Assembly (NCBI GenBank): GCA_035540635.1
Contig: DATLGH010000094.1
Location: 1 to 49,503, forward strand
Source: Egibacteraceae bacterium
GTDB taxonomy: Bacteria; Actinomycetota; Nitriliruptoria; Euzebyales; Egibacteraceae
Length of the DNA stretch: 49,503 nt
Direction of reading: 5' to 3'
How positions within the stretch are numbered: position 1 is the first letter of the stretch; each line of letters starts with the position of its first letter. The notes beneath the pieces are model-generated. The model saw only the letters and a list, made by a program, of their open reading frames with translations, had not been told where the DNA came from and did no database searches. This document shows positions 1 to 49,503 of the stretch, piece by piece. Made by a program: the position numbers and the translations under genes.

Positions 1-1
1 G

Positions 2-127
2 GAAGCGGTCGACACGATCGCCTCCGGGCAGGGCAACCCCTTCGTGGAACTGCGCGAAGCCGGCCAGCACATGCCCATGATCGCCAACCCGCTGGCGGCC
101 ACGATCGCCCAGCAGCAGGGCCTGTAG
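2..127 (+). CDS. C-terminal fragment of an unrecognised protein
   Basis: An open frame enters from the left edge and stops at TAG 125-127, giving the last 41 residues of a protein. It ends in an Ala/Gln-rich helix-like stretch (PLAATIAQQQGL). Codon use is typical of the window, with G or C at third positions, so it is probably real coding sequence. I do not recognise the family. It does not look like the C-terminal region 4 of an ECF sigma factor, which would be the expected partner upstream of the next gene. The 61-base gap to the anti-sigma gene carries no obvious hairpin, so the two could be co-transcribed. Confidence 0.55.
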   Translation, partial: EAVDTIASGQGNPFVELREAGQHMPMIANPLAATIAQQQGL

Positions 128-188
128 ACACCCGACCGCCGAAGGACAGAACCCACCACCACACCCGACACAAAGCCCCGGGGGCCCG

Positions 189-917
189 GTGACCGTCGAC
201 AACCTCCACCTGCTCGCGGGCGCGTACGCCCTCGACGCCCTGCCGCTCGACGAGCGGGCGTTCTTCGAACGGCATCTCGCGACGTGCGAGACCTGCTGCG
301 AGGAGGTCGTGGGCTACCTCCACACCGCCGCGGCGATGGGGATGGCGGTCAGGCGGCTCGCCCCCGCCTCCCTGCGCGCACGGGTCATGGCCGAGGTCGA
401 GCGCACGCGGCAGCCCTCGCCGCTGCACAGACGGTCCCGCACCCCGGCAGGTGGACCCCACCAGCTCGTCGCGGTAGCGGGGCTGCTCGCGGCCGCCCTC
501 GTCAGCCTCGCCGCGGTGGCCTTCTCCGTGCTCGAGAGCCGTCAACCGCCGGCGATGTCCCCCGAGTTCGTCGCCGTTGCGGAGACGGTGCGCCTCGATG
601 CGCCCGACGGCGTCCACGCGAAGCTGCTCTACTCGGTGGACCGGGACGAGGGCTACCTCGTCGCCACCGGCCTCGACCCGCTCGGCCCCGACCGTGACTA
701 CCAGCTGTGGGTGCTCCACGACGGCGCGCCGGTGCCCGCGGGTGTCTTCGACGCCGAGGCTGACACGGTGGTGCCGGTGGATGCGTCGCTGCGCGACGCC
801 GAGGGTCTCGCGGTGACCGCGGAACCGGCCGGCGGCGTCCCCGAGCCGACCGGAACCGTGCTGCTGAGTGCGGCCATGGCGACGGGGAGTCCGTCTGACG
901 GAGGGCCGAGCCGGTAG
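189..917 (+). CDS. RskA-type anti-sigma factor (zinc-binding, single-pass membrane protein)
   Basis: The 242-residue protein has the standard anti-sigma-K layout. An N-terminal zinc anti-sigma domain carries His29, Cys33 and Cys36 (HLATCETCCEEV). A single membrane span lies at about 93-115, and the extracytoplasmic RskA domain holds the typical DYQLWVLHDGAPVPAGVF stretch. Such proteins hold an ECF sigma factor inactive at the membrane until proteolysis releases it. The GTG start at 189 places the conserved helix LAGAYALDALPLDERAFFE near the N-terminus, as in the family. The usual adjacent ECF sigma gene is not visible: the gene ending at 127 does not resemble one. The TAG stop overlaps a TAGGAT hexamer that may serve moaA. 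Confidence 0.85.
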   Translation: MTVDNLHLLAGAYALDALPLDERAFFERHLATCETCCEEVVGYLHTAAAMGMAVRRLAPASLRARVMAEVERTRQPSPLHRRSRTPAGGPHQLVAVAGLLAAALVSLAAVAFSVLESRQPPAMSPEFVAVAETVRLDAPDGVHAKLLYSVDRDEGYLVATGLDPLGPDRDYQLWVLHDGAPVPAGVFDAEADTVVPVDASLRDAEGLAVTAEPAGGVPEPTGTVLLSAAMATGSPSDGGPSR

Positions 918-920
918 GAT
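915..920 (+). promoter_or_regulatory. Putative -10 element (TAGGAT) for moaA
   Basis: TAGGAT overlaps the anti-sigma stop codon and lies 40 bases before the moaA ATG. It matches the TAnnnT form seen before many genes in this window. A transcript starting about 7 bases downstream would have a leader of roughly 34 bases ending in AGGTGG. No long structured leader of the molybdenum-cofactor riboswitch type fits in this space. No clear -35 was identified. Confidence 0.35.
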
Positions 921-960
921 CGGGTTACGCGGGGAAGCGCCGACCCGACAGGTGGACTCC

Positions 961-1974
961 ATGGACAGCGTCACGGACCGCCTCGGCCGCGGTCTGCGGG
1001 ACCTTCGGATCTCGGTCACCGACCGGTGCAACTTCCGCTGCCGCTACTGCATGCCGCGGGAGGAGTTCGGGCCCGACTTCGCCTTCCTCGAGCGCTCCGA
1101 CCTGCTGTCGTTCGAGGAGATCGCCCAGGTGGTGTCGGCCTTCGCCCGGCTCGGGGTGCGGAAGGTCCGGCTCACCGGAGGCGAACCGCTCCTGCGCCGG
1201 GAGGTCGAGCGTCTCGTCGCGCTGCTCGTCGGGATCGAGGGCATCGACGACGTGGCCATGACGACGAACGGCTCGCTGCTGGCGGGCAAGGCGCAGGTGC
1301 TGCGCGAGGCGGGACTGGCGCGCGTCACCGTCAGCCTCGACTCGCTCGACGACTCGACGTTCCGGGCGGTCAGTGATGTCCGCCTGCCGGTCGCACGGGT
1401 GCTCGAGGGGATCGCCGAGGCAAAGGCGGTCGGGATGAGCCCCGTGAAGATCAACGCCGTGGTCAAGCGCGGCGTGAACGACGGGCGGGACGTGATCGAA
1501 CTCGCCGCCTTCGGCCGCGACCACGGGTACGTCGTCCGCTTCATCGAGTACATGGACGTCGGCACGACGAACGGCTGGCGGATGCAGGACGTCGTTCCGG
1601 CGCGCACCCTCGTCGACCGCCTCGACGCGCTGTGGCCCCTGGAGCCTGTCGACCCCCACCACGACGGGGAGGTCGCCGAGCGGTATCGCTACCGCGACGG
1701 GGCGGGCGAGGTCGGCGTCATCGCCTCCGTAACCCAGCCGTTCTGCCACACGTGCACCCGCGCGCGGATCTCTGCGAAGGGCGAGCTCTTCACCTGCCTG
1801 TTCGCCGCCACCGGCACGGATCTCCGCGGCCTGCTGCGCGGTGGCGCCGGCACCGCCGACCTCGACACCGCGATCCGTGCCGTGTGGGCCGGACGGGCCG
1901 ACCGCTACTCGGCGCAGCGCGCGAGCGAGACCGCCGAGCTCGCCAGGGTGGAGATGAGCTACATCGGGGGCTGA
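961..1974 (+). CDS. moaA: GTP 3',8-cyclase MoaA (molybdenum cofactor biosynthesis)
   Basis: MoaA is a radical-SAM enzyme that, with MoaC, turns GTP into cyclic pyranopterin monophosphate. The 337-residue protein has the N-terminal Cys23-x3-Cys27-x2-Cys30 cluster motif (DRCNFRCRYCMP), the SAM-binding LTGGEPLLR motif, the C-terminal Cys-x2-Cys-x13-Cys cluster (FCHTCTRARISAKGELFTC) and the essential C-terminal Gly-Gly just before the stop. ATG 961 was chosen because MoaA proteins begin with a few residues before DRxGRxLRDLRISVTDRC; AGGTGG at 951-956 is a plausible ribosome site. The frame is open further upstream, but that part does not match the family. No other moa gene is nearby, so the rest of the pathway must be encoded elsewhere. 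Confidence 0.96.
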   Translation: MDSVTDRLGRGLRDLRISVTDRCNFRCRYCMPREEFGPDFAFLERSDLLSFEEIAQVVSAFARLGVRKVRLTGGEPLLRREVERLVALLVGIEGIDDVAMTTNGSLLAGKAQVLREAGLARVTVSLDSLDDSTFRAVSDVRLPVARVLEGIAEAKAVGMSPVKINAVVKRGVNDGRDVIELAAFGRDHGYVVRFIEYMDVGTTNGWRMQDVVPARTLVDRLDALWPLEPVDPHHDGEVAERYRYRDGAGEVGVIASVTQPFCHTCTRARISAKGELFTCLFAATGTDLRGLLRGGAGTADLDTAIRAVWAGRADRYSAQRASETAELARVEMSYIGG

Positions 1975-2012
1975 CCCGTCCCCACGACCGCAGACGAGAG
2001 CAAGGAGTGGCG

Positions 2013-2297
2013 ATGAAGTTTCTGGTGCTGTGGCGGCTCGAGCTCGCCCGCCTGTCCACCGAGGTCGCGCGGGCCGTGGCCCGCATGCCGGAGTACGCCG
2101 ACCCGCTCATCGAAGACGGCAAGGTCGAGGCGCGCTACCACATGGTGGGCGCGCACGGGGGGGCGTGGATCTACGTCGTCGAGTCCAACGAGGAGCTCGA
2201 GATACTGCTCGCGAAGTCGCCGGTCTACAACTACTCGACGTTCGAGGTGCACCCGCTCGCCGACATGGCGGCGTACCCGGCTCAGCTGCCGGACTGA
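2013..2297 (+). CDS. Muconolactone delta-isomerase-like small protein
   Basis: This 94-residue protein opens with MKFLVLWRLE and has the alternating hydrophobic pattern of a small ferredoxin-fold (dimeric alpha/beta barrel) protein. Length and the stretch WIYVVESNEELEILLAKSP resemble the muconolactone isomerase family, which acts in catechol degradation, but no other catechol genes are present, so the true substrate is unknown. AAGGAG at 2002-2007 sits 5 bases before ATG 2013, which decides the start. It is 38 bases after moaA and probably shares its transcript. Its last 16 bases overlap the 3' end of the convergent histidine kinase gene. Confidence 0.7.
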   Translation: MKFLVLWRLELARLSTEVARAVARMPEYADPLIEDGKVEARYHMVGAHGGAWIYVVESNEELEILLAKSPVYNYSTFEVHPLADMAAYPAQLPD

Positions 2298-3493
2298 CCC
2301 ACGCCGCTCGCCGGCCGGGGGACGCCAAGGCGCACGGTCGTGCCCCGGCCGGGCCGAGAGTCGAGGTCGAGCTCGGCGCCGATGAGCTCGGCACGCTCGC
2401 GAATCCCCGACAGGCCGTAGTGCATCCTGCCGGTCGGTGAGGGCTCGGCGGCCGACGCGTCGAAGCCCGTCCCGTCGTCGGCGATCTCGAGCACCACCTT
2501 GTCGGGGTACTCGGTGAGCGCGAGCATCGCCCGGCTCGCGTCGGCGTGCTTCGCGACGTTCTGGAGGGCTTCCTGCGCGATGCGGTAGATGGCCGTCTCG
2601 ACGTGCTCGGGCAGCCGGCAGGGGACCGCCTCGACCTCGACGTCCAGCCCGGGCAGGTCGCGTGCGAGGCTCTCGAGGCTGGCGGCGAGCCCCAGGTCGT
2701 CGAGGACGGGTGGGCGCAGGCCGGCGATCGCGAAGCGCGTCTCGTCGAGTGCCGCGCCGGCCAGCGCCTGGGCCGCCGCGATCTGGCCCGCGGCGAACCG
2801 GGGGTCGTGGTGGATCGCGTCGGCGGCCGCGGACAGGTGGAACGACAGGCTTACGATGCGCTGGCTGATCCCGTCATGGATCTCGCCGGCAAGGCGCCGG
2901 CGCTCGCTCTCCTGCAGCTCGACGGTCCGCTCGGCGAAGCGTTCGAGGGCCTCCTCGCGGTCGGACAGCCGCCGGTGCAGGCGCGCGTTCTCGATCGCGC
3001 CGGCCATCAGCCCCGCGACCGACCGCAGCAGCTCGACGTCCGCGGCGGTGAACTCCCGGCGCCGGCGGCTGTGGACGTTCAGCACGCCGACGAGGTGGCC
3101 GGGCGCCGCGACGATGGGCACCGACGCCATCGACGTGAACTCCTCGCCGCGCAGGGCGGGGATGTAGCGGTAGCGGGGGTCGGCGCGCTTGTCGTCGGTG
3201 ATGACCACCGGCTTGCCGTGGGCGGCCACCCACCCGGAGACGCCCTCACCGAGTGCGAGGACGATCTCGCCGTCGAGCGCGTCGAAGGGCGGCGTGGCGC
3301 CGCGCAGCCGCAGATGGGCCGCGTCCTCGTCGAGCAGGTGCACGAAGCAGACGTCGGTCTCGGTCGTCTCCGTGACGAGACGGGCGACCCCTTGCACGAT
3401 CTCATCGAGGTCGAGCCCGGCGGAGATCGTCTCGATGGCGCGCGACAGCAGGCGCGCCTCCTGCTCGGCGTCGGCGAGGCCCAACCGGCTCAC
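2282..3493 (-). CDS. GAF-domain sensor histidine kinase (NarX/DegS type)
   Basis: A 403-residue soluble kinase. Residues about 20-165 form a GAF sensor domain (GEGVSGWVAAHGKPVVITDD). A coiled segment follows at 170-200, then a HisKA_3 dimerisation domain with the phospho-accepting His206 in RRRLAGEIHDGISQRI, and a C-terminal HATPase domain with N-box QEALQNVAKHADAS and G-box ADDGTGF. No membrane span or signal peptide is visible, so it should sense a cytoplasmic ligand or redox state. GTG 3493 is one base away from the stop of the response regulator, so translation is probably coupled and the two are partners. Its 3' end overlaps the convergent gene ending at 2297 by 16 bases. Confidence 0.9.
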   Translation of the reverse strand: MSRLGLADAEQEARLLSRAIETISAGLDLDEIVQGVARLVTETTETDVCFVHLLDEDAAHLRLRGATPPFDALDGEIVLALGEGVSGWVAAHGKPVVITDDKRADPRYRYIPALRGEEFTSMASVPIVAAPGHLVGVLNVHSRRRREFTAADVELLRSVAGLMAGAIENARLHRRLSDREEALERFAERTVELQESERRRLAGEIHDGISQRIVSLSFHLSAAADAIHHDPRFAAGQIAAAQALAGAALDETRFAIAGLRPPVLDDLGLAASLESLARDLPGLDVEVEAVPCRLPEHVETAIYRIAQEALQNVAKHADASRAMLALTEYPDKVVLEIADDGTGFDASAAEPSPTGRMHYGLSGIRERAELIGAELDLDSRPGRGTTVRLGVPRPASGVGQSGS

Positions 3494-3494
3494 G

Positions 3495-4157
3495 CTAGTG
3501 GAACACCCCTTCGCGCAGCGCGACGGCGGTCGCCCCGGCCCGGTCGGCGACGTCGAGCTTGCGGTAGATCGCCCGGGCGTGGCTCTTGACCGTCTCCTCG
3601 CTCACCACGAGCTTGCTCGCGATCGCCTTGTTCGACAGGCCGGCGACGAGCAGGGCGAGCACCTCGCTCTCGCGCTGCGTGAGGCCGAGGTGCGCGCCCG
3701 GCCAGAACTCGCCGCTGTGCAGTCGCGCCGCCGACCGGGCGACCCGGCCCGCCAGGGAGGGGTCGATCACGGTCTCGCCGTCACGGGTGCGCTCGAGCTG
3801 CTCGACCAGCTCCCCACCCTGCACGCGCTTGAGGAGGAAGCCCGCGGCGCCGAGGCGCAGCGCCTGGAACAGGTACTGCTCGTCGTCGTAGACGGTGAGG
3901 AACACGACCTTGCAGTCCGGGGACCGCCTGAGGATGTCCGCGCAGAGGTCGAGGCCGCTGGTGCCCTTCAGCCGCACGTCGAGCAGGACCGCGTCGGGGT
4001 TCGTCGTCGCGACGAGGCTCACCGCCTGCTGGGCGTCGCTGGCCTCACCCACCACCTCGACACGGTCGCGGTAGGCGTGCAGCATGGCTTTGAGGCCGTC
4101 GAGCACCATCTGGTGATCGTCGACGAGCAGCACACGGATGGGACTTGCCGCCAGCAT
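3495..4157 (-). CDS. NarL/LuxR-family response regulator
   Basis: The 220-residue protein has a receiver domain (IRVLLVDDHQMVLDGL, phospho-acceptor Asp60 in AVLLDVRLKG, FLLKR near residue 105) and a C-terminal LuxR helix-turn-helix (LTQRESEVLALLVAGLSNKA, then SEETVKSHARAIYRKL). It is the DNA-binding output partner of the GAF kinase that follows one base later. The frame is open far upstream, but ATG 4157 is chosen because the receiver begins right after it. A TACCCT -10 hexamer at 4164-4169 lies 6 bases from this ATG, implying a leaderless message; the adjacent GGGAGG is too close to act as a ribosome site. Confidence 0.9.
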   Translation of the reverse strand: MLAASPIRVLLVDDHQMVLDGLKAMLHAYRDRVEVVGEASDAQQAVSLVATTNPDAVLLDVRLKGTSGLDLCADILRRSPDCKVVFLTVYDDEQYLFQALRLGAAGFLLKRVQGGELVEQLERTRDGETVIDPSLAGRVARSAARLHSGEFWPGAHLGLTQRESEVLALLVAGLSNKAIASKLVVSEETVKSHARAIYRKLDVADRAGATAVALREGVFH

Positions 4158-4413
4158 CCTCCCAGGGTACGCCGACCGCGTCCCGGGCGGGAATCCCCCC
4201 TCGCCCTCCCCGCACGGGGGAGGCGACCCGCCGGCGGAGCCCCTAGCGTTGAGGCTCCACCACCCTGCATCCGGATCCGCCCTGCATCGGGTTCTGGTCG
4301 GACCATCGGCTGCCGCCGCGGACGCGGGATGTGCGCCGCGGCCTCGGATGCCCATAATCAGGGCCTCGACGTGGCCAGGTTGGTGGTCCGACGGAGGAGT
4401 AGGAGGAGGAGCC
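4158..4413. promoter_or_regulatory. Divergent promoter region between the response regulator and phosphoribulokinase genes
   Basis: This 256-base gap has no gene. On the minus strand TACCCT (4164-4169) is 6 bases from the regulator ATG. On the plus strand CATAAT (4353-4358) could be the -10 of the phosphoribulokinase gene, giving a leader of about 48 bases ending in a strong AGGAGGAGGA site (4401-4410). Two hairpins lie between: CCTCCCC/GGGGAGG at 4205-4223 with a 5-base loop, and GGAGCC/GGCTCC at 4236-4258 with an 11-base loop. They could separate the two transcription units or bind a regulator. Confidence 0.4.
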
Positions 4414-5364
4414 GTGCCTGACAAGATGATGCGAATCAATCGCGCGACCATGGACCAGGGGCCGGCCCGTCCCCGGCCCGTGATGCTGGCCATCGCCGGC
4501 GACTCCGCGGCGGGCAAGACCACGCTGACGCAGGGCCTGGTCGATGCCCTCGGCCCCGGTCAGAGCAGCTCCGTGTGCGTCGACGACTACCACCGCTACG
4601 ACCGCGAAGAGCGCAAGGACAAGCCCTTCACGCCGTTGCACCCCGACTGCAACTACATCCGCATCATGGAGCAGCACCTGCAGCTGCTCGCCACGGGTCA
4701 GCCGATCCTCAAGCCGGTCTACGACCACAGCACAGGCCAGCTCACGCGGCCCCAGCTCGTCGAACCGAACGGCGCCGTGATCATCGAGGGGCTCCTGCCG
4801 CTGCACACGAAGCTCGCCCGCGCCTGCTTCGACGTGACGGTCTACCTCGACCCCCCCGAGGAGATCCGCCGCGAGTGGAAGGTGAAGCGCGACACGAGCA
4901 AGCGCGGCTACACCGCCGACCAGGTGATCGCCGAGCTCGAGCGGCGCGAGCCCGAGTCGGAGGCGTTCATCCGCCCGCAGCGCTCCTACGCCGACATCGT
5001 CGTGCGGTTCGCGCCCATCGAGGGCCGCGACGACCCGCCCGACACCCCGCTGTCCGCCACGGTTCTCCTGCGCCCCACGATCCGCCACCCCAAGCTCCAC
5101 GAGATGATGGCCGACGTCGGCGACGGGGCGATGCACCTGAAGCTCATGCGCGACGAGGACGGCAAGCCCGTCGACGCGCTGCACATCCACGGTCACGCGC
5201 CGCCGGAGGACAGCCGCATGGTCGCCAAGGCGATCTGGGACAGCCTCGGGACGTCGCAGCCGCTGCCGGAGACCCTCGGGCTGCTCGGGCCGGGTGAGCG
5301 CAGCGAGCCGCTCGCACTGACCCAGCTCATCCTCCTCTACCACCTGCTGCGCCCCAGGGTCTAG
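4414..5364 (+). CDS. prk: Phosphoribulokinase
   Basis: This enzyme phosphorylates ribulose 5-phosphate to ribulose 1,5-bisphosphate using ATP. The 316-residue protein has a P-loop GDSAAGKTT (residues 29-37). The phosphoribulokinase signature region at 156-169, KVKRDTSKRGYTAD, fits the family pattern except that the final Glu is Asp. DDYHRYDREERK and LHPDCNYIRIMEQH also match the family. GTG 4414 was chosen because of the AGGAGGAGGA at 4401-4410; ATG 4426 is an alternative. RuBisCO is not in the window, so whether it serves carbon fixation or another route is open. A ribulokinase-like gene lies 4 kb downstream and GlpX at 29 kb. Confidence 0.88.
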   Translation: MPDKMMRINRATMDQGPARPRPVMLAIAGDSAAGKTTLTQGLVDALGPGQSSSVCVDDYHRYDREERKDKPFTPLHPDCNYIRIMEQHLQLLATGQPILKPVYDHSTGQLTRPQLVEPNGAVIIEGLLPLHTKLARACFDVTVYLDPPEEIRREWKVKRDTSKRGYTADQVIAELERREPESEAFIRPQRSYADIVVRFAPIEGRDDPPDTPLSATVLLRPTIRHPKLHEMMADVGDGAMHLKLMRDEDGKPVDALHIHGHAPPEDSRMVAKAIWDSLGTSQPLPETLGLLGPGERSEPLALTQLILLYHLLRPRV

Positions 5365-5430
5365 CGGCCCCTAGCCTCATCCCGCTGCGCCCGCCCGTCC
5401 CCGGGGCGGGCGCAGTACGGTCCGGGCGTC

Positions 5431-6444
5431 ATGAGTAGAGGGAACGCAGGACACAGCCACGGGCACGGGCACGGGCACGGGCACGTGCACAGCGCTCTGG
5501 ACCGCGACCTGCTCACGCACCGCCGGGCGGTGCGGGCCGTCTGGGTGTCCGCGGTCGGGTTGGGGCTCACGGCGGCGTTCCAGTTCGCTATCGTGGCGGT
5601 CAGCGGATCGGCGGCGCTGTTCGCCGACGCCCTGCACAACATCGGTGACGTCGCCGGCACGGCGTCCCTTTGGCTGGCGTTCAGCCTGTCGCGTCGGGCC
5701 GCGAGCGACGAGTTCAGCTACGGATGGCGGCGGGCCGAGGACCTCGCTGGCCTGCTCATCGTCCTCGCGATCCTGGCCTCGGCCGGACTGGCGGGCTACG
5801 ACTCCCTGGGCGCGCTGCTCGGCGAGCACCACGAGATCGTGAACCTGCCGTGGGCGTTCGCGGCGGCGCTCGTCGGCATCGTCGGCAACGAGGCCGTTGC
5901 GCAGTACAAGATCACGGTCGGGCGGGCGATCGACTCGGTGCCGCTGGTGGCCGACGGGCAGCACGCGCGCGTCGACGGGCTCGCGTCGGCGGCGGCCGCT
6001 GCGGGGATCGTCGGCGTCTGGCTCGGCTATCCCCTCGCCGATCCCGTCGCCGGCCTTGCCATCACCGGCGCCATCCTCTGGATCCTGCGTGACGTGGGCC
6101 GGGACGTCCTCCGCCGCGCCATGGACGCCGTCGAACCCGGCACGGTGCCGCGCCTCAGGGAGGTCGCCGGGTCGGTGGAGGGCGTCGTCGGGGTCCACGA
6201 CGTGCGCGCCCGTTACCTCGGCCGCAGCCTCGCCGTCCAGCTCCACGCCGAGGCGGACCCCGACCTGCCGCTGCGCGAGGCGCACGCCATCGCGGAGCGG
6301 GTCCGCCACGAGCTCGTCCACGCCTTCCCGAACATGCTCAGCGTCGACGTTCACCTCGACCCGGCCGGCGAGCCTGCGGCCCACGCCGGCACCGACCACC
6401 ACTTCGGCGGGCACGGGGAGGACGACCACCCCCGCGACCACTGA
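5431..6444 (+). CDS. Cation diffusion facilitator (CzcD/ZitB-type metal efflux)
   Basis: A 337-residue membrane protein of the CDF family, which exports Zn2+, Co2+ or similar ions in exchange for protons. It starts with a His-rich metal-binding tail (HSHGHGHGHGHVH), then six predicted spans. The two metal-site HxxxD motifs are present: FADALHNIGD in span 2 and ADGQHARVDG in span 5. A cytoplasmic C-terminal ferredoxin-like domain follows, and another His-rich tail (TDHHFGGHGEDDHPRDH) ends the protein. The gene stands 66 bases after phosphoribulokinase; TACGGT at 5416-5421 may be its own -10. The next gene is convergent. Confidence 0.93.
   Translation: MSRGNAGHSHGHGHGHGHVHSALDRDLLTHRRAVRAVWVSAVGLGLTAAFQFAIVAVSGSAALFADALHNIGDVAGTASLWLAFSLSRRAASDEFSYGWRRAEDLAGLLIVLAILASAGLAGYDSLGALLGEHHEIVNLPWAFAAALVGIVGNEAVAQYKITVGRAIDSVPLVADGQHARVDGLASAAAAAGIVGVWLGYPLADPVAGLAITGAILWILRDVGRDVLRRAMDAVEPGTVPRLREVAGSVEGVVGVHDVRARYLGRSLAVQLHAEADPDLPLREAHAIAERVRHELVHAFPNMLSVDVHLDPAGEPAAHAGTDHHFGGHGEDDHPRDH
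5461..5484 (+). repeat. Four in-frame GGGCAC hexanucleotide repeats coding Gly-His
   Basis: Four tandem GGGCAC units encode the Gly-His run of the transporter's metal-binding N-terminus. The repeat is a multiple of three, so unit gain or loss would change only the number of His residues, not the frame. Confidence 0.8.
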
Positions 6445-6457
6445 GATGTGCAGCGCG

Positions 6458-7432
6458 TTACAGGGCGGCCAGGACGTCCTGGAAGGTCATCGGCGGGGCG
6501 TTCTCGGCCCGCTCGAGCGCCCGGTTCATCAAGGCTTGCGCCTGGTTGGCGTAGCGCAGGAACGCGTCGGTGAAGTCGCCGAACCGCCCCACCTCGCCGC
6601 GGACGCGGATGGTCGCGTCGAACAACGCCGGGTCGTCGACGCGCCTGCCGGCGCGCACGAGCTGCTCGAGCACGTGGCCGTACTGGCCGAGGTTGGCGTT
6701 GAACGCCTTCTCGACCTGGAAGAAGTTCCAGAGCGCCTCGAACGCGACGACGTCGCCGAGCCGGCTCGTGGCAGGGTCGGCGCCCTGCCCGGTGAGCAGC
6801 ACCGCGACGGTCCGCTCGATCAGGCGCGTGGGGGCGGCACACACCGTGCCGGTCTGCACGCGGCGCAGGTGCCCCTCGGACTCGGCGTAGGCGACGAGCT
6901 CCTGGGCGGTCACGGCCCCACCCCCCCGCTTGCCGAGCATGTCGAAGGTCGCGGAGAACATCCCCCGGCACGCCTTGAAGATCGCCGCGACGAAGGACGG
7001 CAGCTCGCCGTGCCGGCGGAAGGGGTCACGCGCCCGGTGGAACAGGACGAGCGGCAGCGTCACCCCGAGCTTGCTGAGGTCGGTGGCGCCCCGCACGGTG
7101 CCGCGCGCGGCCGGCTCCCGTCTGAAGTAGTGCTCGGCGAGCCAGGCGAGGCCGCTCAGCACCTCCGCGGTGTCACGGCGCAGGTCCTCGTACGCAGAGA
7201 CGTTCATGCGCCCGCCCTTGCGGGAGGGGCTGTCGCGGTAGGGGCACGCCACCGTCCGCATCGGCACGCCCGCGCGTGTGGCCCTTCTGATCGCCCGGTC
7301 GGGCGCCGAGTCCTCGAGCAGGAGGCGGCCGTGCTCGTCCGTCTCGTCGGTGATGGTGAGCAGCTCCGCCAGGCGCTTGCCCGTCGGGCGCCGCGACGGC
7401 TGGCTCGCCGAGCGCTCGGCGGTCTCGGACAT
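6458..7432 (-). CDS. Protein of unknown function (324 residues)
   Basis: I do not recognise this family. ATG 7432 has GGAAAGG about 9 bases upstream; a GTG six bases earlier is an alternative. The protein looks soluble and mostly helical. A low-complexity start (to about residue 70) is followed by a region with DSPSRKGGRMNVSAYEDLRR and then a helical C-terminal half with FEALWNFFQVEKAFNANLGQ and FTDAFLRYANQAQALMNRAL. No signal peptide or clear membrane span is visible. It converges on the CDF gene (13 bases apart) and is upstream of nothing obvious on its own strand, so it seems to be a single-gene unit. Codon use is normal for the window. Confidence 0.6.
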   Translation of the reverse strand: MSETAERSASQPSRRPTGKRLAELLTITDETDEHGRLLLEDSAPDRAIRRATRAGVPMRTVACPYRDSPSRKGGRMNVSAYEDLRRDTAEVLSGLAWLAEHYFRREPAARGTVRGATDLSKLGVTLPLVLFHRARDPFRRHGELPSFVAAIFKACRGMFSATFDMLGKRGGGAVTAQELVAYAESEGHLRRVQTGTVCAAPTRLIERTVAVLLTGQGADPATSRLGDVVAFEALWNFFQVEKAFNANLGQYGHVLEQLVRAGRRVDDPALFDATIRVRGEVGRFGDFTDAFLRYANQAQALMNRALERAENAPPMTFQDVLAAL

Positions 7433-7495
7433 CCGCACTGGCCTTTCCGTCGCGTCGAGGGGCTGCTGACAGCCTACGCAGGAGCCCGCCCGCCC

Positions 7496-8356
7496 TCACG
7501 TGCCGGTCGGCGTCCAGGCGAGGACGGCGGCGGGCATGGTGCGTGCCGGCATCCGCAGGGCACCGTCGCGGCGCACGAGCCAGGAACCGAGCAGCGCCCG
7601 GAGCTCGGCGCGCGTCTCGTCCGTGTCGGCGAGGAGCAGGGTGCGGCGGTAGTCGTCGACCGCCTCCTCGAGGGTGGCGTACCGGCTCGTCGTCGGCACC
7701 TCGACGACCTCGACCACCGGGTCGATCCTGAGCTCGCGGAGGAGGGCGACCGCGTCGAGGTAGGTTGGCGCGGGCTTGCGGGGCGCGCCGTGGAAGTACC
7801 GCCATACGGGGTCGAGCAGGAGCTCCGCGCCGCCCGCGCCGAGGCACACGAACACCCGGCGCCGGGCGGCCGCGTCGAGGCGCCGTAGGAAAGCCGCCGC
7901 GTCCTCCACCACCGGCAGCACGTAGGCGCAGATCGCGACGTCGCCGGTCACGCCGCTGACCTGCGGCCACGCACCGTGGACGGTCCGGACGTTCGCAAGG
8001 CCGCGGCGGTCGGCCTCCCGGCGCAGCACACCGAGCATGCCCTCGCTGACGTCAACGGCGACGACCTCGGCGGCCCGCGCGGCGAGGGGCAGGGCGAAGC
8101 GCCCGGCGCCGGCCCCGACGTCGAGCACCACCGTGCGCGGCCCGACGTGGCGGCGCGCGCGGCGCAGGAGCGGGTCGGTGCGGGCGCCCTCGGCGGCCCG
8201 GTCGGCCAACCGCTCCGCTCGCTCGTCCCAGAACCGCGGCCCCACGCGAACCTCGCCCGCCGACAGACGCGTGATCTCCTCCATCCGCGCCCGCACCAGC
8301 CGGCGCCAGCGCGCGGCGGCGCTGCCCCCGCGCACCGTGGACGCCCGCCCGGTCAC
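7496..8356 (-). CDS. Class I SAM-dependent methyltransferase
   Basis: The 286-residue protein carries motif I of Rossmann-fold methyltransferases, VLDVGAGAGRFALPLA, then an acidic motif II end (EVVAVDVSEGML) and an adenine-binding region (VRTVHGAWPQVSGVTGDVAICAYV cut here by its motif order rather than sequence identity). The substrate cannot be told. The GTG start at 8356 overlaps the stop of the upstream kinase by four bases (GTGA), which indicates translational coupling; ATG 8284 is an alternative that would remove a basic N-terminal tail. The pairing with a sugar kinase is unusual and does not by itself reveal the substrate. Confidence 0.8.
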   Translation of the reverse strand: MTGRASTVRGGSAAARWRRLVRARMEEITRLSAGEVRVGPRFWDERAERLADRAAEGARTDPLLRRARRHVGPRTVVLDVGAGAGRFALPLAARAAEVVAVDVSEGMLGVLRREADRRGLANVRTVHGAWPQVSGVTGDVAICAYVLPVVEDAAAFLRRLDAAARRRVFVCLGAGGAELLLDPVWRYFHGAPRKPAPTYLDAVALLRELRIDPVVEVVEVPTTSRYATLEEAVDDYRRTLLLADTDETRAELRALLGSWLVRRDGALRMPARTMPAAVLAWTPTGT

Positions 8357-9810
8357 GACACGCCCTGCGGGGTGATCCAACCGCGCGCCGCGAGGGCGTC
8401 GAGGAAGCGCGCGTAGCTGTGGGCCAGGGCCTCCCGCTCGCGCTCGACGGGTTCGCTGCGCTCCCCGGTGACGGCCATCGCCGCGGTCGCGGTTGCGAGG
8501 TCGGGGTGGAGGGTGCCGGCGGCGGCGAGCATGCATGCGCCGAGGGCGGTGGTGGCGGACGGCTTGGCGTCGAGTGCCATGCCGAGCGTGGTCGCGCGGA
8601 TGCGGTTCCACACGGGGCTGGCGCTTCCCCCTCCGGTGACGGCGAGGGGCGGTGTGACGGTCGCGCCGAGGCGCGCGAGGCGCTCGTAGCCGAGGCGCTC
8701 CACGAACGCCACGCCCTCGAGGACGGCCCGGTAGCGGTCGACCTCGTCGCGCGGCTGGCCGAGCACGAAGCCCTCGGCGTCGGGCGCGACGAACGGGAAG
8801 CGCTCCCCCCGCCCCGGCAGGGCGTACACGACGCTCCGGGCGGGTCCGCGGCGGGCGGCGCGCTCGTCGAGCGCCGCGAGCGCGCGGCGGGGGAAGCCGG
8901 CGGTGAGCGCGCCCGCGCCGGTGCTCGACGCCCCGCCCGGCAACCACCACCCGTTCGGATGGCGATGGCTGTAGACCGCCCCGTCCGGGTCGCAAACGGG
9001 CTCCTCGGCCGTGCCCTTCAGCACGAGGGTGGAGCCGAGCACGGAGACGAACTGTCCCGGCGTGCCCGCTCCCGCGGCCAGCTGCGCGGCACAGGAGTCG
9101 GTCATGCCGAGGCGCACCAGGCAGCCCTCGGGCAGGCCCGTGGCGAGCGCCGCGTCGCCCGTCACGCGACCCGCGGGCCGGGTCGGTGGTGCGACGTCGG
9201 GCAGCAGCTCGGGCGCGATCCCGAGCGCGTCGAGCGCCTCCGTCGCCCACTCCTCGCGCCCGGGGTCGTAGCCGCTCTTCAGCGCGTGGCTCCAGTCGGT
9301 CGGCGGGAGGGTGCCGACGAGGCGGCACACGACGACGTCGGACGCGTGGGCGAGCCGGGCGGTCGCCGCGGCGACGCCAGGCTGCGCGCACAGCCATCCC
9401 CACTTCGGCAGCCCGAAGGACGGCTGGATGCCCAGCCCGAGCTTTGCCCAACGGGCGGCGGCGGCGTCCTGCGCCACAGCGGACTGCGAGACCGCCCGCT
9501 GGTCGGCGTAGGCCAGCGCGGGAGCGACCGGCTCGCCCTCGCGGTCGAGGGCCACGACCGTGCCGGACGTCGCGCACACGCTGACGGCCGTGACGGCCTG
9601 GCGCTCGCCACCGAGGCGATCGGTCACCTCCGCGAGCGCCTCGGCGACCGCCGGCCACCACGCCTGCGCCGACTGCTCCCACCATCCCGGCCGGGGGCTG
9701 GAGGGCGCGGGGATCGGCCGGTGCGCGCGTGCGCGCTCGCGACCGGCGGCGTCGGTCACGAGCGCGCGCACCCCCGCCGTGGCGACGTCGACGCCGGCGA
9801 CGAGCTCCAT
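8353..9810 (-). CDS. FGGY-family carbohydrate kinase, similar to D-ribulose kinases
   Basis: The 485-residue protein has the two-domain FGGY kinase fold: N-terminal GVDVATAGVRALVTDAAGRE (phosphate-1 loop), SVCATSGTVVALDREGEP, and the C-terminal ATP site AVTGGGSASPVWNRIRA. Several segments recall the plant and cyanobacterial D-ribulose kinase branch: DWSHALKSGYDP, YSHRHPNGWWLPGGASSTG and GERFPF. If so, the product would be ribulose 5-phosphate, the substrate of the phosphoribulokinase at 4414. Xylulose or glycerol kinase activity remains possible. A TAGGTT -10 at 9817-9822 lies 6 bases from ATG 9810, so the message is probably leaderless. It overlaps the methyltransferase gene by 4 bases. Confidence 0.82.
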   Translation of the reverse strand: MELVAGVDVATAGVRALVTDAAGRERARAHRPIPAPSSPRPGWWEQSAQAWWPAVAEALAEVTDRLGGERQAVTAVSVCATSGTVVALDREGEPVAPALAYADQRAVSQSAVAQDAAAARWAKLGLGIQPSFGLPKWGWLCAQPGVAAATARLAHASDVVVCRLVGTLPPTDWSHALKSGYDPGREEWATEALDALGIAPELLPDVAPPTRPAGRVTGDAALATGLPEGCLVRLGMTDSCAAQLAAGAGTPGQFVSVLGSTLVLKGTAEEPVCDPDGAVYSHRHPNGWWLPGGASSTGAGALTAGFPRRALAALDERAARRGPARSVVYALPGRGERFPFVAPDAEGFVLGQPRDEVDRYRAVLEGVAFVERLGYERLARLGATVTPPLAVTGGGSASPVWNRIRATTLGMALDAKPSATTALGACMLAAAGTLHPDLATATAAMAVTGERSEPVEREREALAHSYARFLDALAARGWITPQGVS

Positions 9811-9881
9811 CGCTCTAACCTATGGCCTTCCGGTCGGCGGGCGGGCTGCGCGGCAGCGTGTCCTTTCGGTAGCCTAACTAT
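9811..9881. promoter_or_regulatory. Divergent leaderless promoters and possible MarR operator
   Basis: The 71-base gap contains TAGGTT (minus strand, 9817-9822) 6 bases before the kinase ATG and TAGCCT (plus strand, 9870-9875) 6 bases before the marR ATG. Around both hexamers related sequence recurs: CTATGGCCTTCC near 9820 and CTATATGGCTTCC near 9878. Around the second lies an imperfect inverted repeat, AGCC-N9-GGCT (9871-9887). Such a repeat over a -10 is a typical place for MarR autorepression, so the regulator may control both sides. Confidence 0.45.
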
Positions 9882-10325
9882 ATGGCTTCCGAAACGATCC
9901 CGCCGGAGCTCGCGCACGCCGTCGCGCGACTGTCCCGGTTCGTGGAGCGCCGCCTGTCCCGTGCGGTGCTCACCCTGCCCCAGTACCGCGTGCTCGGGTT
10001 CCTGTCGCTCGGTCCTGCCGCGGCGGCCCTGCTCGCCGACCGGCTGACGGTCTCCCGGCCGACCCTCACCGGCGTCGTCGACGGGCTCGTCGAGCAGGGT
10101 CTCGTCGCCCGCAGCCGCGACCCGGCCGATCGTCGGCGGGTCGACCACACCCTGACGCCGGCGGGGCGGGCCGTGCTGTCGACGGCCGACGAGGTCGTCG
10201 GTGCGGGGCTCGCCGCGCTCCTCGAGCCGCTGCCGGCGACCCGGCGGGCGCAGGCACGGGCCGGTCTGGAGGCGCTCCGCGACGCGCTCGACATCGAGCG
10301 CGAACGCCGCCTGGGAGGGCCATGA
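9882..10325 (+). CDS. MarR-family transcriptional regulator
   Basis: A 147-residue winged helix-turn-helix protein. The recognition region LLADRLTVSRPTLTGVVDGL and wing RDPADRRRVDHTLTPAG are typical of MarR repressors, which dimerise and release DNA on binding small aromatic or drug-like ligands. The stop overlaps the ATG of the following ABC exporter subunit by 4 bases (ATGA at 10322-10325), so it heads a three-gene operon and most likely controls the exporter. TAGCCT six bases before the ATG suggests a leaderless message. Confidence 0.92.
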   Translation: MASETIPPELAHAVARLSRFVERRLSRAVLTLPQYRVLGFLSLGPAAAALLADRLTVSRPTLTGVVDGLVEQGLVARSRDPADRRRVDHTLTPAGRAVLSTADEVVGAGLAALLEPLPATRRAQARAGLEALRDALDIERERRLGGP

Positions 10326-12181
10326 GCTCGGCGCTCGAGCGCGACCTCGCGGGCCTCGTCGGCAGGAACGGGACGCCACCCGGACCCTTCGAGCCGGTCG
10401 CGGTGACCGTCCGGTACCCGCCGCCGCCCGCCGGCGTCGACCCGGATCCCTCCAAGGGCTGGCTGCAGCGCATCCGCCCGCTCGTCGCGGCCCGCAGGCG
10501 GCCCCTGCTCCTCGCGCTCGGCGCCGCGCTGGTCGCGCTCTGCGCCCAGATCGCCGCCCCCCGGGTGATCATGGCCGCCATCGACGATGCGCTCGTCGGG
10601 GCGCGTGCCGGGCTCGCGCCGTACGTCGGGGTGCTGGTCGGGCTCGCGGTCGCCCGCGGGCTGTTCACCTGGGCGCAGCGGGCGAGTCTCTTCAGCTTCG
10701 CCTTCGACCTCGAGTCGGACCTGCGCGTGCTCCTCTACGGGCACCTCGGCCGGATGCCCTTCGGCTTCTTCGACCGCGTGGACTCCGGCGAGCTCATCTC
10801 GCGGGCGAACAGCGACGTGCGCGCCGTCCAGCTGTTCCTGAGCTTCGCCCCGCTGCTCGCCCTGCAGCTCGCCGGCCTTGCCCTCGCGTTCGGGCTCATG
10901 CTGTCCGTGCACGTGTCGCTCACGCTCGTGGCCGCCGTCCCGCTCATCGGCGTGCTCGTGGCCGGCGCCCGCATGCGCGCGCGCCTGTATCCGCTCTCGT
11001 GGGTCGTGCAGGCGCGCCAGGCGGAGGTGGCGGGCGTGGTCGCGGAGAACGTCTCGGGCGTGCGCGTCGTGCGCTCGTTCGCCGCCGAGCAGCGTCAGCT
11101 CGAGGCGCTGGCGGGTGCGGCGCGGCGGCTGCACTGGGCGAGCGTGCGCCAGCTCGACGTGCGCGCCGCCTACGGGCCCGCCATGGAGAACCTTCCCCGC
11201 CTCGCAGTCGTCGGGGTGCTGGGGTACGGCGGTTGGCTCGTCGTGGGCGGGCAGGTGACCGTGGGAGCGGTGATCGCCTTCGCGGCCTACGTCGGCTTGC
11301 TGCAGCCCCCGTTCCGCATGCTCGGCGCGACGGTCATGATGGCGCAGCGCGCAGCCGCCTCCGCGGGGCGAATCTACGAGCTGCTCGACCGCGACCCGGC
11401 CATCCGCGACCACCCTGACGCCGTCGAGCTCACCGCCCCCCGGGGGGAGCTGTGCCTGCGCGGGGTCGTGTTCGGCTACGACCCCGCCAACCCCGTGCTC
11501 GCCGGTCTCGACCTCACCGTGGCTCCCGGTGAGACGGTCGCGCTCGTCGGGCGCACCGGCTCCGGCAAGAGCACCGTCGCACGGCTCGTCGCCCGCTTCT
11601 ACGACGTCGACGACGGCGAGGTGCGTGTCGACGGACACGACGTCCGGCGCGTGCGTCTGGCGAGCCTGCGGGCCGGCGTCGGCGTCGTGTTCGACGAGCC
11701 GTTCCTGTTCGGCGGGACGCTGCGCGACAACATCGCCTACGCCCGGCCGGAAGCCTCCGACGCGGAGATCCGCGCAGCCGCGCGTGTCGCGCAGGCCGCG
11801 GGGTTCATCGAGGCGTTGCCCGACGGCTACGACACACCGGTCGGCGAGCGGGGCTACACGCTGTCGGGCGGCCAGCGCCAGCGGGTCGCGCTCGCCCGGG
11901 CCGTGCTCGCCGACCCCGCTGTGCTCGTGCTCGACGACGCGACGAGCGCCGTCGACGCCGAGGTCGAGGAGGCGATTCACCGTGCGCTCGCCGAGCGGTC
12001 TCCGGGGCGGACGACCCTCATGATCACCCACCGCGAGTCGACCATCGGCTTCGCCGACCGGGTCGTGCTCGTCGAGGACGGCACCATCGTCGCGAGCGGT
12101 GACCACGGGACGCTGCTGGCGACCGAGCCGCGCTACGCCGCGGTGCTCGATCGTCAGCCGCTCAGCGGGGAGGCCCGGTGA
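10322..12181 (+). CDS. ABC exporter half-transporter, degenerate-site subunit
   Basis: A 619-residue half transporter: six-span type IV (ABCB-like) membrane domain at about 60-330 and a nucleotide-binding domain at about 375-610. It has Walker A GRTGSGKS, signature LSGGQRQRVALARA and H-loop THRES. The Walker B is VLVLDDATSAVD, with Asp in place of the catalytic Glu, and the Q-loop Gln is replaced (VVFDEPFLF). These changes mark the non-hydrolysing half of heterodimeric exporters such as TM287/288 or BmrCD. It overlaps both neighbours by 4 bases, so the MarR-ABC-ABC unit is tightly coupled. Likely role: export of a drug or lipid. Confidence 0.93.
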   Translation: MSSALERDLAGLVGRNGTPPGPFEPVAVTVRYPPPPAGVDPDPSKGWLQRIRPLVAARRRPLLLALGAALVALCAQIAAPRVIMAAIDDALVGARAGLAPYVGVLVGLAVARGLFTWAQRASLFSFAFDLESDLRVLLYGHLGRMPFGFFDRVDSGELISRANSDVRAVQLFLSFAPLLALQLAGLALAFGLMLSVHVSLTLVAAVPLIGVLVAGARMRARLYPLSWVVQARQAEVAGVVAENVSGVRVVRSFAAEQRQLEALAGAARRLHWASVRQLDVRAAYGPAMENLPRLAVVGVLGYGGWLVVGGQVTVGAVIAFAAYVGLLQPPFRMLGATVMMAQRAAASAGRIYELLDRDPAIRDHPDAVELTAPRGELCLRGVVFGYDPANPVLAGLDLTVAPGETVALVGRTGSGKSTVARLVARFYDVDDGEVRVDGHDVRRVRLASLRAGVGVVFDEPFLFGGTLRDNIAYARPEASDAEIRAAARVAQAAGFIEALPDGYDTPVGERGYTLSGGQRQRVALARAVLADPAVLVLDDATSAVDAEVEEAIHRALAERSPGRTTLMITHRESTIGFADRVVLVEDGTIVASGDHGTLLATEPRYAAVLDRQPLSGEAR

Positions 12182-14145
12182 GCGCCCACTTCGGCGGGCT
12201 CAGCGGGATCGCCGGGCAGGGGTCCTTCCGGGCCGCCCAGCAGGTGGACCTGCCCTTCGGGGGCGTCCCCGAGGAGCTGTCCGACCGGGTCGAGGCGGAA
12301 CTCGCGCGGGAGCCGGAGCACGAGGTCACCCCTCCGGTTTTCAGGCAGCAGCCGCCCGAGTGCCGGCCGCTGACGGTGTGGGGGCTGCTCGCCCCCCAGC
12401 GTGCCGCCCTCGGCGGCGCCGGGGCGCTCGTGCTCGTCGAGACGGCGGCGACGCAGGCCGGACCGCTGCTCGTGCAGGTCGGCATCGACGAGGGCATCGT
12501 CCCGGGCGACCTCGGCCTGCTCGCCACGGTCTGCGCGGCCTTCTTCGCGCTCACCGTCGTGGGATGGCTCGCCGGGTGGGCACGCGCCCGGTTGACCGCC
12601 CGCATCGGCGAGGGGTCACTCGAACGGCTGCGCCGGCGGGTCTTCGCCCACCTCCAGCGCCTGTCGATCGACTACTACGAGCGGGAGCCGGCAGGCCGGA
12701 TCATCAGCCGCATGACGAGCGACGTGGAGGCGCTCACCCAGCTCTTCCACGAGGGTCTCGTGCAGTTCGTCGCCCAGACCCTCGTCATCGTCGTCGTCAC
12801 GGTCGCGCTGTTCGTCCTCGATCCCGCGCTTGCAGCCCTCACGCTGCTCGTCGTCCTGCCCGTCATGGGCGTGCTCACGGTGTGGTTCCGAAACCGCTCC
12901 CACGGCGCGTACCGGCGTGTCCGCGACCGCATCGCCGACGTCGTCGCGCATCTCGCCGAGAACCTGGCGGGCGTGCGGGTCGTCACGGCCCACAACCGCC
13001 ACTGGCACAACCTCGCCGAGCACCGCAACGTCGTCGGCACCTACCGGGATGCGAACAACGAGACCGCCCGCCTCGCCGCCGCGTACAGCGGTGGCAGCGA
13101 GTTCGTCGCCATCGGCGGCCAGGCGTTCATCCTCGCGGTCGGCGGGTCGATGGTGATGCGCGGCACGCTGAGCGTCGGGGTGCTCGCGGCGTTCGTGCTC
13201 TACCTCACCCACCTGTTCTCACCCATCCAGCAGCTCGTGCAGGTCTACAACGCCTACCAGCGCGGTCAGGCAGGGATGGCCTACCTCCGCGCGCTGCTCG
13301 CGACGCGGCCGAGCGTGCCGGAGGCCCCCGATGCCGTCGACCTTCCCCGCCTCGACGGCGACATCGCCTTCGCCGGCGTGAGCTTCGCGTACGGCGACGG
13401 GCCGCCGGTCCTCCACGACGTCGACCTCCGGGTGGCGCCGGGGGAGACCCTCGCACTCGTCGGGCCGACGGGGGCCGGGAAGTCCACCATCGTCAAGCTG
13501 CTCGCGCGCTTGTCCGACCCGGTCGCGGGATCGGTGCGGGTCGACGGGCGAGACCTGCGCGACGTGACGTTCGCCTCCTTGCGGCGCCAGCTCGGCACGG
13601 TCCCCCAGGAACCGTTCCTGTTCGCGGGCACGCTACGCGACAACATCGCCTTCGCGCGGCCCGAGGCATCCGACGACGAGGTGTGGCAGGCGTGCCGGGC
13701 GGTCGGGCTCGGCCCGCTCGTCGACCGCCTCCCCGGCGGGCTCGACGCGCCGTGTCACGAGCGGGGCGTGACCCTGTCGGCGGGCGAGCGCCAGCTGATC
13801 GCCCTCGCCCGCGCGTTCCTCGCCCGCCCGCGGCTGCTCATCCTCGACGAGGCGACGTCGAACCTCGACCTCGCCTCGGAGGCGCGGGTGGAGCGGGCCC
13901 TCGACACGCTGCTCGAGGGCCGCACCGCGATCCTCATCGCCCACCGCCTCGCGACCGCGATGCGCGCCGACCGCATCGCCGTCGTCCACGACGGCCGCAT
14001 CGTCGAGCTCGGCACCCACGACGCGCTCGTGCGGGCCGGTGGCCGCTACGCCCGCCTCCACGCCGCCTGGCGCGGGACCGGTGGCGCCACCGCCGCCCGG
14101 TGGCGCCGGGGTCGCACCTGTTGCGCTAGTAGTGAGCTATACTGA
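12178..14145 (+). CDS. ABC exporter half-transporter, catalytic subunit; C-terminus extended by IS607 insertion
   Basis: Partner of the preceding gene (GTGA overlap at 12178-12181). After a roughly 60-residue N-terminal segment come the six-span membrane domain and an ATPase domain with Walker A GPTGAGKS, Walker B LLILDEATSNLD with the catalytic Glu, and H-loop AHRLA. The signature is a variant, LSAGERQLIALARA. Canonical Walker B here paired with the canonical LSGGQ of the partner makes one full ATP site. The normal end of such proteins is near RYARLHAAW; the remaining tail, ending CCASSELY, runs through a hairpin (14083-14107) and into the insertion element, so the stop at 14143-14145 is probably supplied by the element. 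Confidence 0.9.
   Translation: MSAHFGGLSGIAGQGSFRAAQQVDLPFGGVPEELSDRVEAELAREPEHEVTPPVFRQQPPECRPLTVWGLLAPQRAALGGAGALVLVETAATQAGPLLVQVGIDEGIVPGDLGLLATVCAAFFALTVVGWLAGWARARLTARIGEGSLERLRRRVFAHLQRLSIDYYEREPAGRIISRMTSDVEALTQLFHEGLVQFVAQTLVIVVVTVALFVLDPALAALTLLVVLPVMGVLTVWFRNRSHGAYRRVRDRIADVVAHLAENLAGVRVVTAHNRHWHNLAEHRNVVGTYRDANNETARLAAAYSGGSEFVAIGGQAFILAVGGSMVMRGTLSVGVLAAFVLYLTHLFSPIQQLVQVYNAYQRGQAGMAYLRALLATRPSVPEAPDAVDLPRLDGDIAFAGVSFAYGDGPPVLHDVDLRVAPGETLALVGPTGAGKSTIVKLLARLSDPVAGSVRVDGRDLRDVTFASLRRQLGTVPQEPFLFAGTLRDNIAFARPEASDDEVWQACRAVGLGPLVDRLPGGLDAPCHERGVTLSAGERQLIALARAFLARPRLLILDEATSNLDLASEARVERALDTLLEGRTAILIAHRLATAMRADRIAVVHDGRIVELGTHDALVRAGGRYARLHAAWRGTGGATAARWRRGRTCCASSELY
14083..14107 (+). 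terminator. Strong GC hairpin at the 3' end of the exporter operon
   Basis: A perfect 10-bp stem (GGCGCCACCG with CGGTGGCGCC) and a 5-base loop lie at the end of the exporter reading frame, directly before the inferred left end of the IS607 element. It looks like the native operon terminator. No T-run follows, either because the element has displaced it or because termination does not need one in this GC-rich genome. Confidence 0.45.
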
Positions 14146-14179
14146 CCGTACGAACGTTCTAGTGAGCCCCGGGGGTGTT

Positions 14180-14776
14180 GTGAATCTGACGGAGTGGGCG
14201 AGGGTGCAGGGCATTCACCCGCAGACTGCCTACCGTTGGTTTCGTGAGGGGACGTTGCCGGTTCCTGCGGTCCGCGTGAACGCACGGAGTGTGCTGGTCA
14301 ACCCGAATGCGGCTGTGGTTGACGGGGGCGGGTTGGGGTTGTACGCGCGGGTGTCAGCGCATGATCAGCGCAGCGATCTGGACCGTCAGGTGGCGCGGTT
14401 GTCATCATGGGCGGCTGAGTCCGGGGTGCCGGTGGTGCGGGTGGAGGCCGAGGTAGGTTCCGGTATGAACGGGTCGCGGCGGAAGGTGCGGCGGCTGCTG
14501 GCTGACCCGAACGTGACGGCCGTGGTCGTTGAGCATCGGGACCGGCTGGGTCGAATGAACACCGAGCTGGTCGAGGCGGCGTTGACTGCGCACGGACGTC
14601 GGCTGGTCGTGCTCGACGGTGAAGAGGTTGACGATGACCTGGTCCGTGACATGGTCGAGGTGCTCACGTCGTTTTGTGCTCGGCTGTACGGCAAACGGTC
14701 GGCACGCAACCGGGCGTTGAAGGCGGTCGGTTGCGCCCAGCAGGATGTCGGACCTGCTGCGGTGGGTGATCGGTGA
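14180..14776 (+). CDS. tnpA: IS607-family transposase TnpA (serine recombinase)
   Basis: The 198-residue protein starts with a MerR-like helix-turn-helix (NLTEWARVQGIHPQTAYRWF), unique to IS607 TnpA. A small serine-recombinase domain follows, with the nucleophile Ser59 in GLYARVSAHDQRSDLDRQ and a later EHRDRLGRMNTELVEAAL. It cuts and rejoins element ends through a covalent serine-DNA link. GTG 14180 is chosen because the helix-turn-helix begins there; GGGGG lies 5 bases upstream. A TATACT hexamer at 14138-14143 may be its -10. The stop overlaps the tnpB GTG by 4 bases. All catalytic landmarks look intact, so it may be active. Confidence 0.9.
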   Translation: MNLTEWARVQGIHPQTAYRWFREGTLPVPAVRVNARSVLVNPNAAVVDGGGLGLYARVSAHDQRSDLDRQVARLSSWAAESGVPVVRVEAEVGSGMNGSRRKVRRLLADPNVTAVVVEHRDRLGRMNTELVEAALTAHGRRLVVLDGEEVDDDLVRDMVEVLTSFCARLYGKRSARNRALKAVGCAQQDVGPAAVGDR

Positions 14777-16446
14777 GCCGTCCGCTGCGCAGCATCTCGG
14801 ACCCGTTCGTTGTCGCCGCCCCGACGGGTGCGCGGATACGTACGTGGTTGCGGTTGTCACCGCAGGATGAGCGTGTGCTTCGTCTGGTCGGGGCGCATCT
14901 TGGCAAGCTTGCGGGGGCGGATCTGGCGGCCCGGTGCGCGTTGGGTAAAGGTGGCGGGGGCGGTCGGGTGGCCAAGCACGCCGGCCGGGCTGAACGCAAG
15001 AAGGCGTTGACGGTGTTGGCGTCGTCGCGGTGGGCCGGGACGATCACCCGGGTGTCAGCCGATCAGTGGGAACGCGGGTGGAGCAACCTGTGGGATGAGC
15101 GGGCGCAGCTGCGGGCAGCGGTCGCGACGATCCGCCGACGTCTGGACGCACCGATCGGTGAGAACAACAGCAAGGCCCGCGGGTATGGGTCTGCGCAGCA
15201 GCGGTGGGCGAAGCAGCAGCGGTTGCAGCACCAGCGTGCCCGTCTGGCCGATGTCGAGGAACGTCTGGAGCAGGGTCGGGTGTCGGTGGTGCGCGGCAGC
15301 GTCCGGTTGGCCCGCACCCGCCACAATCTGCGCGACGCCGGGTTGACCGAGCGTCAGTGGCGTGACCGGTGGGACGCTGTCCGGCTGTTTCTGTCCGCGG
15401 ACGGGGAGGCGGACAAGGAATGGGGCAACGAGACGATCCGGGTGCATCCCGACCACGGCTGGGTCGAGGTGCGCCTACCGACCCCGCTCGCACACCTGTC
15501 CAACACCACGGGCAAGGCGGTCACCTACCGGTTGGACGCCACCGCAACGTTCACCCACCGGCGTGACGAGTGGGCGGCGCAGACCGTTGACGGGCCGGTC
15601 GCCTACACGATCATTTGCAACCAGGACAACGGACGCTGGTATGTGGACGCCGCGTGGACCGCCCCGCGGCCCCACATCGAACGGGATCTCGCCACGCTGC
15701 GCACCCGACCGACGGTCGGTGTGGACATGAACGACGGCCATCTCGCCTGCTGGCTGCTCGACGCGTCTGGGAACCCTGTCGGTAGCGCTCACACCATCGC
15801 ATTGCACCTGGACGGCGACACCGCCCGCCGTGACGGACAACTCAGGGCGGCGATCTCGAATCTGCTCGACTACGCAACTCGGCACGGGGCGCACAGCGTC
15901 ACGATCGAGAACCTGAACTTCGCCGACGCGCGTGCGACCGGACGCGAAACGATGGGTCGGGGGCGCCGCGGCAAACGGTTCCGCCGGGCGGTCGCCGGTA
16001 TCCCCACGGCACGGTTCCGTGACCGGCTGGTCGGTATGGCCGCCAACCTTGGTGTGGCAGTCATCGCGGTTGACCCGGCGTACACCAGCCGGTGGGGCGG
16101 CCAGCACTGGCAAAAGCCACTCAACAACCTTCACCGTGGCGGCACCGATGGTGTGTCGCGCCATCATGCTGCCGCGGTGGTCATCGCACGACGTGGGCTT
16201 GGGCATCACGCCCGGCGGGGGACGGCAAAGCCCGACATCCACCAGAGGATGGATGTCGGACCGCGGCCGTCTCGACCGGACATGACAGCCGCGCCCCCGA
16301 GGAACCTCGGCAGCTGCGACGGCGGCCCGCGCCAGCATCAGCTGGGTAACACGGACCCGCCCGACCAGACCAGGCCAGGGAACCAGACGACCCAACACCG
16401 TTCGGGGCCGTCCACCGAGCAGGACTCACTCCTGCTCAGTGTCTAG
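14773..16446 (+). CDS. tnpB: IS607-associated TnpB-like RNA-guided nuclease family protein
   Basis: A 557-residue TnpB of the long actinobacterial branch. RuvC-like motifs are seen: VGVDMNDGHLACWLLD (first Asp), HSVTIENLNFADAR (Glu), and a third region RHHAAAVVIARRGLGH where the usual Asp is His. VDPAYTSRWG matches the segment before the zinc ribbon, but the CxxC pairs of the ribbon are absent. A coiled, basic N-terminal half is the probable RNA-binding part. The last 75 or so residues are low-complexity, rich in Pro, Gln and Thr. They overlap two perfect hairpins, so this stretch is probably shaped by an overlapping guide RNA. TnpB proteins cut DNA next to the element's target site and favour its retention. 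Nuclease activity of this branch is uncertain. Confidence 0.85.
   Translation: MSRPLRSISDPFVVAAPTGARIRTWLRLSPQDERVLRLVGAHLGKLAGADLAARCALGKGGGGGRVAKHAGRAERKKALTVLASSRWAGTITRVSADQWERGWSNLWDERAQLRAAVATIRRRLDAPIGENNSKARGYGSAQQRWAKQQRLQHQRARLADVEERLEQGRVSVVRGSVRLARTRHNLRDAGLTERQWRDRWDAVRLFLSADGEADKEWGNETIRVHPDHGWVEVRLPTPLAHLSNTTGKAVTYRLDATATFTHRRDEWAAQTVDGPVAYTIICNQDNGRWYVDAAWTAPRPHIERDLATLRTRPTVGVDMNDGHLACWLLDASGNPVGSAHTIALHLDGDTARRDGQLRAAISNLLDYATRHGAHSVTIENLNFADARATGRETMGRGRRGKRFRRAVAGIPTARFRDRLVGMAANLGVAVIAVDPAYTSRWGGQHWQKPLNNLHRGGTDGVSRHHAAAVVIARRGLGHHARRGTAKPDIHQRMDVGPRPSRPDMTAAPPRNLGSCDGGPRQHQLGNTDPPDQTRPGNQTTQHRSGPSTEQDSLLLSV
16201..16446 (+). ncRNA. Probable omega RNA scaffold overlapping the 3' end of tnpB
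   Basis: Three stem-loops lie in the last 250 bases of the element. One is GGGC/GCCC at 16201-16213. The second is a perfect 10-bp stem, CCGACATCCA with TGGATGTCGG, at 16232-16259 with an 8-base loop. The third is a perfect 8-bp stem, GAGCAGGA with TCCTGCTC, at 16417-16437 with a 5-base loop, ending 9 bases before the inferred right end. Known TnpB guide RNAs come from exactly this position and run out of the right end into flanking DNA, which becomes the guide. Here the guide would begin near 16447. Exact ends are not determined. Confidence 0.5.
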
Positions 16447-16502
16447 GAACGGTAGGATGCGACCCTTGTAGTTGGCTCTGGTCGAGGCTCAAGGAGTACC
16501 CC

Positions 16503-18146
16503 ATGCGAAACAAGGCGGTTGCGGGCATCTTCGTCGTCACGCTCCTCATGGCGGGGTGCGAGACCGGCGAGGAGCCGGCCCCCGAACCCGACGCCGACGA
16601 GACCGAGACGGAGGCAGAGGACGCGATAGCCCGGGGCGGCACGATCGTCGTCGCCATCTCCAGCGACCCCGGGCACCTCAACCCGGCGATCACGACGAGC
16701 GGGGCGACCCACACGGCCGCCGAGCTGCTCTACAACGGCCTGGTCGAGCTCGACGACGACCTCAACCCCGTGCCAGAGCTCGCCACGGACTGGGACGTGG
16801 AGGACGACGGGGCGCTCTACCGCTTCCACCTCCGCGACGACGTCACCTGGCACGACGGCGAGCCGTTCACCTCCGAGGACGTGCGCTACAGCTTCGAGGA
16901 GGTGCTCACGACCCTCCACTCACGCACGGCAGCCTCCGTCGGGCAGGCCCTCGACGCGATCGAGACCCCCGACGACCACACGGTCGAGTTCCACTTCACC
17001 GAGCCGTACGCGCCGTTGCTGCTCCAGCTCGACGTGACCGAGGCGCCGATCATCCCCGCGCACGTGTACGCCGGCACCGACCCCGAGGAGAACCCGGCCA
17101 ACACGAACCCGGTCGGCACCGGACCCTTCCGGTTCGTCTCCTACAGCCCGGACGAGGAGATCCGTCTCGAGCGCAACGAGGACTACTTCAAAGAAGACCT
17201 GCCCTACCTCGACGAGGTCGTGATGCGCGTCGTGCCCGACGACCCCAGCGCGGTCATCGCCCTCGAGGCCGGTGAGGTCGACTGGCTCTGGAACGTGCCC
17301 GGCCCGGACCTGGAGCGTCTCCAGGCCAACGACGAGGTGGAGCTGCTCACCACCGACCGCAACCCCGGCGGGTCCAACTGCATCATGACGCTGTCGTTCA
17401 ACCTCGAGAACCCGTTCTTCGCCGACGTCGACGTGCGCCGCGCGATCGCGCACGCGATCGACCGGGACCTCTACGTCGAGCAGATCCTCTTCGGCCAGGG
17501 ACGCGTGGCCGAGGCCCCTATCGCCAGCGGCATCGCCTACGCCCACGGTGACGTCGACCTGCCCGACTTCGACGTCGAGCAGGCAGACGAGCTCCTCGAG
17601 GCGGCCGGCTGGCAGCGCGAGGGCGACGGAGTCCGCGTCGCGCAGGGCGTCGACGGCGTCGAGGACGGAACGGCGCTCGCGTTCGACTTCCTGCACTTCC
17701 CGACGTTCGCCCGCTACGGGGAGCTTCTGCGCACGCAGCTCGCCGAGGTCGGGATCGACCTCGAGCTCCGTCCCCTCGAGCCGCCGGTGTTCGCACCGAC
17801 GGTGTTCGGCGACCGGGACTTCGACACGAACGTCATCTCCTACTGCAACGGCAACGACCCCGAGATCGGCGTCCGTCGCCAGATCCACTCCGAGCAGATC
17901 GGGTCGGTGCCCTTCTCGAACGCGGCGGCGTACGCCAACCCGCGGGTCGACGAGCTGCTCGACGAGGCGCAGCGCACGATCGACCTCGACGAGCGCGGCG
18001 AGCTGTACCAGGAGCTGCAGGAGATCCTCGCCGAGGAGCTGCCCTACGTCTGGATCGTCGAGACCGAGGGGACGCGTGCCCATTCGGCCTTCTGCGACGG
18101 CTTCAAGCCCTACAGCCTGTTCGCCGAGGAGGCGCACTGCGGATGA
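16503..18146 (+). CDS. Peptide/nickel-type ABC transporter substrate-binding lipoprotein
   Basis: A 547-residue secreted solute-binding protein of family 5 (DppA/OppA). The N-terminus has a lipobox LLMAGC with Cys19, then an acidic linker (residues 20-42), then the mature fold with typical segments AAELLYNGLVELDDDLNPVP, VTWHDGEPFTSEDVRYSFEE and VGTGPFRFVSYSPDEEIRLE. Cys are present near the C-terminus. AAGGAG at 16490-16495 sits 7 bases before ATG 16503. A TAGGAT hexamer at 16453-16458 lies just outside the insertion element, so the element may supply part of this gene's promoter. It is followed by two permease genes, but no ATPase genes. Confidence 0.92.
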   Translation: MRNKAVAGIFVVTLLMAGCETGEEPAPEPDADETETEAEDAIARGGTIVVAISSDPGHLNPAITTSGATHTAAELLYNGLVELDDDLNPVPELATDWDVEDDGALYRFHLRDDVTWHDGEPFTSEDVRYSFEEVLTTLHSRTAASVGQALDAIETPDDHTVEFHFTEPYAPLLLQLDVTEAPIIPAHVYAGTDPEENPANTNPVGTGPFRFVSYSPDEEIRLERNEDYFKEDLPYLDEVVMRVVPDDPSAVIALEAGEVDWLWNVPGPDLERLQANDEVELLTTDRNPGGSNCIMTLSFNLENPFFADVDVRRAIAHAIDRDLYVEQILFGQGRVAEAPIASGIAYAHGDVDLPDFDVEQADELLEAAGWQREGDGVRVAQGVDGVEDGTALAFDFLHFPTFARYGELLRTQLAEVGIDLELRPLEPPVFAPTVFGDRDFDTNVISYCNGNDPEIGVRRQIHSEQIGSVPFSNAAAYANPRVDELLDEAQRTIDLDERGELYQELQEILAEELPYVWIVETEGTRAHSAFCDGFKPYSLFAEEAHCG

Positions 18147-18187
18147 CGGGCGCGGCGGCGCGTACCGTCTGGCGGACCAGCACCTGA

Positions 18188-19150
18188 GTGAGCCCCCGCT
18201 ACATCGGGTGGCGGCTCGCTCAGGTGGTGCCGTCGGTCGCCGGGATCGTCCTCGTCGGCTGGCTGCTCATCCACCTCGCGCCGGGCGACCCGCTCGTCGC
18301 CCTCGCGGGGCAGAGCGGCGACGAGGCGTACTACGCCTTCATGCGCGAGAAGTTCGGGCTCGACCGGCCGTTGCACGAGCAGCTCGTCACCTACGCAAGC
18401 AACGTGCTGCGCGGCGACCTCGGGGTCTCCTACACCAGGGGACGGCCCGCCACCGAGGTGGTGCTCGAACGGGTGCCCGCCACGTTGCTGCTGACCGCGA
18501 CCGCCCTCGTCCTGTCGAGCGTGGCCGGCGTCGCGCTCGGGGTCATCGCCGCCTCGCGACCGCGCGGATGGCGTGACCTCCTCGTCAACGGCGCCGCGCT
18601 CGGGCTCTACGCCGCACCGGTGTTCTGGGTGGCGCAGCTCGCGGTGCTGACCCTCGCGCTGCGACTGCGCTTCTTCCCCGTCCAGGGGATGTCGGGGGTG
18701 GCGACCACGACGGGCCTCGCGTCCGTGCTCGACCTCGCGCGCCACCTCGTGCTGCCCGCCGTCGTGCTCGCGACGCAGGAGACCGCGGTCGTCGCCCGCT
18801 TCACCCGTGCGGGGTTGCTCGAGGAGCTCGCGCGCGACTACGTCCGCACCGCGCGCGCCAAGGGGCTGTCGCAATCCCGGGCACTCCTGCGCCACGCCCT
18901 ACGGCGAGCGCTGCTGCCGGTCGCCACGGTCGTCGGCGCTCGCGTCGGCCATCTCGTCTCCGGCGCGATCGTCGTCGAGATCGTCTTCGGGTGGCCGGGT
19001 CTCGGCCGGCTGCTGCTGTCCGCGACGCAGACCCGGGACGCGCCGGTGCTGCTCGCCATCTTCTTCCTCGTCGCCTTCAGCGTCATCCTCGCCAACCTCG
19101 CCACGGACATCGTCTATGCCCTGCTCGACCCCCGTATCCGGTATCGCTGA
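18188..19150 (+). CDS. Peptide ABC transporter permease (DppB/OppB type)
   Basis: A 320-residue inner-membrane permease with about six spans. The family hallmarks are visible: MREKFGLDRPLHEQLVTYAS after span 1, and the cytoplasmic EAA loop with DYVRTARAKGLSQSRALLRH, which docks to the ATPase. The C-terminal DIVYALLDPRIRYR is typical of DppB. GTG 18188 starts 41 bases after the binding-protein gene. It overlaps the DppC start by 35 bases. It would form the channel with the next gene and accept substrate from the lipoprotein. Confidence 0.93.
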   Translation: MSPRYIGWRLAQVVPSVAGIVLVGWLLIHLAPGDPLVALAGQSGDEAYYAFMREKFGLDRPLHEQLVTYASNVLRGDLGVSYTRGRPATEVVLERVPATLLLTATALVLSSVAGVALGVIAASRPRGWRDLLVNGAALGLYAAPVFWVAQLAVLTLALRLRFFPVQGMSGVATTTGLASVLDLARHLVLPAVVLATQETAVVARFTRAGLLEELARDYVRTARAKGLSQSRALLRHALRRALLPVATVVGARVGHLVSGAIVVEIVFGWPGLGRLLLSATQTRDAPVLLAIFFLVAFSVILANLATDIVYALLDPRIRYR

Positions 19151-20018
19151 CGAGCCGCCCGAGGCCGGCGGTGTCGCCCACCACCCCGGCCGGCCACGGC
19201 GGCGCCGCCTCGTGCGCCGTCTCCTGCGCACGCCCGGAGGGGCCGCCGGCGCGGCGCTGTCCACGACGGTCGTCGCGGTCGCCCTGCTTGCCGACGTCCT
19301 CGTGCCCGAGTCGCCGTTCCGGCCCGTCGGCCCTGCCCTCCAGGCGCCCTCGCCTGCCCACCCCATGGGCACCGACGACCTCGGCCGCGACCTGCTCGCG
19401 GGCATCGTCCACGGGGCACGCACGTCGCTGACGGTGGCGGTGCTCGTCGGCCTGCTCGCGGTCGTCATCGGGGTGCTCGTCGGCACGCTGTCGGGCTATC
19501 GCGGGGGGCTCGTCGACGACGTCCTCATGCGGGTCACCGAGCTGTTCCAGGTGCTGCCGCGGTTCTTCCTCGCGGTCGTCGTCATCGCCGCGTTCGGTGC
19601 GAGCCTCGAGCTGCTCGTGCTCGTGCTCGGCCTCACGTCGTGGGAGATCCTCGCTCGGGTCGTGCGCGCGGAAGTGATGAGCCTGCGCCAGCGCGAGTTC
19701 GTCGAGGCCTCCATCGCAAGCGGGGCGTCCGCGGCCCGCGTCGTCGTGCGCGAGATCCTGCCGAACGCGCTGCCGGCCGTCGTCGTGTTCCTCGGGTTGC
19801 TGCTCGCGCAGGTGATCCTGCTCGAGGCGACCCTCGGCTTCATCGGCCTCGGAGACCCGTCACGGATCAGCTGGGGTTATCTCGCGGGGCAGGCGCAGCG
19901 CTTCCTGCGGGTCGCCTGGTGGATGTCCTTCTTCCCCGGCGTCGCCATCGTCGTGGCGGTGCTCGGCCTCAACCTCGTCGGCGACGCGCTCAACGACGTG
20001 CTCGGCGGCCGGCGCTGA
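19116..20018 (+). CDS. Peptide ABC transporter permease (DppC/OppC type)
   Basis: A 300-residue permease. HPMGTDDLGRDLLAGIVHGA after span 1 and the EAA loop REFVEASIASGASAARVVV are diagnostic of DppC. The ending WWMSFFPGVAIVVAVLGLNL with GDALNDVLGG also fits. ATG 19116 is chosen because it gives the usual 40-residue cytoplasmic N-terminus; it lies inside the end of dppB, giving a 35-base overlap. A later GTG would leave almost no tail before span 1. The expected dppD/dppF ATPase genes do not follow: the next gene is greA on the other strand. Confidence 0.9.
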   Translation: MPCSTPVSGIADEPPEAGGVAHHPGRPRRRRLVRRLLRTPGGAAGAALSTTVVAVALLADVLVPESPFRPVGPALQAPSPAHPMGTDDLGRDLLAGIVHGARTSLTVAVLVGLLAVVIGVLVGTLSGYRGGLVDDVLMRVTELFQVLPRFFLAVVVIAAFGASLELLVLVLGLTSWEILARVVRAEVMSLRQREFVEASIASGASAARVVVREILPNALPAVVVFLGLLLAQVILLEATLGFIGLGDPSRISWGYLAGQAQRFLRVAWWMSFFPGVAIVVAVLGLNLVGDALNDVLGGRR

Positions 20019-20153
20019 CCCGCAGCGGCGCCCCGAGGTCGGCGCGTCACCCCCGGGGGTCCGAACGCTGCCGGGCGTCGAGACGCTCGGCGAAGCCCTC
20101 CCCGCGCAGCCACAGGGCGACGTCGAGGAGCTCCTCCGGCGACGCGAGAACCG

Positions 20154-20627
20154 CTATTCGCTCAAAGGCCGCACCGCGGTCACCGTGATGGAGAACTCGC
20201 CGGCGGGCGCGGCGTAGGTCACCGTCTCGCCGACGTGCCGCCCGACGAGCGCGCGGCCGAGGGGTGACTGCGCGCTTACGACGCTCAGCCCCGGAACCCG
20301 GTCCTCACGGCTGCCGAGCAGGAAGGTCTCCTCGTCGCCTTGCTCGTCGCGAGTCGTGACGACCATGCCGGCGGCGACCGTGTCCCCCTCGGGAGCCTCG
20401 CCGACACGGGCGTCGCGCAGCATCTGCTCCAGCTGGCGGATACGGGCCTCCATCTTGCCCTGCTCCTCCTTGGCCGAGTGGTACTCGGCGTTCTCGCGCA
20501 GGTCGCCGTGGGCGCGGGCCTCCTCGATGGCCGCCGAGGCCTGCTGGCGCCCTTCGGTCTTGAGGTGGGCGAGCTCGGCGCTGAGGCGCTCGTACGCGGA
20601 CTGGGACAGCCAGACGGTGTCGGTCAC
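20154..20627 (-). CDS. greA: Transcription elongation factor GreA
   Basis: GreA enters the RNA polymerase secondary channel and stimulates cleavage of backtracked RNA. The protein has the N-terminal coiled coil (YERLSAELAHLKTEGRQQ) with the acidic tip motif ARAHGDLRENAEYHSAKEEQ, and a C-terminal FKBP-like domain ending PAGEFSITVTAVRP. GTG 20627 gives 157 residues and a start (VTDTVWLSQSAY) matching family length. ATG 20672 would add 15 residues with no family match but lies on the same predicted transcript. A TAGACT hexamer at 20703-20708 is the likely -10. The 135-base gap to dppC holds a CCCCCGGGGG palindrome (20050-20059) and nothing else recognisable. Confidence 0.92.
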   Translation of the reverse strand: MTDTVWLSQSAYERLSAELAHLKTEGRQQASAAIEEARAHGDLRENAEYHSAKEEQGKMEARIRQLEQMLRDARVGEAPEGDTVAAGMVVTTRDEQGDEETFLLGSREDRVPGLSVVSAQSPLGRALVGRHVGETVTYAAPAGEFSITVTAVRPLSE

Positions 20628-20702
20628 GGCCGGACCCGAAGGCTGCGCTGCTCGACGGTCATGTGCGGGCATCCTTGTCGCAGGTGCTGGGGGCGAACGG
20701 AG

Positions 20703-20712
20703 AGTCTACGGT
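20703..20712. promoter_or_regulatory. Overlapping divergent -10 elements (greA and fpg)
   Basis: The ten bases AGTCTACGGT fit AnnnTAnnnT. Read on the minus strand they give TAGACT, the likely -10 for greA. Read on the plus strand they give TACGGT, 11 bases before the fpg ATG. The two hexamers share the central TA, so polymerase could occupy only one direction at a time. The same arrangement occurs at 26541-26550. Confidence 0.45.
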
Positions 20713-20723
20713 TTAGCCACACC

Positions 20724-21581
20724 ATGCCCGAGCTTCCCGAGGTGCAGGCCCACGCCGAGCGGCTGAGCGCGGCGTTCGCCGGTGCGGACCTGTCGCGGTT
20801 TCAGCCGCTCGCGTTCACCGCCCTGAAGACCTACGACCCACCGCCGGAGGCGGCGGTGGGTCGCGCGCTCGAGGCGGTGCGCCGCCGGGGCAAGTACCTC
20901 CTGCTCGACTTCGGGGATCTCACGTTCGTCGTCCACCTCATGCAGGGCGGGCGCCTGCGCGTCGACGGCACACGACCCCGGCCGGGATCCCGAAGGCCGG
21001 CGGTGCGGCCGAAGGGAGGGGTGGCGCGGTGGGTCTTCGCCGACGACCGGGGGCTCCTGCTCACCGAGGCCGGCACCGAGCACCGGGCGGGTGTGTGGGT
21101 GGTCGCCGGCGACCCGCTCGCCGTCCCGCCGCTGTCCGAGCTCGGGCCGGAGGCGGACGCGGTCGACGAGGAAGGTATGGCGGCGCTGCTCGCGGCGCAT
21201 CCCATGCGCCTGCACACCTTCCTACGTGACCAGCGGGTGGTCGCCGGCCTGGGGCGCCGCCTCGCCAACGAGGTGTGCCACCGGGCACGGCTGTCGCCGT
21301 TCGCGCCCACCGCCAAGCTCTCCGTCGACGCCGGGCGCGTCGTCGACGCCATCCGCTCCTGCGTCCTGGAGGGGCTGGCGGCCGAGCAGGCGCGCGAGGA
21401 CATGAGCGCGTCCAGGGAGCGTCCCGCGGCCGTCCACGGGCGCACCGGCGAGGCGTGCCCCGCGTGCGGCGACACCGTCCGCGCCGTCGGGTACCGCGAC
21501 TACACCGTCAACTACTGCCCGACGTGCCAGACCGGCGGCAGGGTCCTTGCGGACAACACGACGAGCAAGTTCCTCAAGTAG
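20724..21581 (+). CDS. Fpg/Nei-family DNA glycosylase
   Basis: The 285-residue protein begins MPELPEVQ, giving the catalytic Pro1 (after Met removal) and Glu2 of this bifunctional glycosylase/AP-lyase family. RRRGKYLLLDFG carries the conserved Lys. The helix-two-turn-helix region is present, and the C-terminal zinc finger has Cys245-x2-Cys248-x16-Cys265-x2-Cys268, ending GGRVLADNTTSKFLK. It removes oxidised bases such as 8-oxoguanine or oxidised pyrimidines; sequence alone does not settle Fpg (MutM) versus Nei. ATG 20724 is fixed by the need for Pro at position 2. The stop overlaps the convergent tetR gene by 8 bases. Confidence 0.92.
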   Translation: MPELPEVQAHAERLSAAFAGADLSRFQPLAFTALKTYDPPPEAAVGRALEAVRRRGKYLLLDFGDLTFVVHLMQGGRLRVDGTRPRPGSRRPAVRPKGGVARWVFADDRGLLLTEAGTEHRAGVWVVAGDPLAVPPLSELGPEADAVDEEGMAALLAAHPMRLHTFLRDQRVVAGLGRRLANEVCHRARLSPFAPTAKLSVDAGRVVDAIRSCVLEGLAAEQAREDMSASRERPAAVHGRTGEACPACGDTVRAVGYRDYTVNYCPTCQTGGRVLADNTTSKFLK

Positions 21582-22224
21582 CCGCGTCGCGGCCGGGGCC
21601 GTTTCCGAGCACGCACAGGCCGTGCCACGCGAGCGCGGAGAGGTGGTCGACGAGCTCCGCCCGCGGCATCGTGCCCTCCCGCAGCCACCAGTCGCCGGCG
21701 ACCTGCACCATGCCGACGATCCCGTGCCCCCACGCCCCCGCGGGCGCGGTGTCCAATCCCTTGCGCTCCAGCTCCTCGCCGATCGCCGCCCCGACCTCGC
21801 GGCCGACCCGCAGGACGAAGTCCGACACGGTGGCGCGTGCCTCCTGCTGCTCGCCCAGCGCCGGGTGCATGAGGAAGCGGTAGATCTGCGGCTCCGCCTC
21901 GATGAACGCGAGGTACACGTCGACCGCGGCGCGCAGGCGCGTCCTCGCGTCGGCCGCCTGCGTGAGCGCCGGCATGAGCGCTCCCATCACCGGCTCCACG
22001 TAGCGCTCGGCGAGCATGCGGTAGAGCTCGCCCTTGTCGCCGAAGTGGCGATAGAGGATCGGCTTCGTGATGCCGGCCTCCGCGGCGATGCTGTCCATCG
22101 AGGCGGAGGGCCCGTCCCTGCGGATCACGCGGTCGGCGGCGTCGAGCAGCTGGCGCCGCCGGCTCTCCCGCCGCGAGGCCGCGTCGACCCGCGTGCCGGT
22201 GAAGAATGTGGCCACCCCCTCCAT
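21574..22224 (-). CDS. TetR-family transcriptional regulator
   Basis: A 216-residue repressor. The N-terminal helix-turn-helix is typical: RRRQLLDAADRVIRRDGPSA, SMDSIAAEAGITKPILYRHF and GDKGELYRMLAERYV. A divergent ligand-binding domain (IYRFLMHPALGEQQEARATV, AWGHGIVGMVQVAGDWWLRE) follows. ATG 22224 is chosen because TAGGCT at 22232-22237 lies 7 bases upstream, a leaderless arrangement, and because it gives a normal-length tail before the first helix. Its target could be the decayed transporter fragment or prenyl synthase on the other side, but no operator was identified. Confidence 0.88.
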   Translation of the reverse strand: MEGVATFFTGTRVDAASRRESRRRQLLDAADRVIRRDGPSASMDSIAAEAGITKPILYRHFGDKGELYRMLAERYVEPVMGALMPALTQAADARTRLRAAVDVYLAFIEAEPQIYRFLMHPALGEQQEARATVSDFVLRVGREVGAAIGEELERKGLDTAPAGAWGHGIVGMVQVAGDWWLREGTMPRAELVDHLSALAWHGLCVLGNGPGRDAAT

Positions 22225-22283
22225 GGCCGTCAGCCTACCCCGGGGGCGGGACGCGCGCGCTTCCCGCGGCGAGGTCACGCTCG

Positions 22284-22493
22284 TGGTGGGCGGGACCGTT
22301 CCTCGTCGGCCTCGCCTTGACGCTGGGGGCCCTCGCGCAGCTCGCGGTGCTGTGGCCGGCCGGGAAGGTGGCCGACACCTACGGCCGCCGCAGGCTCGCC
22401 GTACCCGCCTACCCTGCCTTCGCGACGGTCGCAGCGGTCGCCGCCCTCCGCATGCGCCAGACCCTCGGGTCGGCGGCGCCGGCGGCGACGTAG
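22284..22493 (+). pseudogene. Remnant of an MFS transporter
   Basis: About 70 codons read as part of a major facilitator protein: a span VGLALTLGALAQLAVLW, then PAGKVADTYGRRRLAVP, which matches the conserved loop between spans 2 and 3, then the start of another span. The frame stops at TAG 22491-22493. No start or remaining domains are found on either side. This fills most of the 281-base gap between tetR and the prenyl synthase gene. It is best read as the decayed remnant of an efflux gene once regulated by the TetR next door. A chance match to a hydrophobic frame is possible but the loop motif argues against it. Confidence 0.4.
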
Positions 22494-22496
22494 AAT
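22491..22496 (+). promoter_or_regulatory. Putative -10 (TAGAAT) of the prenyl synthase gene
   Basis: TAGAAT ends 9 bases before ATG 22506, so transcription would begin at most two or three bases upstream of the start codon. It overlaps the stop codon of the MFS remnant. Confidence 0.45.
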
Positions 22497-22505
22497 CTTC
22501 CCCCG

Positions 22506-23282
22506 ATGAGGATCGAGCTGCTCTACCGGCTCTACGAACGGCGCCTGGCCGCGGGTCTGCGTGGCGGCGCACTGCCCCGCCACGTCGGCGTGGTGCTCGA
22601 CGGCAACCGGCGTTTCGCCCGGGAGAAGGGCCTGGAGACCGTCACCGAGGGTCACCGCATCGGCGCCGGGAAGATCCACGAGCTCGTCGACTGGTGCCAC
22701 GAGCTGGGCATCCCCTACGTCACGCTGTGGCTGCTGTCCACCGACAACCTCCAGCGCGACGCCGCCGAGGTCAGCGTCCTGCTCGACATCATCGCCGACA
22801 CCATCCGCCGCATGGCCAGTGAGCCCCGCAACGTCAGCCGCGGCCTGCGGATCACCGCCGTCGGCGCTCTCGACGCGGTCCCCGACGAGCTGCGCCGCGT
22901 GCTGAAGGAGGCGGAGGAGGCCACCGCCGCCGGCACCGGCCTCCACGTCCAGGTGGCCGTCGGCTACGGGGGCCGCCAGGAGATCACCGACGCCCTGCGT
23001 GCCCTGCTCGAGGAACGCCACGCCGAGGGGGCGACGCTCGGGCAGGTCATCAGCGAGCTCAGCCCCGAAGCCATCTCCGCGCATCTCTACACGAACGGCA
23101 TCCCCGACCCCGACCTCATCATCCGCACCTCCGGGGAGATCCGGCTCTCAGGCTTCATGCTCTGGCAGTCGGCGAACAGCGAGTTCTACTTCTGCGACCC
23201 CTACTGGCCGGCGTTCCGCAAGACCGACTTTCTCCGCGCACTCCGCGACTTCGCCTCCCGCCAGCGCCGCTACGGCCGCTGA
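22506..23282 (+). CDS. Cis-prenyltransferase (UppS family, similar to Rv1086 Z-farnesyl diphosphate synthase)
   Basis: The 258-residue protein has the undecaprenyl-synthase family motifs: HVGVVLDGNRRFAREKG with catalytic Asp32, LWLLSTDNLQRDAAEV, VAVGYGGRQEITDA and DLIIRTSGEIRLSGFMLWQS. The N-terminal LLYRLYERRLAAGL and the C-terminal FRKTDFLRALRDFASRQRRY follow the short-chain mycobacterial enzyme Rv1086 closely, from memory of that sequence. It would build Z-prenyl chains toward decaprenyl or undecaprenyl phosphate for the cell wall. Chain length cannot be assigned with certainty. The cupin gene starts 7 bases after its stop. Confidence 0.88.
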   Translation: MRIELLYRLYERRLAAGLRGGALPRHVGVVLDGNRRFAREKGLETVTEGHRIGAGKIHELVDWCHELGIPYVTLWLLSTDNLQRDAAEVSVLLDIIADTIRRMASEPRNVSRGLRITAVGALDAVPDELRRVLKEAEEATAAGTGLHVQVAVGYGGRQEITDALRALLEERHAEGATLGQVISELSPEAISAHLYTNGIPDPDLIIRTSGEIRLSGFMLWQSANSEFYFCDPYWPAFRKTDFLRALRDFASRQRRYGR

Positions 23283-23289
23283 ACCGGCC

Positions 23290-23892
23290 GTGATCGAGAC
23301 CACCGACATCGCCGGGTTGCTCGTGGTGCGTTGGCCGACGCACGGCGACGAGCGCGGCTTCTTCCGCCAGACCTACCAGATCGGGGAGATCGCCGAGGCG
23401 CTCGGCCGGGAGCCGGTCCTGCGGCAGGGCAACCACTCGCACTCCGTGCCCGGCGTGCTGCGTGGCTTCCACGCCGAGCCGTGGGACAAGCTCGTATACG
23501 TGGTCCGCGGCTACGCGGTGGCCGCCATCGCCGACATCCGCCCCGACTCGCCGACGTTCGGCGAGGCGCGCACGTTCCTGCTCGGCGACCCCCCCGACGG
23601 CGAGCGGATCCGCCTCTTCATCGCCGAGGGCCTGGCGAACTCCTTCCTGACGCTCGGCACCGAACCCGTCGACTACCTCTACGACGTGAGCGACTACTGG
23701 CGGCCGGGGATCGACAAGCCCTCCGTGGCATGGGACGACCCCGACCTCGCGGTCTTCTGGCCGCTGGCCGACCCGGTGCTGTCCGACGCCGACCGCAAGA
23801 ACCCCACCCTGCGCGATCTCTTCCCCGACCATCCGCGCTGGCGCTCCGCCGGGGGCGGAGCGGCCCGGGGCGCCCACGCCGCCGGCGGGTGA
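23290..23892 (+). CDS. dTDP-4-dehydrorhamnose 3,5-epimerase-like cupin (RmlC family)
   Basis: A 200-residue cupin with the RmlC core GNHSHSVPGVLRGFHAEPWD, where the second His is the catalytic base in known epimerases, followed by KLVYVVRGYAVAAIADIRPD and the domain end ADPVLSDADRKNPTLRDLFP. RmlC-type enzymes epimerise nucleotide-linked 4-keto sugars. No other rml genes are nearby, so the sugar is unknown. GTG 23290 begins 7 bases after the prenyl synthase stop. The C-terminal tail is Gly/Ala-rich and probably disordered. Confidence 0.85.
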   Translation: MIETTDIAGLLVVRWPTHGDERGFFRQTYQIGEIAEALGREPVLRQGNHSHSVPGVLRGFHAEPWDKLVYVVRGYAVAAIADIRPDSPTFGEARTFLLGDPPDGERIRLFIAEGLANSFLTLGTEPVDYLYDVSDYWRPGIDKPSVAWDDPDLAVFWPLADPVLSDADRKNPTLRDLFPDHPRWRSAGGGAARGAHAAGG

Positions 23893-23922
23893 GGCCTCCA
23901 CGGCCGCCAGCAGGCGGGGCTG

Positions 23923-23928
23923 TACCCT
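23923..23928 (+). promoter_or_regulatory. Leaderless-type -10 (TACCCT) for the histidine phosphatase gene
   Basis: TACCCT is followed by six bases and then directly by GTG 23935. There is no ribosome site between them. Confidence 0.45.
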
Positions 23929-23934
23929 GCCCCG

Positions 23935-24456
23935 GTGACGACGATCGAGCTCGTGCGCCACGCCGAGGCGCTGTCACGTGACGGGTGGCGGGACCGGCCC
24001 GACTGGGACCGCCCGCTGTCCGAGGTCGGCCGGGCGCAGGCGGAGGCGCTGGCCCGGGCCATCCTCGACGGCGGACCGATCGACGGCTGCCACGCGAGCC
24101 CGACCGTGCGCTGCCTCCAGACGCTCGAGCCGCTCGCCGCCGCGGCGGGCCAGCGGATCGTCGGCGAGGAGGCCCTCGGGGAGGCGGCGACCGTGCCGAG
24201 CACCGACCGGGGCAACGCGTGGGTGGCGTCCGCGTGGCTCGGGGGCCGCGCCCTGTCCTTCGTCGACCGGGTCACCGCCGCGCGGCCCGGCCGGCGGATC
24301 GTCGTCTGCTCCCACGGCGACGTCGTCCCCGCGTTGCTCGCCGTCCTCGCCGGCCGCGACGGCCTGGCGCTGCCCGACGTCCGCCTCGACAAGGGCGGGT
24401 GGATCTCGTTGCGGTTCGACGGCGGCCGCTGCGTCGACGCAGCGCGACACGAATGA
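23935..24456 (+). CDS. Histidine phosphatase (phosphoglycerate mutase-like/SixA type)
   Basis: The 173-residue protein has the catalytic LVRHAEA motif (phospho-His) at residues 6-12, a second arginine-bearing region HASPTVRCLQTLEPLA, and the closing SHGDVVPALLAVLAG with the second catalytic His. It is a small single-domain phosphatase of the SixA/PhoE size class; whether it acts on phosphohistidine proteins, sugars or nucleotides is not clear. The phoH gene begins 10 bases after its stop, with a GAGG ribosome site formed partly from the stop codon, so the two are coupled. Confidence 0.85.
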   Translation: MTTIELVRHAEALSRDGWRDRPDWDRPLSEVGRAQAEALARAILDGGPIDGCHASPTVRCLQTLEPLAAAAGQRIVGEEALGEAATVPSTDRGNAWVASAWLGGRALSFVDRVTAARPGRRIVVCSHGDVVPALLAVLAGRDGLALPDVRLDKGGWISLRFDGGRCVDAARHE

Positions 24457-24466
24457 GGTGCGTTCG

Positions 24467-25788
24467 ATGACCTGCTACGTGCTCGACACCTGTGTGCTCA
24501 TCGCCGACCCGGGGGCGCTGTACCGCTTCGACGAGCACGGCGTCGTCCTGCCGCTCGTCGTCGTCGAGGAGCTCGACCGGCAGAAGACGCGCATGGACGA
24601 GGTGGGCCGCAACGCCCGGGCCGCCGTCCGCCTCATCGAGGGGTTGCCTGCCGCCAGCCCCAGCGGCCTCCGCGAACCCGTCACCCTGCCGGGCGGCGGG
24701 ACGCTGAGGGTCGAGGGCAACCACGTCGACACCCCGCTGCCCGCCTACCTCGACCCGACGACGCCCGACCACCGGATCCTCGCGGTGGCGCTCGGCGTCG
24801 GCGGCACGCTCGTGACGAAGGACGGGGCCCTGCGCATCAAGGGCAGCCAGCTCGGCGTCAGCGTCGAGGACTACCGTGCGGACACCCACCACGTCGACGA
24901 GCACTACACCGGTGTCGCCCAGCTCGACGTCGACGGCCGGGTGCTCGCCGCCCTGCACCGCGACGGCAAGGTCGCGCTGTCGGGCGCGGGCGATCATCTG
25001 GTCACCAACCAGTGCGTGGTCTTGCGGGCAGGCCCGTCCACGGGCGGGCTCGCCCGCGTCGTCGACACCGCCCCGGACGGCACCGTGACCGCGCGGCGCG
25101 TGGCGGGCAGCCCGCGGGTGTTCGGCGTGGCGCCCCGCGACGCCCGCCAGACCTTCGCGCTGGACCTGCTGACCGACCCGACCGTCGCCTGCGTGTCGCT
25201 CATGGGCATGGCCGGGACCGGCAAGACCTTCCTCGCCCTCGCCGCCGGCCTCGAGCAGGTCGTCGAGGCGCAGGCGTACCGACGGCTCGCGGTGTACCGC
25301 CCGCTCGTCGCCGTCGGCCGCCAGGAGGTCGGCTACCTGCCGGGTGACCTCGACGAGAAGCTCCAGCCGTGGATGGCCGCCGTCCACGACAACCTCTACG
25401 CGTTGTTCCGCCGAGACGAGGCTCCTGGGTGGCCACCGACCAGCGCCACGCCCAGGAGGCCGTCGACGCGCTGCTCGAGCGCGGCCAGCTGGAGATGGCC
25501 GCGATCACCTACCTCCGCGGCCGGTCCATCACCGACGAGTACGTCGTCGTCGACGAGGCGCAGAACCTCGAGCTGCCGACCCTGAAGGTCATCCTCACCC
25601 GCATGGCGGCCGGGTCGAAGGTGGTGTTCTGCGGCGACCTGTGCCAGGTCGACAACCCCTACATCTCGCCGCACGGCGGCATGGCGGCGGTCATCGAGAA
25701 GCTCAAGGGCTCGCCGCTGTTCGGGCACGTCACGATGGCGAAGGGGGTGCGCTCCCCCCTCGCGGAGTTCGCCGCCACCCGCCTGTGA
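24467..25788 (+). pseudogene. PhoH2-type PIN-PhoH ATPase, reading frame broken by a -1 frameshift
   Basis: The N-terminal PIN nuclease domain (CYVLDTCVLIADP, VVVEELDRQK, TPDHRILAVAL) is fused to a PhoH ATPase with Walker A GMAGTGKT (residues 247-254). PIN-PhoH proteins unwind and cleave RNA. The first frame is good to EKLQPWMAAVHDNLYALF. After that the family sequence continues in the frame one base back (DALLERGQLEMAAITYLRGR, Walker B YVVVDEAQNLELP, GDLCQVDNPYISPHGGMAAV). The break lies at about 25411-25431. The first frame alone would stop near 25585. One lost base would explain it. No slippery heptamer is seen, so a true mutation or a sequencing error is more likely than programmed shifting. 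Both halves are otherwise well preserved, which favours a recent event or an error. Confidence 0.85.
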
Positions 25789-25841
25789 GCCGTCGGCGAG
25801 CATCGCGTCACCGTCGGGGACGGCCCTCGGCCGGCGGACGG

Positions 25842-26534
25842 CTACTCGACGCGCTCCCCGGTGACGACGTAGGCGACCTGGCGGGCGGCCTCCACCCCGT
25901 GGTCGGCGATGCGCTCGTAGTAGCGCGCGAGCAGCGCGAGGCTCACCGCCTCCTCGACGGACTGGCGGCCCGTGTAGAGCTCGGTGAGCAGGCACTTCTG
26001 GAGCAGGTCCGCCTGGTCGTCGCGGCGCTCGAGCTCGACCGCCGCGAGCCCGTCGTGGCGCTCCCAGGCGTCGGCCGCCCGGCCCATGATGTCGGCTGCC
26101 ACCTCCCCGAGCTGGGCGATCGTCTGGCGCACCTCCTCCGACATGGCCGGGGGGTGCACCCACTGCAGCGACTCGGCGACGTGACGAAGCAGGCTCGCCG
26201 AGCGCTGCACACCCGCGGTGGCGCGCAGGATCGCCACGATGCGGCGCAGGTCGCTGCCGACGGGCGACTGGCGGGCGAGCAGGACGTAGCAGGCCTCCTC
26301 GAGCTCGCGGCAGCGGCTGTCCACCTCGCTGTCCACGGTCTCCGCGGTGGCCGCCCCGTGCCCGTCCGCTCCCAGGAACGCCGCGGTCACCGGCTCGATG
26401 GCCGAGGCGACGCGCCGCGTGACACGCACGAGCGCCCGGTCCGAGGCGGCGAGCTGCGCCTGGAAGTCCACGCGGGCGACGGGTTCCCGGCTGGACGCCT
26501 CCAGCAGCTCCAGGGGGTCCGGTTCGTCGCCCAT
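25842..26534 (-). CDS. phoU: PhoU-type phosphate signalling regulator
   Basis: The 230-residue helical protein has two PhoU three-helix repeats; the second carries the metal-site-like pattern LALLARYYERIADHGVEAAR. PhoU links the Pst transporter to the phosphate histidine kinase and limits phosphate uptake. The gene is not in the pst operon, which lies 4 kb away, but pst, the kinase and regulator genes are all in this window. ATG 26534 has TACCGT (26541-26546) six bases upstream, so the message should be leaderless. Its -10 overlaps that of the divergent DUF4032 gene. Confidence 0.9.
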   Translation of the reverse strand: MGDEPDPLELLEASSREPVARVDFQAQLAASDRALVRVTRRVASAIEPVTAAFLGADGHGAATAETVDSEVDSRCRELEEACYVLLARQSPVGSDLRRIVAILRATAGVQRSASLLRHVAESLQWVHPPAMSEEVRQTIAQLGEVAADIMGRAADAWERHDGLAAVELERRDDQADLLQKCLLTELYTGRQSVEEAVSLALLARYYERIADHGVEAARQVAYVVTGERVE

Positions 26535-26540
26535 GCCTGC

Positions 26541-26550
26541 ACGGTAGCGT
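26541..26550. promoter_or_regulatory. Overlapping divergent -10 elements (phoU and DUF4032 gene)
   Basis: ACGGTAGCGT fits AnnnTAnnnT: TACCGT on the minus strand, 6 bases from the phoU ATG, and TAGCGT on the plus strand, 7 bases from GTG 26558. The hexamers share the central TA, and each -35 must lie inside the other gene. Only one direction can be served at a time. Confidence 0.5.
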
Positions 26551-26557
26551 GTTCGTC

Positions 26558-27835
26558 GTGGACGCGACCACCAGAGGACTGCGCATCCTCACCCGGCCGG
26601 GCCACCCCGACTTCCTCGACCTGCCGTGGAGCCGGCCGATGGAGGAGTGGTCGGGGGAGAGGATCGTGGAGGTCGCCCGCGGCGTGCACCGCCACGTCGT
26701 GCGCTTCATCGACTACGAGGGCAGTCTCTACGCGCTGAAGGAGCTGCCGCCCCGGCTCGCCGACCGCGAGTACCGGCTGCTGCGCAAGATGGCGGAGGAC
26801 TCTCTGCCGGTGGTCGACGTGGCCGGCGTCGTGCACCGCGCCGGGATGCCCGGCGGGAACCTCGAGGACGTCCTCGTCACGCGCTTCCTCGACTACTCGC
26901 TGCCTTACCGCACGGTGTTCAAGCACCGGCGCCGCGACGACCCCGTGGGCGAGGTCCGCGACCTGTCCGACCGGCTGCTCGACGCGCTCGCCATGCTGCT
27001 CGTGCGCCTGCACGTCGCGGGGTACTTCTGGGGCGACTGCTCGCTGTCGAACACGCTGTTCCGCCGGGACGCGGGCGCGCTGGCGGCCTACCTCGTCGAC
27101 ATGGAGACCGGCGAGTGGCACCCGCAGCTGTCCGACGGGCAGCGCGAACACGACCTCGAGGTCACCGAGGAGAACGTCGCCGGGGGCCTGCTCGACCTCC
27201 AGGCGGAGCTCGGCCTGCCCGGCGACCTCGACGCGTTCGACGTCGCCCACGACCTCGGCCGCCGCTACACCCGCCTGTGGAACGAGGTCACGACCAACGA
27301 GGTCATCGGTCCCGACGAGCGCTACCGCATCCAGGCGCGCATGCGGCGGTTGAACGAGCTCGGGTTCGACGTCGACGAGGTCGAGCTCGTCGCGGCCGAG
27401 GACGGCGACCGGCTCGTCATGAAGATCTCCGTGACCGAGCAGGGCCACCACCGCCGCCGGCTCATGGCGCTCACCGGGCTCGAGGCCCAGGAGAACCAGG
27501 CCCGCAGCCTCCTGAACGACCTCGCGAACTTCCGCGCGAGCGGGGAGCGCCGCGCCGGCCGCCCCCTGCCCGAGACGCTCGCGGCGCACCGCTGGCTGGC
27601 GGAGGTCTTCGAGCCGACCGTGGGGGCGATCCCCGACGGGCTCCGCGGCAAGCTCGAGCCTGCCGAGGTGTTCCACGAGGTGATCGAGCACAAGTGGTTC
27701 CTGTCGGAGTGCGCCGGACGCGACGTCGGCGTGCAGGAGGCCGTGGCCTCCTACATGCGCACGGTCCTGCCCGCCGTGCCGGACGAGCGCACCGTCCTGG
27801 CCCTCGACGACGACGGCTTCATGGGCTACGGCTGA
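26558..27835 (+). CDS. DUF4032-domain protein with kinase-like N-terminal region
   Basis: A 425-residue protein typical of actinobacteria. The N-terminal half resembles the Kdo/WaaP lipopolysaccharide-kinase fold: YALKELPPRLADREYRLLRK (Lys), LLVRLHVAGYFWGDCSLSNT (catalytic-loop-like), and AAYLVDMETGEW (metal-binding Asp). The C-terminal half, DUF4032, holds QARMRRLNELGFDVDEVELV and EHKWFLSECAGRDVG. The substrate is unknown. GTG 26558 is preferred over GTG 26549 because TAGCGT lies 7 bases upstream of it and the family begins close to this point. The short space to phoU means the two genes share one promoter region. Confidence 0.85.
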   Translation: MDATTRGLRILTRPGHPDFLDLPWSRPMEEWSGERIVEVARGVHRHVVRFIDYEGSLYALKELPPRLADREYRLLRKMAEDSLPVVDVAGVVHRAGMPGGNLEDVLVTRFLDYSLPYRTVFKHRRRDDPVGEVRDLSDRLLDALAMLLVRLHVAGYFWGDCSLSNTLFRRDAGALAAYLVDMETGEWHPQLSDGQREHDLEVTEENVAGGLLDLQAELGLPGDLDAFDVAHDLGRRYTRLWNEVTTNEVIGPDERYRIQARMRRLNELGFDVDEVELVAAEDGDRLVMKISVTEQGHHRRRLMALTGLEAQENQARSLLNDLANFRASGERRAGRPLPETLAAHRWLAEVFEPTVGAIPDGLRGKLEPAEVFHEVIEHKWFLSECAGRDVGVQEAVASYMRTVLPAVPDERTVLALDDDGFMGYG

Positions 27836-27853
27836 CGCTTTGGCGGGACCCGG

Positions 27854-27933
27854 TAAGGTGCGCCGGCGGGCCGCGGCGCAGGCCCGCGCCCGCGAGCGAG
27901 CAGGGGCCCGCGTCCGCGAGCCGAGGAGACGTG
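27854..27933 (+). promoter_or_regulatory. Promoter and GC hairpin before the SRPBCC-like gene
   Basis: TAAGGT (27854-27859) is a possible -10. A hairpin GCGGGCC/GGCCCGC at 27866-27887 with an 8-base loop follows, which could instead terminate the DUF4032 transcript. GAGGAG at 27923-27928 serves ATG 27934. Confidence 0.35.
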
Positions 27934-28185
27934 ATGGGACAAGTGACCTTTCGGATGGAGGTCGGGGAGCCCGCAGCGGACACCCTCGTCGAGTGGGACA
28001 CGGAGTCCTCGCTCGTGACGACGTGGACGGTGCGGCCTGCGGGACACGCGGCGGCGGTGAGGGTGACGACCCGGTGGCAGGGCGCGTCGGGCATCGGGGG
28101 CTTCTTCGAGCGCCGGTTCGCTCCGGCCGGGCTGCGCCGGATCCACGACGGCACCCTCGCCCGGCTCGCCGACGCCCTGCGGTAG
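27934..28185 (+). CDS. Small SRPBCC-like protein, C-terminal half domain only
   Basis: The 83-residue protein resembles the second half of an SRPBCC (polyketide-cyclase/START-like) domain: two strands (TTWTVRPAGHAAAVRVTTRW), the loop QGASGIGGFFERRFAPAG and the long C-terminal helix GLRRIHDGTLARLADALR. A full domain needs about 140 residues, so the first half is missing; no matching frame was found upstream. GAGGAG 5 bases before ATG 27934 supports the start; GTG 27931 is in the same frame. It may be a real short protein or a shortened gene. The crotonase gene starts 10 bases later. Confidence 0.6.
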   Translation: MGQVTFRMEVGEPAADTLVEWDTESSLVTTWTVRPAGHAAAVRVTTRWQGASGIGGFFERRFAPAGLRRIHDGTLARLADALR

Positions 28186-28195
28186 GCCGTCGGGG

Positions 28196-28960
28196 ATGGC
28201 GCTGGTCGCGGTCGAGGACCGCCACGCCGTGCGGGTCCTCACGCTCGAGCGGCCCGAGGCGCGCAACGCCATGAGCACCGCGCTGCTCGGCGCGCTCCTC
28301 GACGCCGTCGCCGACGCGGTGGCGGCCGAGCACGTGCGGGTGCTCGTCGTCGGCGGTGCGGGCGGGCACTTCTCGGCGGGTGTGGACCTGCGCGAGGAGC
28401 TCGGCCACGCGGGGCACGTGCGGCGCATGGACCTGTTCTGTCAGGTCTGCGAGGCGGTCGGCACCTGCCCGAAGCCGACGCTCGCCGCGGTGGAGGGCCA
28501 CTGCGTGGGCGGTGGCGCCGAGGTGGCGGCGGCCTGCGACGTCCGGGTCGCTGACCCGTCGGCGTCGTTCCGCTTCCCCGGCGCGGCCCTCGGCGTGCCG
28601 GTCGGCGCCGCCAAGCTCGTCGGCCTCGTGGGTCTCGGTGCGGCCAAGGAGCTCGTGCTCACCGCCCGCACCGTCGACGCCGGGGAGGCGTTGCGGCTCG
28701 GCTTCCTGCAGCGGCTCGCGCCGGCGGGCGGCGCGCTCGACGTCGCGCTCGAGGTGGCGGGGGCCATCGCGGGCAACGACCCCGACGCCGTGACCCACCT
28801 CAAGCGGCTGTTCGCACGCTTCTCCGGCACGGGCGACCGGATCGCGGTCGAGAACGACGCGTTGCATGCGCTCGCCGAGGCCGGCGGGGACTACACGGCG
28901 CTCACCATGCCCGACCCGAAGCGGACCGCCGGCTGGTCCGCGCTGGACCCCGGCAGGTGA
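28196..28960 (+). CDS. Enoyl-CoA hydratase/isomerase (crotonase) family protein
   Basis: A 254-residue crotonase-fold protein. The oxyanion-hole segments GGHFSAGVDLREE and EGHCVGGGAEVAAACDVRVA are present, including the Glu of GGGAEV. The position of the second hydratase Glu (usually FGxPE) reads FRFPGAALG, with Gly instead, so it may not be a classical hydratase; isomerase, hydrolase or decarboxylase activity is possible. It sits between the SRPBCC-like gene and glpX without fatty-acid genes around it. ATG 28196 has only GGGG nearby. Confidence 0.85.
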   Translation: MALVAVEDRHAVRVLTLERPEARNAMSTALLGALLDAVADAVAAEHVRVLVVGGAGGHFSAGVDLREELGHAGHVRRMDLFCQVCEAVGTCPKPTLAAVEGHCVGGGAEVAAACDVRVADPSASFRFPGAALGVPVGAAKLVGLVGLGAAKELVLTARTVDAGEALRLGFLQRLAPAGGALDVALEVAGAIAGNDPDAVTHLKRLFARFSGTGDRIAVENDALHALAEAGGDYTALTMPDPKRTAGWSALDPGR

Positions 28961-28964
28961 CCGG

Positions 28965-28970
28965 TATGCT
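28965..28970 (+). promoter_or_regulatory. Putative -10 (TATGCT) of glpX
   Basis: TATGCT lies 39 bases before GTG 29010, in a position to give a leader of about 33 bases containing the GAGGAG ribosome site. Confidence 0.35.
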
Positions 28971-29009
28971 CATCCCAACCGTCGTCCGCCCGCCCGAGGA
29001 GACCGCTCC

Positions 29010-30011
29010 GTGACCGACTCACGACACCCCCAGGCCCCCGACCGCAACCTCGCGCTGGAGCTCGTGCGTGCCACCGAGGCCGCGGCACTCGCAGCCGGCC
29101 GCTGGATGGGACGGGCGGAGAAGGAATCAGGTGACCAGGCCGCCGTCGACGCGATGCGCGCGGTGCTGGGCACCGTGGAGATGGACGGCGTCGTCGTCAT
29201 CGGCGAGGGAGAGAAGGACGAGGCGCCGATGCTCTTCAACGGCGAGCGGGTCGGCACGGGCAACCCGCCGCTCGTCGACATCGCCGTCGACCCGGTCGAG
29301 GGCACCACCCTGCTCGCCGAGGGGCGCAACGGTGCGGTCGCGGTCATCTCGGCCGCGCCCCGCGGGACGCTGTTCGACCCCGGCCCGATCATGTACATGA
29401 TGAAGTGGGTCGTCGGCCCGGAGGCCACGGGGGTGATCGACTTCGACGCGCCGGTCGGCGACAACCTGCGAGCGATCGCGAAGGCGAAGGGCAAGGACGT
29501 CAACGACCTGCTCGTCATGACCCTCGACCGCCCACGCCACCACGACCTCATGCGCGAGGTGCGGCAGGTCGGCGCGCGCCTGCGGCTGATCACCCATGGC
29601 GACGTCGCCGCGGCGCTGCTCGCCGCGGTGCCCGACAGCCGCGTCGACGTGCTCATCGGCATCGGGGGCACCCCCGAGGGCGTCCTCACCGCCTGCGGCC
29701 TGCGGGCAATCGGCGGGGAGATGCTCGGCAAGCTGTGGCCCCGCGACGACGAGGAGCGTGAGGCGGCAGCCGACGCCGGCTGCGACGTCGACGAGGTCTT
29801 GAGCACCGACCGGCTGTGTGCGAGCGAGGACACGTTCGTGGCGGTGACGGGCATCACCGACGGCGACCTGCTGTCCGGGGTGAGCTACACCCCCGGCGGC
29901 GCGGTCACCGAGTCGCTCGCCATGCGCGGCAAGTCCGGAACGGTTCGCTGGATCAAGGCGAGCCACAACCTCGACAAGGTCGCCGAGTACGCCGCCGTCG
30001 ACTACGGCTAA
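29010..30011 (+). CDS. glpX: Class II fructose-1,6-bisphosphatase GlpX
   Basis: The enzyme removes the 1-phosphate of fructose 1,6-bisphosphate in gluconeogenesis and, in autotrophs, the Calvin cycle. The 333-residue protein has the GlpX motifs: DGVVVIGEGEKDEAPMLFNG and DIAVDPVEGTTLLAEG (metal and phosphate site), and VLIGIGGTPEGVLTACGL. GTG 29010 follows CGAGGAG (28994-29000) and lets the first conserved helix NLALELVRATEAAALAAGRW start about 15 residues in. Upstream frame does not match the family. The pst PHO box begins 7 bases after its stop. Confidence 0.96.
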   Translation: MTDSRHPQAPDRNLALELVRATEAAALAAGRWMGRAEKESGDQAAVDAMRAVLGTVEMDGVVVIGEGEKDEAPMLFNGERVGTGNPPLVDIAVDPVEGTTLLAEGRNGAVAVISAAPRGTLFDPGPIMYMMKWVVGPEATGVIDFDAPVGDNLRAIAKAKGKDVNDLLVMTLDRPRHHDLMREVRQVGARLRLITHGDVAAALLAAVPDSRVDVLIGIGGTPEGVLTACGLRAIGGEMLGKLWPRDDEEREAAADAGCDVDEVLSTDRLCASEDTFVAVTGITDGDLLSGVSYTPGGAVTESLAMRGKSGTVRWIKASHNLDKVAEYAAVDYG

Positions 30012-30017
30012 GAGAGC

Positions 30018-30039
30018 GTTCACCGACCGTTCACCGGTC
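30018..30039 (+). promoter_or_regulatory. PHO box upstream of pstS
   Basis: Two direct repeats, GTTCACCGACC and GTTCACCGGTC, abut with exact 11-base spacing, the layout of actinobacterial PHO boxes bound by PhoP/RegX3-type regulators. A TACCGT -10 follows at 30067-30072 and AGGAGGA at 30097-30103 precedes the pstS ATG. The box would lie about 40-60 bases upstream of the start of transcription, a normal activator position. Confidence 0.85.
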
Positions 30040-30108
30040 GGTCCGCGACCCGCCACCCGCGTCTCCTACCGTGCGCATGACCGCAACCACCTCGGTAGGA
30101 GGACATGA

Positions 30109-31233
30109 ATGCGCACGTGGCGCATGGCAATCGCAACGGCCCTGTCCGCAAGCGTCCTTGCGGCCTGCGGCGGCAACGGCGGCGCGCTGCCGGCGGCGCC
30201 CGGCGACGTCGCCGACCGCACGGGCGACGAGACGGCGGGCAACCGCGGTGAGCTGAGCGGGGCGCTCGTCGGCGCGGGTGCGACCTTCCCGACGCCGGTG
30301 TTCCAGGACTGGATCCTCGCGTACGGCGAGTCGGTGCAACCCGGCGCGTCGATCAACTACCAGAGCATCGGCTCCGGTGGCGGCATCGAGCAGTTCATCG
30401 GCCAGACGGTGGACTTCGGGTCGTCGGAGCGCTTCCTCGACGACGACGGCGTGGCGGAGGCGGCCGCGGCCCGCGGGTGCGATCCGCTCCAGGTCCCCGT
30501 GCTGTTCGGCGCGGTGACCATCGCCTACAACGCGGCGGTCGGCCTGGAGGGCCTCGTCCTCGACGCCGCGACCATCTCGGGCATCTTCCGACGCGAGATC
30601 ACCCGCTGGGACGACCCGGCGATCGCCGAGATCAACCCTGGGCTCGACCTGCCCGACACCGACATCATCCCCGTGCACCGCTCCGACGGCTCGGGCACGA
30701 CGTCGGTGTTCACGACCTGGCTACAGGACGAGGACCCGGCGTGGGCCGAGGAGCTCGGCTCAGGCACGGAGGTGAACTGGCCCGCGGGAACCATCGGCGG
30801 CCAGGGCAACGAGGGCGTCACGGCCGGCATCGAGCAGAACCCGGGCGGCATCGGCTACGTCAACCAGGCGTACGCGCTCGAGAACGACCTGCCGACCGCA
30901 GCGGTGGTCAACGCGGACGGCAACCCGATCGAGCCGACGCTCGACGCGACCACCGCGGCGGTGGAGGGCATCGACGTGCCCGACGACTTCCGCTTCCACA
31001 TCCTCGGCGTCGGGGACGACGGCTACCCGATCACCGGCACCAACTGGGTGTTCGCGTGGGAGTGCGGCTACGACGCCGGCACCGCCGCGCTGCTCCGGGA
31101 CTTCTGGACCTGGGCCACCCAGACGGCCCAGGCGGACGAGCTCGCCGTCGAGCTCGGCTACGCGCCGCTCGGCGAGAGCCTGAAGCCGCGGGTCCTCGAG
31201 ACCATCGAGCGGATCAACGCCGAGGACGAGTGA
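30109..31233 (+). CDS. pstS: Phosphate ABC transporter substrate-binding lipoprotein PstS
   Basis: High-affinity phosphate-binding lipoprotein. The N-terminus has lipobox VLAAC with Cys20. The mature protein shows ALVGAGATFPTPVFQDWI, INYQSIGSGGGIEQFIGQTV and the phosphate-binding PVHRSDGSGTTSVFTTWL typical of PstS. At 374 residues it is of normal length. A PHO box, -10 and strong AGGAGGA ribosome site lie upstream, so it should be induced by phosphate starvation. The stop overlaps the pstC ATG by one base (TGATG). Confidence 0.97.
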   Translation: MRTWRMAIATALSASVLAACGGNGGALPAAPGDVADRTGDETAGNRGELSGALVGAGATFPTPVFQDWILAYGESVQPGASINYQSIGSGGGIEQFIGQTVDFGSSERFLDDDGVAEAAAARGCDPLQVPVLFGAVTIAYNAAVGLEGLVLDAATISGIFRREITRWDDPAIAEINPGLDLPDTDIIPVHRSDGSGTTSVFTTWLQDEDPAWAEELGSGTEVNWPAGTIGGQGNEGVTAGIEQNPGGIGYVNQAYALENDLPTAAVVNADGNPIEPTLDATTAAVEGIDVPDDFRFHILGVGDDGYPITGTNWVFAWECGYDAGTAALLRDFWTWATQTAQADELAVELGYAPLGESLKPRVLETIERINAEDE

Positions 31234-32204
31234 TGGCGGACCCCGCGCGCAGCCTGCGCGTCCACGACCGTGGACGCCTCGCCGACCCGCTGTTCAAGGG
31301 CGCCGTCACGGCATGTGGGGCCAGCGTGCTCGTCATCCTCGGGCTGATGATCGCGCGGACGACGAGCGACGCCTGGCCGATCTTCCGCTCCGAGGGGCTC
31401 GGCTTCTTCCTCGGGACCCAGTGGAGCGCGGGCTTCTCGCGCACGGCGATCACCGGGGAGTACGGCGCCTTCCCGTTCATCTACGGCACGCTCGTCACCG
31501 CGGCGATCGCGATCACGATCGCCTTGCCCCTGGCGGTCGCCGTCGCCCTCTACATCACCCAGCTCGCCCCCCGGCGGCTGCGCAACCCCCTGAGCTACGC
31601 CGTCGAGATCCTCGCTGCGGTCCCGAGCGTCGTGTACGGCCTGTGGGGCCTGCTGTTCTTCCTGCCGGTCGTGCTCCGCCCGGTGATGAACGTCCTCGCC
31701 GATCGTCTCGGTGGGTTCTTCCTCTTCGAGGGGCCGGTGTTCGGGGTGAGCTACTTCGCCGCGGGGGTCGTGCTCGCGATCATGATCCTGCCGATCATCA
31801 CCGCGATCACCCGCGAGGTCGTCGCGGTCAACCCCACGGACGCGCAGCACGCCGCCTATGGGCTCGGGGCGACGCGGTGGGAGGTCATCCGCCGGGTGGT
31901 CCTGCCCGGCAGCTTCTCCGGCGTCGTCGGCGCGACGATGCTCGGGCTCGGCCGTGCGCTCGGGGAGACCATCGCGGCCGCGATGCTCGTCGGCGGATCG
32001 CAGCGGTTCGGCTCCAGCCTGCTGTTCGCGGGGGACACGATGGCCGCCCACATCGCGAACACCTTCCAGGACGCCTCTCCCGAGACGGTCCTGGCCCTGC
32101 TCGCGATGGGTGTCGCCCTGTTCCTGGTCACCACCGTCGTCAACGTCGCCGCACGCGTGCTCGTGTGGCGGATCGGGCGGGTCACCGGAGACGCGGCGGC
32201 ATGA
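31233..32204 (+). CDS. pstC: Phosphate ABC transporter permease PstC
   Basis: A 323-residue permease with six spans. VEILAAVPSVVYGLWGLLF is the PstC signature, and the EAA loop DAQHAAYGLGATRWEVIRRV docks to PstB. GRALGETIAAAMLVGG near the end is also typical. ATG 31233 shares its A with the pstS stop, and the stop overlaps pstA by 4 bases (ATGA), so the three genes are translated as a coupled set. Confidence 0.96.
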   Translation: MADPARSLRVHDRGRLADPLFKGAVTACGASVLVILGLMIARTTSDAWPIFRSEGLGFFLGTQWSAGFSRTAITGEYGAFPFIYGTLVTAAIAITIALPLAVAVALYITQLAPRRLRNPLSYAVEILAAVPSVVYGLWGLLFFLPVVLRPVMNVLADRLGGFFLFEGPVFGVSYFAAGVVLAIMILPIITAITREVVAVNPTDAQHAAYGLGATRWEVIRRVVLPGSFSGVVGATMLGLGRALGETIAAAMLVGGSQRFGSSLLFAGDTMAAHIANTFQDASPETVLALLAMGVALFLVTTVVNVAARVLVWRIGRVTGDAAA

Positions 32205-33127
32205 CGACCACCACGGACTCCCGGCGGCCCCGCAGAACGTCGCCGACGGGCCACCCGAGCCTGCGTGACCGTGAGGCGAGCGCCCGGTCGCGGGCGGCGA
32301 AGGACCGGGCCGCCCGCGCGCTGCTGCTCGCGGGGATGGTCGTCGCGCTCATCCCCCTCGCGCTCATCCTCTTCGAGGTCGCGCGCCGGGGTCTCCACGT
32401 CGTCGACCTCGAGTTCTTCACCCACGTCGAGCCGCCCTACCGGCGCGAAGGCGGCGGCTACGCGCAGGGCTTCGTCGGCACCGCCCTCATCATGGCGCTC
32501 GCGGTCGCGATGGCGGTTCCGCTCGGCATCGCCGCCGCGGTCTATCTCGTCGAGTACGGCCGTGGCCGGCTCGCCATCCTCGTGCGCTTCTTCACCGACG
32601 TGATGACCGGTGTGCCGAGCGTCTTCGTGGGCCTGTTCGTCTACGCCCTGCTCGTCGTCGGCCCGGGGCAGCTGCGGTTCGGGACCTTCGTCGCCGCGGT
32701 GGCGATCGGGATCATGATGCTGCCGATCGTCGTGCGGTCCTCGGAGGAGATGCTGAGGCTCGTCCCCGACGAGCTGCGCAAGGCCAGCTATGCCCTCGGC
32801 GCGCGCCGCTGGCAGACGGTCGTGAAGACGGTGCTGCCCGCCGCCGGTCCCGGCATCGTCACCGGGTCCATGCTCGCGGTGGCCCGCGGCGCCGGGGAGA
32901 CCGCGCCCCTGCTGCTGACCGCCCTCGGTTCCCTGCAGGTCGTCACCGCCCTGCAGGGGACGCCGCAGAGCTCGCTCACCCTGCTCATCTACCGCGGCGC
33001 CATCCAGCCCTTCGACGCGGGCATCCAGCGGGCGTGGGGTGGCGCGCTCGCGCTCATCGCCTTCGTGCTGCTGTTCACCGTCGCCGCCCGGCTCATCGGG
33101 TCACGCGCCGTCGCCCTCCGGCGCTGA
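32201..33127 (+). CDS. pstA: Phosphate ABC transporter permease PstA
   Basis: A 308-residue permease pairing with PstC. It has a long basic N-terminus (about 45 residues), then spans with FFTDVMTGVPSVFVGLFVYA, the EAA loop ELRKASYALGARRWQTVVKT, and VARGAGETAPLLLTALGS, all characteristic of PstA. ATG 32201 overlaps the pstC stop by 4 bases. pstB does not follow: it is on the other strand, convergent, 30 bases away. Confidence 0.95.
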   Translation: MTTTTDSRRPRRTSPTGHPSLRDREASARSRAAKDRAARALLLAGMVVALIPLALILFEVARRGLHVVDLEFFTHVEPPYRREGGGYAQGFVGTALIMALAVAMAVPLGIAAAVYLVEYGRGRLAILVRFFTDVMTGVPSVFVGLFVYALLVVGPGQLRFGTFVAAVAIGIMMLPIVVRSSEEMLRLVPDELRKASYALGARRWQTVVKTVLPAAGPGIVTGSMLAVARGAGETAPLLLTALGSLQVVTALQGTPQSSLTLLIYRGAIQPFDAGIQRAWGGALALIAFVLLFTVAARLIGSRAVALRR

Positions 33128-33157
33128 CGGACCCGCGGTCGGGGGGGACAGAACGGG

Positions 33158-34009
33158 TCAGCCGAAGCGCCCGGTGATGTAGTCCTCGGTGCGCGAGTCC
33201 GACGCCTGGGTGAAGATCTTCTCAGTGGTGTCGAACTCCACGAGCTGGCCCGTGCGCTCGTCGTGCTCGTCGTCGACGGTGACGGTGAAGAACGCCGTCC
33301 TGTCCGAGACCCGGGCCGCCTGCTGCATGTTGTGCGTCACGACGACGATCGTGTAGCAGGCGGCGAGCTCGCGCATGAGATCTTCGATCTTCAGCGTCGC
33401 GATCGGGTCGAGGGCCGAGGCCGGCTCGTCCATGAGGATGACGTCGGGGCTGACCGCCAGCGTCCGGGCGATGCACAGGCGCTGCTGCTGGCCACCGGAC
33501 AGCGCGAGCGCGGACGTCTTCAGCTTCGTGCGCACCTCGTCCCACAGGGCCGCCCTGCGCAGGGACTCCTCGACGAGCCCGTCGAGGTCGCCCTTGTAGC
33601 GGTTCAGGCGGGGGCCGAAGGCGACGTTGTCGTAGACCGACTTCGGGAAGGGGTTCGGCTTCTGGAAGACCATGCCGATGCGCCGGCGGACCTCGACGGG
33701 GTCGATGTCGGGGTCGTAGACGTTCTCGCCGTTGTAGCGGACCTGGCCGTGGACCTTCGCGCCCGGCAGGAGGTCGTTCATGCGGTTCAGGCAGCGCAGC
33801 AGCGTCGACTTGCCGCATCCGCTCGGGCCGATCAGCGCGGTGATCTCGTTGCGGCGGATCGTCATCGTGACGCCCCCGACGGCGGTGAAGCCGCCGTAGC
33901 TGCACGACACGTCCTCGAGCTCGAACACCGCGGCGTGGGGCGCTGCGGGTGTCGTGCGGGCCGGCGCGGGTGCCGCTGCCCCGCTCGCGGCCCAAGCCTC
34001 CGAATCCAT
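33158..34009 (-). CDS. pstB: Phosphate ABC transporter ATP-binding protein PstB
   Basis: The ATPase of the phosphate transporter. Walker [29 protein letters not shown], signature [16 protein letters not shown] and Walker [14 protein letters not shown] all match PstB closely. ATG 34009 was chosen over ATG 34036 because the PHO box ends only 18 bases before 34036, leaving too little space for a promoter, and GAGG lies about 10 bases before 34009. An Ala/Pro-rich N-terminal stretch of about 28 residues precedes the domain. Being separate from pstSCA but with its own PHO box, it should be co-induced. Confidence 0.94.
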
Positions 34010-34053
34010 CGATGTCGACCTCGCGTCGCTGTGCATGCCGCCAGGGTGCCCGG

Positions 34054-34075
34054 GCAAGGTGAACGGCGGGTGAAC
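34054..34075 (-). promoter_or_regulatory. PHO box upstream of pstB
   Basis: On the minus strand GTTCACCCGCC is followed at once by GTTCACCTTGC, two 11-base repeats as in the box upstream of pstS. It sits between the divergent pstB and uronate-dehydrogenase-like genes and is oriented toward pstB. No good TAnnnT -10 is seen downstream, so the activator may be essential here. Confidence 0.8.
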
Positions 34076-34172
34076 GCCCGCTGCCGCGGAGGCGACGATC
34101 CCGGGCACGCTCCCGGCGTACGGTTGCCTTGCCCACCGGCCCCGCCGCCTCCGCAGGAAGGGACACCCGCGC

Positions 34173-35012
34173 ATGACCCGCGATCGCGCGCCCGCCAGAA
34201 CTCGCGTCCTCCTCACCGGCGCGGCCGGGGGCATCGGAACGGTCCTGCGCGCGGGGCTGCGCGGGCGCTACCCCGAGCTCCGGCTGCTCGACACCGAGGC
34301 GATGGACGCGGCCGGGGAGGGCGAGGAGGTCGTCGTCGCCGACCTGCGCGACTACGCGAACGTCGAGGCCGCCATGGAGGGGGTGGACGCGGTCGTCCAC
34401 CTCGCCGCCATCCCGGGGGAGGCGGCGTTCGCCGAGATCTGCGCGCACAACCTCGTTGCGACCTACCACGTGTTCGAGGCCGCCCGGCGCCAGGGAGCGA
34501 CCCGGGTGGTCTACGCGAGCAGCAACCACGCCATCGGCTTCACGCCGGTCACCGAGCGCATCGGCCCCGACGCGCCGCTCCGCCCCGACACCTACTACGG
34601 CGTGTCGAAGGCGTTCGGGGAGGCGCTCGGACGCCTGTACGTCGACAAGTTCGGGATGGACGTCGCATGCCTGCGCATCGGCAGCTTCGGCGAGCGTCCC
34701 GGCAGCCGCCGCGAGCTGTTCACGTGGCTTTCCCCCCGCGACGCCGTCGAGCTCGTGGGTTGCTGCCTCGACGCGCCCTACCTCGGGTTCGCGATCGTCT
34801 ACGGCATCTCCGCCAACACCCGGACGTGGTGGGACAACCCCGAGGCGGAGCGCATCGGCTACCGCCCGGTCGACGACGCCGAGGCGTTCGCCGCCGAGCT
34901 GCTCGCCGGCCCGGCCAGCGACGACCCGACGGAGCGGTTCCAGGGCGGACCGTTCACCGGTCGGGACACGACGGCCGACCACCCGCCTGGCGTTCCTCCG
35001 CGGGGGGGCTGA
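34173..35012 (+). CDS. NAD-dependent epimerase/dehydratase family, uronate dehydrogenase-like
   Basis: A 279-residue short-chain dehydrogenase of the extended type. It has the NAD motif [36 protein letters not shown] and the catalytic Tyr-x3-Lys in [35 protein letters not shown] and [13 protein letters not shown] match uronate dehydrogenases, which oxidise glucuronate or galacturonate to the aldarolactone. No other uronate-pathway gene is nearby, so the substrate is tentative. AGGAAGGG about 12 bases upstream serves ATG 34173. Its last 59 bases overlap the 3' end of the convergent lycopene cyclase gene. Confidence 0.82.
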
Positions 35013-36261
35013 GCGCGGGCGGTCGACCGCGAGCGGCGTCGCGCAGCAGCGCCGGGTGCCGCACGGCCGTCGAGGCCAACGTGCCGCGCACGCCGGCGGG
35101 CGACCCGGCGAACAGCGTGAGCATCGTGCGAGCGAGCGCGCGGGCGGATGCCTCCCCGGACAGGAACCCGCCCCAGCGCGACACCGGCAGGTCGAAGAAG
35201 GCGCGGAAGAATCCCCGCGTCGCGTCGCGGTCGAGGCACAGGAGGGACTCGAGCCCGAGGACGTGCAGCGCCCGCTGGCGGAGGCGGTCACGTGGCCAGA
35301 CGGCGTTCCAGCCGGCGACCGCGACGGCCTCCGTCGCCGCGCCCGTCCGCCCGAGCGCGCCGGCGAGCGCCGCCGCGAGCACGGGCGCCCGGGCCAGGGC
35401 GGCCCCGACCTGGTAGCCCGTGGCGGGATGCACCATGCCGGCCGCTGCGCCGAAGCCGACGACGCGCCGGTCCCGCGCGGGCACGGGCACGCCCATCGGG
35501 ATGAGGACGCGCTCTTCGCCGACGCGCCGCTCGACCCGCACGCCCATCCCCGCCAACCGCCGCGCGAGGCGCCCCTCGAGGGCACCGATGTCCATCGCCG
35601 GCCGCCGGGCGAGCGACGTCTCCTCGGCGAGCTCCCAACCGTCCCCCAGCGGCATGGCGTAGAGGAAGGTCGGGTGCGCGGGCGCCGGGTCACGGGCGTC
35701 GCCCGGTGGGTCCCGGTAGTCCATGAGCACCATGCCCTGCGCACTGAGCGCAGGGCGGAACCGCCCGACGAGCCCGTAGGCGGCCTGGTACGCGCCGGCC
35801 GGGGCCGGGCCGGATGCCAGCAGCGCCGGGCGGTGGCCGCTCGCGTCGACGACGACGCGGCAGCGCAGCGCGACGCCCTGGCTCGTGCGCACCGTCGGCC
35901 CCGCGGGGGCGTCCTCGACCGCGGCGGCCCTGCCGCGCACCAGCCGCGCGCCGGCCGCGAGCGCACGCGTCCGCAGCGCGTCGCGCAACCGGTCGTTGTC
36001 GAAGCGCCCGTACGAACGGGGCAGCCGGCGGGCAGTGGCCTCCCCGAGATGGACCACCACCTCCGGCCAGCGGGCGGCGACGGTCGCGCCGAGCTCGAGC
36101 CCCTCGATCTCGTCGGTCCAGACCCCGAGCGTCTGTGGCCACGGGCGCTCGTGGTCCTCGGCGAGGACGCTCACCGCCATGCCGGTCTCGGCGCAGGCGG
36201 CTGCGGCCGAGAGTCCCGCCGGCCCGCTGCCGACGACGACGACGTCCACAACCGGCTGCAC
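34954..36261 (-). CDS. Lycopene beta-cyclase (CrtL/CrtY family flavoprotein)
   Basis: The enzyme closes the end rings of lycopene to give beta-carotene. The 435-residue protein has a dinucleotide-binding VVVVGSGPAGLSAAAACAE, a conserved FLYAMPLGDGWELAEETSLA and the C-terminal GMVHPATGYQVGAALARA, all typical of the CrtL-type cyclases found in cyanobacteria, plants and some actinobacteria. GTG 36261 is chosen because the nucleotide fold starts right after it and TAGGA lies upstream. No other carotenoid genes are in the window, so it is an isolated member of the pathway. The 3' end overlaps the dehydrogenase gene by 59 bases. Confidence 0.88.
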   Translation of the reverse strand: MQPVVDVVVVGSGPAGLSAAAACAETGMAVSVLAEDHERPWPQTLGVWTDEIEGLELGATVAARWPEVVVHLGEATARRLPRSYGRFDNDRLRDALRTRALAAGARLVRGRAAAVEDAPAGPTVRTSQGVALRCRVVVDASGHRPALLASGPAPAGAYQAAYGLVGRFRPALSAQGMVLMDYRDPPGDARDPAPAHPTFLYAMPLGDGWELAEETSLARRPAMDIGALEGRLARRLAGMGVRVERRVGEERVLIPMGVPVPARDRRVVGFGAAAGMVHPATGYQVGAALARAPVLAAALAGALGRTGAATEAVAVAGWNAVWPRDRLRQRALHVLGLESLLCLDRDATRGFFRAFFDLPVSRWGGFLSGEASARALARTMLTLFAGSPAGVRGTLASTAVRHPALLRDAARGRPPALSPPAEERQAGGRPSCPDR

Positions 36262-36352
36262 GGGGCAAGTCCTACCACGCGTGCCTGCCGCCCCGCCGGT
36301 CGCGCGGGCCGCCACGGGCCGTCACCGGCGGTTCGCCGGCGTCCCTGGCTCG

Positions 36353-36358
36353 TACACT
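36353..36358 (+). promoter_or_regulatory. Putative -10 (TACACT) of the regX3-like gene
   Basis: TACACT ends 10 bases before ATG 36369, giving a leader of only a few bases. No GTTCACC repeat lies in the 107-base gap, so the regulator gene itself does not appear to carry a PHO box. Confidence 0.4.
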
Positions 36359-36368
36359 CGCCCGCGAC

Positions 36369-37055
36369 ATGCCGAAGATCCTGGTGGTCGAGGACGAGCC
36401 GTCCCTGCTGGAGGCGCTGGAGTTCGGTCTCGGCGCCGAGGGCTTCGACGTGGTGACCGTCGACGACGGGGCCGCGTCGCTGCAGGTCTTCGCCCGCGAA
36501 CGTCCGGACCTCGTCGTGCTCGACCTGATGCTTCCCGGCCTGTCGGGAACCGAGGTGTGCAAGCGGCTGCGCGCCACGAGCGGCGTACCGATCATCATGC
36601 TCACCGCCAAGGACGCCGAGATCGACCGGGTCGTGGGCCTGGAGCTCGGCGCCGACGACTACGTGACGAAGCCGTTCTCTATGCGCGAGCTCACCGCGCG
36701 CATCCGGGCGGTGCTGCGGCGTGGCGGCGAACGCGACGCCGAGGACACGGCCCCGGCGATGGAGGCCGGGGGCGTACGCCTCGATCCGGAGCGCTACGAG
36801 GTGCGCGTCCGCGGCACGCCGGTCGACCTGCCGCCGAAGGAGTTCCTCCTGCTCGAGCTCCTCATCCGCAACGCCGGCCGCGTGCTCACCCGCGACGTCA
36901 TCATCGACCGGGTGTGGGGATCGGACTACGTCGGTGACACGAAGACGCTCGACGTGCACATCAAGCGCCTGCGGGGGCGCATCGAGGAGAACCCCCGTGA
37001 ACCGCGCCTGATCGCCACGGTCCGGGGCGTTGGCTACAAGTTCGCCGACGGTTGA
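36369..37055 (+). CDS. regX3: OmpR-family response regulator, RegX3/PhoP-like
   Basis: A 228-residue regulator: receiver domain (KILVVEDEPSLLEALEFGL, phospho-acceptor Asp52 in VVLDLMLPGLSGTEVCKRLR, GADDYVTKPFSMRELTARIR) and C-terminal winged helix (LPPKEFLLLELLIRNAGRVL, VWGSDYVGDTKTLDVHIKRL). The wording of both domains follows mycobacterial RegX3 closely, which controls phosphate-starvation genes. It is the best candidate to bind the two PHO boxes. The partner kinase starts 56 bases after its stop and has its own possible -10. Confidence 0.93.
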   Translation: MPKILVVEDEPSLLEALEFGLGAEGFDVVTVDDGAASLQVFARERPDLVVLDLMLPGLSGTEVCKRLRATSGVPIIMLTAKDAEIDRVVGLELGADDYVTKPFSMRELTARIRAVLRRGGERDAEDTAPAMEAGGVRLDPERYEVRVRGTPVDLPPKEFLLLELLIRNAGRVLTRDVIIDRVWGSDYVGDTKTLDVHIKRLRGRIEENPREPRLIATVRGVGYKFADG

Positions 37056-37110
37056 CCGGGCCGACGGGGGCCCGCGATCCGCGGGCGCGCCGAACGGCGA
37101 CAATGGGTGC

Positions 37111-38448
37111 GTGCTCCGACGCGGGTCGATCGTCCTTCCGCTCGTCGCCGCCTCGGCGGCCGTGCTCGGCGCCCTGCTGCCGGGCCGCGCCTGGCTCGCG
37201 GCCCTGCTCGCGGTCGCCGGTGGCCTCGTCGCCGGCGTCGCGCTCAACCGGGTCGCGCACCGGCGGATCGAGCGCGTCGCCGACCTCGTGGAGGGCTTCG
37301 CGGTCGGCGAGATCGACCGGCGGGTACGGGCCGACGGCAGCGCCTCGTGGCGGCGGCTGGTGCGGGCGCTCGACGCGCTCGGGGCGTCGTTCGCGCGTCA
37401 GCTCGACCAGCTCGGGGAGGAGCGCGCCCGCGTTGAGCGGCTGCTCGAGCAGCTGCCGCTCGCCGTCCTGCTGTTCACCGAGCACGGCCTCGCGTACGCG
37501 AACCCTACCGCGCGCGAGCTGTTCGACCTTGGCGGCGGCGGCGGTGGCGCCATGCCCTTGCAGGTGCTCGGCGTGCCGGCGCTCGCCGACGCCGTCGCCG
37601 AGGTCGGCGAGACGGGACGCACCGTCGAGGTCGAGGTCACCCGCGAGGACCGGATACTCGCCGCGCGCGCCGCCGAGCCCACCGCCGGAGAGGTGGCGCT
37701 CGTCGTCACCGACCTCACCGAGGCCCGCCGGGTCGAGGAGATCCGCCGCGACTTCGTCGTCAACGCCTCCCACGAACTCAAGACCCCCGCCGCGGGCATG
37801 CGGGCGCTCGCGGACTCCATCGAGCTCGCGGTGGACCGCGACCCGCCCCGCGCCCGGCGGATGATCACGCGGCTGCGGGAGGAGGCCGACCGGCTCGCGG
37901 AGATGGTCCGTGACCTGCTCGACCTCGCGCGCCTGGAGGAGGCAGCGGCCCAGCGCGGTCGCCAGCCCGTCGACGTCGCCGCGGCGGTGCGCCGGCAGCT
38001 GGGGCGCTTCGAGGCGCTGGCCGCGGAGCGCGGCATCACGCTCGCGTGCGCCTGCCCGGAGCCGGCGACCGTCGTCGCGCAGCCCGAGGACATCCGCCTC
38101 ATCGTCGACAACCTCGTCGAGAACGCCGTCCGCTACAACCGCGACGGCGGCCGGGTCGACGTCTTTGTGCGCCGCGCGGACGGGCAGGTGGTCGTCGAGG
38201 TCGCCGACACGGGCCTCGGGATCCCCGCCGGGGACCGGGACCGGATCTTCGAGCGCTTCTACCGCGTCGACAAGGCCCGTACCCGCGCGGCCGGCGGGAC
38301 GGGGCTCGGACTGTCGCTCGTGCGCAACGCGGTCGCCCGCCACGGGGGGGCGGTGTCGGTTGACAGCGTGGTGGGGCAGGGCTCCGTCTTCCGCGTCGTG
38401 CTGCCGGTCGAAGGAGCCACCGCCAACGGCGGCCCCGCGCTCCGGTAG
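37111..38448 (+). CDS. senX3: Sensor histidine kinase, SenX3/PhoR-like
   Basis: A 445-residue kinase with two short N-terminal spans (about 8-24 and 28-45) and almost no external loop, as in SenX3. Then comes a PAS-like domain (about 110-205), a HisKA domain with His221 in FVVNASHELKTPAAGMRALA, and a HATPase domain (IVDNLVENAVRYNRDGG, VADTGLGIPAGDRDRIFERF, GGTGLGLSLVRNAVARHGG). Lacking a periplasmic sensor, it probably reads Pst status through PhoU. GTG 37111 is used because the first span starts at once; GACAAT six bases before it suggests a leaderless start. Order is regulator then kinase, reversed compared with mycobacteria. Confidence 0.92.
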   Translation: MLRRGSIVLPLVAASAAVLGALLPGRAWLAALLAVAGGLVAGVALNRVAHRRIERVADLVEGFAVGEIDRRVRADGSASWRRLVRALDALGASFARQLDQLGEERARVERLLEQLPLAVLLFTEHGLAYANPTARELFDLGGGGGGAMPLQVLGVPALADAVAEVGETGRTVEVEVTREDRILAARAAEPTAGEVALVVTDLTEARRVEEIRRDFVVNASHELKTPAAGMRALADSIELAVDRDPPRARRMITRLREEADRLAEMVRDLLDLARLEEAAAQRGRQPVDVAAAVRRQLGRFEALAAERGITLACACPEPATVVAQPEDIRLIVDNLVENAVRYNRDGGRVDVFVRRADGQVVVEVADTGLGIPAGDRDRIFERFYRVDKARTRAAGGTGLGLSLVRNAVARHGGAVSVDSVVGQGSVFRVVLPVEGATANGGPALR

Positions 38449-38451
38449 CCA

Positions 38452-38525
38452 GCGCCCTGTCAGCGCTCGAGCAGCGAAGCGGTAGCGCCCTGTCAGCGCT
38501 CAAGCAGCGAAGCGGTAGCGCCCTG
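38452..38525. repeat. Tandem 33-bp repeat (2.2 copies) with hairpins, between convergent genes
   Basis: Copies at 38452-38484 and 38485-38517 differ by one base; the first 8 bases of a third copy follow. Each unit begins GCGCCCTGTCAGCGCT. Together with the base before it, each unit forms a 5-bp AGCGC/GCGCT hairpin, at 38451-38467 and 38484-38500. Placed between the convergent kinase and antiporter genes, it may act as a two-way terminator. Only two full copies are present and there is no spacer variation, so it is not a CRISPR. Confidence 0.75.
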
Positions 38526-38530
38526 CCCTT

Positions 38531-39727
38531 TCAGGCGTCGGCCGTCGTCGCGGCGCGGCGCCGCATGACGAGGACGACCCACCGGTCGATCGAGCGGGTC
38601 ACCATGGGGCCCAGGAGCGCCATGAGCAGCACGTAGGCGGCGGCCAGCGGCCCCAGCTGCGCATCGACGCCGGCGGCGACGCCGAGGCCGGCTATGACGA
38701 TGGAGAACTCCCCGCGGGCGATGAGCGCGCCACCGGCGCGGAACCGCCCCCGCACGCCGACGCCGGCGCGTCCCGCGGCCCACCATCCGGTGATCACCTT
38801 CGTCACCGCGGTCACCGCTCCGAGCGCGACGGCGAGCACCGCGACGTCGGGGATGGCCGCGAGGTCGATCTGCAGGCCGAAGAAGACGAAGAACGTCGCC
38901 GCGAACAGGTCGCGCAGCGGACTCAGCAGGTCGCGGGCGTGGTCGGCGACGGGACCCGACAGGGCGATGCCGACGAGGAACGCGCCGACGGCCGCGGAGA
39001 CCTGGAGGCGCTCGGCGACCCCGGCGACGAGCACGACGAGCCCGAAGGTCGACAGCAGCACGACCTCGTCGGAGTTGTTCGCGAGCAGCCGGCTCATGAC
39101 CTCCCCGTAGCGGATCGCGACGACGAGGACGGCAGCGGCGGTGACGACGGCGACGGCCATCGACGCCATCCCCGCGGCCAGACCGACGCCGAGCAGCAGG
39201 ACGGCGACGAGCGGCAGGTAGGCGGCCATGACGAGGTCTTCGATGACGAGCAGGGACAGCACCGAGGGAGTCTCGCGGTTGCCGAGCCGCCCGAGGTCGC
39301 TCAGCACCTTGGAGATGACGCCCGACGAGGAGATGTACGTGACCCCGCCGAGCAGGATCGCCGCAACGGGCTCCCACCCGAGCAGGAGTCCCGCGGCGAG
39401 TCCGGGGGTGAAGTTCAGCAGGATGTCGAGCGCGCCGGCGGGCAGCCCCCTGCGGAGGTTGTCGCGCAGCTCCTCGCCGGTGTACTCGAGCCCGAGCATG
39501 AACAGCAGGAGGATCACGCCGATCTCGGCGCCGACCTCGATGAACTCCTCGCTGAAGCCGAGGGGGAACAGGCCGCCGACGGCGAGCCCGGCGAGCAGGT
39601 AGAGGGGGATGGGGCTGAAGCCGACGGAGGTGGCGGCCCGCGCGACGAGGGCGAGACAGACGATGATGAGGCCGAGCTCGATGAAGACGCCTGCGGCCTC
39701 AGGCGAGGCCGCGGCGGCCAAGATCAC
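38531..39727 (-). CDS. KhtU/KefB-like CPA2 cation:proton antiporter
   Basis: A 398-residue membrane protein with about twelve spans and no nucleotide domain. It carries GVILLLFMLGLEYTGEELRD, the CPA2 pattern ISSSGVISKVLSDLGRLGNR and the proton/ion-site LVIEDLVMAAYLP. The GTG start at 39727 overlaps the stop of the upstream KhtT-like gene by 4 bases. This two-gene layout (RCK_C subunit then antiporter) and both lengths match the Bacillus KhtTU potassium/proton antiporter, which expels K+ under alkaline or toxic-metabolite stress. The product therefore probably exports K+ under control of its neighbour. Confidence 0.88.
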   Translation of the reverse strand: MILAAAASPEAAGVFIELGLIIVCLALVARAATSVGFSPIPLYLLAGLAVGGLFPLGFSEEFIEVGAEIGVILLLFMLGLEYTGEELRDNLRRGLPAGALDILLNFTPGLAAGLLLGWEPVAAILLGGVTYISSSGVISKVLSDLGRLGNRETPSVLSLLVIEDLVMAAYLPLVAVLLLGVGLAAGMASMAVAVVTAAAVLVVAIRYGEVMSRLLANNSDEVVLLSTFGLVVLVAGVAERLQVSAAVGAFLVGIALSGPVADHARDLLSPLRDLFAATFFVFFGLQIDLAAIPDVAVLAVALGAVTAVTKVITGWWAAGRAGVGVRGRFRAGGALIARGEFSIVIAGLGVAAGVDAQLGPLAAAYVLLMALLGPMVTRSIDRWVVLVMRRRAATTADA

Positions 39728-40221
39728 GTCTCGACCCCGCCCTCGAGATGAGTGAAGGCCCGCTTGATGGCCTCTGGCGTGCCGACGACGACGAGGGTGT
39801 CCCCCGCGTCGATGCGGAAGTCGGGGGTAGGGGAGGGGATGGTGTCCTCGCCGCGGACGACCGCGACGATGGACACGCCCGTCCTCGCGCGGAGCATGGT
39901 CTCGGCGACCGTGTGGCCCGCGCAGCTCCACGACGCTGTCGCGGGCAGCCAGTCGATGGTGAGCCCCTCCACCGACTGCTGGAGCATCGTGTCGAGGCTC
40001 TCGGCGACCTTCGTGCCGCCGAGGACCTCCGCGAGGGCGTGGCCCTCGTCCTCGTCGAGGCGGACGACGTCACGGCACGAGTCGGGGTCGCCATGGTCGT
40101 AGACGAGCAGCTCCCGCCGGCCGGTGCGGTGGGTGATCACCCCGATGCGGTCGCCCGCACGCGTCGTGAAGTCGTGTCGCAGCCCGACGCCGGGCAGCTG
40201 GGTCTCCTCGATCCGCGGCAT
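39724..40221 (-). CDS. KhtT-like RCK_C (TrkA-C) regulatory subunit
   Basis: A 165-residue cytoplasmic protein. The N-terminal half starts MPRIEETQLPGVGLRHDFTT, as in KhtT/YhaT proteins, and the C-terminal half is an RCK_C ligand-binding domain (FRIDAGDTLVVVGTPEAIKR). In Bacillus this subunit gates KhtU in response to cyclic-di-AMP and pH; the same role is inferred here. ATG 40221 is preferred over ATG 40230 because a TACAAT -10 (40229-40234) lies 7 bases upstream and would include the earlier ATG. It overlaps the antiporter start by 4 bases. Confidence 0.86.
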   Translation of the reverse strand: MPRIEETQLPGVGLRHDFTTRAGDRIGVITHRTGRRELLVYDHGDPDSCRDVVRLDEDEGHALAEVLGGTKVAESLDTMLQQSVEGLTIDWLPATASWSCAGHTVAETMLRARTGVSIVAVVRGEDTIPSPTPDFRIDAGDTLVVVGTPEAIKRAFTHLEGGVET

Positions 40222-40228
40222 GACCCGC

Positions 40229-40265
40229 ATTGTACGGCCGCGGGGGCGTGCGACCTCCGTACACT
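40229..40265. promoter_or_regulatory. Divergent leaderless promoters of khtT-like gene and nth
   Basis: TACAAT on the minus strand (40229-40234) is 7 bases from ATG 40221, and TACACT on the plus strand (40260-40265) is 8 bases from ATG 40274. Both genes therefore probably start transcription at or within a base or two of their start codons. Confidence 0.5.
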
Positions 40266-40273
40266 TCGGGCCC

Positions 40274-41014
40274 ATGGCCGATGTCGAGGCACCCCTCACC
40301 CGCCACAGCCCCAAGGCGAGGCGGGCGCCGGTGATCCTCGATCGGCTGGACGACGCGTACGACGGGGGCGTCGTCGAGCTCGACTGGACGACGCCTTTCG
40401 AGCTGCTCGTCGCGACGATCCTGTCGGCCCAGTCGACCGACAAGAAGGTCAACGAGGTGACGAGGACGCTCTTCGCCACCTACCAGACTCCGCAGGCCTA
40501 CCTCGCCGCGGACGAGGAGGCGCTCCAGCAGGCGATCTACCAGACGGGGTTCTACCGCCAGAAGACCCGCAGCATCCGGGGCATGTGCCAGGCGCTGCTC
40601 GAGCGCCACGGCGGCGAGGTTCCCCGCACCATGGCCGAGCTCGTGGCGCTTCCCGGCGTGGCGCGCAAGACCGCCAACGTCGTCCTGGGCGCCGCCTTCC
40701 CCGACGCCCACCGCGCCGACCCCGAAGCAGGCATCGCCGTCGACACGCACGTGAAGCGCCTCTCGCGCCGGTTCGGGTTCACCCGCCACACCGATCCCGA
40801 GCGCATCGAGCGCGACCTCATGCGCCTGCTGCCCAAGGAGACGTGGCCCACCGCCAGCCTGTCGATCATCCTCCACGGTCGGCGGGTGTGCGAGGCGAGG
40901 CGACCGCGGTGCGCGGACTGCGTCGTCGAGGAGCTCTGCCCTTCCTCGCAGGTCGCCGGGTGCACGGACAAGGCGCGGCAGGCGGTGGGTGTGGGCGGAG
41001 GGCGCCACACCTAG
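40274..41014 (+). CDS. nth: Endonuclease III (Nth)
   Basis: A bifunctional glycosylase/AP-lyase that removes oxidised pyrimidines. The 246-residue protein has the helix-hairpin-helix LPGVARKTANVVLGAAF with the catalytic Lys, the catalytic Asp in AVDTHVKRLSRRFGF, and an iron-sulfur loop with Cys206-x6-Cys213-x2-Cys216-x5-Cys222. ATG 40274 is 8 bases after TACACT. The gene stands between the two potassium-transport units. Its last bases overlap the convergent gene by 4. Confidence 0.96.
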   Translation: MADVEAPLTRHSPKARRAPVILDRLDDAYDGGVVELDWTTPFELLVATILSAQSTDKKVNEVTRTLFATYQTPQAYLAADEEALQQAIYQTGFYRQKTRSIRGMCQALLERHGGEVPRTMAELVALPGVARKTANVVLGAAFPDAHRADPEAGIAVDTHVKRLSRRFGFTRHTDPERIERDLMRLLPKETWPTASLSIILHGRRVCEARRPRCADCVVEELCPSSQVAGCTDKARQAVGVGGGRHT

Positions 41015-41763
41015 CCGCGTTCGCGACGACGGGCGATGAGCCGCTCGGTGCCGGCGGTGGCGAGGGCGAGCGCGGCGAGCACCGCCGCGGCGACCTGCCG
41101 GTCGCGCAGCGGCGGGTCGGACCGTGGTGCGCCGGCGCGCAGGACCTCCACGGATGCCGCCCGGATCACCGCGACCTCCTGCGAGCCCGGGTCGACGCGG
41201 CGGAACACCCCGACGACCTCCACGAGGTCCCCCTGTGCCCCTGGCCCGCCGACCGTCCCGAGCTCGTCGGCGAGCTCGTCGGGCAGGAAGACGCCGATGC
41301 CCGCGTTGTGGCCCCGGTAGCTGCGGTGCCCCGGCAGCGGACCGGCCGGACCGGCGTAGACGTCGTCGTTGATCTGCGCCCAGGCGCCGCCCTCGCGGCG
41401 CAGCACCCCGCCGACCGCCTCGCCGCGGTAGCGCACCCTGCGCCGGTCGAAGGAGTGGGGGCAGTCGAGCAGCTCGGACGAGCTGACCGCGACCGGGGGG
41501 CGCGCGGGCTGCAGCGTCGAGACGGCGTCGTCGTCGCGCTCGTCGGGTGGTGCGGGAGTGGGACAGTGCAGCGGCGCTCGGAGGTCGGCGCGCTCGTCGG
41601 CCACGGCGATCGTCGAGGGGCCGGGCGGCGGGCGCAGCGCCTCGGCGAGGCCGACGATGCCCGCCAGCGCGACCACAGCGACGAGGGTGCCGAGCAGCAC
41701 CCGGCCTCGCCGCAGCGGCTTGTCGGCGCGGCCGCCCGCTCGCCCGCGCGGTCGCGCGCTCAC
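41011..41763 (-). CDS. Two-span membrane protein with OB-fold-like domain, coupled to trkH
   Basis: A 250-residue protein with no recognised family name. A basic N-terminus precedes a span at about 23-42 (VLLGTLVAVVALAGIVGLAE). The central part (about 95-215) is strand-rich, with VRYRGEAVGGVLRREGGAWA and GDLVEVVGVFRRVDPGSQEV, like a small OB-fold. A second span and basic tail (VAAAVLAALALATAGTERLI) close it. GTG 41763 overlaps the trkH stop by 4 bases, so it is the last gene of the potassium uptake operon. It may be an accessory factor for the transporter; function is inferred from context only. Confidence 0.7.
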   Translation of the reverse strand: MSARPRGRAGGRADKPLRRGRVLLGTLVAVVALAGIVGLAEALRPPPGPSTIAVADERADLRAPLHCPTPAPPDERDDDAVSTLQPARPPVAVSSSELLDCPHSFDRRRVRYRGEAVGGVLRREGGAWAQINDDVYAGPAGPLPGHRSYRGHNAGIGVFLPDELADELGTVGGPGAQGDLVEVVGVFRRVDPGSQEVAVIRAASVEVLRAGAPRSDPPLRDRQVAAAVLAALALATAGTERLIARRRERG

Positions 41764-43262
41764 GTGCGTCCCCGCAACATCGACAGGACGTAGCCACCGA
41801 GGGCGAGGGCGGCGAGGAACTCGAGGCGCCCGATGAACATCTGGGCGATGTAGAGCAGTTTCAGCGGCCACTCGAGGTCGGGGCGCACGATGCCGACCGA
41901 AAGCCCCCCGGTGGCCCCCGCCGCCGTGCTCTCGAACAGGCTCAGGGTGAGCTCGTAGCCGTAGAACAGTCCGAGGATCCCGCCCGCGAGGTAGAGGAGC
42001 AGGTAGAGGAGCAGGATGGTCGCGGCGCCCCGCACGAGGTCGTCGCGGAGGACCCGCCGCGTGGTCGAGTGGTAGCTCTCCACGACGACGGCGTTCTCCG
42101 GAAGCAGGACCTTGCGGATGTCACGCCGCAGCCCCTTCAGCAGCACCCCGATGCGGATCGCCTTGATCCCGCCGGCGGTCGAGCCCGCCATGCCGCCGAG
42201 CGCCATGGCGGTCACCAGCATCGCCGGGGCGAGCGCGCCCCACTGGGTGACGAACAGCCGGTGGGGGATCGTGGTGAGCCCCGTCGTGGTGTGGGCGTTG
42301 ATCGTCTGGAAGAAGCCGACCCGGAAGAGCCCGCCGAAGTCGGTGTGCACGCCCGTGCGCCCCAGCCCGACGGCGAGCACCGCGAAGATCGCGATGATCG
42401 ACACGGCAAGCGTGCGGGTCTCGAGGTTGCGCGACAGCTCGCCACGCCGGCCCTGCCAGAGCTGGTAGTGCAGGGCGAAGCTGAACGCCCCGGCGACCAT
42501 GAGCACCATGAGCACGACCTCGACCGGCTGCGAGCGGTAGAACGCGGCGCTGGCCGACTGCGGGGCGAACCCCGCGGTGTGGAAGGCGGTCGTGAACAGC
42601 AGCGCGGCGTGGTAGGCGGCGGTGGCGGCCTCCAGGCCCCCGCGCCACAGCAGCAGCCACAGCAGCCCCATGCCCATCCCCGCGTAGGCGACGACGACGC
42701 GGAGGATGAAGCGGGCGGTGTGCGTGATGTTCGGCAGGATCCGCTCGCCGCGGCCCTCGCCGGTGTGGAGCGTGCCGATCACCGCGCCCGCGCTCGCGAA
42801 GATCGTGAGGACGACGAGGATGATCCCCTGGCCTCCCATGAGCTGCATGATGTGGCGCCAGAGGTTCACGCTACGCGCCATGTGGTCGAGGTCGTTCGCG
42901 AGCGTCAGCCCGACGGTGGCGAAGCCGCTCATGCCCTCGAAGTAGGCGTCGAGGTAGGACGCGTAGTGCCCGGACAACAGCAGCGGCACCGCGCCGAAGA
43001 CGGGCGCGACGAGCCAAGCCGAGCCGACGACGGCGAGGCCCCGGGCGGCGTCCAGGGTCGTGCGGGTGCGCAGGAGCTGGCTCGCGGCGCCGACCGTGAT
43101 CGCGAGCGAAGCCCCGACGACGAAGGCGTACGCGTCGTTGCGCTCACCGGCGCCGACCGCGACGACGAGCGGGAGGAGCATCGCCACCCCGACCGCGTAC
43201 ACTACCTTGCCGGTGTAGCGCCCGATGACGCGCAGGTCGTCGGCCGAAGGGCGGAAGAGCAC
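41760..43262 (-). CDS. trkH: TrkH/KtrB-family potassium uptake channel subunit
   Basis: A 500-residue membrane protein with four M1-P-M2 repeats. The selectivity loops read GMSGFATVGLT, TTAFHTAGF, INAHTTTGLT and AAGATGGLS, each with the central Gly that coordinates K+. It imports K+ and is gated by cytoplasmic RCK proteins, two of which are encoded just upstream. GTG 43262 starts 15 bases after the small membrane-protein gene. The stop overlaps the next gene by 4 bases. Confidence 0.94.
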   Translation of the reverse strand: MLFRPSADDLRVIGRYTGKVVYAVGVAMLLPLVVAVGAGERNDAYAFVVGASLAITVGAASQLLRTRTTLDAARGLAVVGSAWLVAPVFGAVPLLLSGHYASYLDAYFEGMSGFATVGLTLANDLDHMARSVNLWRHIMQLMGGQGIILVVLTIFASAGAVIGTLHTGEGRGERILPNITHTARFILRVVVAYAGMGMGLLWLLLWRGGLEAATAAYHAALLFTTAFHTAGFAPQSASAAFYRSQPVEVVLMVLMVAGAFSFALHYQLWQGRRGELSRNLETRTLAVSIIAIFAVLAVGLGRTGVHTDFGGLFRVGFFQTINAHTTTGLTTIPHRLFVTQWGALAPAMLVTAMALGGMAGSTAGGIKAIRIGVLLKGLRRDIRKVLLPENAVVVESYHSTTRRVLRDDLVRGAATILLLYLLLYLAGGILGLFYGYELTLSLFESTAAGATGGLSVGIVRPDLEWPLKLLYIAQMFIGRLEFLAALALGGYVLSMLRGRT

Positions 43263-43277
43263 GGCGCTGCGCCCGCC

Positions 43278-43415
43278 TCAGTACAGCAACGAGATGACGA
43301 GGGCGACGACGGCCGCGGCGGCGGCCAGCCCGACCGTCGCCGCCGTCACGAGGGCGATGCCGACGAGGCCGCCCCGCAGGATCGACTCGGCGCTGTCGCG
43401 GTCGCGGCGGGCCAT
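43278..43415 (-). CDS. 45-residue single-span membrane protein in the Trk operon
   Basis: A short open frame lies in the gap between the second RCK gene and trkH. ATG 43415 is 3 bases after the RCK stop, and its TGA at 43278-43280 is 15 bases before the trkH start. The product has a charged N-terminus, MARRDRDSAESILRGG, then one long hydrophobic helix rich in Ala, Val and Leu, ending VALVISLLY. Position, packing and G/C third bases support a real gene. It could be a small accessory subunit, by analogy with KdpF in the Kdp potassium pump. It is too short for most automatic gene calls. Confidence 0.65.
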   Translation of the reverse strand: MARRDRDSAESILRGGLVGIALVTAATVGLAAAAAVVALVISLLY

Positions 43416-43418
43416 CGG

Positions 43419-44090
43419 CTACCGCCGCCGGTTGTCGAGGACCGCGGCCCGCAGCTCGTCCTCGAGCTGGGGTGTGGTGAGCGCGATGACCCGGTCGGCC
43501 GGCTCGAGGCGCGTGTCGCCCCGCGGGATGATGATCTCGTCGTCGGCGCCCCGGAAGATGCACACGAGCACCGACTGCGCGGGCAGGTGCATGTCCGCCA
43601 CGGTGTGCTCGGGGCGCTCGGCGCCGCGGGGGATGTCGATCTCCACGAGGTTGACCTTGCCCCGTTGGAGGGTCGTGAGGTGGATGAGCTCGCCGACGGT
43701 CACCTCCTCGCGGATGAGCCGGGAGATGAGCGTCGTCGTCGACACCGCCTCGATGCCCATCCGCGCGAAGATCTCCTCGTTGCGGGGGCTGTTCACCCGG
43801 GCGATCGCCCGGGGCACCCCGAACGAGGTCAGGACGAGCTGGCAGGCCACGAAGTTGTCGTCGTCGTCACCAGTGGTGGCGGCGAAGACCTCCGCCCGCT
43901 CGGGGCGAGCTTGTTCGAGGTAGCGCACGTCACACGCGTCCCCGTGGATGACGAGCAGGTCGTGGTCGCGCAGCAGCTGCTCGCAGCGGCGCTCGACCTT
44001 CTCGATGATCGTGACCGTGTGTCCCTCGGCGAGGAGGTCCACGGCGATGAAGCGCCCGACCTTGCCGCCGCCGGCGATGACGACATACAC
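43419..44090 (-). CDS. RCK-domain potassium transport regulator (TrkA/CeoC-like)
   Basis: A 223-residue cytoplasmic regulator: Rossmann RCK_N with MYVVIAGGGKVGRFIAVDLL and IIEKVERRCEQLL (nucleotide-binding), DACDVRYLEQARPERAEVFA, then RCK_C ending DRVIALTTPQLEDELRAAVL. It binds nucleotides and gates TrkH. The paired RCK gene is immediately upstream (3 bases between them), as in the ceoB-ceoC pair of mycobacteria. The 45-residue membrane-protein gene follows after 3 bases. Confidence 0.92.
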   Translation of the reverse strand: MYVVIAGGGKVGRFIAVDLLAEGHTVTIIEKVERRCEQLLRDHDLLVIHGDACDVRYLEQARPERAEVFAATTGDDDDNFVACQLVLTSFGVPRAIARVNSPRNEEIFARMGIEAVSTTTLISRLIREEVTVGELIHLTTLQRGKVNLVEIDIPRGAERPEHTVADMHLPAQSVLVCIFRGADDEIIIPRGDTRLEPADRVIALTTPQLEDELRAAVLDNRRR

Positions 44091-44093
44091 GGT

Positions 44094-44756
44094 TCAGAGG
44101 TCCTCGGCGAAGGGGTGCTCGACGAAGCGGCGGAGCTTCTTGTGCGCTCCCCGTCCGACGGCCGCCACGACGAGGTCGCCGGCCTGGAGGCGGTCGTCGG
44201 AGGACAGGATCCGCACCCGCGCCCCGCGCTGCACCGCCGCGATCCGCAGGGGGCCCGTGGCCTCGAGCGTCGCCACGGTGATGCCGTGGCCACGGTCGTG
44301 CACGCGCATCTCGACGACCTCGACGTCACCGTCGAAGCCCACGTGGAGGGGGAAGGTGCCCGCCTGCAGCTCGTTCATTATCGCCTTGGCGACGAGCCGG
44401 GTCCCCGAGACGTAGTGGACGCCGATCTTGCGGTAGGACTCCTCGCGCTCGGGGTTGAACAGGCGCGCGACGGTCTTGCGGACGCCGAAGAGCTCTTTTG
44501 CGATCTCCACCGACATGAGGTTGGCGTTGTCGAGGTCGGTGACCGCGATGAGGGCGTCGGCGCGCTCGATCCCCGCCTGGACGAGCGCGTCCTTGTCGGT
44601 GATGTCGGCGGTGACCGTCTCGCCGTTGAAGGTGGAGCCGATGCGGTCGAACGCCCGCTCGGCGATGTCGAGCACGACGATGTCGTGACCGTCGTCGGAC
44701 AACCGGTCGGCGAGCTCTGCCCCCACCCGCCCGCACCCTCCGATGATGACGTGCAT
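44094..44756 (-). CDS. RCK-domain potassium transport regulator (TrkA/CeoB-like)
   Basis: A 220-residue paralogue of the next gene: [20 protein letters not shown] and [15 protein letters not shown] form the nucleotide-binding fold, followed by [20 protein letters not shown] and an RCK_C domain with [15 protein letters not shown]. The two RCK proteins probably assemble into a mixed ring beneath TrkH. ATG 44756 heads the five-gene potassium operon. A CATACT hexamer at 44766-44771 ends 8 bases from the ATG, in the leaderless pattern. Confidence 0.92.
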
Positions 44757-44765
44757 GGCCAGTGA

Positions 44766-44790
44766 GTATGCCACCGACCGCACCTATACT
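44766..44790. promoter_or_regulatory. Divergent leaderless promoters of the trk operon and ispH
   Basis: CATACT on the minus strand (44766-44771) is 8 bases from ATG 44756. TATACT on the plus strand (44785-44790) is 7 bases from GTG 44798. The whole divergent region is only 41 bases, so the promoters must share most of their upstream DNA. Confidence 0.55.
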
Positions 44791-44797
44791 CGGGTGC

Positions 44798-45763
44798 GTG
44801 GACCCCGCTCCCCCCGCTCCCCTGACCGTGCTCCTCGCCGCGCCGAGGGGATTCTGCGCAGGCGTCGACCGCGCCATCGAGATCGTCGAGCTGGCGCTGC
44901 GCGTCCACGGACCGCCGGTCTACGTCCGCCATGCGATCGTCCACAACACGCACGTCGTCGCCGACCTCGAGGCGAAGGGCGCGGTCTTCGTCGAGGACGA
45001 GCGGGAGGTGCCCGAGGGCGGGCTGCTCGTGTTCAGCGCGCACGGCGTCGCCCCGGAGGTGAAGCGCAACGCCACCGAGGCGGGCCTGCGCACAGTCGAC
45101 GCCACCTGCCCGCTCGTCACCAAGGTGCACTTCGAGGCCCGCGACTACGCCGAGGCGGGTTACGCGATCGTGCTCGTCGGCCACGCGGGGCACCAGGAGG
45201 TAATCGGCACGATGGGTCACGCGGCCGGCTCCATATGGCTCGTGGAGACCCCCGAGGACGTCGACGGGCTCGAGCTTCCCGACCCCGACCGGGTCGCGTA
45301 CGTGTCGCAGACGACGCTGAGTGTCGACGAGGCGGCGGCTGTCGTCGCCCGGATCCGGGAGCGCTTTCCGAACGCGCGCGGGCCCCGGGGCGACGACATC
45401 TGCTACGCGACCCAGAACCGGCAGGACGCGACGAAGGTCCTCGCCGCACGCAGCGACGTCGTGTTCGTCATCGGGTCGGCGACGTCCTCGAACTCCAAGC
45501 GCATGGTCGAGGTGGCGCTCGCCGCGGGGGCCCCCGCGGCCCATCTCGTCAACGACGCGTCCGCCATAGAGGAGGCCTGGCTGGAGGGTGTCACCACCGT
45601 CGGCCTCACGTCGGGGGCGAGCGCGCCCGAGGCCCTGGTGGACGGGGTCATCGCGCGGTTGCGCGAGCGCCCCGGCGGCGTCGCCGTCGAGCCCCTCGAG
45701 GTGGTCGCCGAGGACATGCACTTCGCCCTGCCGGCCGCGCTCCGCCGCCTGCCGATGGCTTGA
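44798..45763 (+). CDS. ispH: 4-hydroxy-3-methylbut-2-enyl diphosphate reductase IspH
   Basis: Last enzyme of the MEP isoprenoid pathway, reducing HMBPP to IPP and DMAPP. The 321-residue protein has the iron-sulfur Cys20 in [18 protein letters not shown], the second Cys in [15 protein letters not shown] and the third in [15 protein letters not shown]. The catalytic Glu lies in [14 protein letters not shown], and [10 protein letters not shown]-type sequence follows. GTG 44798 is chosen because TATACT lies 7 bases upstream and the family begins here. It supplies precursors for the prenyl synthase and lycopene cyclase encoded elsewhere in the window. Confidence 0.96.
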
Positions 45764-45838
45764 GCCTGGCTGCGGCCCCGCCGGCCCGGACCCCCGAGCA
45801 GCGCACAGCGCGCAGCGGTCGCGGACGGCTCGGTGGGG

Positions 45839-46138
45839 CTACGAGCGGTCCGCCGGGGGGCCGATCGCGTCGATCCGCGCGGCGAGGTCGAGGTCGTTCT
45901 GCGTGACCCCGCCGGCCGAGTGGGTGACGAGGTGAAGCCGCACGGTGTTCCAGCTCACCGCGATGTCGGGGTGGTGGTTCGCCTCCTCGGCGACCTCGGC
46001 GACGGCGTTCACGAACCGCATCGCCTCGGCGAAGTCGGCGAACGCGAACGTGCGGGCGATCCCCTCGACGGTGCCGGTCCAGCCGTCGAGGCGGTCGAGG
46101 CCGTGGTGGAGCGCGTCGGGGTTGAGCAGGTCAGCCAT
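45839..46138 (-). CDS. Pterin-4a-carbinolamine dehydratase (PCD/DCoH)
   Basis: A 99-residue protein with the active-site His pair in ANHHPDIAVSWNTVRLHLVT and the closing GVTQNDLDLAARIDAI, which define the PCD/DCoH family. It dehydrates pterin carbinolamine after aromatic hydroxylases, or helps in molybdopterin-related pterin chemistry. No hydroxylase gene is nearby. ATG 46138 overlaps the RNase D stop by 8 bases, so it is the second gene of that unit. The 75-base gap to ispH holds nothing recognisable beyond a GC-rich stretch. Confidence 0.9.
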   Translation of the reverse strand: MADLLNPDALHHGLDRLDGWTGTVEGIARTFAFADFAEAMRFVNAVAEVAEEANHHPDIAVSWNTVRLHLVTHSAGGVTQNDLDLAARIDAIGPPADRS

Positions 46139-47300
46139 CGTCGCGGCCTCCTTCGCCGTTGCCGGGTGCGGGCCGCGGATCGTCCAGGCCGAGGGCCTGG
46201 CAGAACAGCGCGCCGATCTGCTCCCACTGCCAGCCGCGCAGGCCGAGGGCGCGGCGAAGCTCGTCGGGGGTCGCCGGGTCGGCGAGCACCGCGGTCATGA
46301 GCGTGCGGCTCGGGCACAGCACACCGGCGTCGATGCCGAGCGCGCGGGCGCGCTCGGCGCGCAGCGCCCGCAACCGGTCGACGAGTGCCCGGTCCTCGTC
46401 GCTCGGCCGCCGACCGTTGCCCGGCGCACGCTCGGCGACCTCGGCGTCACCGAGCGACTCCTCGTCGAGCGCGGCGAGCAGGTCCGCGCCGAACCGGCGC
46501 ACGGCCTGGCGTCGCAGCCCCCGCCGCCCCAGCTCACCGAGCGCCGTCGGCGGGGTGGCGGCCAGGTCCAGCAGCACCTTGTCGCCGGCGATGCGGCCCG
46601 GTGCCGTGTCCGTCGCCCGGCCGAGCTGCTCCCGCGCCTCCCACAGCGCGCGCAACCGTGCCCGCGCGTTGCGGTTCAGCCGGCCTGCGCCCCTCGTACG
46701 CGTCCACTCGCGCCGCGCCTCGACCGGTGGGAGGGCCAGGACTGCTGCGAGCTCCTCCCGGTACCAGTCGTGGCGTCCGGTCGCCTGGAGGCGGGCCTCG
46801 AGCTCCCCCCAGAGCGCCGGGAGGTCGGCCACGTCACCGGCCGCGTAGGAGCGCATCTCGGGGGTGAGGGGACGGGCCTCCCAGTCGGCGCGCTGCATCG
46901 CCGACTTGTCGCCCACGAGCTCGACGCCGAGCAGGTCGGCGAGCAGCGTCTCGAGCCCCGTCGGCAGGCCGAGCACCGCGGCGGCCAGCGCGGTGTCCTC
47001 CACGCGCGGTGGCCGGATGCCGCGGCTGGCGAGCGGCTCGAGGTCGTTCTCGCACGCGTGAAGGACCGTCGTCCGCGCCGCGAGGAAGTCCTGGAGCGGC
47101 GCGAGGTCGTCGACGGCGAGCGGGTCGACGAGGGCGACCCGGCCGTCGCCGCCCACCTGGATGAGCGCGGCGGCGCGGTAGTAGCGCTCCCAGTCGGAGC
47201 GCTCGACGTCCACGCCGACGACGTCGAGGTCGGCGAGTCCAGCCAGGGCGGAGCCGAGCCCGGACGTGCGGTCCACCAGCGTGACGCGCTGCAGGGGCAT
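46131..47300 (-). CDS. rnd: Ribonuclease D family 3'-5' exonuclease
   Basis: A 389-residue DEDDy exonuclease. Exo I has Asp31 and Glu33 (VGVDVERSDWERYY), Exo II HACENDLEPLASRG, and Exo III YAAGDVADLPALW with Tyr and Asp. A helical HRDC domain follows from about 210 (RLNRNARARLRALWEAREQL). It trims tRNA and other stable RNAs. ATG 47300 has TATCCT (47307-47312) six bases upstream, indicating a leaderless message. Its 3' end overlaps the pterin dehydratase gene by 8 bases. Confidence 0.92.
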   Translation of the reverse strand: MPLQRVTLVDRTSGLGSALAGLADLDVVGVDVERSDWERYYRAAALIQVGGDGRVALVDPLAVDDLAPLQDFLAARTTVLHACENDLEPLASRGIRPPRVEDTALAAAVLGLPTGLETLLADLLGVELVGDKSAMQRADWEARPLTPEMRSYAAGDVADLPALWGELEARLQATGRHDWYREELAAVLALPPVEARREWTRTRGAGRLNRNARARLRALWEAREQLGRATDTAPGRIAGDKVLLDLAATPPTALGELGRRGLRRQAVRRFGADLLAALDEESLGDAEVAERAPGNGRRPSDEDRALVDRLRALRAERARALGIDAGVLCPSRTLMTAVLADPATPDELRRALGLRGWQWEQIGALFCQALGLDDPRPAPGNGEGGRDDG

Positions 47301-47306
47301 GCGGGA

Positions 47307-47369
47307 AGGATATGGGTCGTCACCGCGAGGCGCGGGGAAATGCCGGATGGCGGCGGAAGCGGTTAGGGT
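47307..47369. promoter_or_regulatory. Divergent leaderless promoters of rnd and the deacetylase gene
   Basis: TATCCT on the minus strand (47307-47312) is 6 bases from ATG 47300; TAGGGT on the plus strand (47364-47369) is 8 bases from ATG 47378. No ribosome site lies between either hexamer and its start codon. Confidence 0.5.
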
Positions 47370-47377
47370 TGCCGGTC

Positions 47378-48232
47378 ATGACGGCGGCCCTGATGTGCGT
47401 CCACGCGCACCCCGACGACGAGGCAATCGCGACGGGCGGGGTGCTCGCTCGTGCCGCCGACGAGGGTCTGCGCACCGCGGTCGTCACCGCGACGGGCGGC
47501 GAGCGCGGCGAGATCGTCGGCGAGGGCATGGACGCCGACGAGATCCGCCCGCGCCTGGCCGAGGTGCGTCGCGACGAGCTCGCCGCGGCCCTCGACATCC
47601 TCGGTGCGGGGGCGCCGCGCTTCCTCGGCTACCGCGACTCCGGGATGATCGGCGCGGAGGGCAACGACGATCCCGGCTCGTTCTGGCGGGCGCCGTTCGA
47701 CGAGGCGGTCGGCCGCCTCGTCGCCGAGATCCGCGCGTTCCGCCCCGACGTGCTCGTCACCTACGACGCCTTCGGGGGCTACGGGCACCCCGACCACCTC
47801 CAGACGCACCGGGTCGGGATCGTGGCCGCCGAGGCCTGCGCCGTGCGGGGGCTGTACCCGGAGGCGGGCGAGCCTTGGCGGGTCCGCAAGCTCTACCTCA
47901 ACACGGTCCCGCGCTCCTTCGTCGCGCTCGCCAACGCCGAGCTGCCCCGCCTCGGTTTCCCCTCGCCCTTCGGCGAGGAGACCGATGTCGACCTCCTGCC
48001 CTTCGGCACGCCGGACGAGGAGGTCACCGCGACGGTCGACGTCCGTCCGTGGCTCGCGCGCAAGTGGGCGGCGGTCCGGGCGCACACCTCGCAGATCGGG
48101 CCCGACTCCTTCTTTCTCAACATCCCTCCGGAGCTCCACGAAGCCGCCTTCGGCCAGGAGTGGTTCGTCCGTCAGCGCTCCACCGTGGAGACACCGCCCG
48201 TCGAGGACGACCTCTTCGCCGGGTTGCGCTAG
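47378..48232 (+). CDS. PIG-L/LmbE-family deacetylase, mycothiol-type (MshB/Mca-like)
   Basis: A 284-residue zinc hydrolase. The metal/catalytic motif HAHPDDEAI (His11, Asp13, Asp14) and second zinc region GGYGHPDHLQTHRVG are intact. VVTATGGERGEIVGEG and EVRRDELAAALDILGA, and the C-terminal HTSQIGPDSFFLNIPPE, resemble the mycothiol enzymes MshB (GlcNAc-inositol deacetylase) and Mca (mycothiol-conjugate amidase). Which of the two it is cannot be decided by eye. ATG 47378 is 8 bases after TAGGGT. It supports an actinobacterial host. Confidence 0.85.
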   Translation: MTAALMCVHAHPDDEAIATGGVLARAADEGLRTAVVTATGGERGEIVGEGMDADEIRPRLAEVRRDELAAALDILGAGAPRFLGYRDSGMIGAEGNDDPGSFWRAPFDEAVGRLVAEIRAFRPDVLVTYDAFGGYGHPDHLQTHRVGIVAAEACAVRGLYPEAGEPWRVRKLYLNTVPRSFVALANAELPRLGFPSPFGEETDVDLLPFGTPDEEVTATVDVRPWLARKWAAVRAHTSQIGPDSFFLNIPPELHEAAFGQEWFVRQRSTVETPPVEDDLFAGLR

Positions 48233-48242
48233 CCGCGGCGAG

Positions 48243-49503
48243 ATGCCGTCCGCGCGGCGCGTCGCCCTGGTCCTCGGCCTGCTCGTCGCGTTGACGGTCG
48301 TGGGCTCCTCGGCGGTGGCGGTCGCGCTGCCCGACGTCGCCGGGACCCTGTCGCTGGACACGGCGGGCACGGCGTGGGTGCTCGCCTGCTTCTCGCTCAG
48401 CTTCTCGATCACCACCGCGTTCTTCGGGCGCGTCGCCGACCTCTACGGCCTCCGTGTCCCGCTGCGCGTCGGCGTCGTGCTGTTCGCCGGCGGCTCGCTG
48501 CTCGCCGGTGGCGCCTGGTCGTTTCCCGCCATCGTCGTGGGGCGCCTCGTGCAGGGGGCGGGAGCGGGCGCGGTGCCGGTGCTCGCGCTCGGCATCATCG
48601 CCGCTCGCTTCCGCGGTCCGGCACGCAGCCAGGCGCTCGGCGCTCTGACCGCGGTGGTCACCGTCGTCTCGGGGGCGGGACCCCTCATCGGTGGGGGCAT
48701 CACCGAGATGCTGAGCTGGAGAGCCGTGCTCGCGCTGCCGGCGCTGGCCCTCCTCGTCGGCGAGCCCGCCGCCCGCCTCGCCCCCGCCGGACCGCCCGAG
48801 GGCGGGTCAGGTCGTTCGCCCGGGGGGCTCGACGTGCGTGGGGCGCTGCTCGTGGCGATGACGGTGGCCGCCACGACGCTGCTGCTCCAGTCACCCGCCA
48901 CCGGCCTCGGACCGGCGGCGGCGGGCGTCTTCGGGGCGGGCGCAGCCCTCGGCGCCGCGGGGATCGTGCGGCACCTCGGCCGGCGCCCGCTCGGGTTCCT
49001 CCCCGCGGTCGTGGTCCGCGACGGCGCCTTCCGGCGGTGCGCCTTCAGCGGTCTCGCGCTGCTCGCCGCCTACGTCGGGATGCTCCTCGCCCTGCCCCTT
49101 CTGCTCGCCGCCAACGAGGGCTGGCGGCCGTTTCAGATCGGGCTGGCGCTCCTGCCGGCAGCCGGGCTCGGCGCCGTCGTCGCCTCGACCGTCGGTGCGT
49201 GGGTGGATCGCCTGGGCCCGTACCGCATGGCGACCGGGGTGACGGCCGGCAGCGCGCTCGGGCTGCTCGTCGCGGCCGCCGCGCCGGAGAGCCCCGTGCT
49301 GCTCGTGGTGGGCATGTGCCTCGTCGTCACGGGGTTCGCCGGCGGTCAGGTCGCGCTGCTCGATGCGGTGTCCTCGCTGGTGGACGACGCCCACAGGGGC
49401 GTCGTCCACCAGCGAGGACACCGCATCGAGCAGCGCGACCTGACCGCCGGCGAACCCCGTGACGACGAGGCACATGCCCACCACGAGCAGCACGGGGCTC
49501 TCC
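48243..49503 (+). CDS. MFS drug-efflux transporter (EmrB/QacA type), 3' end replaced by fold-back sequence
   Basis: The frame opens at ATG 48243, 10 bases after the deacetylase stop, and stays open to the edge. The first 380 or so residues are a normal DHA2-like efflux protein: SSAVAVALPDVAGTLSLDTA in span 1, GRVADLYGLRVPLRVGVVLF between spans 2 and 3, GRLVQGAGAGAVPVLALGII in span 4, and the later VDRLGPYRMATGVTAG. From about 49397 the DNA is the exact reverse complement of 49286-49392, so residues after DDAHRG are not genuine. True coding is supported only up to about 49396, and the gene is cut by the contig end. Confidence 0.8.
   Translation, partial: MPSARRVALVLGLLVALTVVGSSAVAVALPDVAGTLSLDTAGTAWVLACFSLSFSITTAFFGRVADLYGLRVPLRVGVVLFAGGSLLAGGAWSFPAIVVGRLVQGAGAGAVPVLALGIIAARFRGPARSQALGALTAVVTVVSGAGPLIGGGITEMLSWRAVLALPALALLVGEPAARLAPAGPPEGGSGRSPGGLDVRGALLVAMTVAATTLLLQSPATGLGPAAAGVFGAGAALGAAGIVRHLGRRPLGFLPAVVVRDGAFRRCAFSGLALLAAYVGMLLALPLLLAANEGWRPFQIGLALLPAAGLGAVVASTVGAWVDRLGPYRMATGVTAGSALGLLVAAAAPESPVLLVVGMCLVVTGFAGGQVALLDAVSSLVDDAHRGVVHQRGHRIEQRDLTAGEPRDDEAHAHHEQHGAL
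49286..49503. repeat. Perfect 107-bp inverted repeat with 4-base loop at the window end
   Basis: Bases 49286-49392 and 49397-49503 are exact reverse complements, separated by ACAG at 49393-49396. The left arm is in-frame transporter coding sequence; the right arm ends exactly at the last base. Such fold-backs at contig ends usually come from chimeric reads or hairpin library molecules. A covalently closed hairpin end of a linear replicon would look alike but would not be expected inside a coding gene. Confidence 0.95.

Follow-up and report, generated by a model that had tools for sequence, protein, structure and literature searches.

What does the short interval ahead of trkH encode in a potassium uptake operon of an Egibacteraceae bacterium? 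The window analyzed here is the whole 49,503-nucleotide stretch of contig DATLGH010000094.1, and its minus strand carries a Trk K+ uptake system (TrkA/TrkH) in which both the TrkH subunit and RCK proteins are present. TrkA is split here into two separate genes for TrkA-type proteins, RCK1 (44094..44756, 220 aa) and RCK2 (43419..44090, 223 aa). Both exceed the cut-off for TrkA_N (Pfam PF02254, 4.6e-27 and 8.5e-27 respectively), while TrkA_C (PF02080) is over cut-off only in RCK2 (1.9e-8) and weak in RCK1. The TrkH K+ channel/transporter subunit (41760..43262, 500 aa, GTG start) matches PF02386 over cut-off with E=1.2e-36, and it has a PDB relative in Vibrio TrkH (4j9u/3pjz, E~1e-25).

Between RCK2 and trkH, the first-pass annotation had picked out a frame for a 45-residue membrane protein, and this small open reading frame (smORF) indeed lies at 43278..43415, on the minus strand, which that annotation had omitted. 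It starts with ATG at 43415 and stops with TGA at 43280-43278, and its 45-aa product, MARRDRDSAESILRGGLVGIALVTAATVGLAAAAAVVALVISLLY, has a charged, net basic head followed by one hydrophobic stretch, in keeping with the charged head and single membrane helix first described. The reported spacings are also correct: the RCK2 stop (43419) lies 3 nt before the smORF and the trkH GTG (43262) 15 nt after it. The operon is tightly packed, but the smORF does not fill the only gap between otherwise overlapping genes as had been thought, since RCK1 and RCK2 are 3 nt apart and a true overlap is seen between TrkH and the next gene (GTGA at 41763-41760). That next gene (41011-41763, minus strand), whose GTG start overlaps the TrkH stop, encodes a protein of ~250 aa with terminal hydrophobic stretches and no match in a Pfam search. 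Judged by eye, similar proteins recur either 3′ of trkH or in the interval separating tandem trkH copies (loci L132, L297, L312, L314, L315, L316 and L321), and the protein may be another TrkH-linked component.

Is the smORF a gene? With the 45-residue sequence as a whole-genome tblastn query against 41 relatives, a check put forward at the first pass, the interval between RCK2 and TrkH accounts for 19 of the 20 best loci. A second survey used the RCK2 protein as query and inspected the gap afterwards, so that loci were chosen independently of the smORF. Rather than the unconserved or broken frame that would speak against a gene, the gap holds a single-span ORF in all 52 RCK2-trkH pairs of Nitriliruptoria, the class to which the window belongs, and in 30 of 32 pairs from the rest of Actinomycetota (82/84 pooled). 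These ORFs encode 34-66 aa, mostly 42-57, the shortest of them (L068) being without a clear start codon. The synonymous-site test suggested at the same time gives a pN/pS of 0.44 in frame for substitutions between close pairs, versus 1.32 and 1.65 in the two shifted frames, with 51% of the changes at codon position 3. A strongly hydrophobic stretch occurs in frame at 82/82 loci, but neither the other sense frames (0/82) nor the antisense frames (0/82) show one. GC content by codon position (0.76/0.53/1.00) resembles that of the flanking genes, as in TrkH (0.69/0.47/0.97). The gap survey, the pN/pS values and the frame-specific hydrophobicity thus establish the smORF as a genuine protein-coding gene under selection; together with the tblastn loci they rule out a chance ORF. 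Further afield, a search of Halobacteriota gave no match but is uninformative, as there was no positive control in that group, two Methanocellales loci with the order RCK1-TrkH-RCK2 have no such ORF upstream of TrkH, and a search of plasmids found none.

Granting that the gene is real, it could still act through its translation and not through its product. Of the 82 loci, 40 share 4 nt between the RCK2 stop and the smORF start (ATGA/GTGA) and 10 share 1 nt. At the other end, a 4-nt overlap of the smORF stop with the TrkH start is seen in many loci outside Nitriliruptoria, and trkH usually begins with such an overlap or only a few bases away. Tight junctions on both sides would be expected if the smORF were a translational coupler acting in cis or a leader for membrane targeting: its translation would expose the trkH start and carry the ribosome to the membrane, and the peptide would have little function of its own. 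A GAGGCGGG stretch at the smORF stop in the window could be a ribosome-binding site. Such a coupler or leader is the main rival to a function of the peptide on TrkH, but protein-level constraint disfavors it and we consider it unlikely. A leader needs neither the amino-acid constraint (pN/pS 0.44 versus 1.3-1.7) nor the invariant Gly, nor the near-invariant Glu and conserved helical face seen outside Nitriliruptoria (below), and RCK2 could couple to trkH directly, as in locus L245, where the gap between them is 2 nt.

If the peptide itself is functional, its partner could be either TrkH or the RCK proteins. In the common arrangement the smORF directly follows RCK2, with an ATGA/GTGA overlap in most genomes, and the peptide has a charged cytosolic tail, both of which would suit a peptide that works with the RCK (TrkA) proteins, perhaps by anchoring their ring to the membrane. 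Gene order elsewhere shows that the smORF is linked to trkH and not to the RCK genes. In six genomes from other Actinomycetota (L283-L288) the order is smORF-trkH-x-RCK-RCK-RCK2, with the smORF still directly 5′ of trkH and no longer beside RCK2. Among 20 Nitriliruptoria trkH copies that are either separate from the RCK operon or part of a tandem, seven (L309-L311, L313, L317, L318 and L320) have their own smORF directly upstream and no RCK gene in the upstream stretch examined. An RCK partner is distinctly unlikely in the face of these loci. Additionally, one genome (L289) has two trkH copies with a smORF for each. Upstream of the smORF and trkH at two of the seven loci, L320 (G035:C4) and L313 (G045:C101), lies a gene whose C-terminus resembles, by eye, that of OmpR-type response regulators, a neighbor that suggests K+ or osmotic regulation.

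The linkage has exceptions. The other 13 of the 20 Nitriliruptoria copies, which include tandem second copies, have no smORF directly upstream. They also include the second trkH in the genome studied here (G000:C6:55315-56811; L297/L303), which is 63% identical to the window TrkH and has no RCK gene directly upstream either. Outside Nitriliruptoria, the two RCK2-trkH pairs without a smORF are L245/L290 and L217/L291 (genes 35 nt apart, where the contig ends). TrkH therefore does not strictly need the smORF in cis, and from the rearranged loci, the extra trkH copies and these exceptions we conclude that the smORF tracks TrkH and is very common without being universal. The first-pass proposal that it could be a missing subunit of actinobacterial Trk is supported for Actinomycetota lineages with this TrkH, but not for all Actinomycetota nor for some of the extra trkH copies. 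Two other features were noted in these surveys. In L209 (G269) and L210 (G132) the conserved N-terminus and the remainder of TrkH are read in different frames, through a frameshift or a sequence error. In Eggerthellaceae (L142-L185), close relatives of RCK2 occur with a partner RCK gene and no detectable TrkH within the DNA examined; with no TrkH nearby, they must serve another transporter.

That some trkH copies manage without the smORF would also be compatible with a transient action on TrkH, in folding, quality control or as a protease adaptor, in place of a stoichiometric subunit, and small single-span proteins often act as transient factors. We regard such a role as highly unlikely, as a subunit would more typically show linkage to trkH and apparent co-translation at a similar level, a consideration that is not decisive. 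A different relation to TrkH, in which the smORF is an N-terminal extension reached by stop-codon read-through or frameshifting, could be imagined from the window and about 20 relatives, where the smORF is in frame with trkH. It is ruled out by the variable frame and stop codon: most relatives have the smORF out of frame with trkH or overlapping it, and its stops vary between TGA, TAG and TAA. A helix with its N-terminus inside and its C-terminus outside would, moreover, leave its end on the wrong side of the membrane for the TrkH N-terminus.

What would such a peptide look like in the membrane? Two alignments were built, one of 39 Nitriliruptoria sequences and one of 28 from elsewhere in Actinomycetota (67 in total). 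A Gly near the helix start is invariant in both (39/39 and 28/28); in the window peptide it is G19, ~26 residues from the C-terminus. Four residues further on there is a Glu in 27 of the 28 sequences from outside Nitriliruptoria and mostly Val within the class. Counting from the Gly as 0, the conserved positions form one helical face, with Val or Glu at +4, Leu/Ile at +11, Ala/Gly at +15 and Ile at +18. Conservation is periodic at 100 degrees in the outside-class set (permutation p 0.009-0.016) and not significantly so by permutation in the Nitriliruptoria set alone. Homology between the two sets is only weakly indicated by a profile match (hhalign E=0.0011, probability 20%) and draws in addition on position, equal helix length and the shared Gly. 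With the two conservation profiles anchored at the Gly, their Spearman correlation is 0.39 when the Gly itself is left out (p 0.04). The window gene falls within the proposed TrkH-associated small single-span family, being an ORF directly 5′ of trkH within the range of ~40-66 aa and having the invariant Gly at its helix start.

The N-terminal tail carries a net positive charge in 75 of 82 loci, from which an N-in/C-out orientation is predicted for the single putative transmembrane helix. AlphaFold2 was run on a fusion of the window peptide and TrkH across the intervening stop, with alignment rows from the window and related loci only, and returned one continuous helix over residues 5-45. Confidence is moderate (pLDDT ~57-67 over residues 11-50), and as the fusion could impose a topology that is wrong, the helix is readable while the model gives no usable contacts or docking information.

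Taken together, we favor with reasonable confidence the reading that the smORF product is a dedicated small partner of TrkH, probably a subunit, that packs via its conserved face and stabilizes TrkH or tunes its gating. Conservation, coding constraint and linkage to trkH away from the RCK genes all support the earlier suggestion of a missing subunit, with association with TrkH itself inferred from these genomic patterns. In the scheme we envisage, translational coupling would yield the peptide at or near 1:1 with RCK2 and TrkH, and the peptide would be inserted N-in/C-out. Its conserved helix face would then pack against the transmembrane surface of TrkH, where it would most likely stabilize or assemble the TrkH dimer or tune its gating by the RCK ring, in a role much like that of KdpF in the pump that contains KdpA. 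In the most speculative step, the variable, charged cytosolic N-tail could touch the RCK ring. The gene, its conservation and its linkage to trkH are the observed parts of this scheme; binding, stoichiometry and any effect on K+ flux are inferred. We lean, somewhat less firmly, towards the wider reading that many Actinomycetota have an undescribed third Trk component, a stoichiometric single-span subunit whose intramembrane Glu/Val and Gly would stabilize TrkH or set its gating.

Neither the window peptide nor the 67 aligned relatives have a significant Pfam match, and NCBIfam and a PDB sequence search gave no match; the smORF family, which is absent from Pfam and NCBIfam, offers a defined set of residues (Gly, Glu/Val). 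Among the open-access papers searched, none describes a small or accessory TrkH subunit; an earlier description may exist in others. Additional factors have been described for related transporters. SapD is an ABC-type ATPase, and neither TrkE (SapD) nor KtrE is known as a single-span membrane peptide with its gene next to trkH. Some TrkH/KtrB systems need such factors, according to work cited in PMC9898762. Another K+ transport operon, that of the KhtTU/CpeAB K+/H+ antiporter, likewise has a conserved small ORF (KhtS/CpeC) together with a gene for an RCK_C protein, but here the transporter is a 13-TM antiporter and not TrkH (PMC10117811). Streptomyces venezuelae is reported to lack TrkH.

Trk is a main bacterial route of K+ uptake, and TrkH and TrkA are the only components of its solved complexes. 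In those of Vibrio parahaemolyticus (PDB 4j9u, 6v4j-6v4l), an RCK ring gates a TrkH homodimer, and the window TrkH and RCK genes are related to these components, but the PDB entries and paper examined include no third single-span subunit. If our reading is true, models and reconstitutions of TrkH miss a component across a large part of one phylum. The closest analog in role, by analogy only, is KdpF, the accessory subunit of the KdpFABC K+ pump, also a very small hydrophobic single-span protein encoded upstream, beside a K+-channel-like SKT protein. KdpF belongs to another complex, whereas the smORF (34-66 aa) lies outside any kdp operon with RCK1, RCK2 and TrkH as neighbors; membership of the KdpF family is ruled out, there being no match to a curated model and no kdp operon. 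KdpA and TrkH are distantly related (PMC6987127, PMC10654040), and the parallel with KdpF in this distantly related pump suggests that proteins of the K+-transporter superfamily repeatedly recruit single-span partners.
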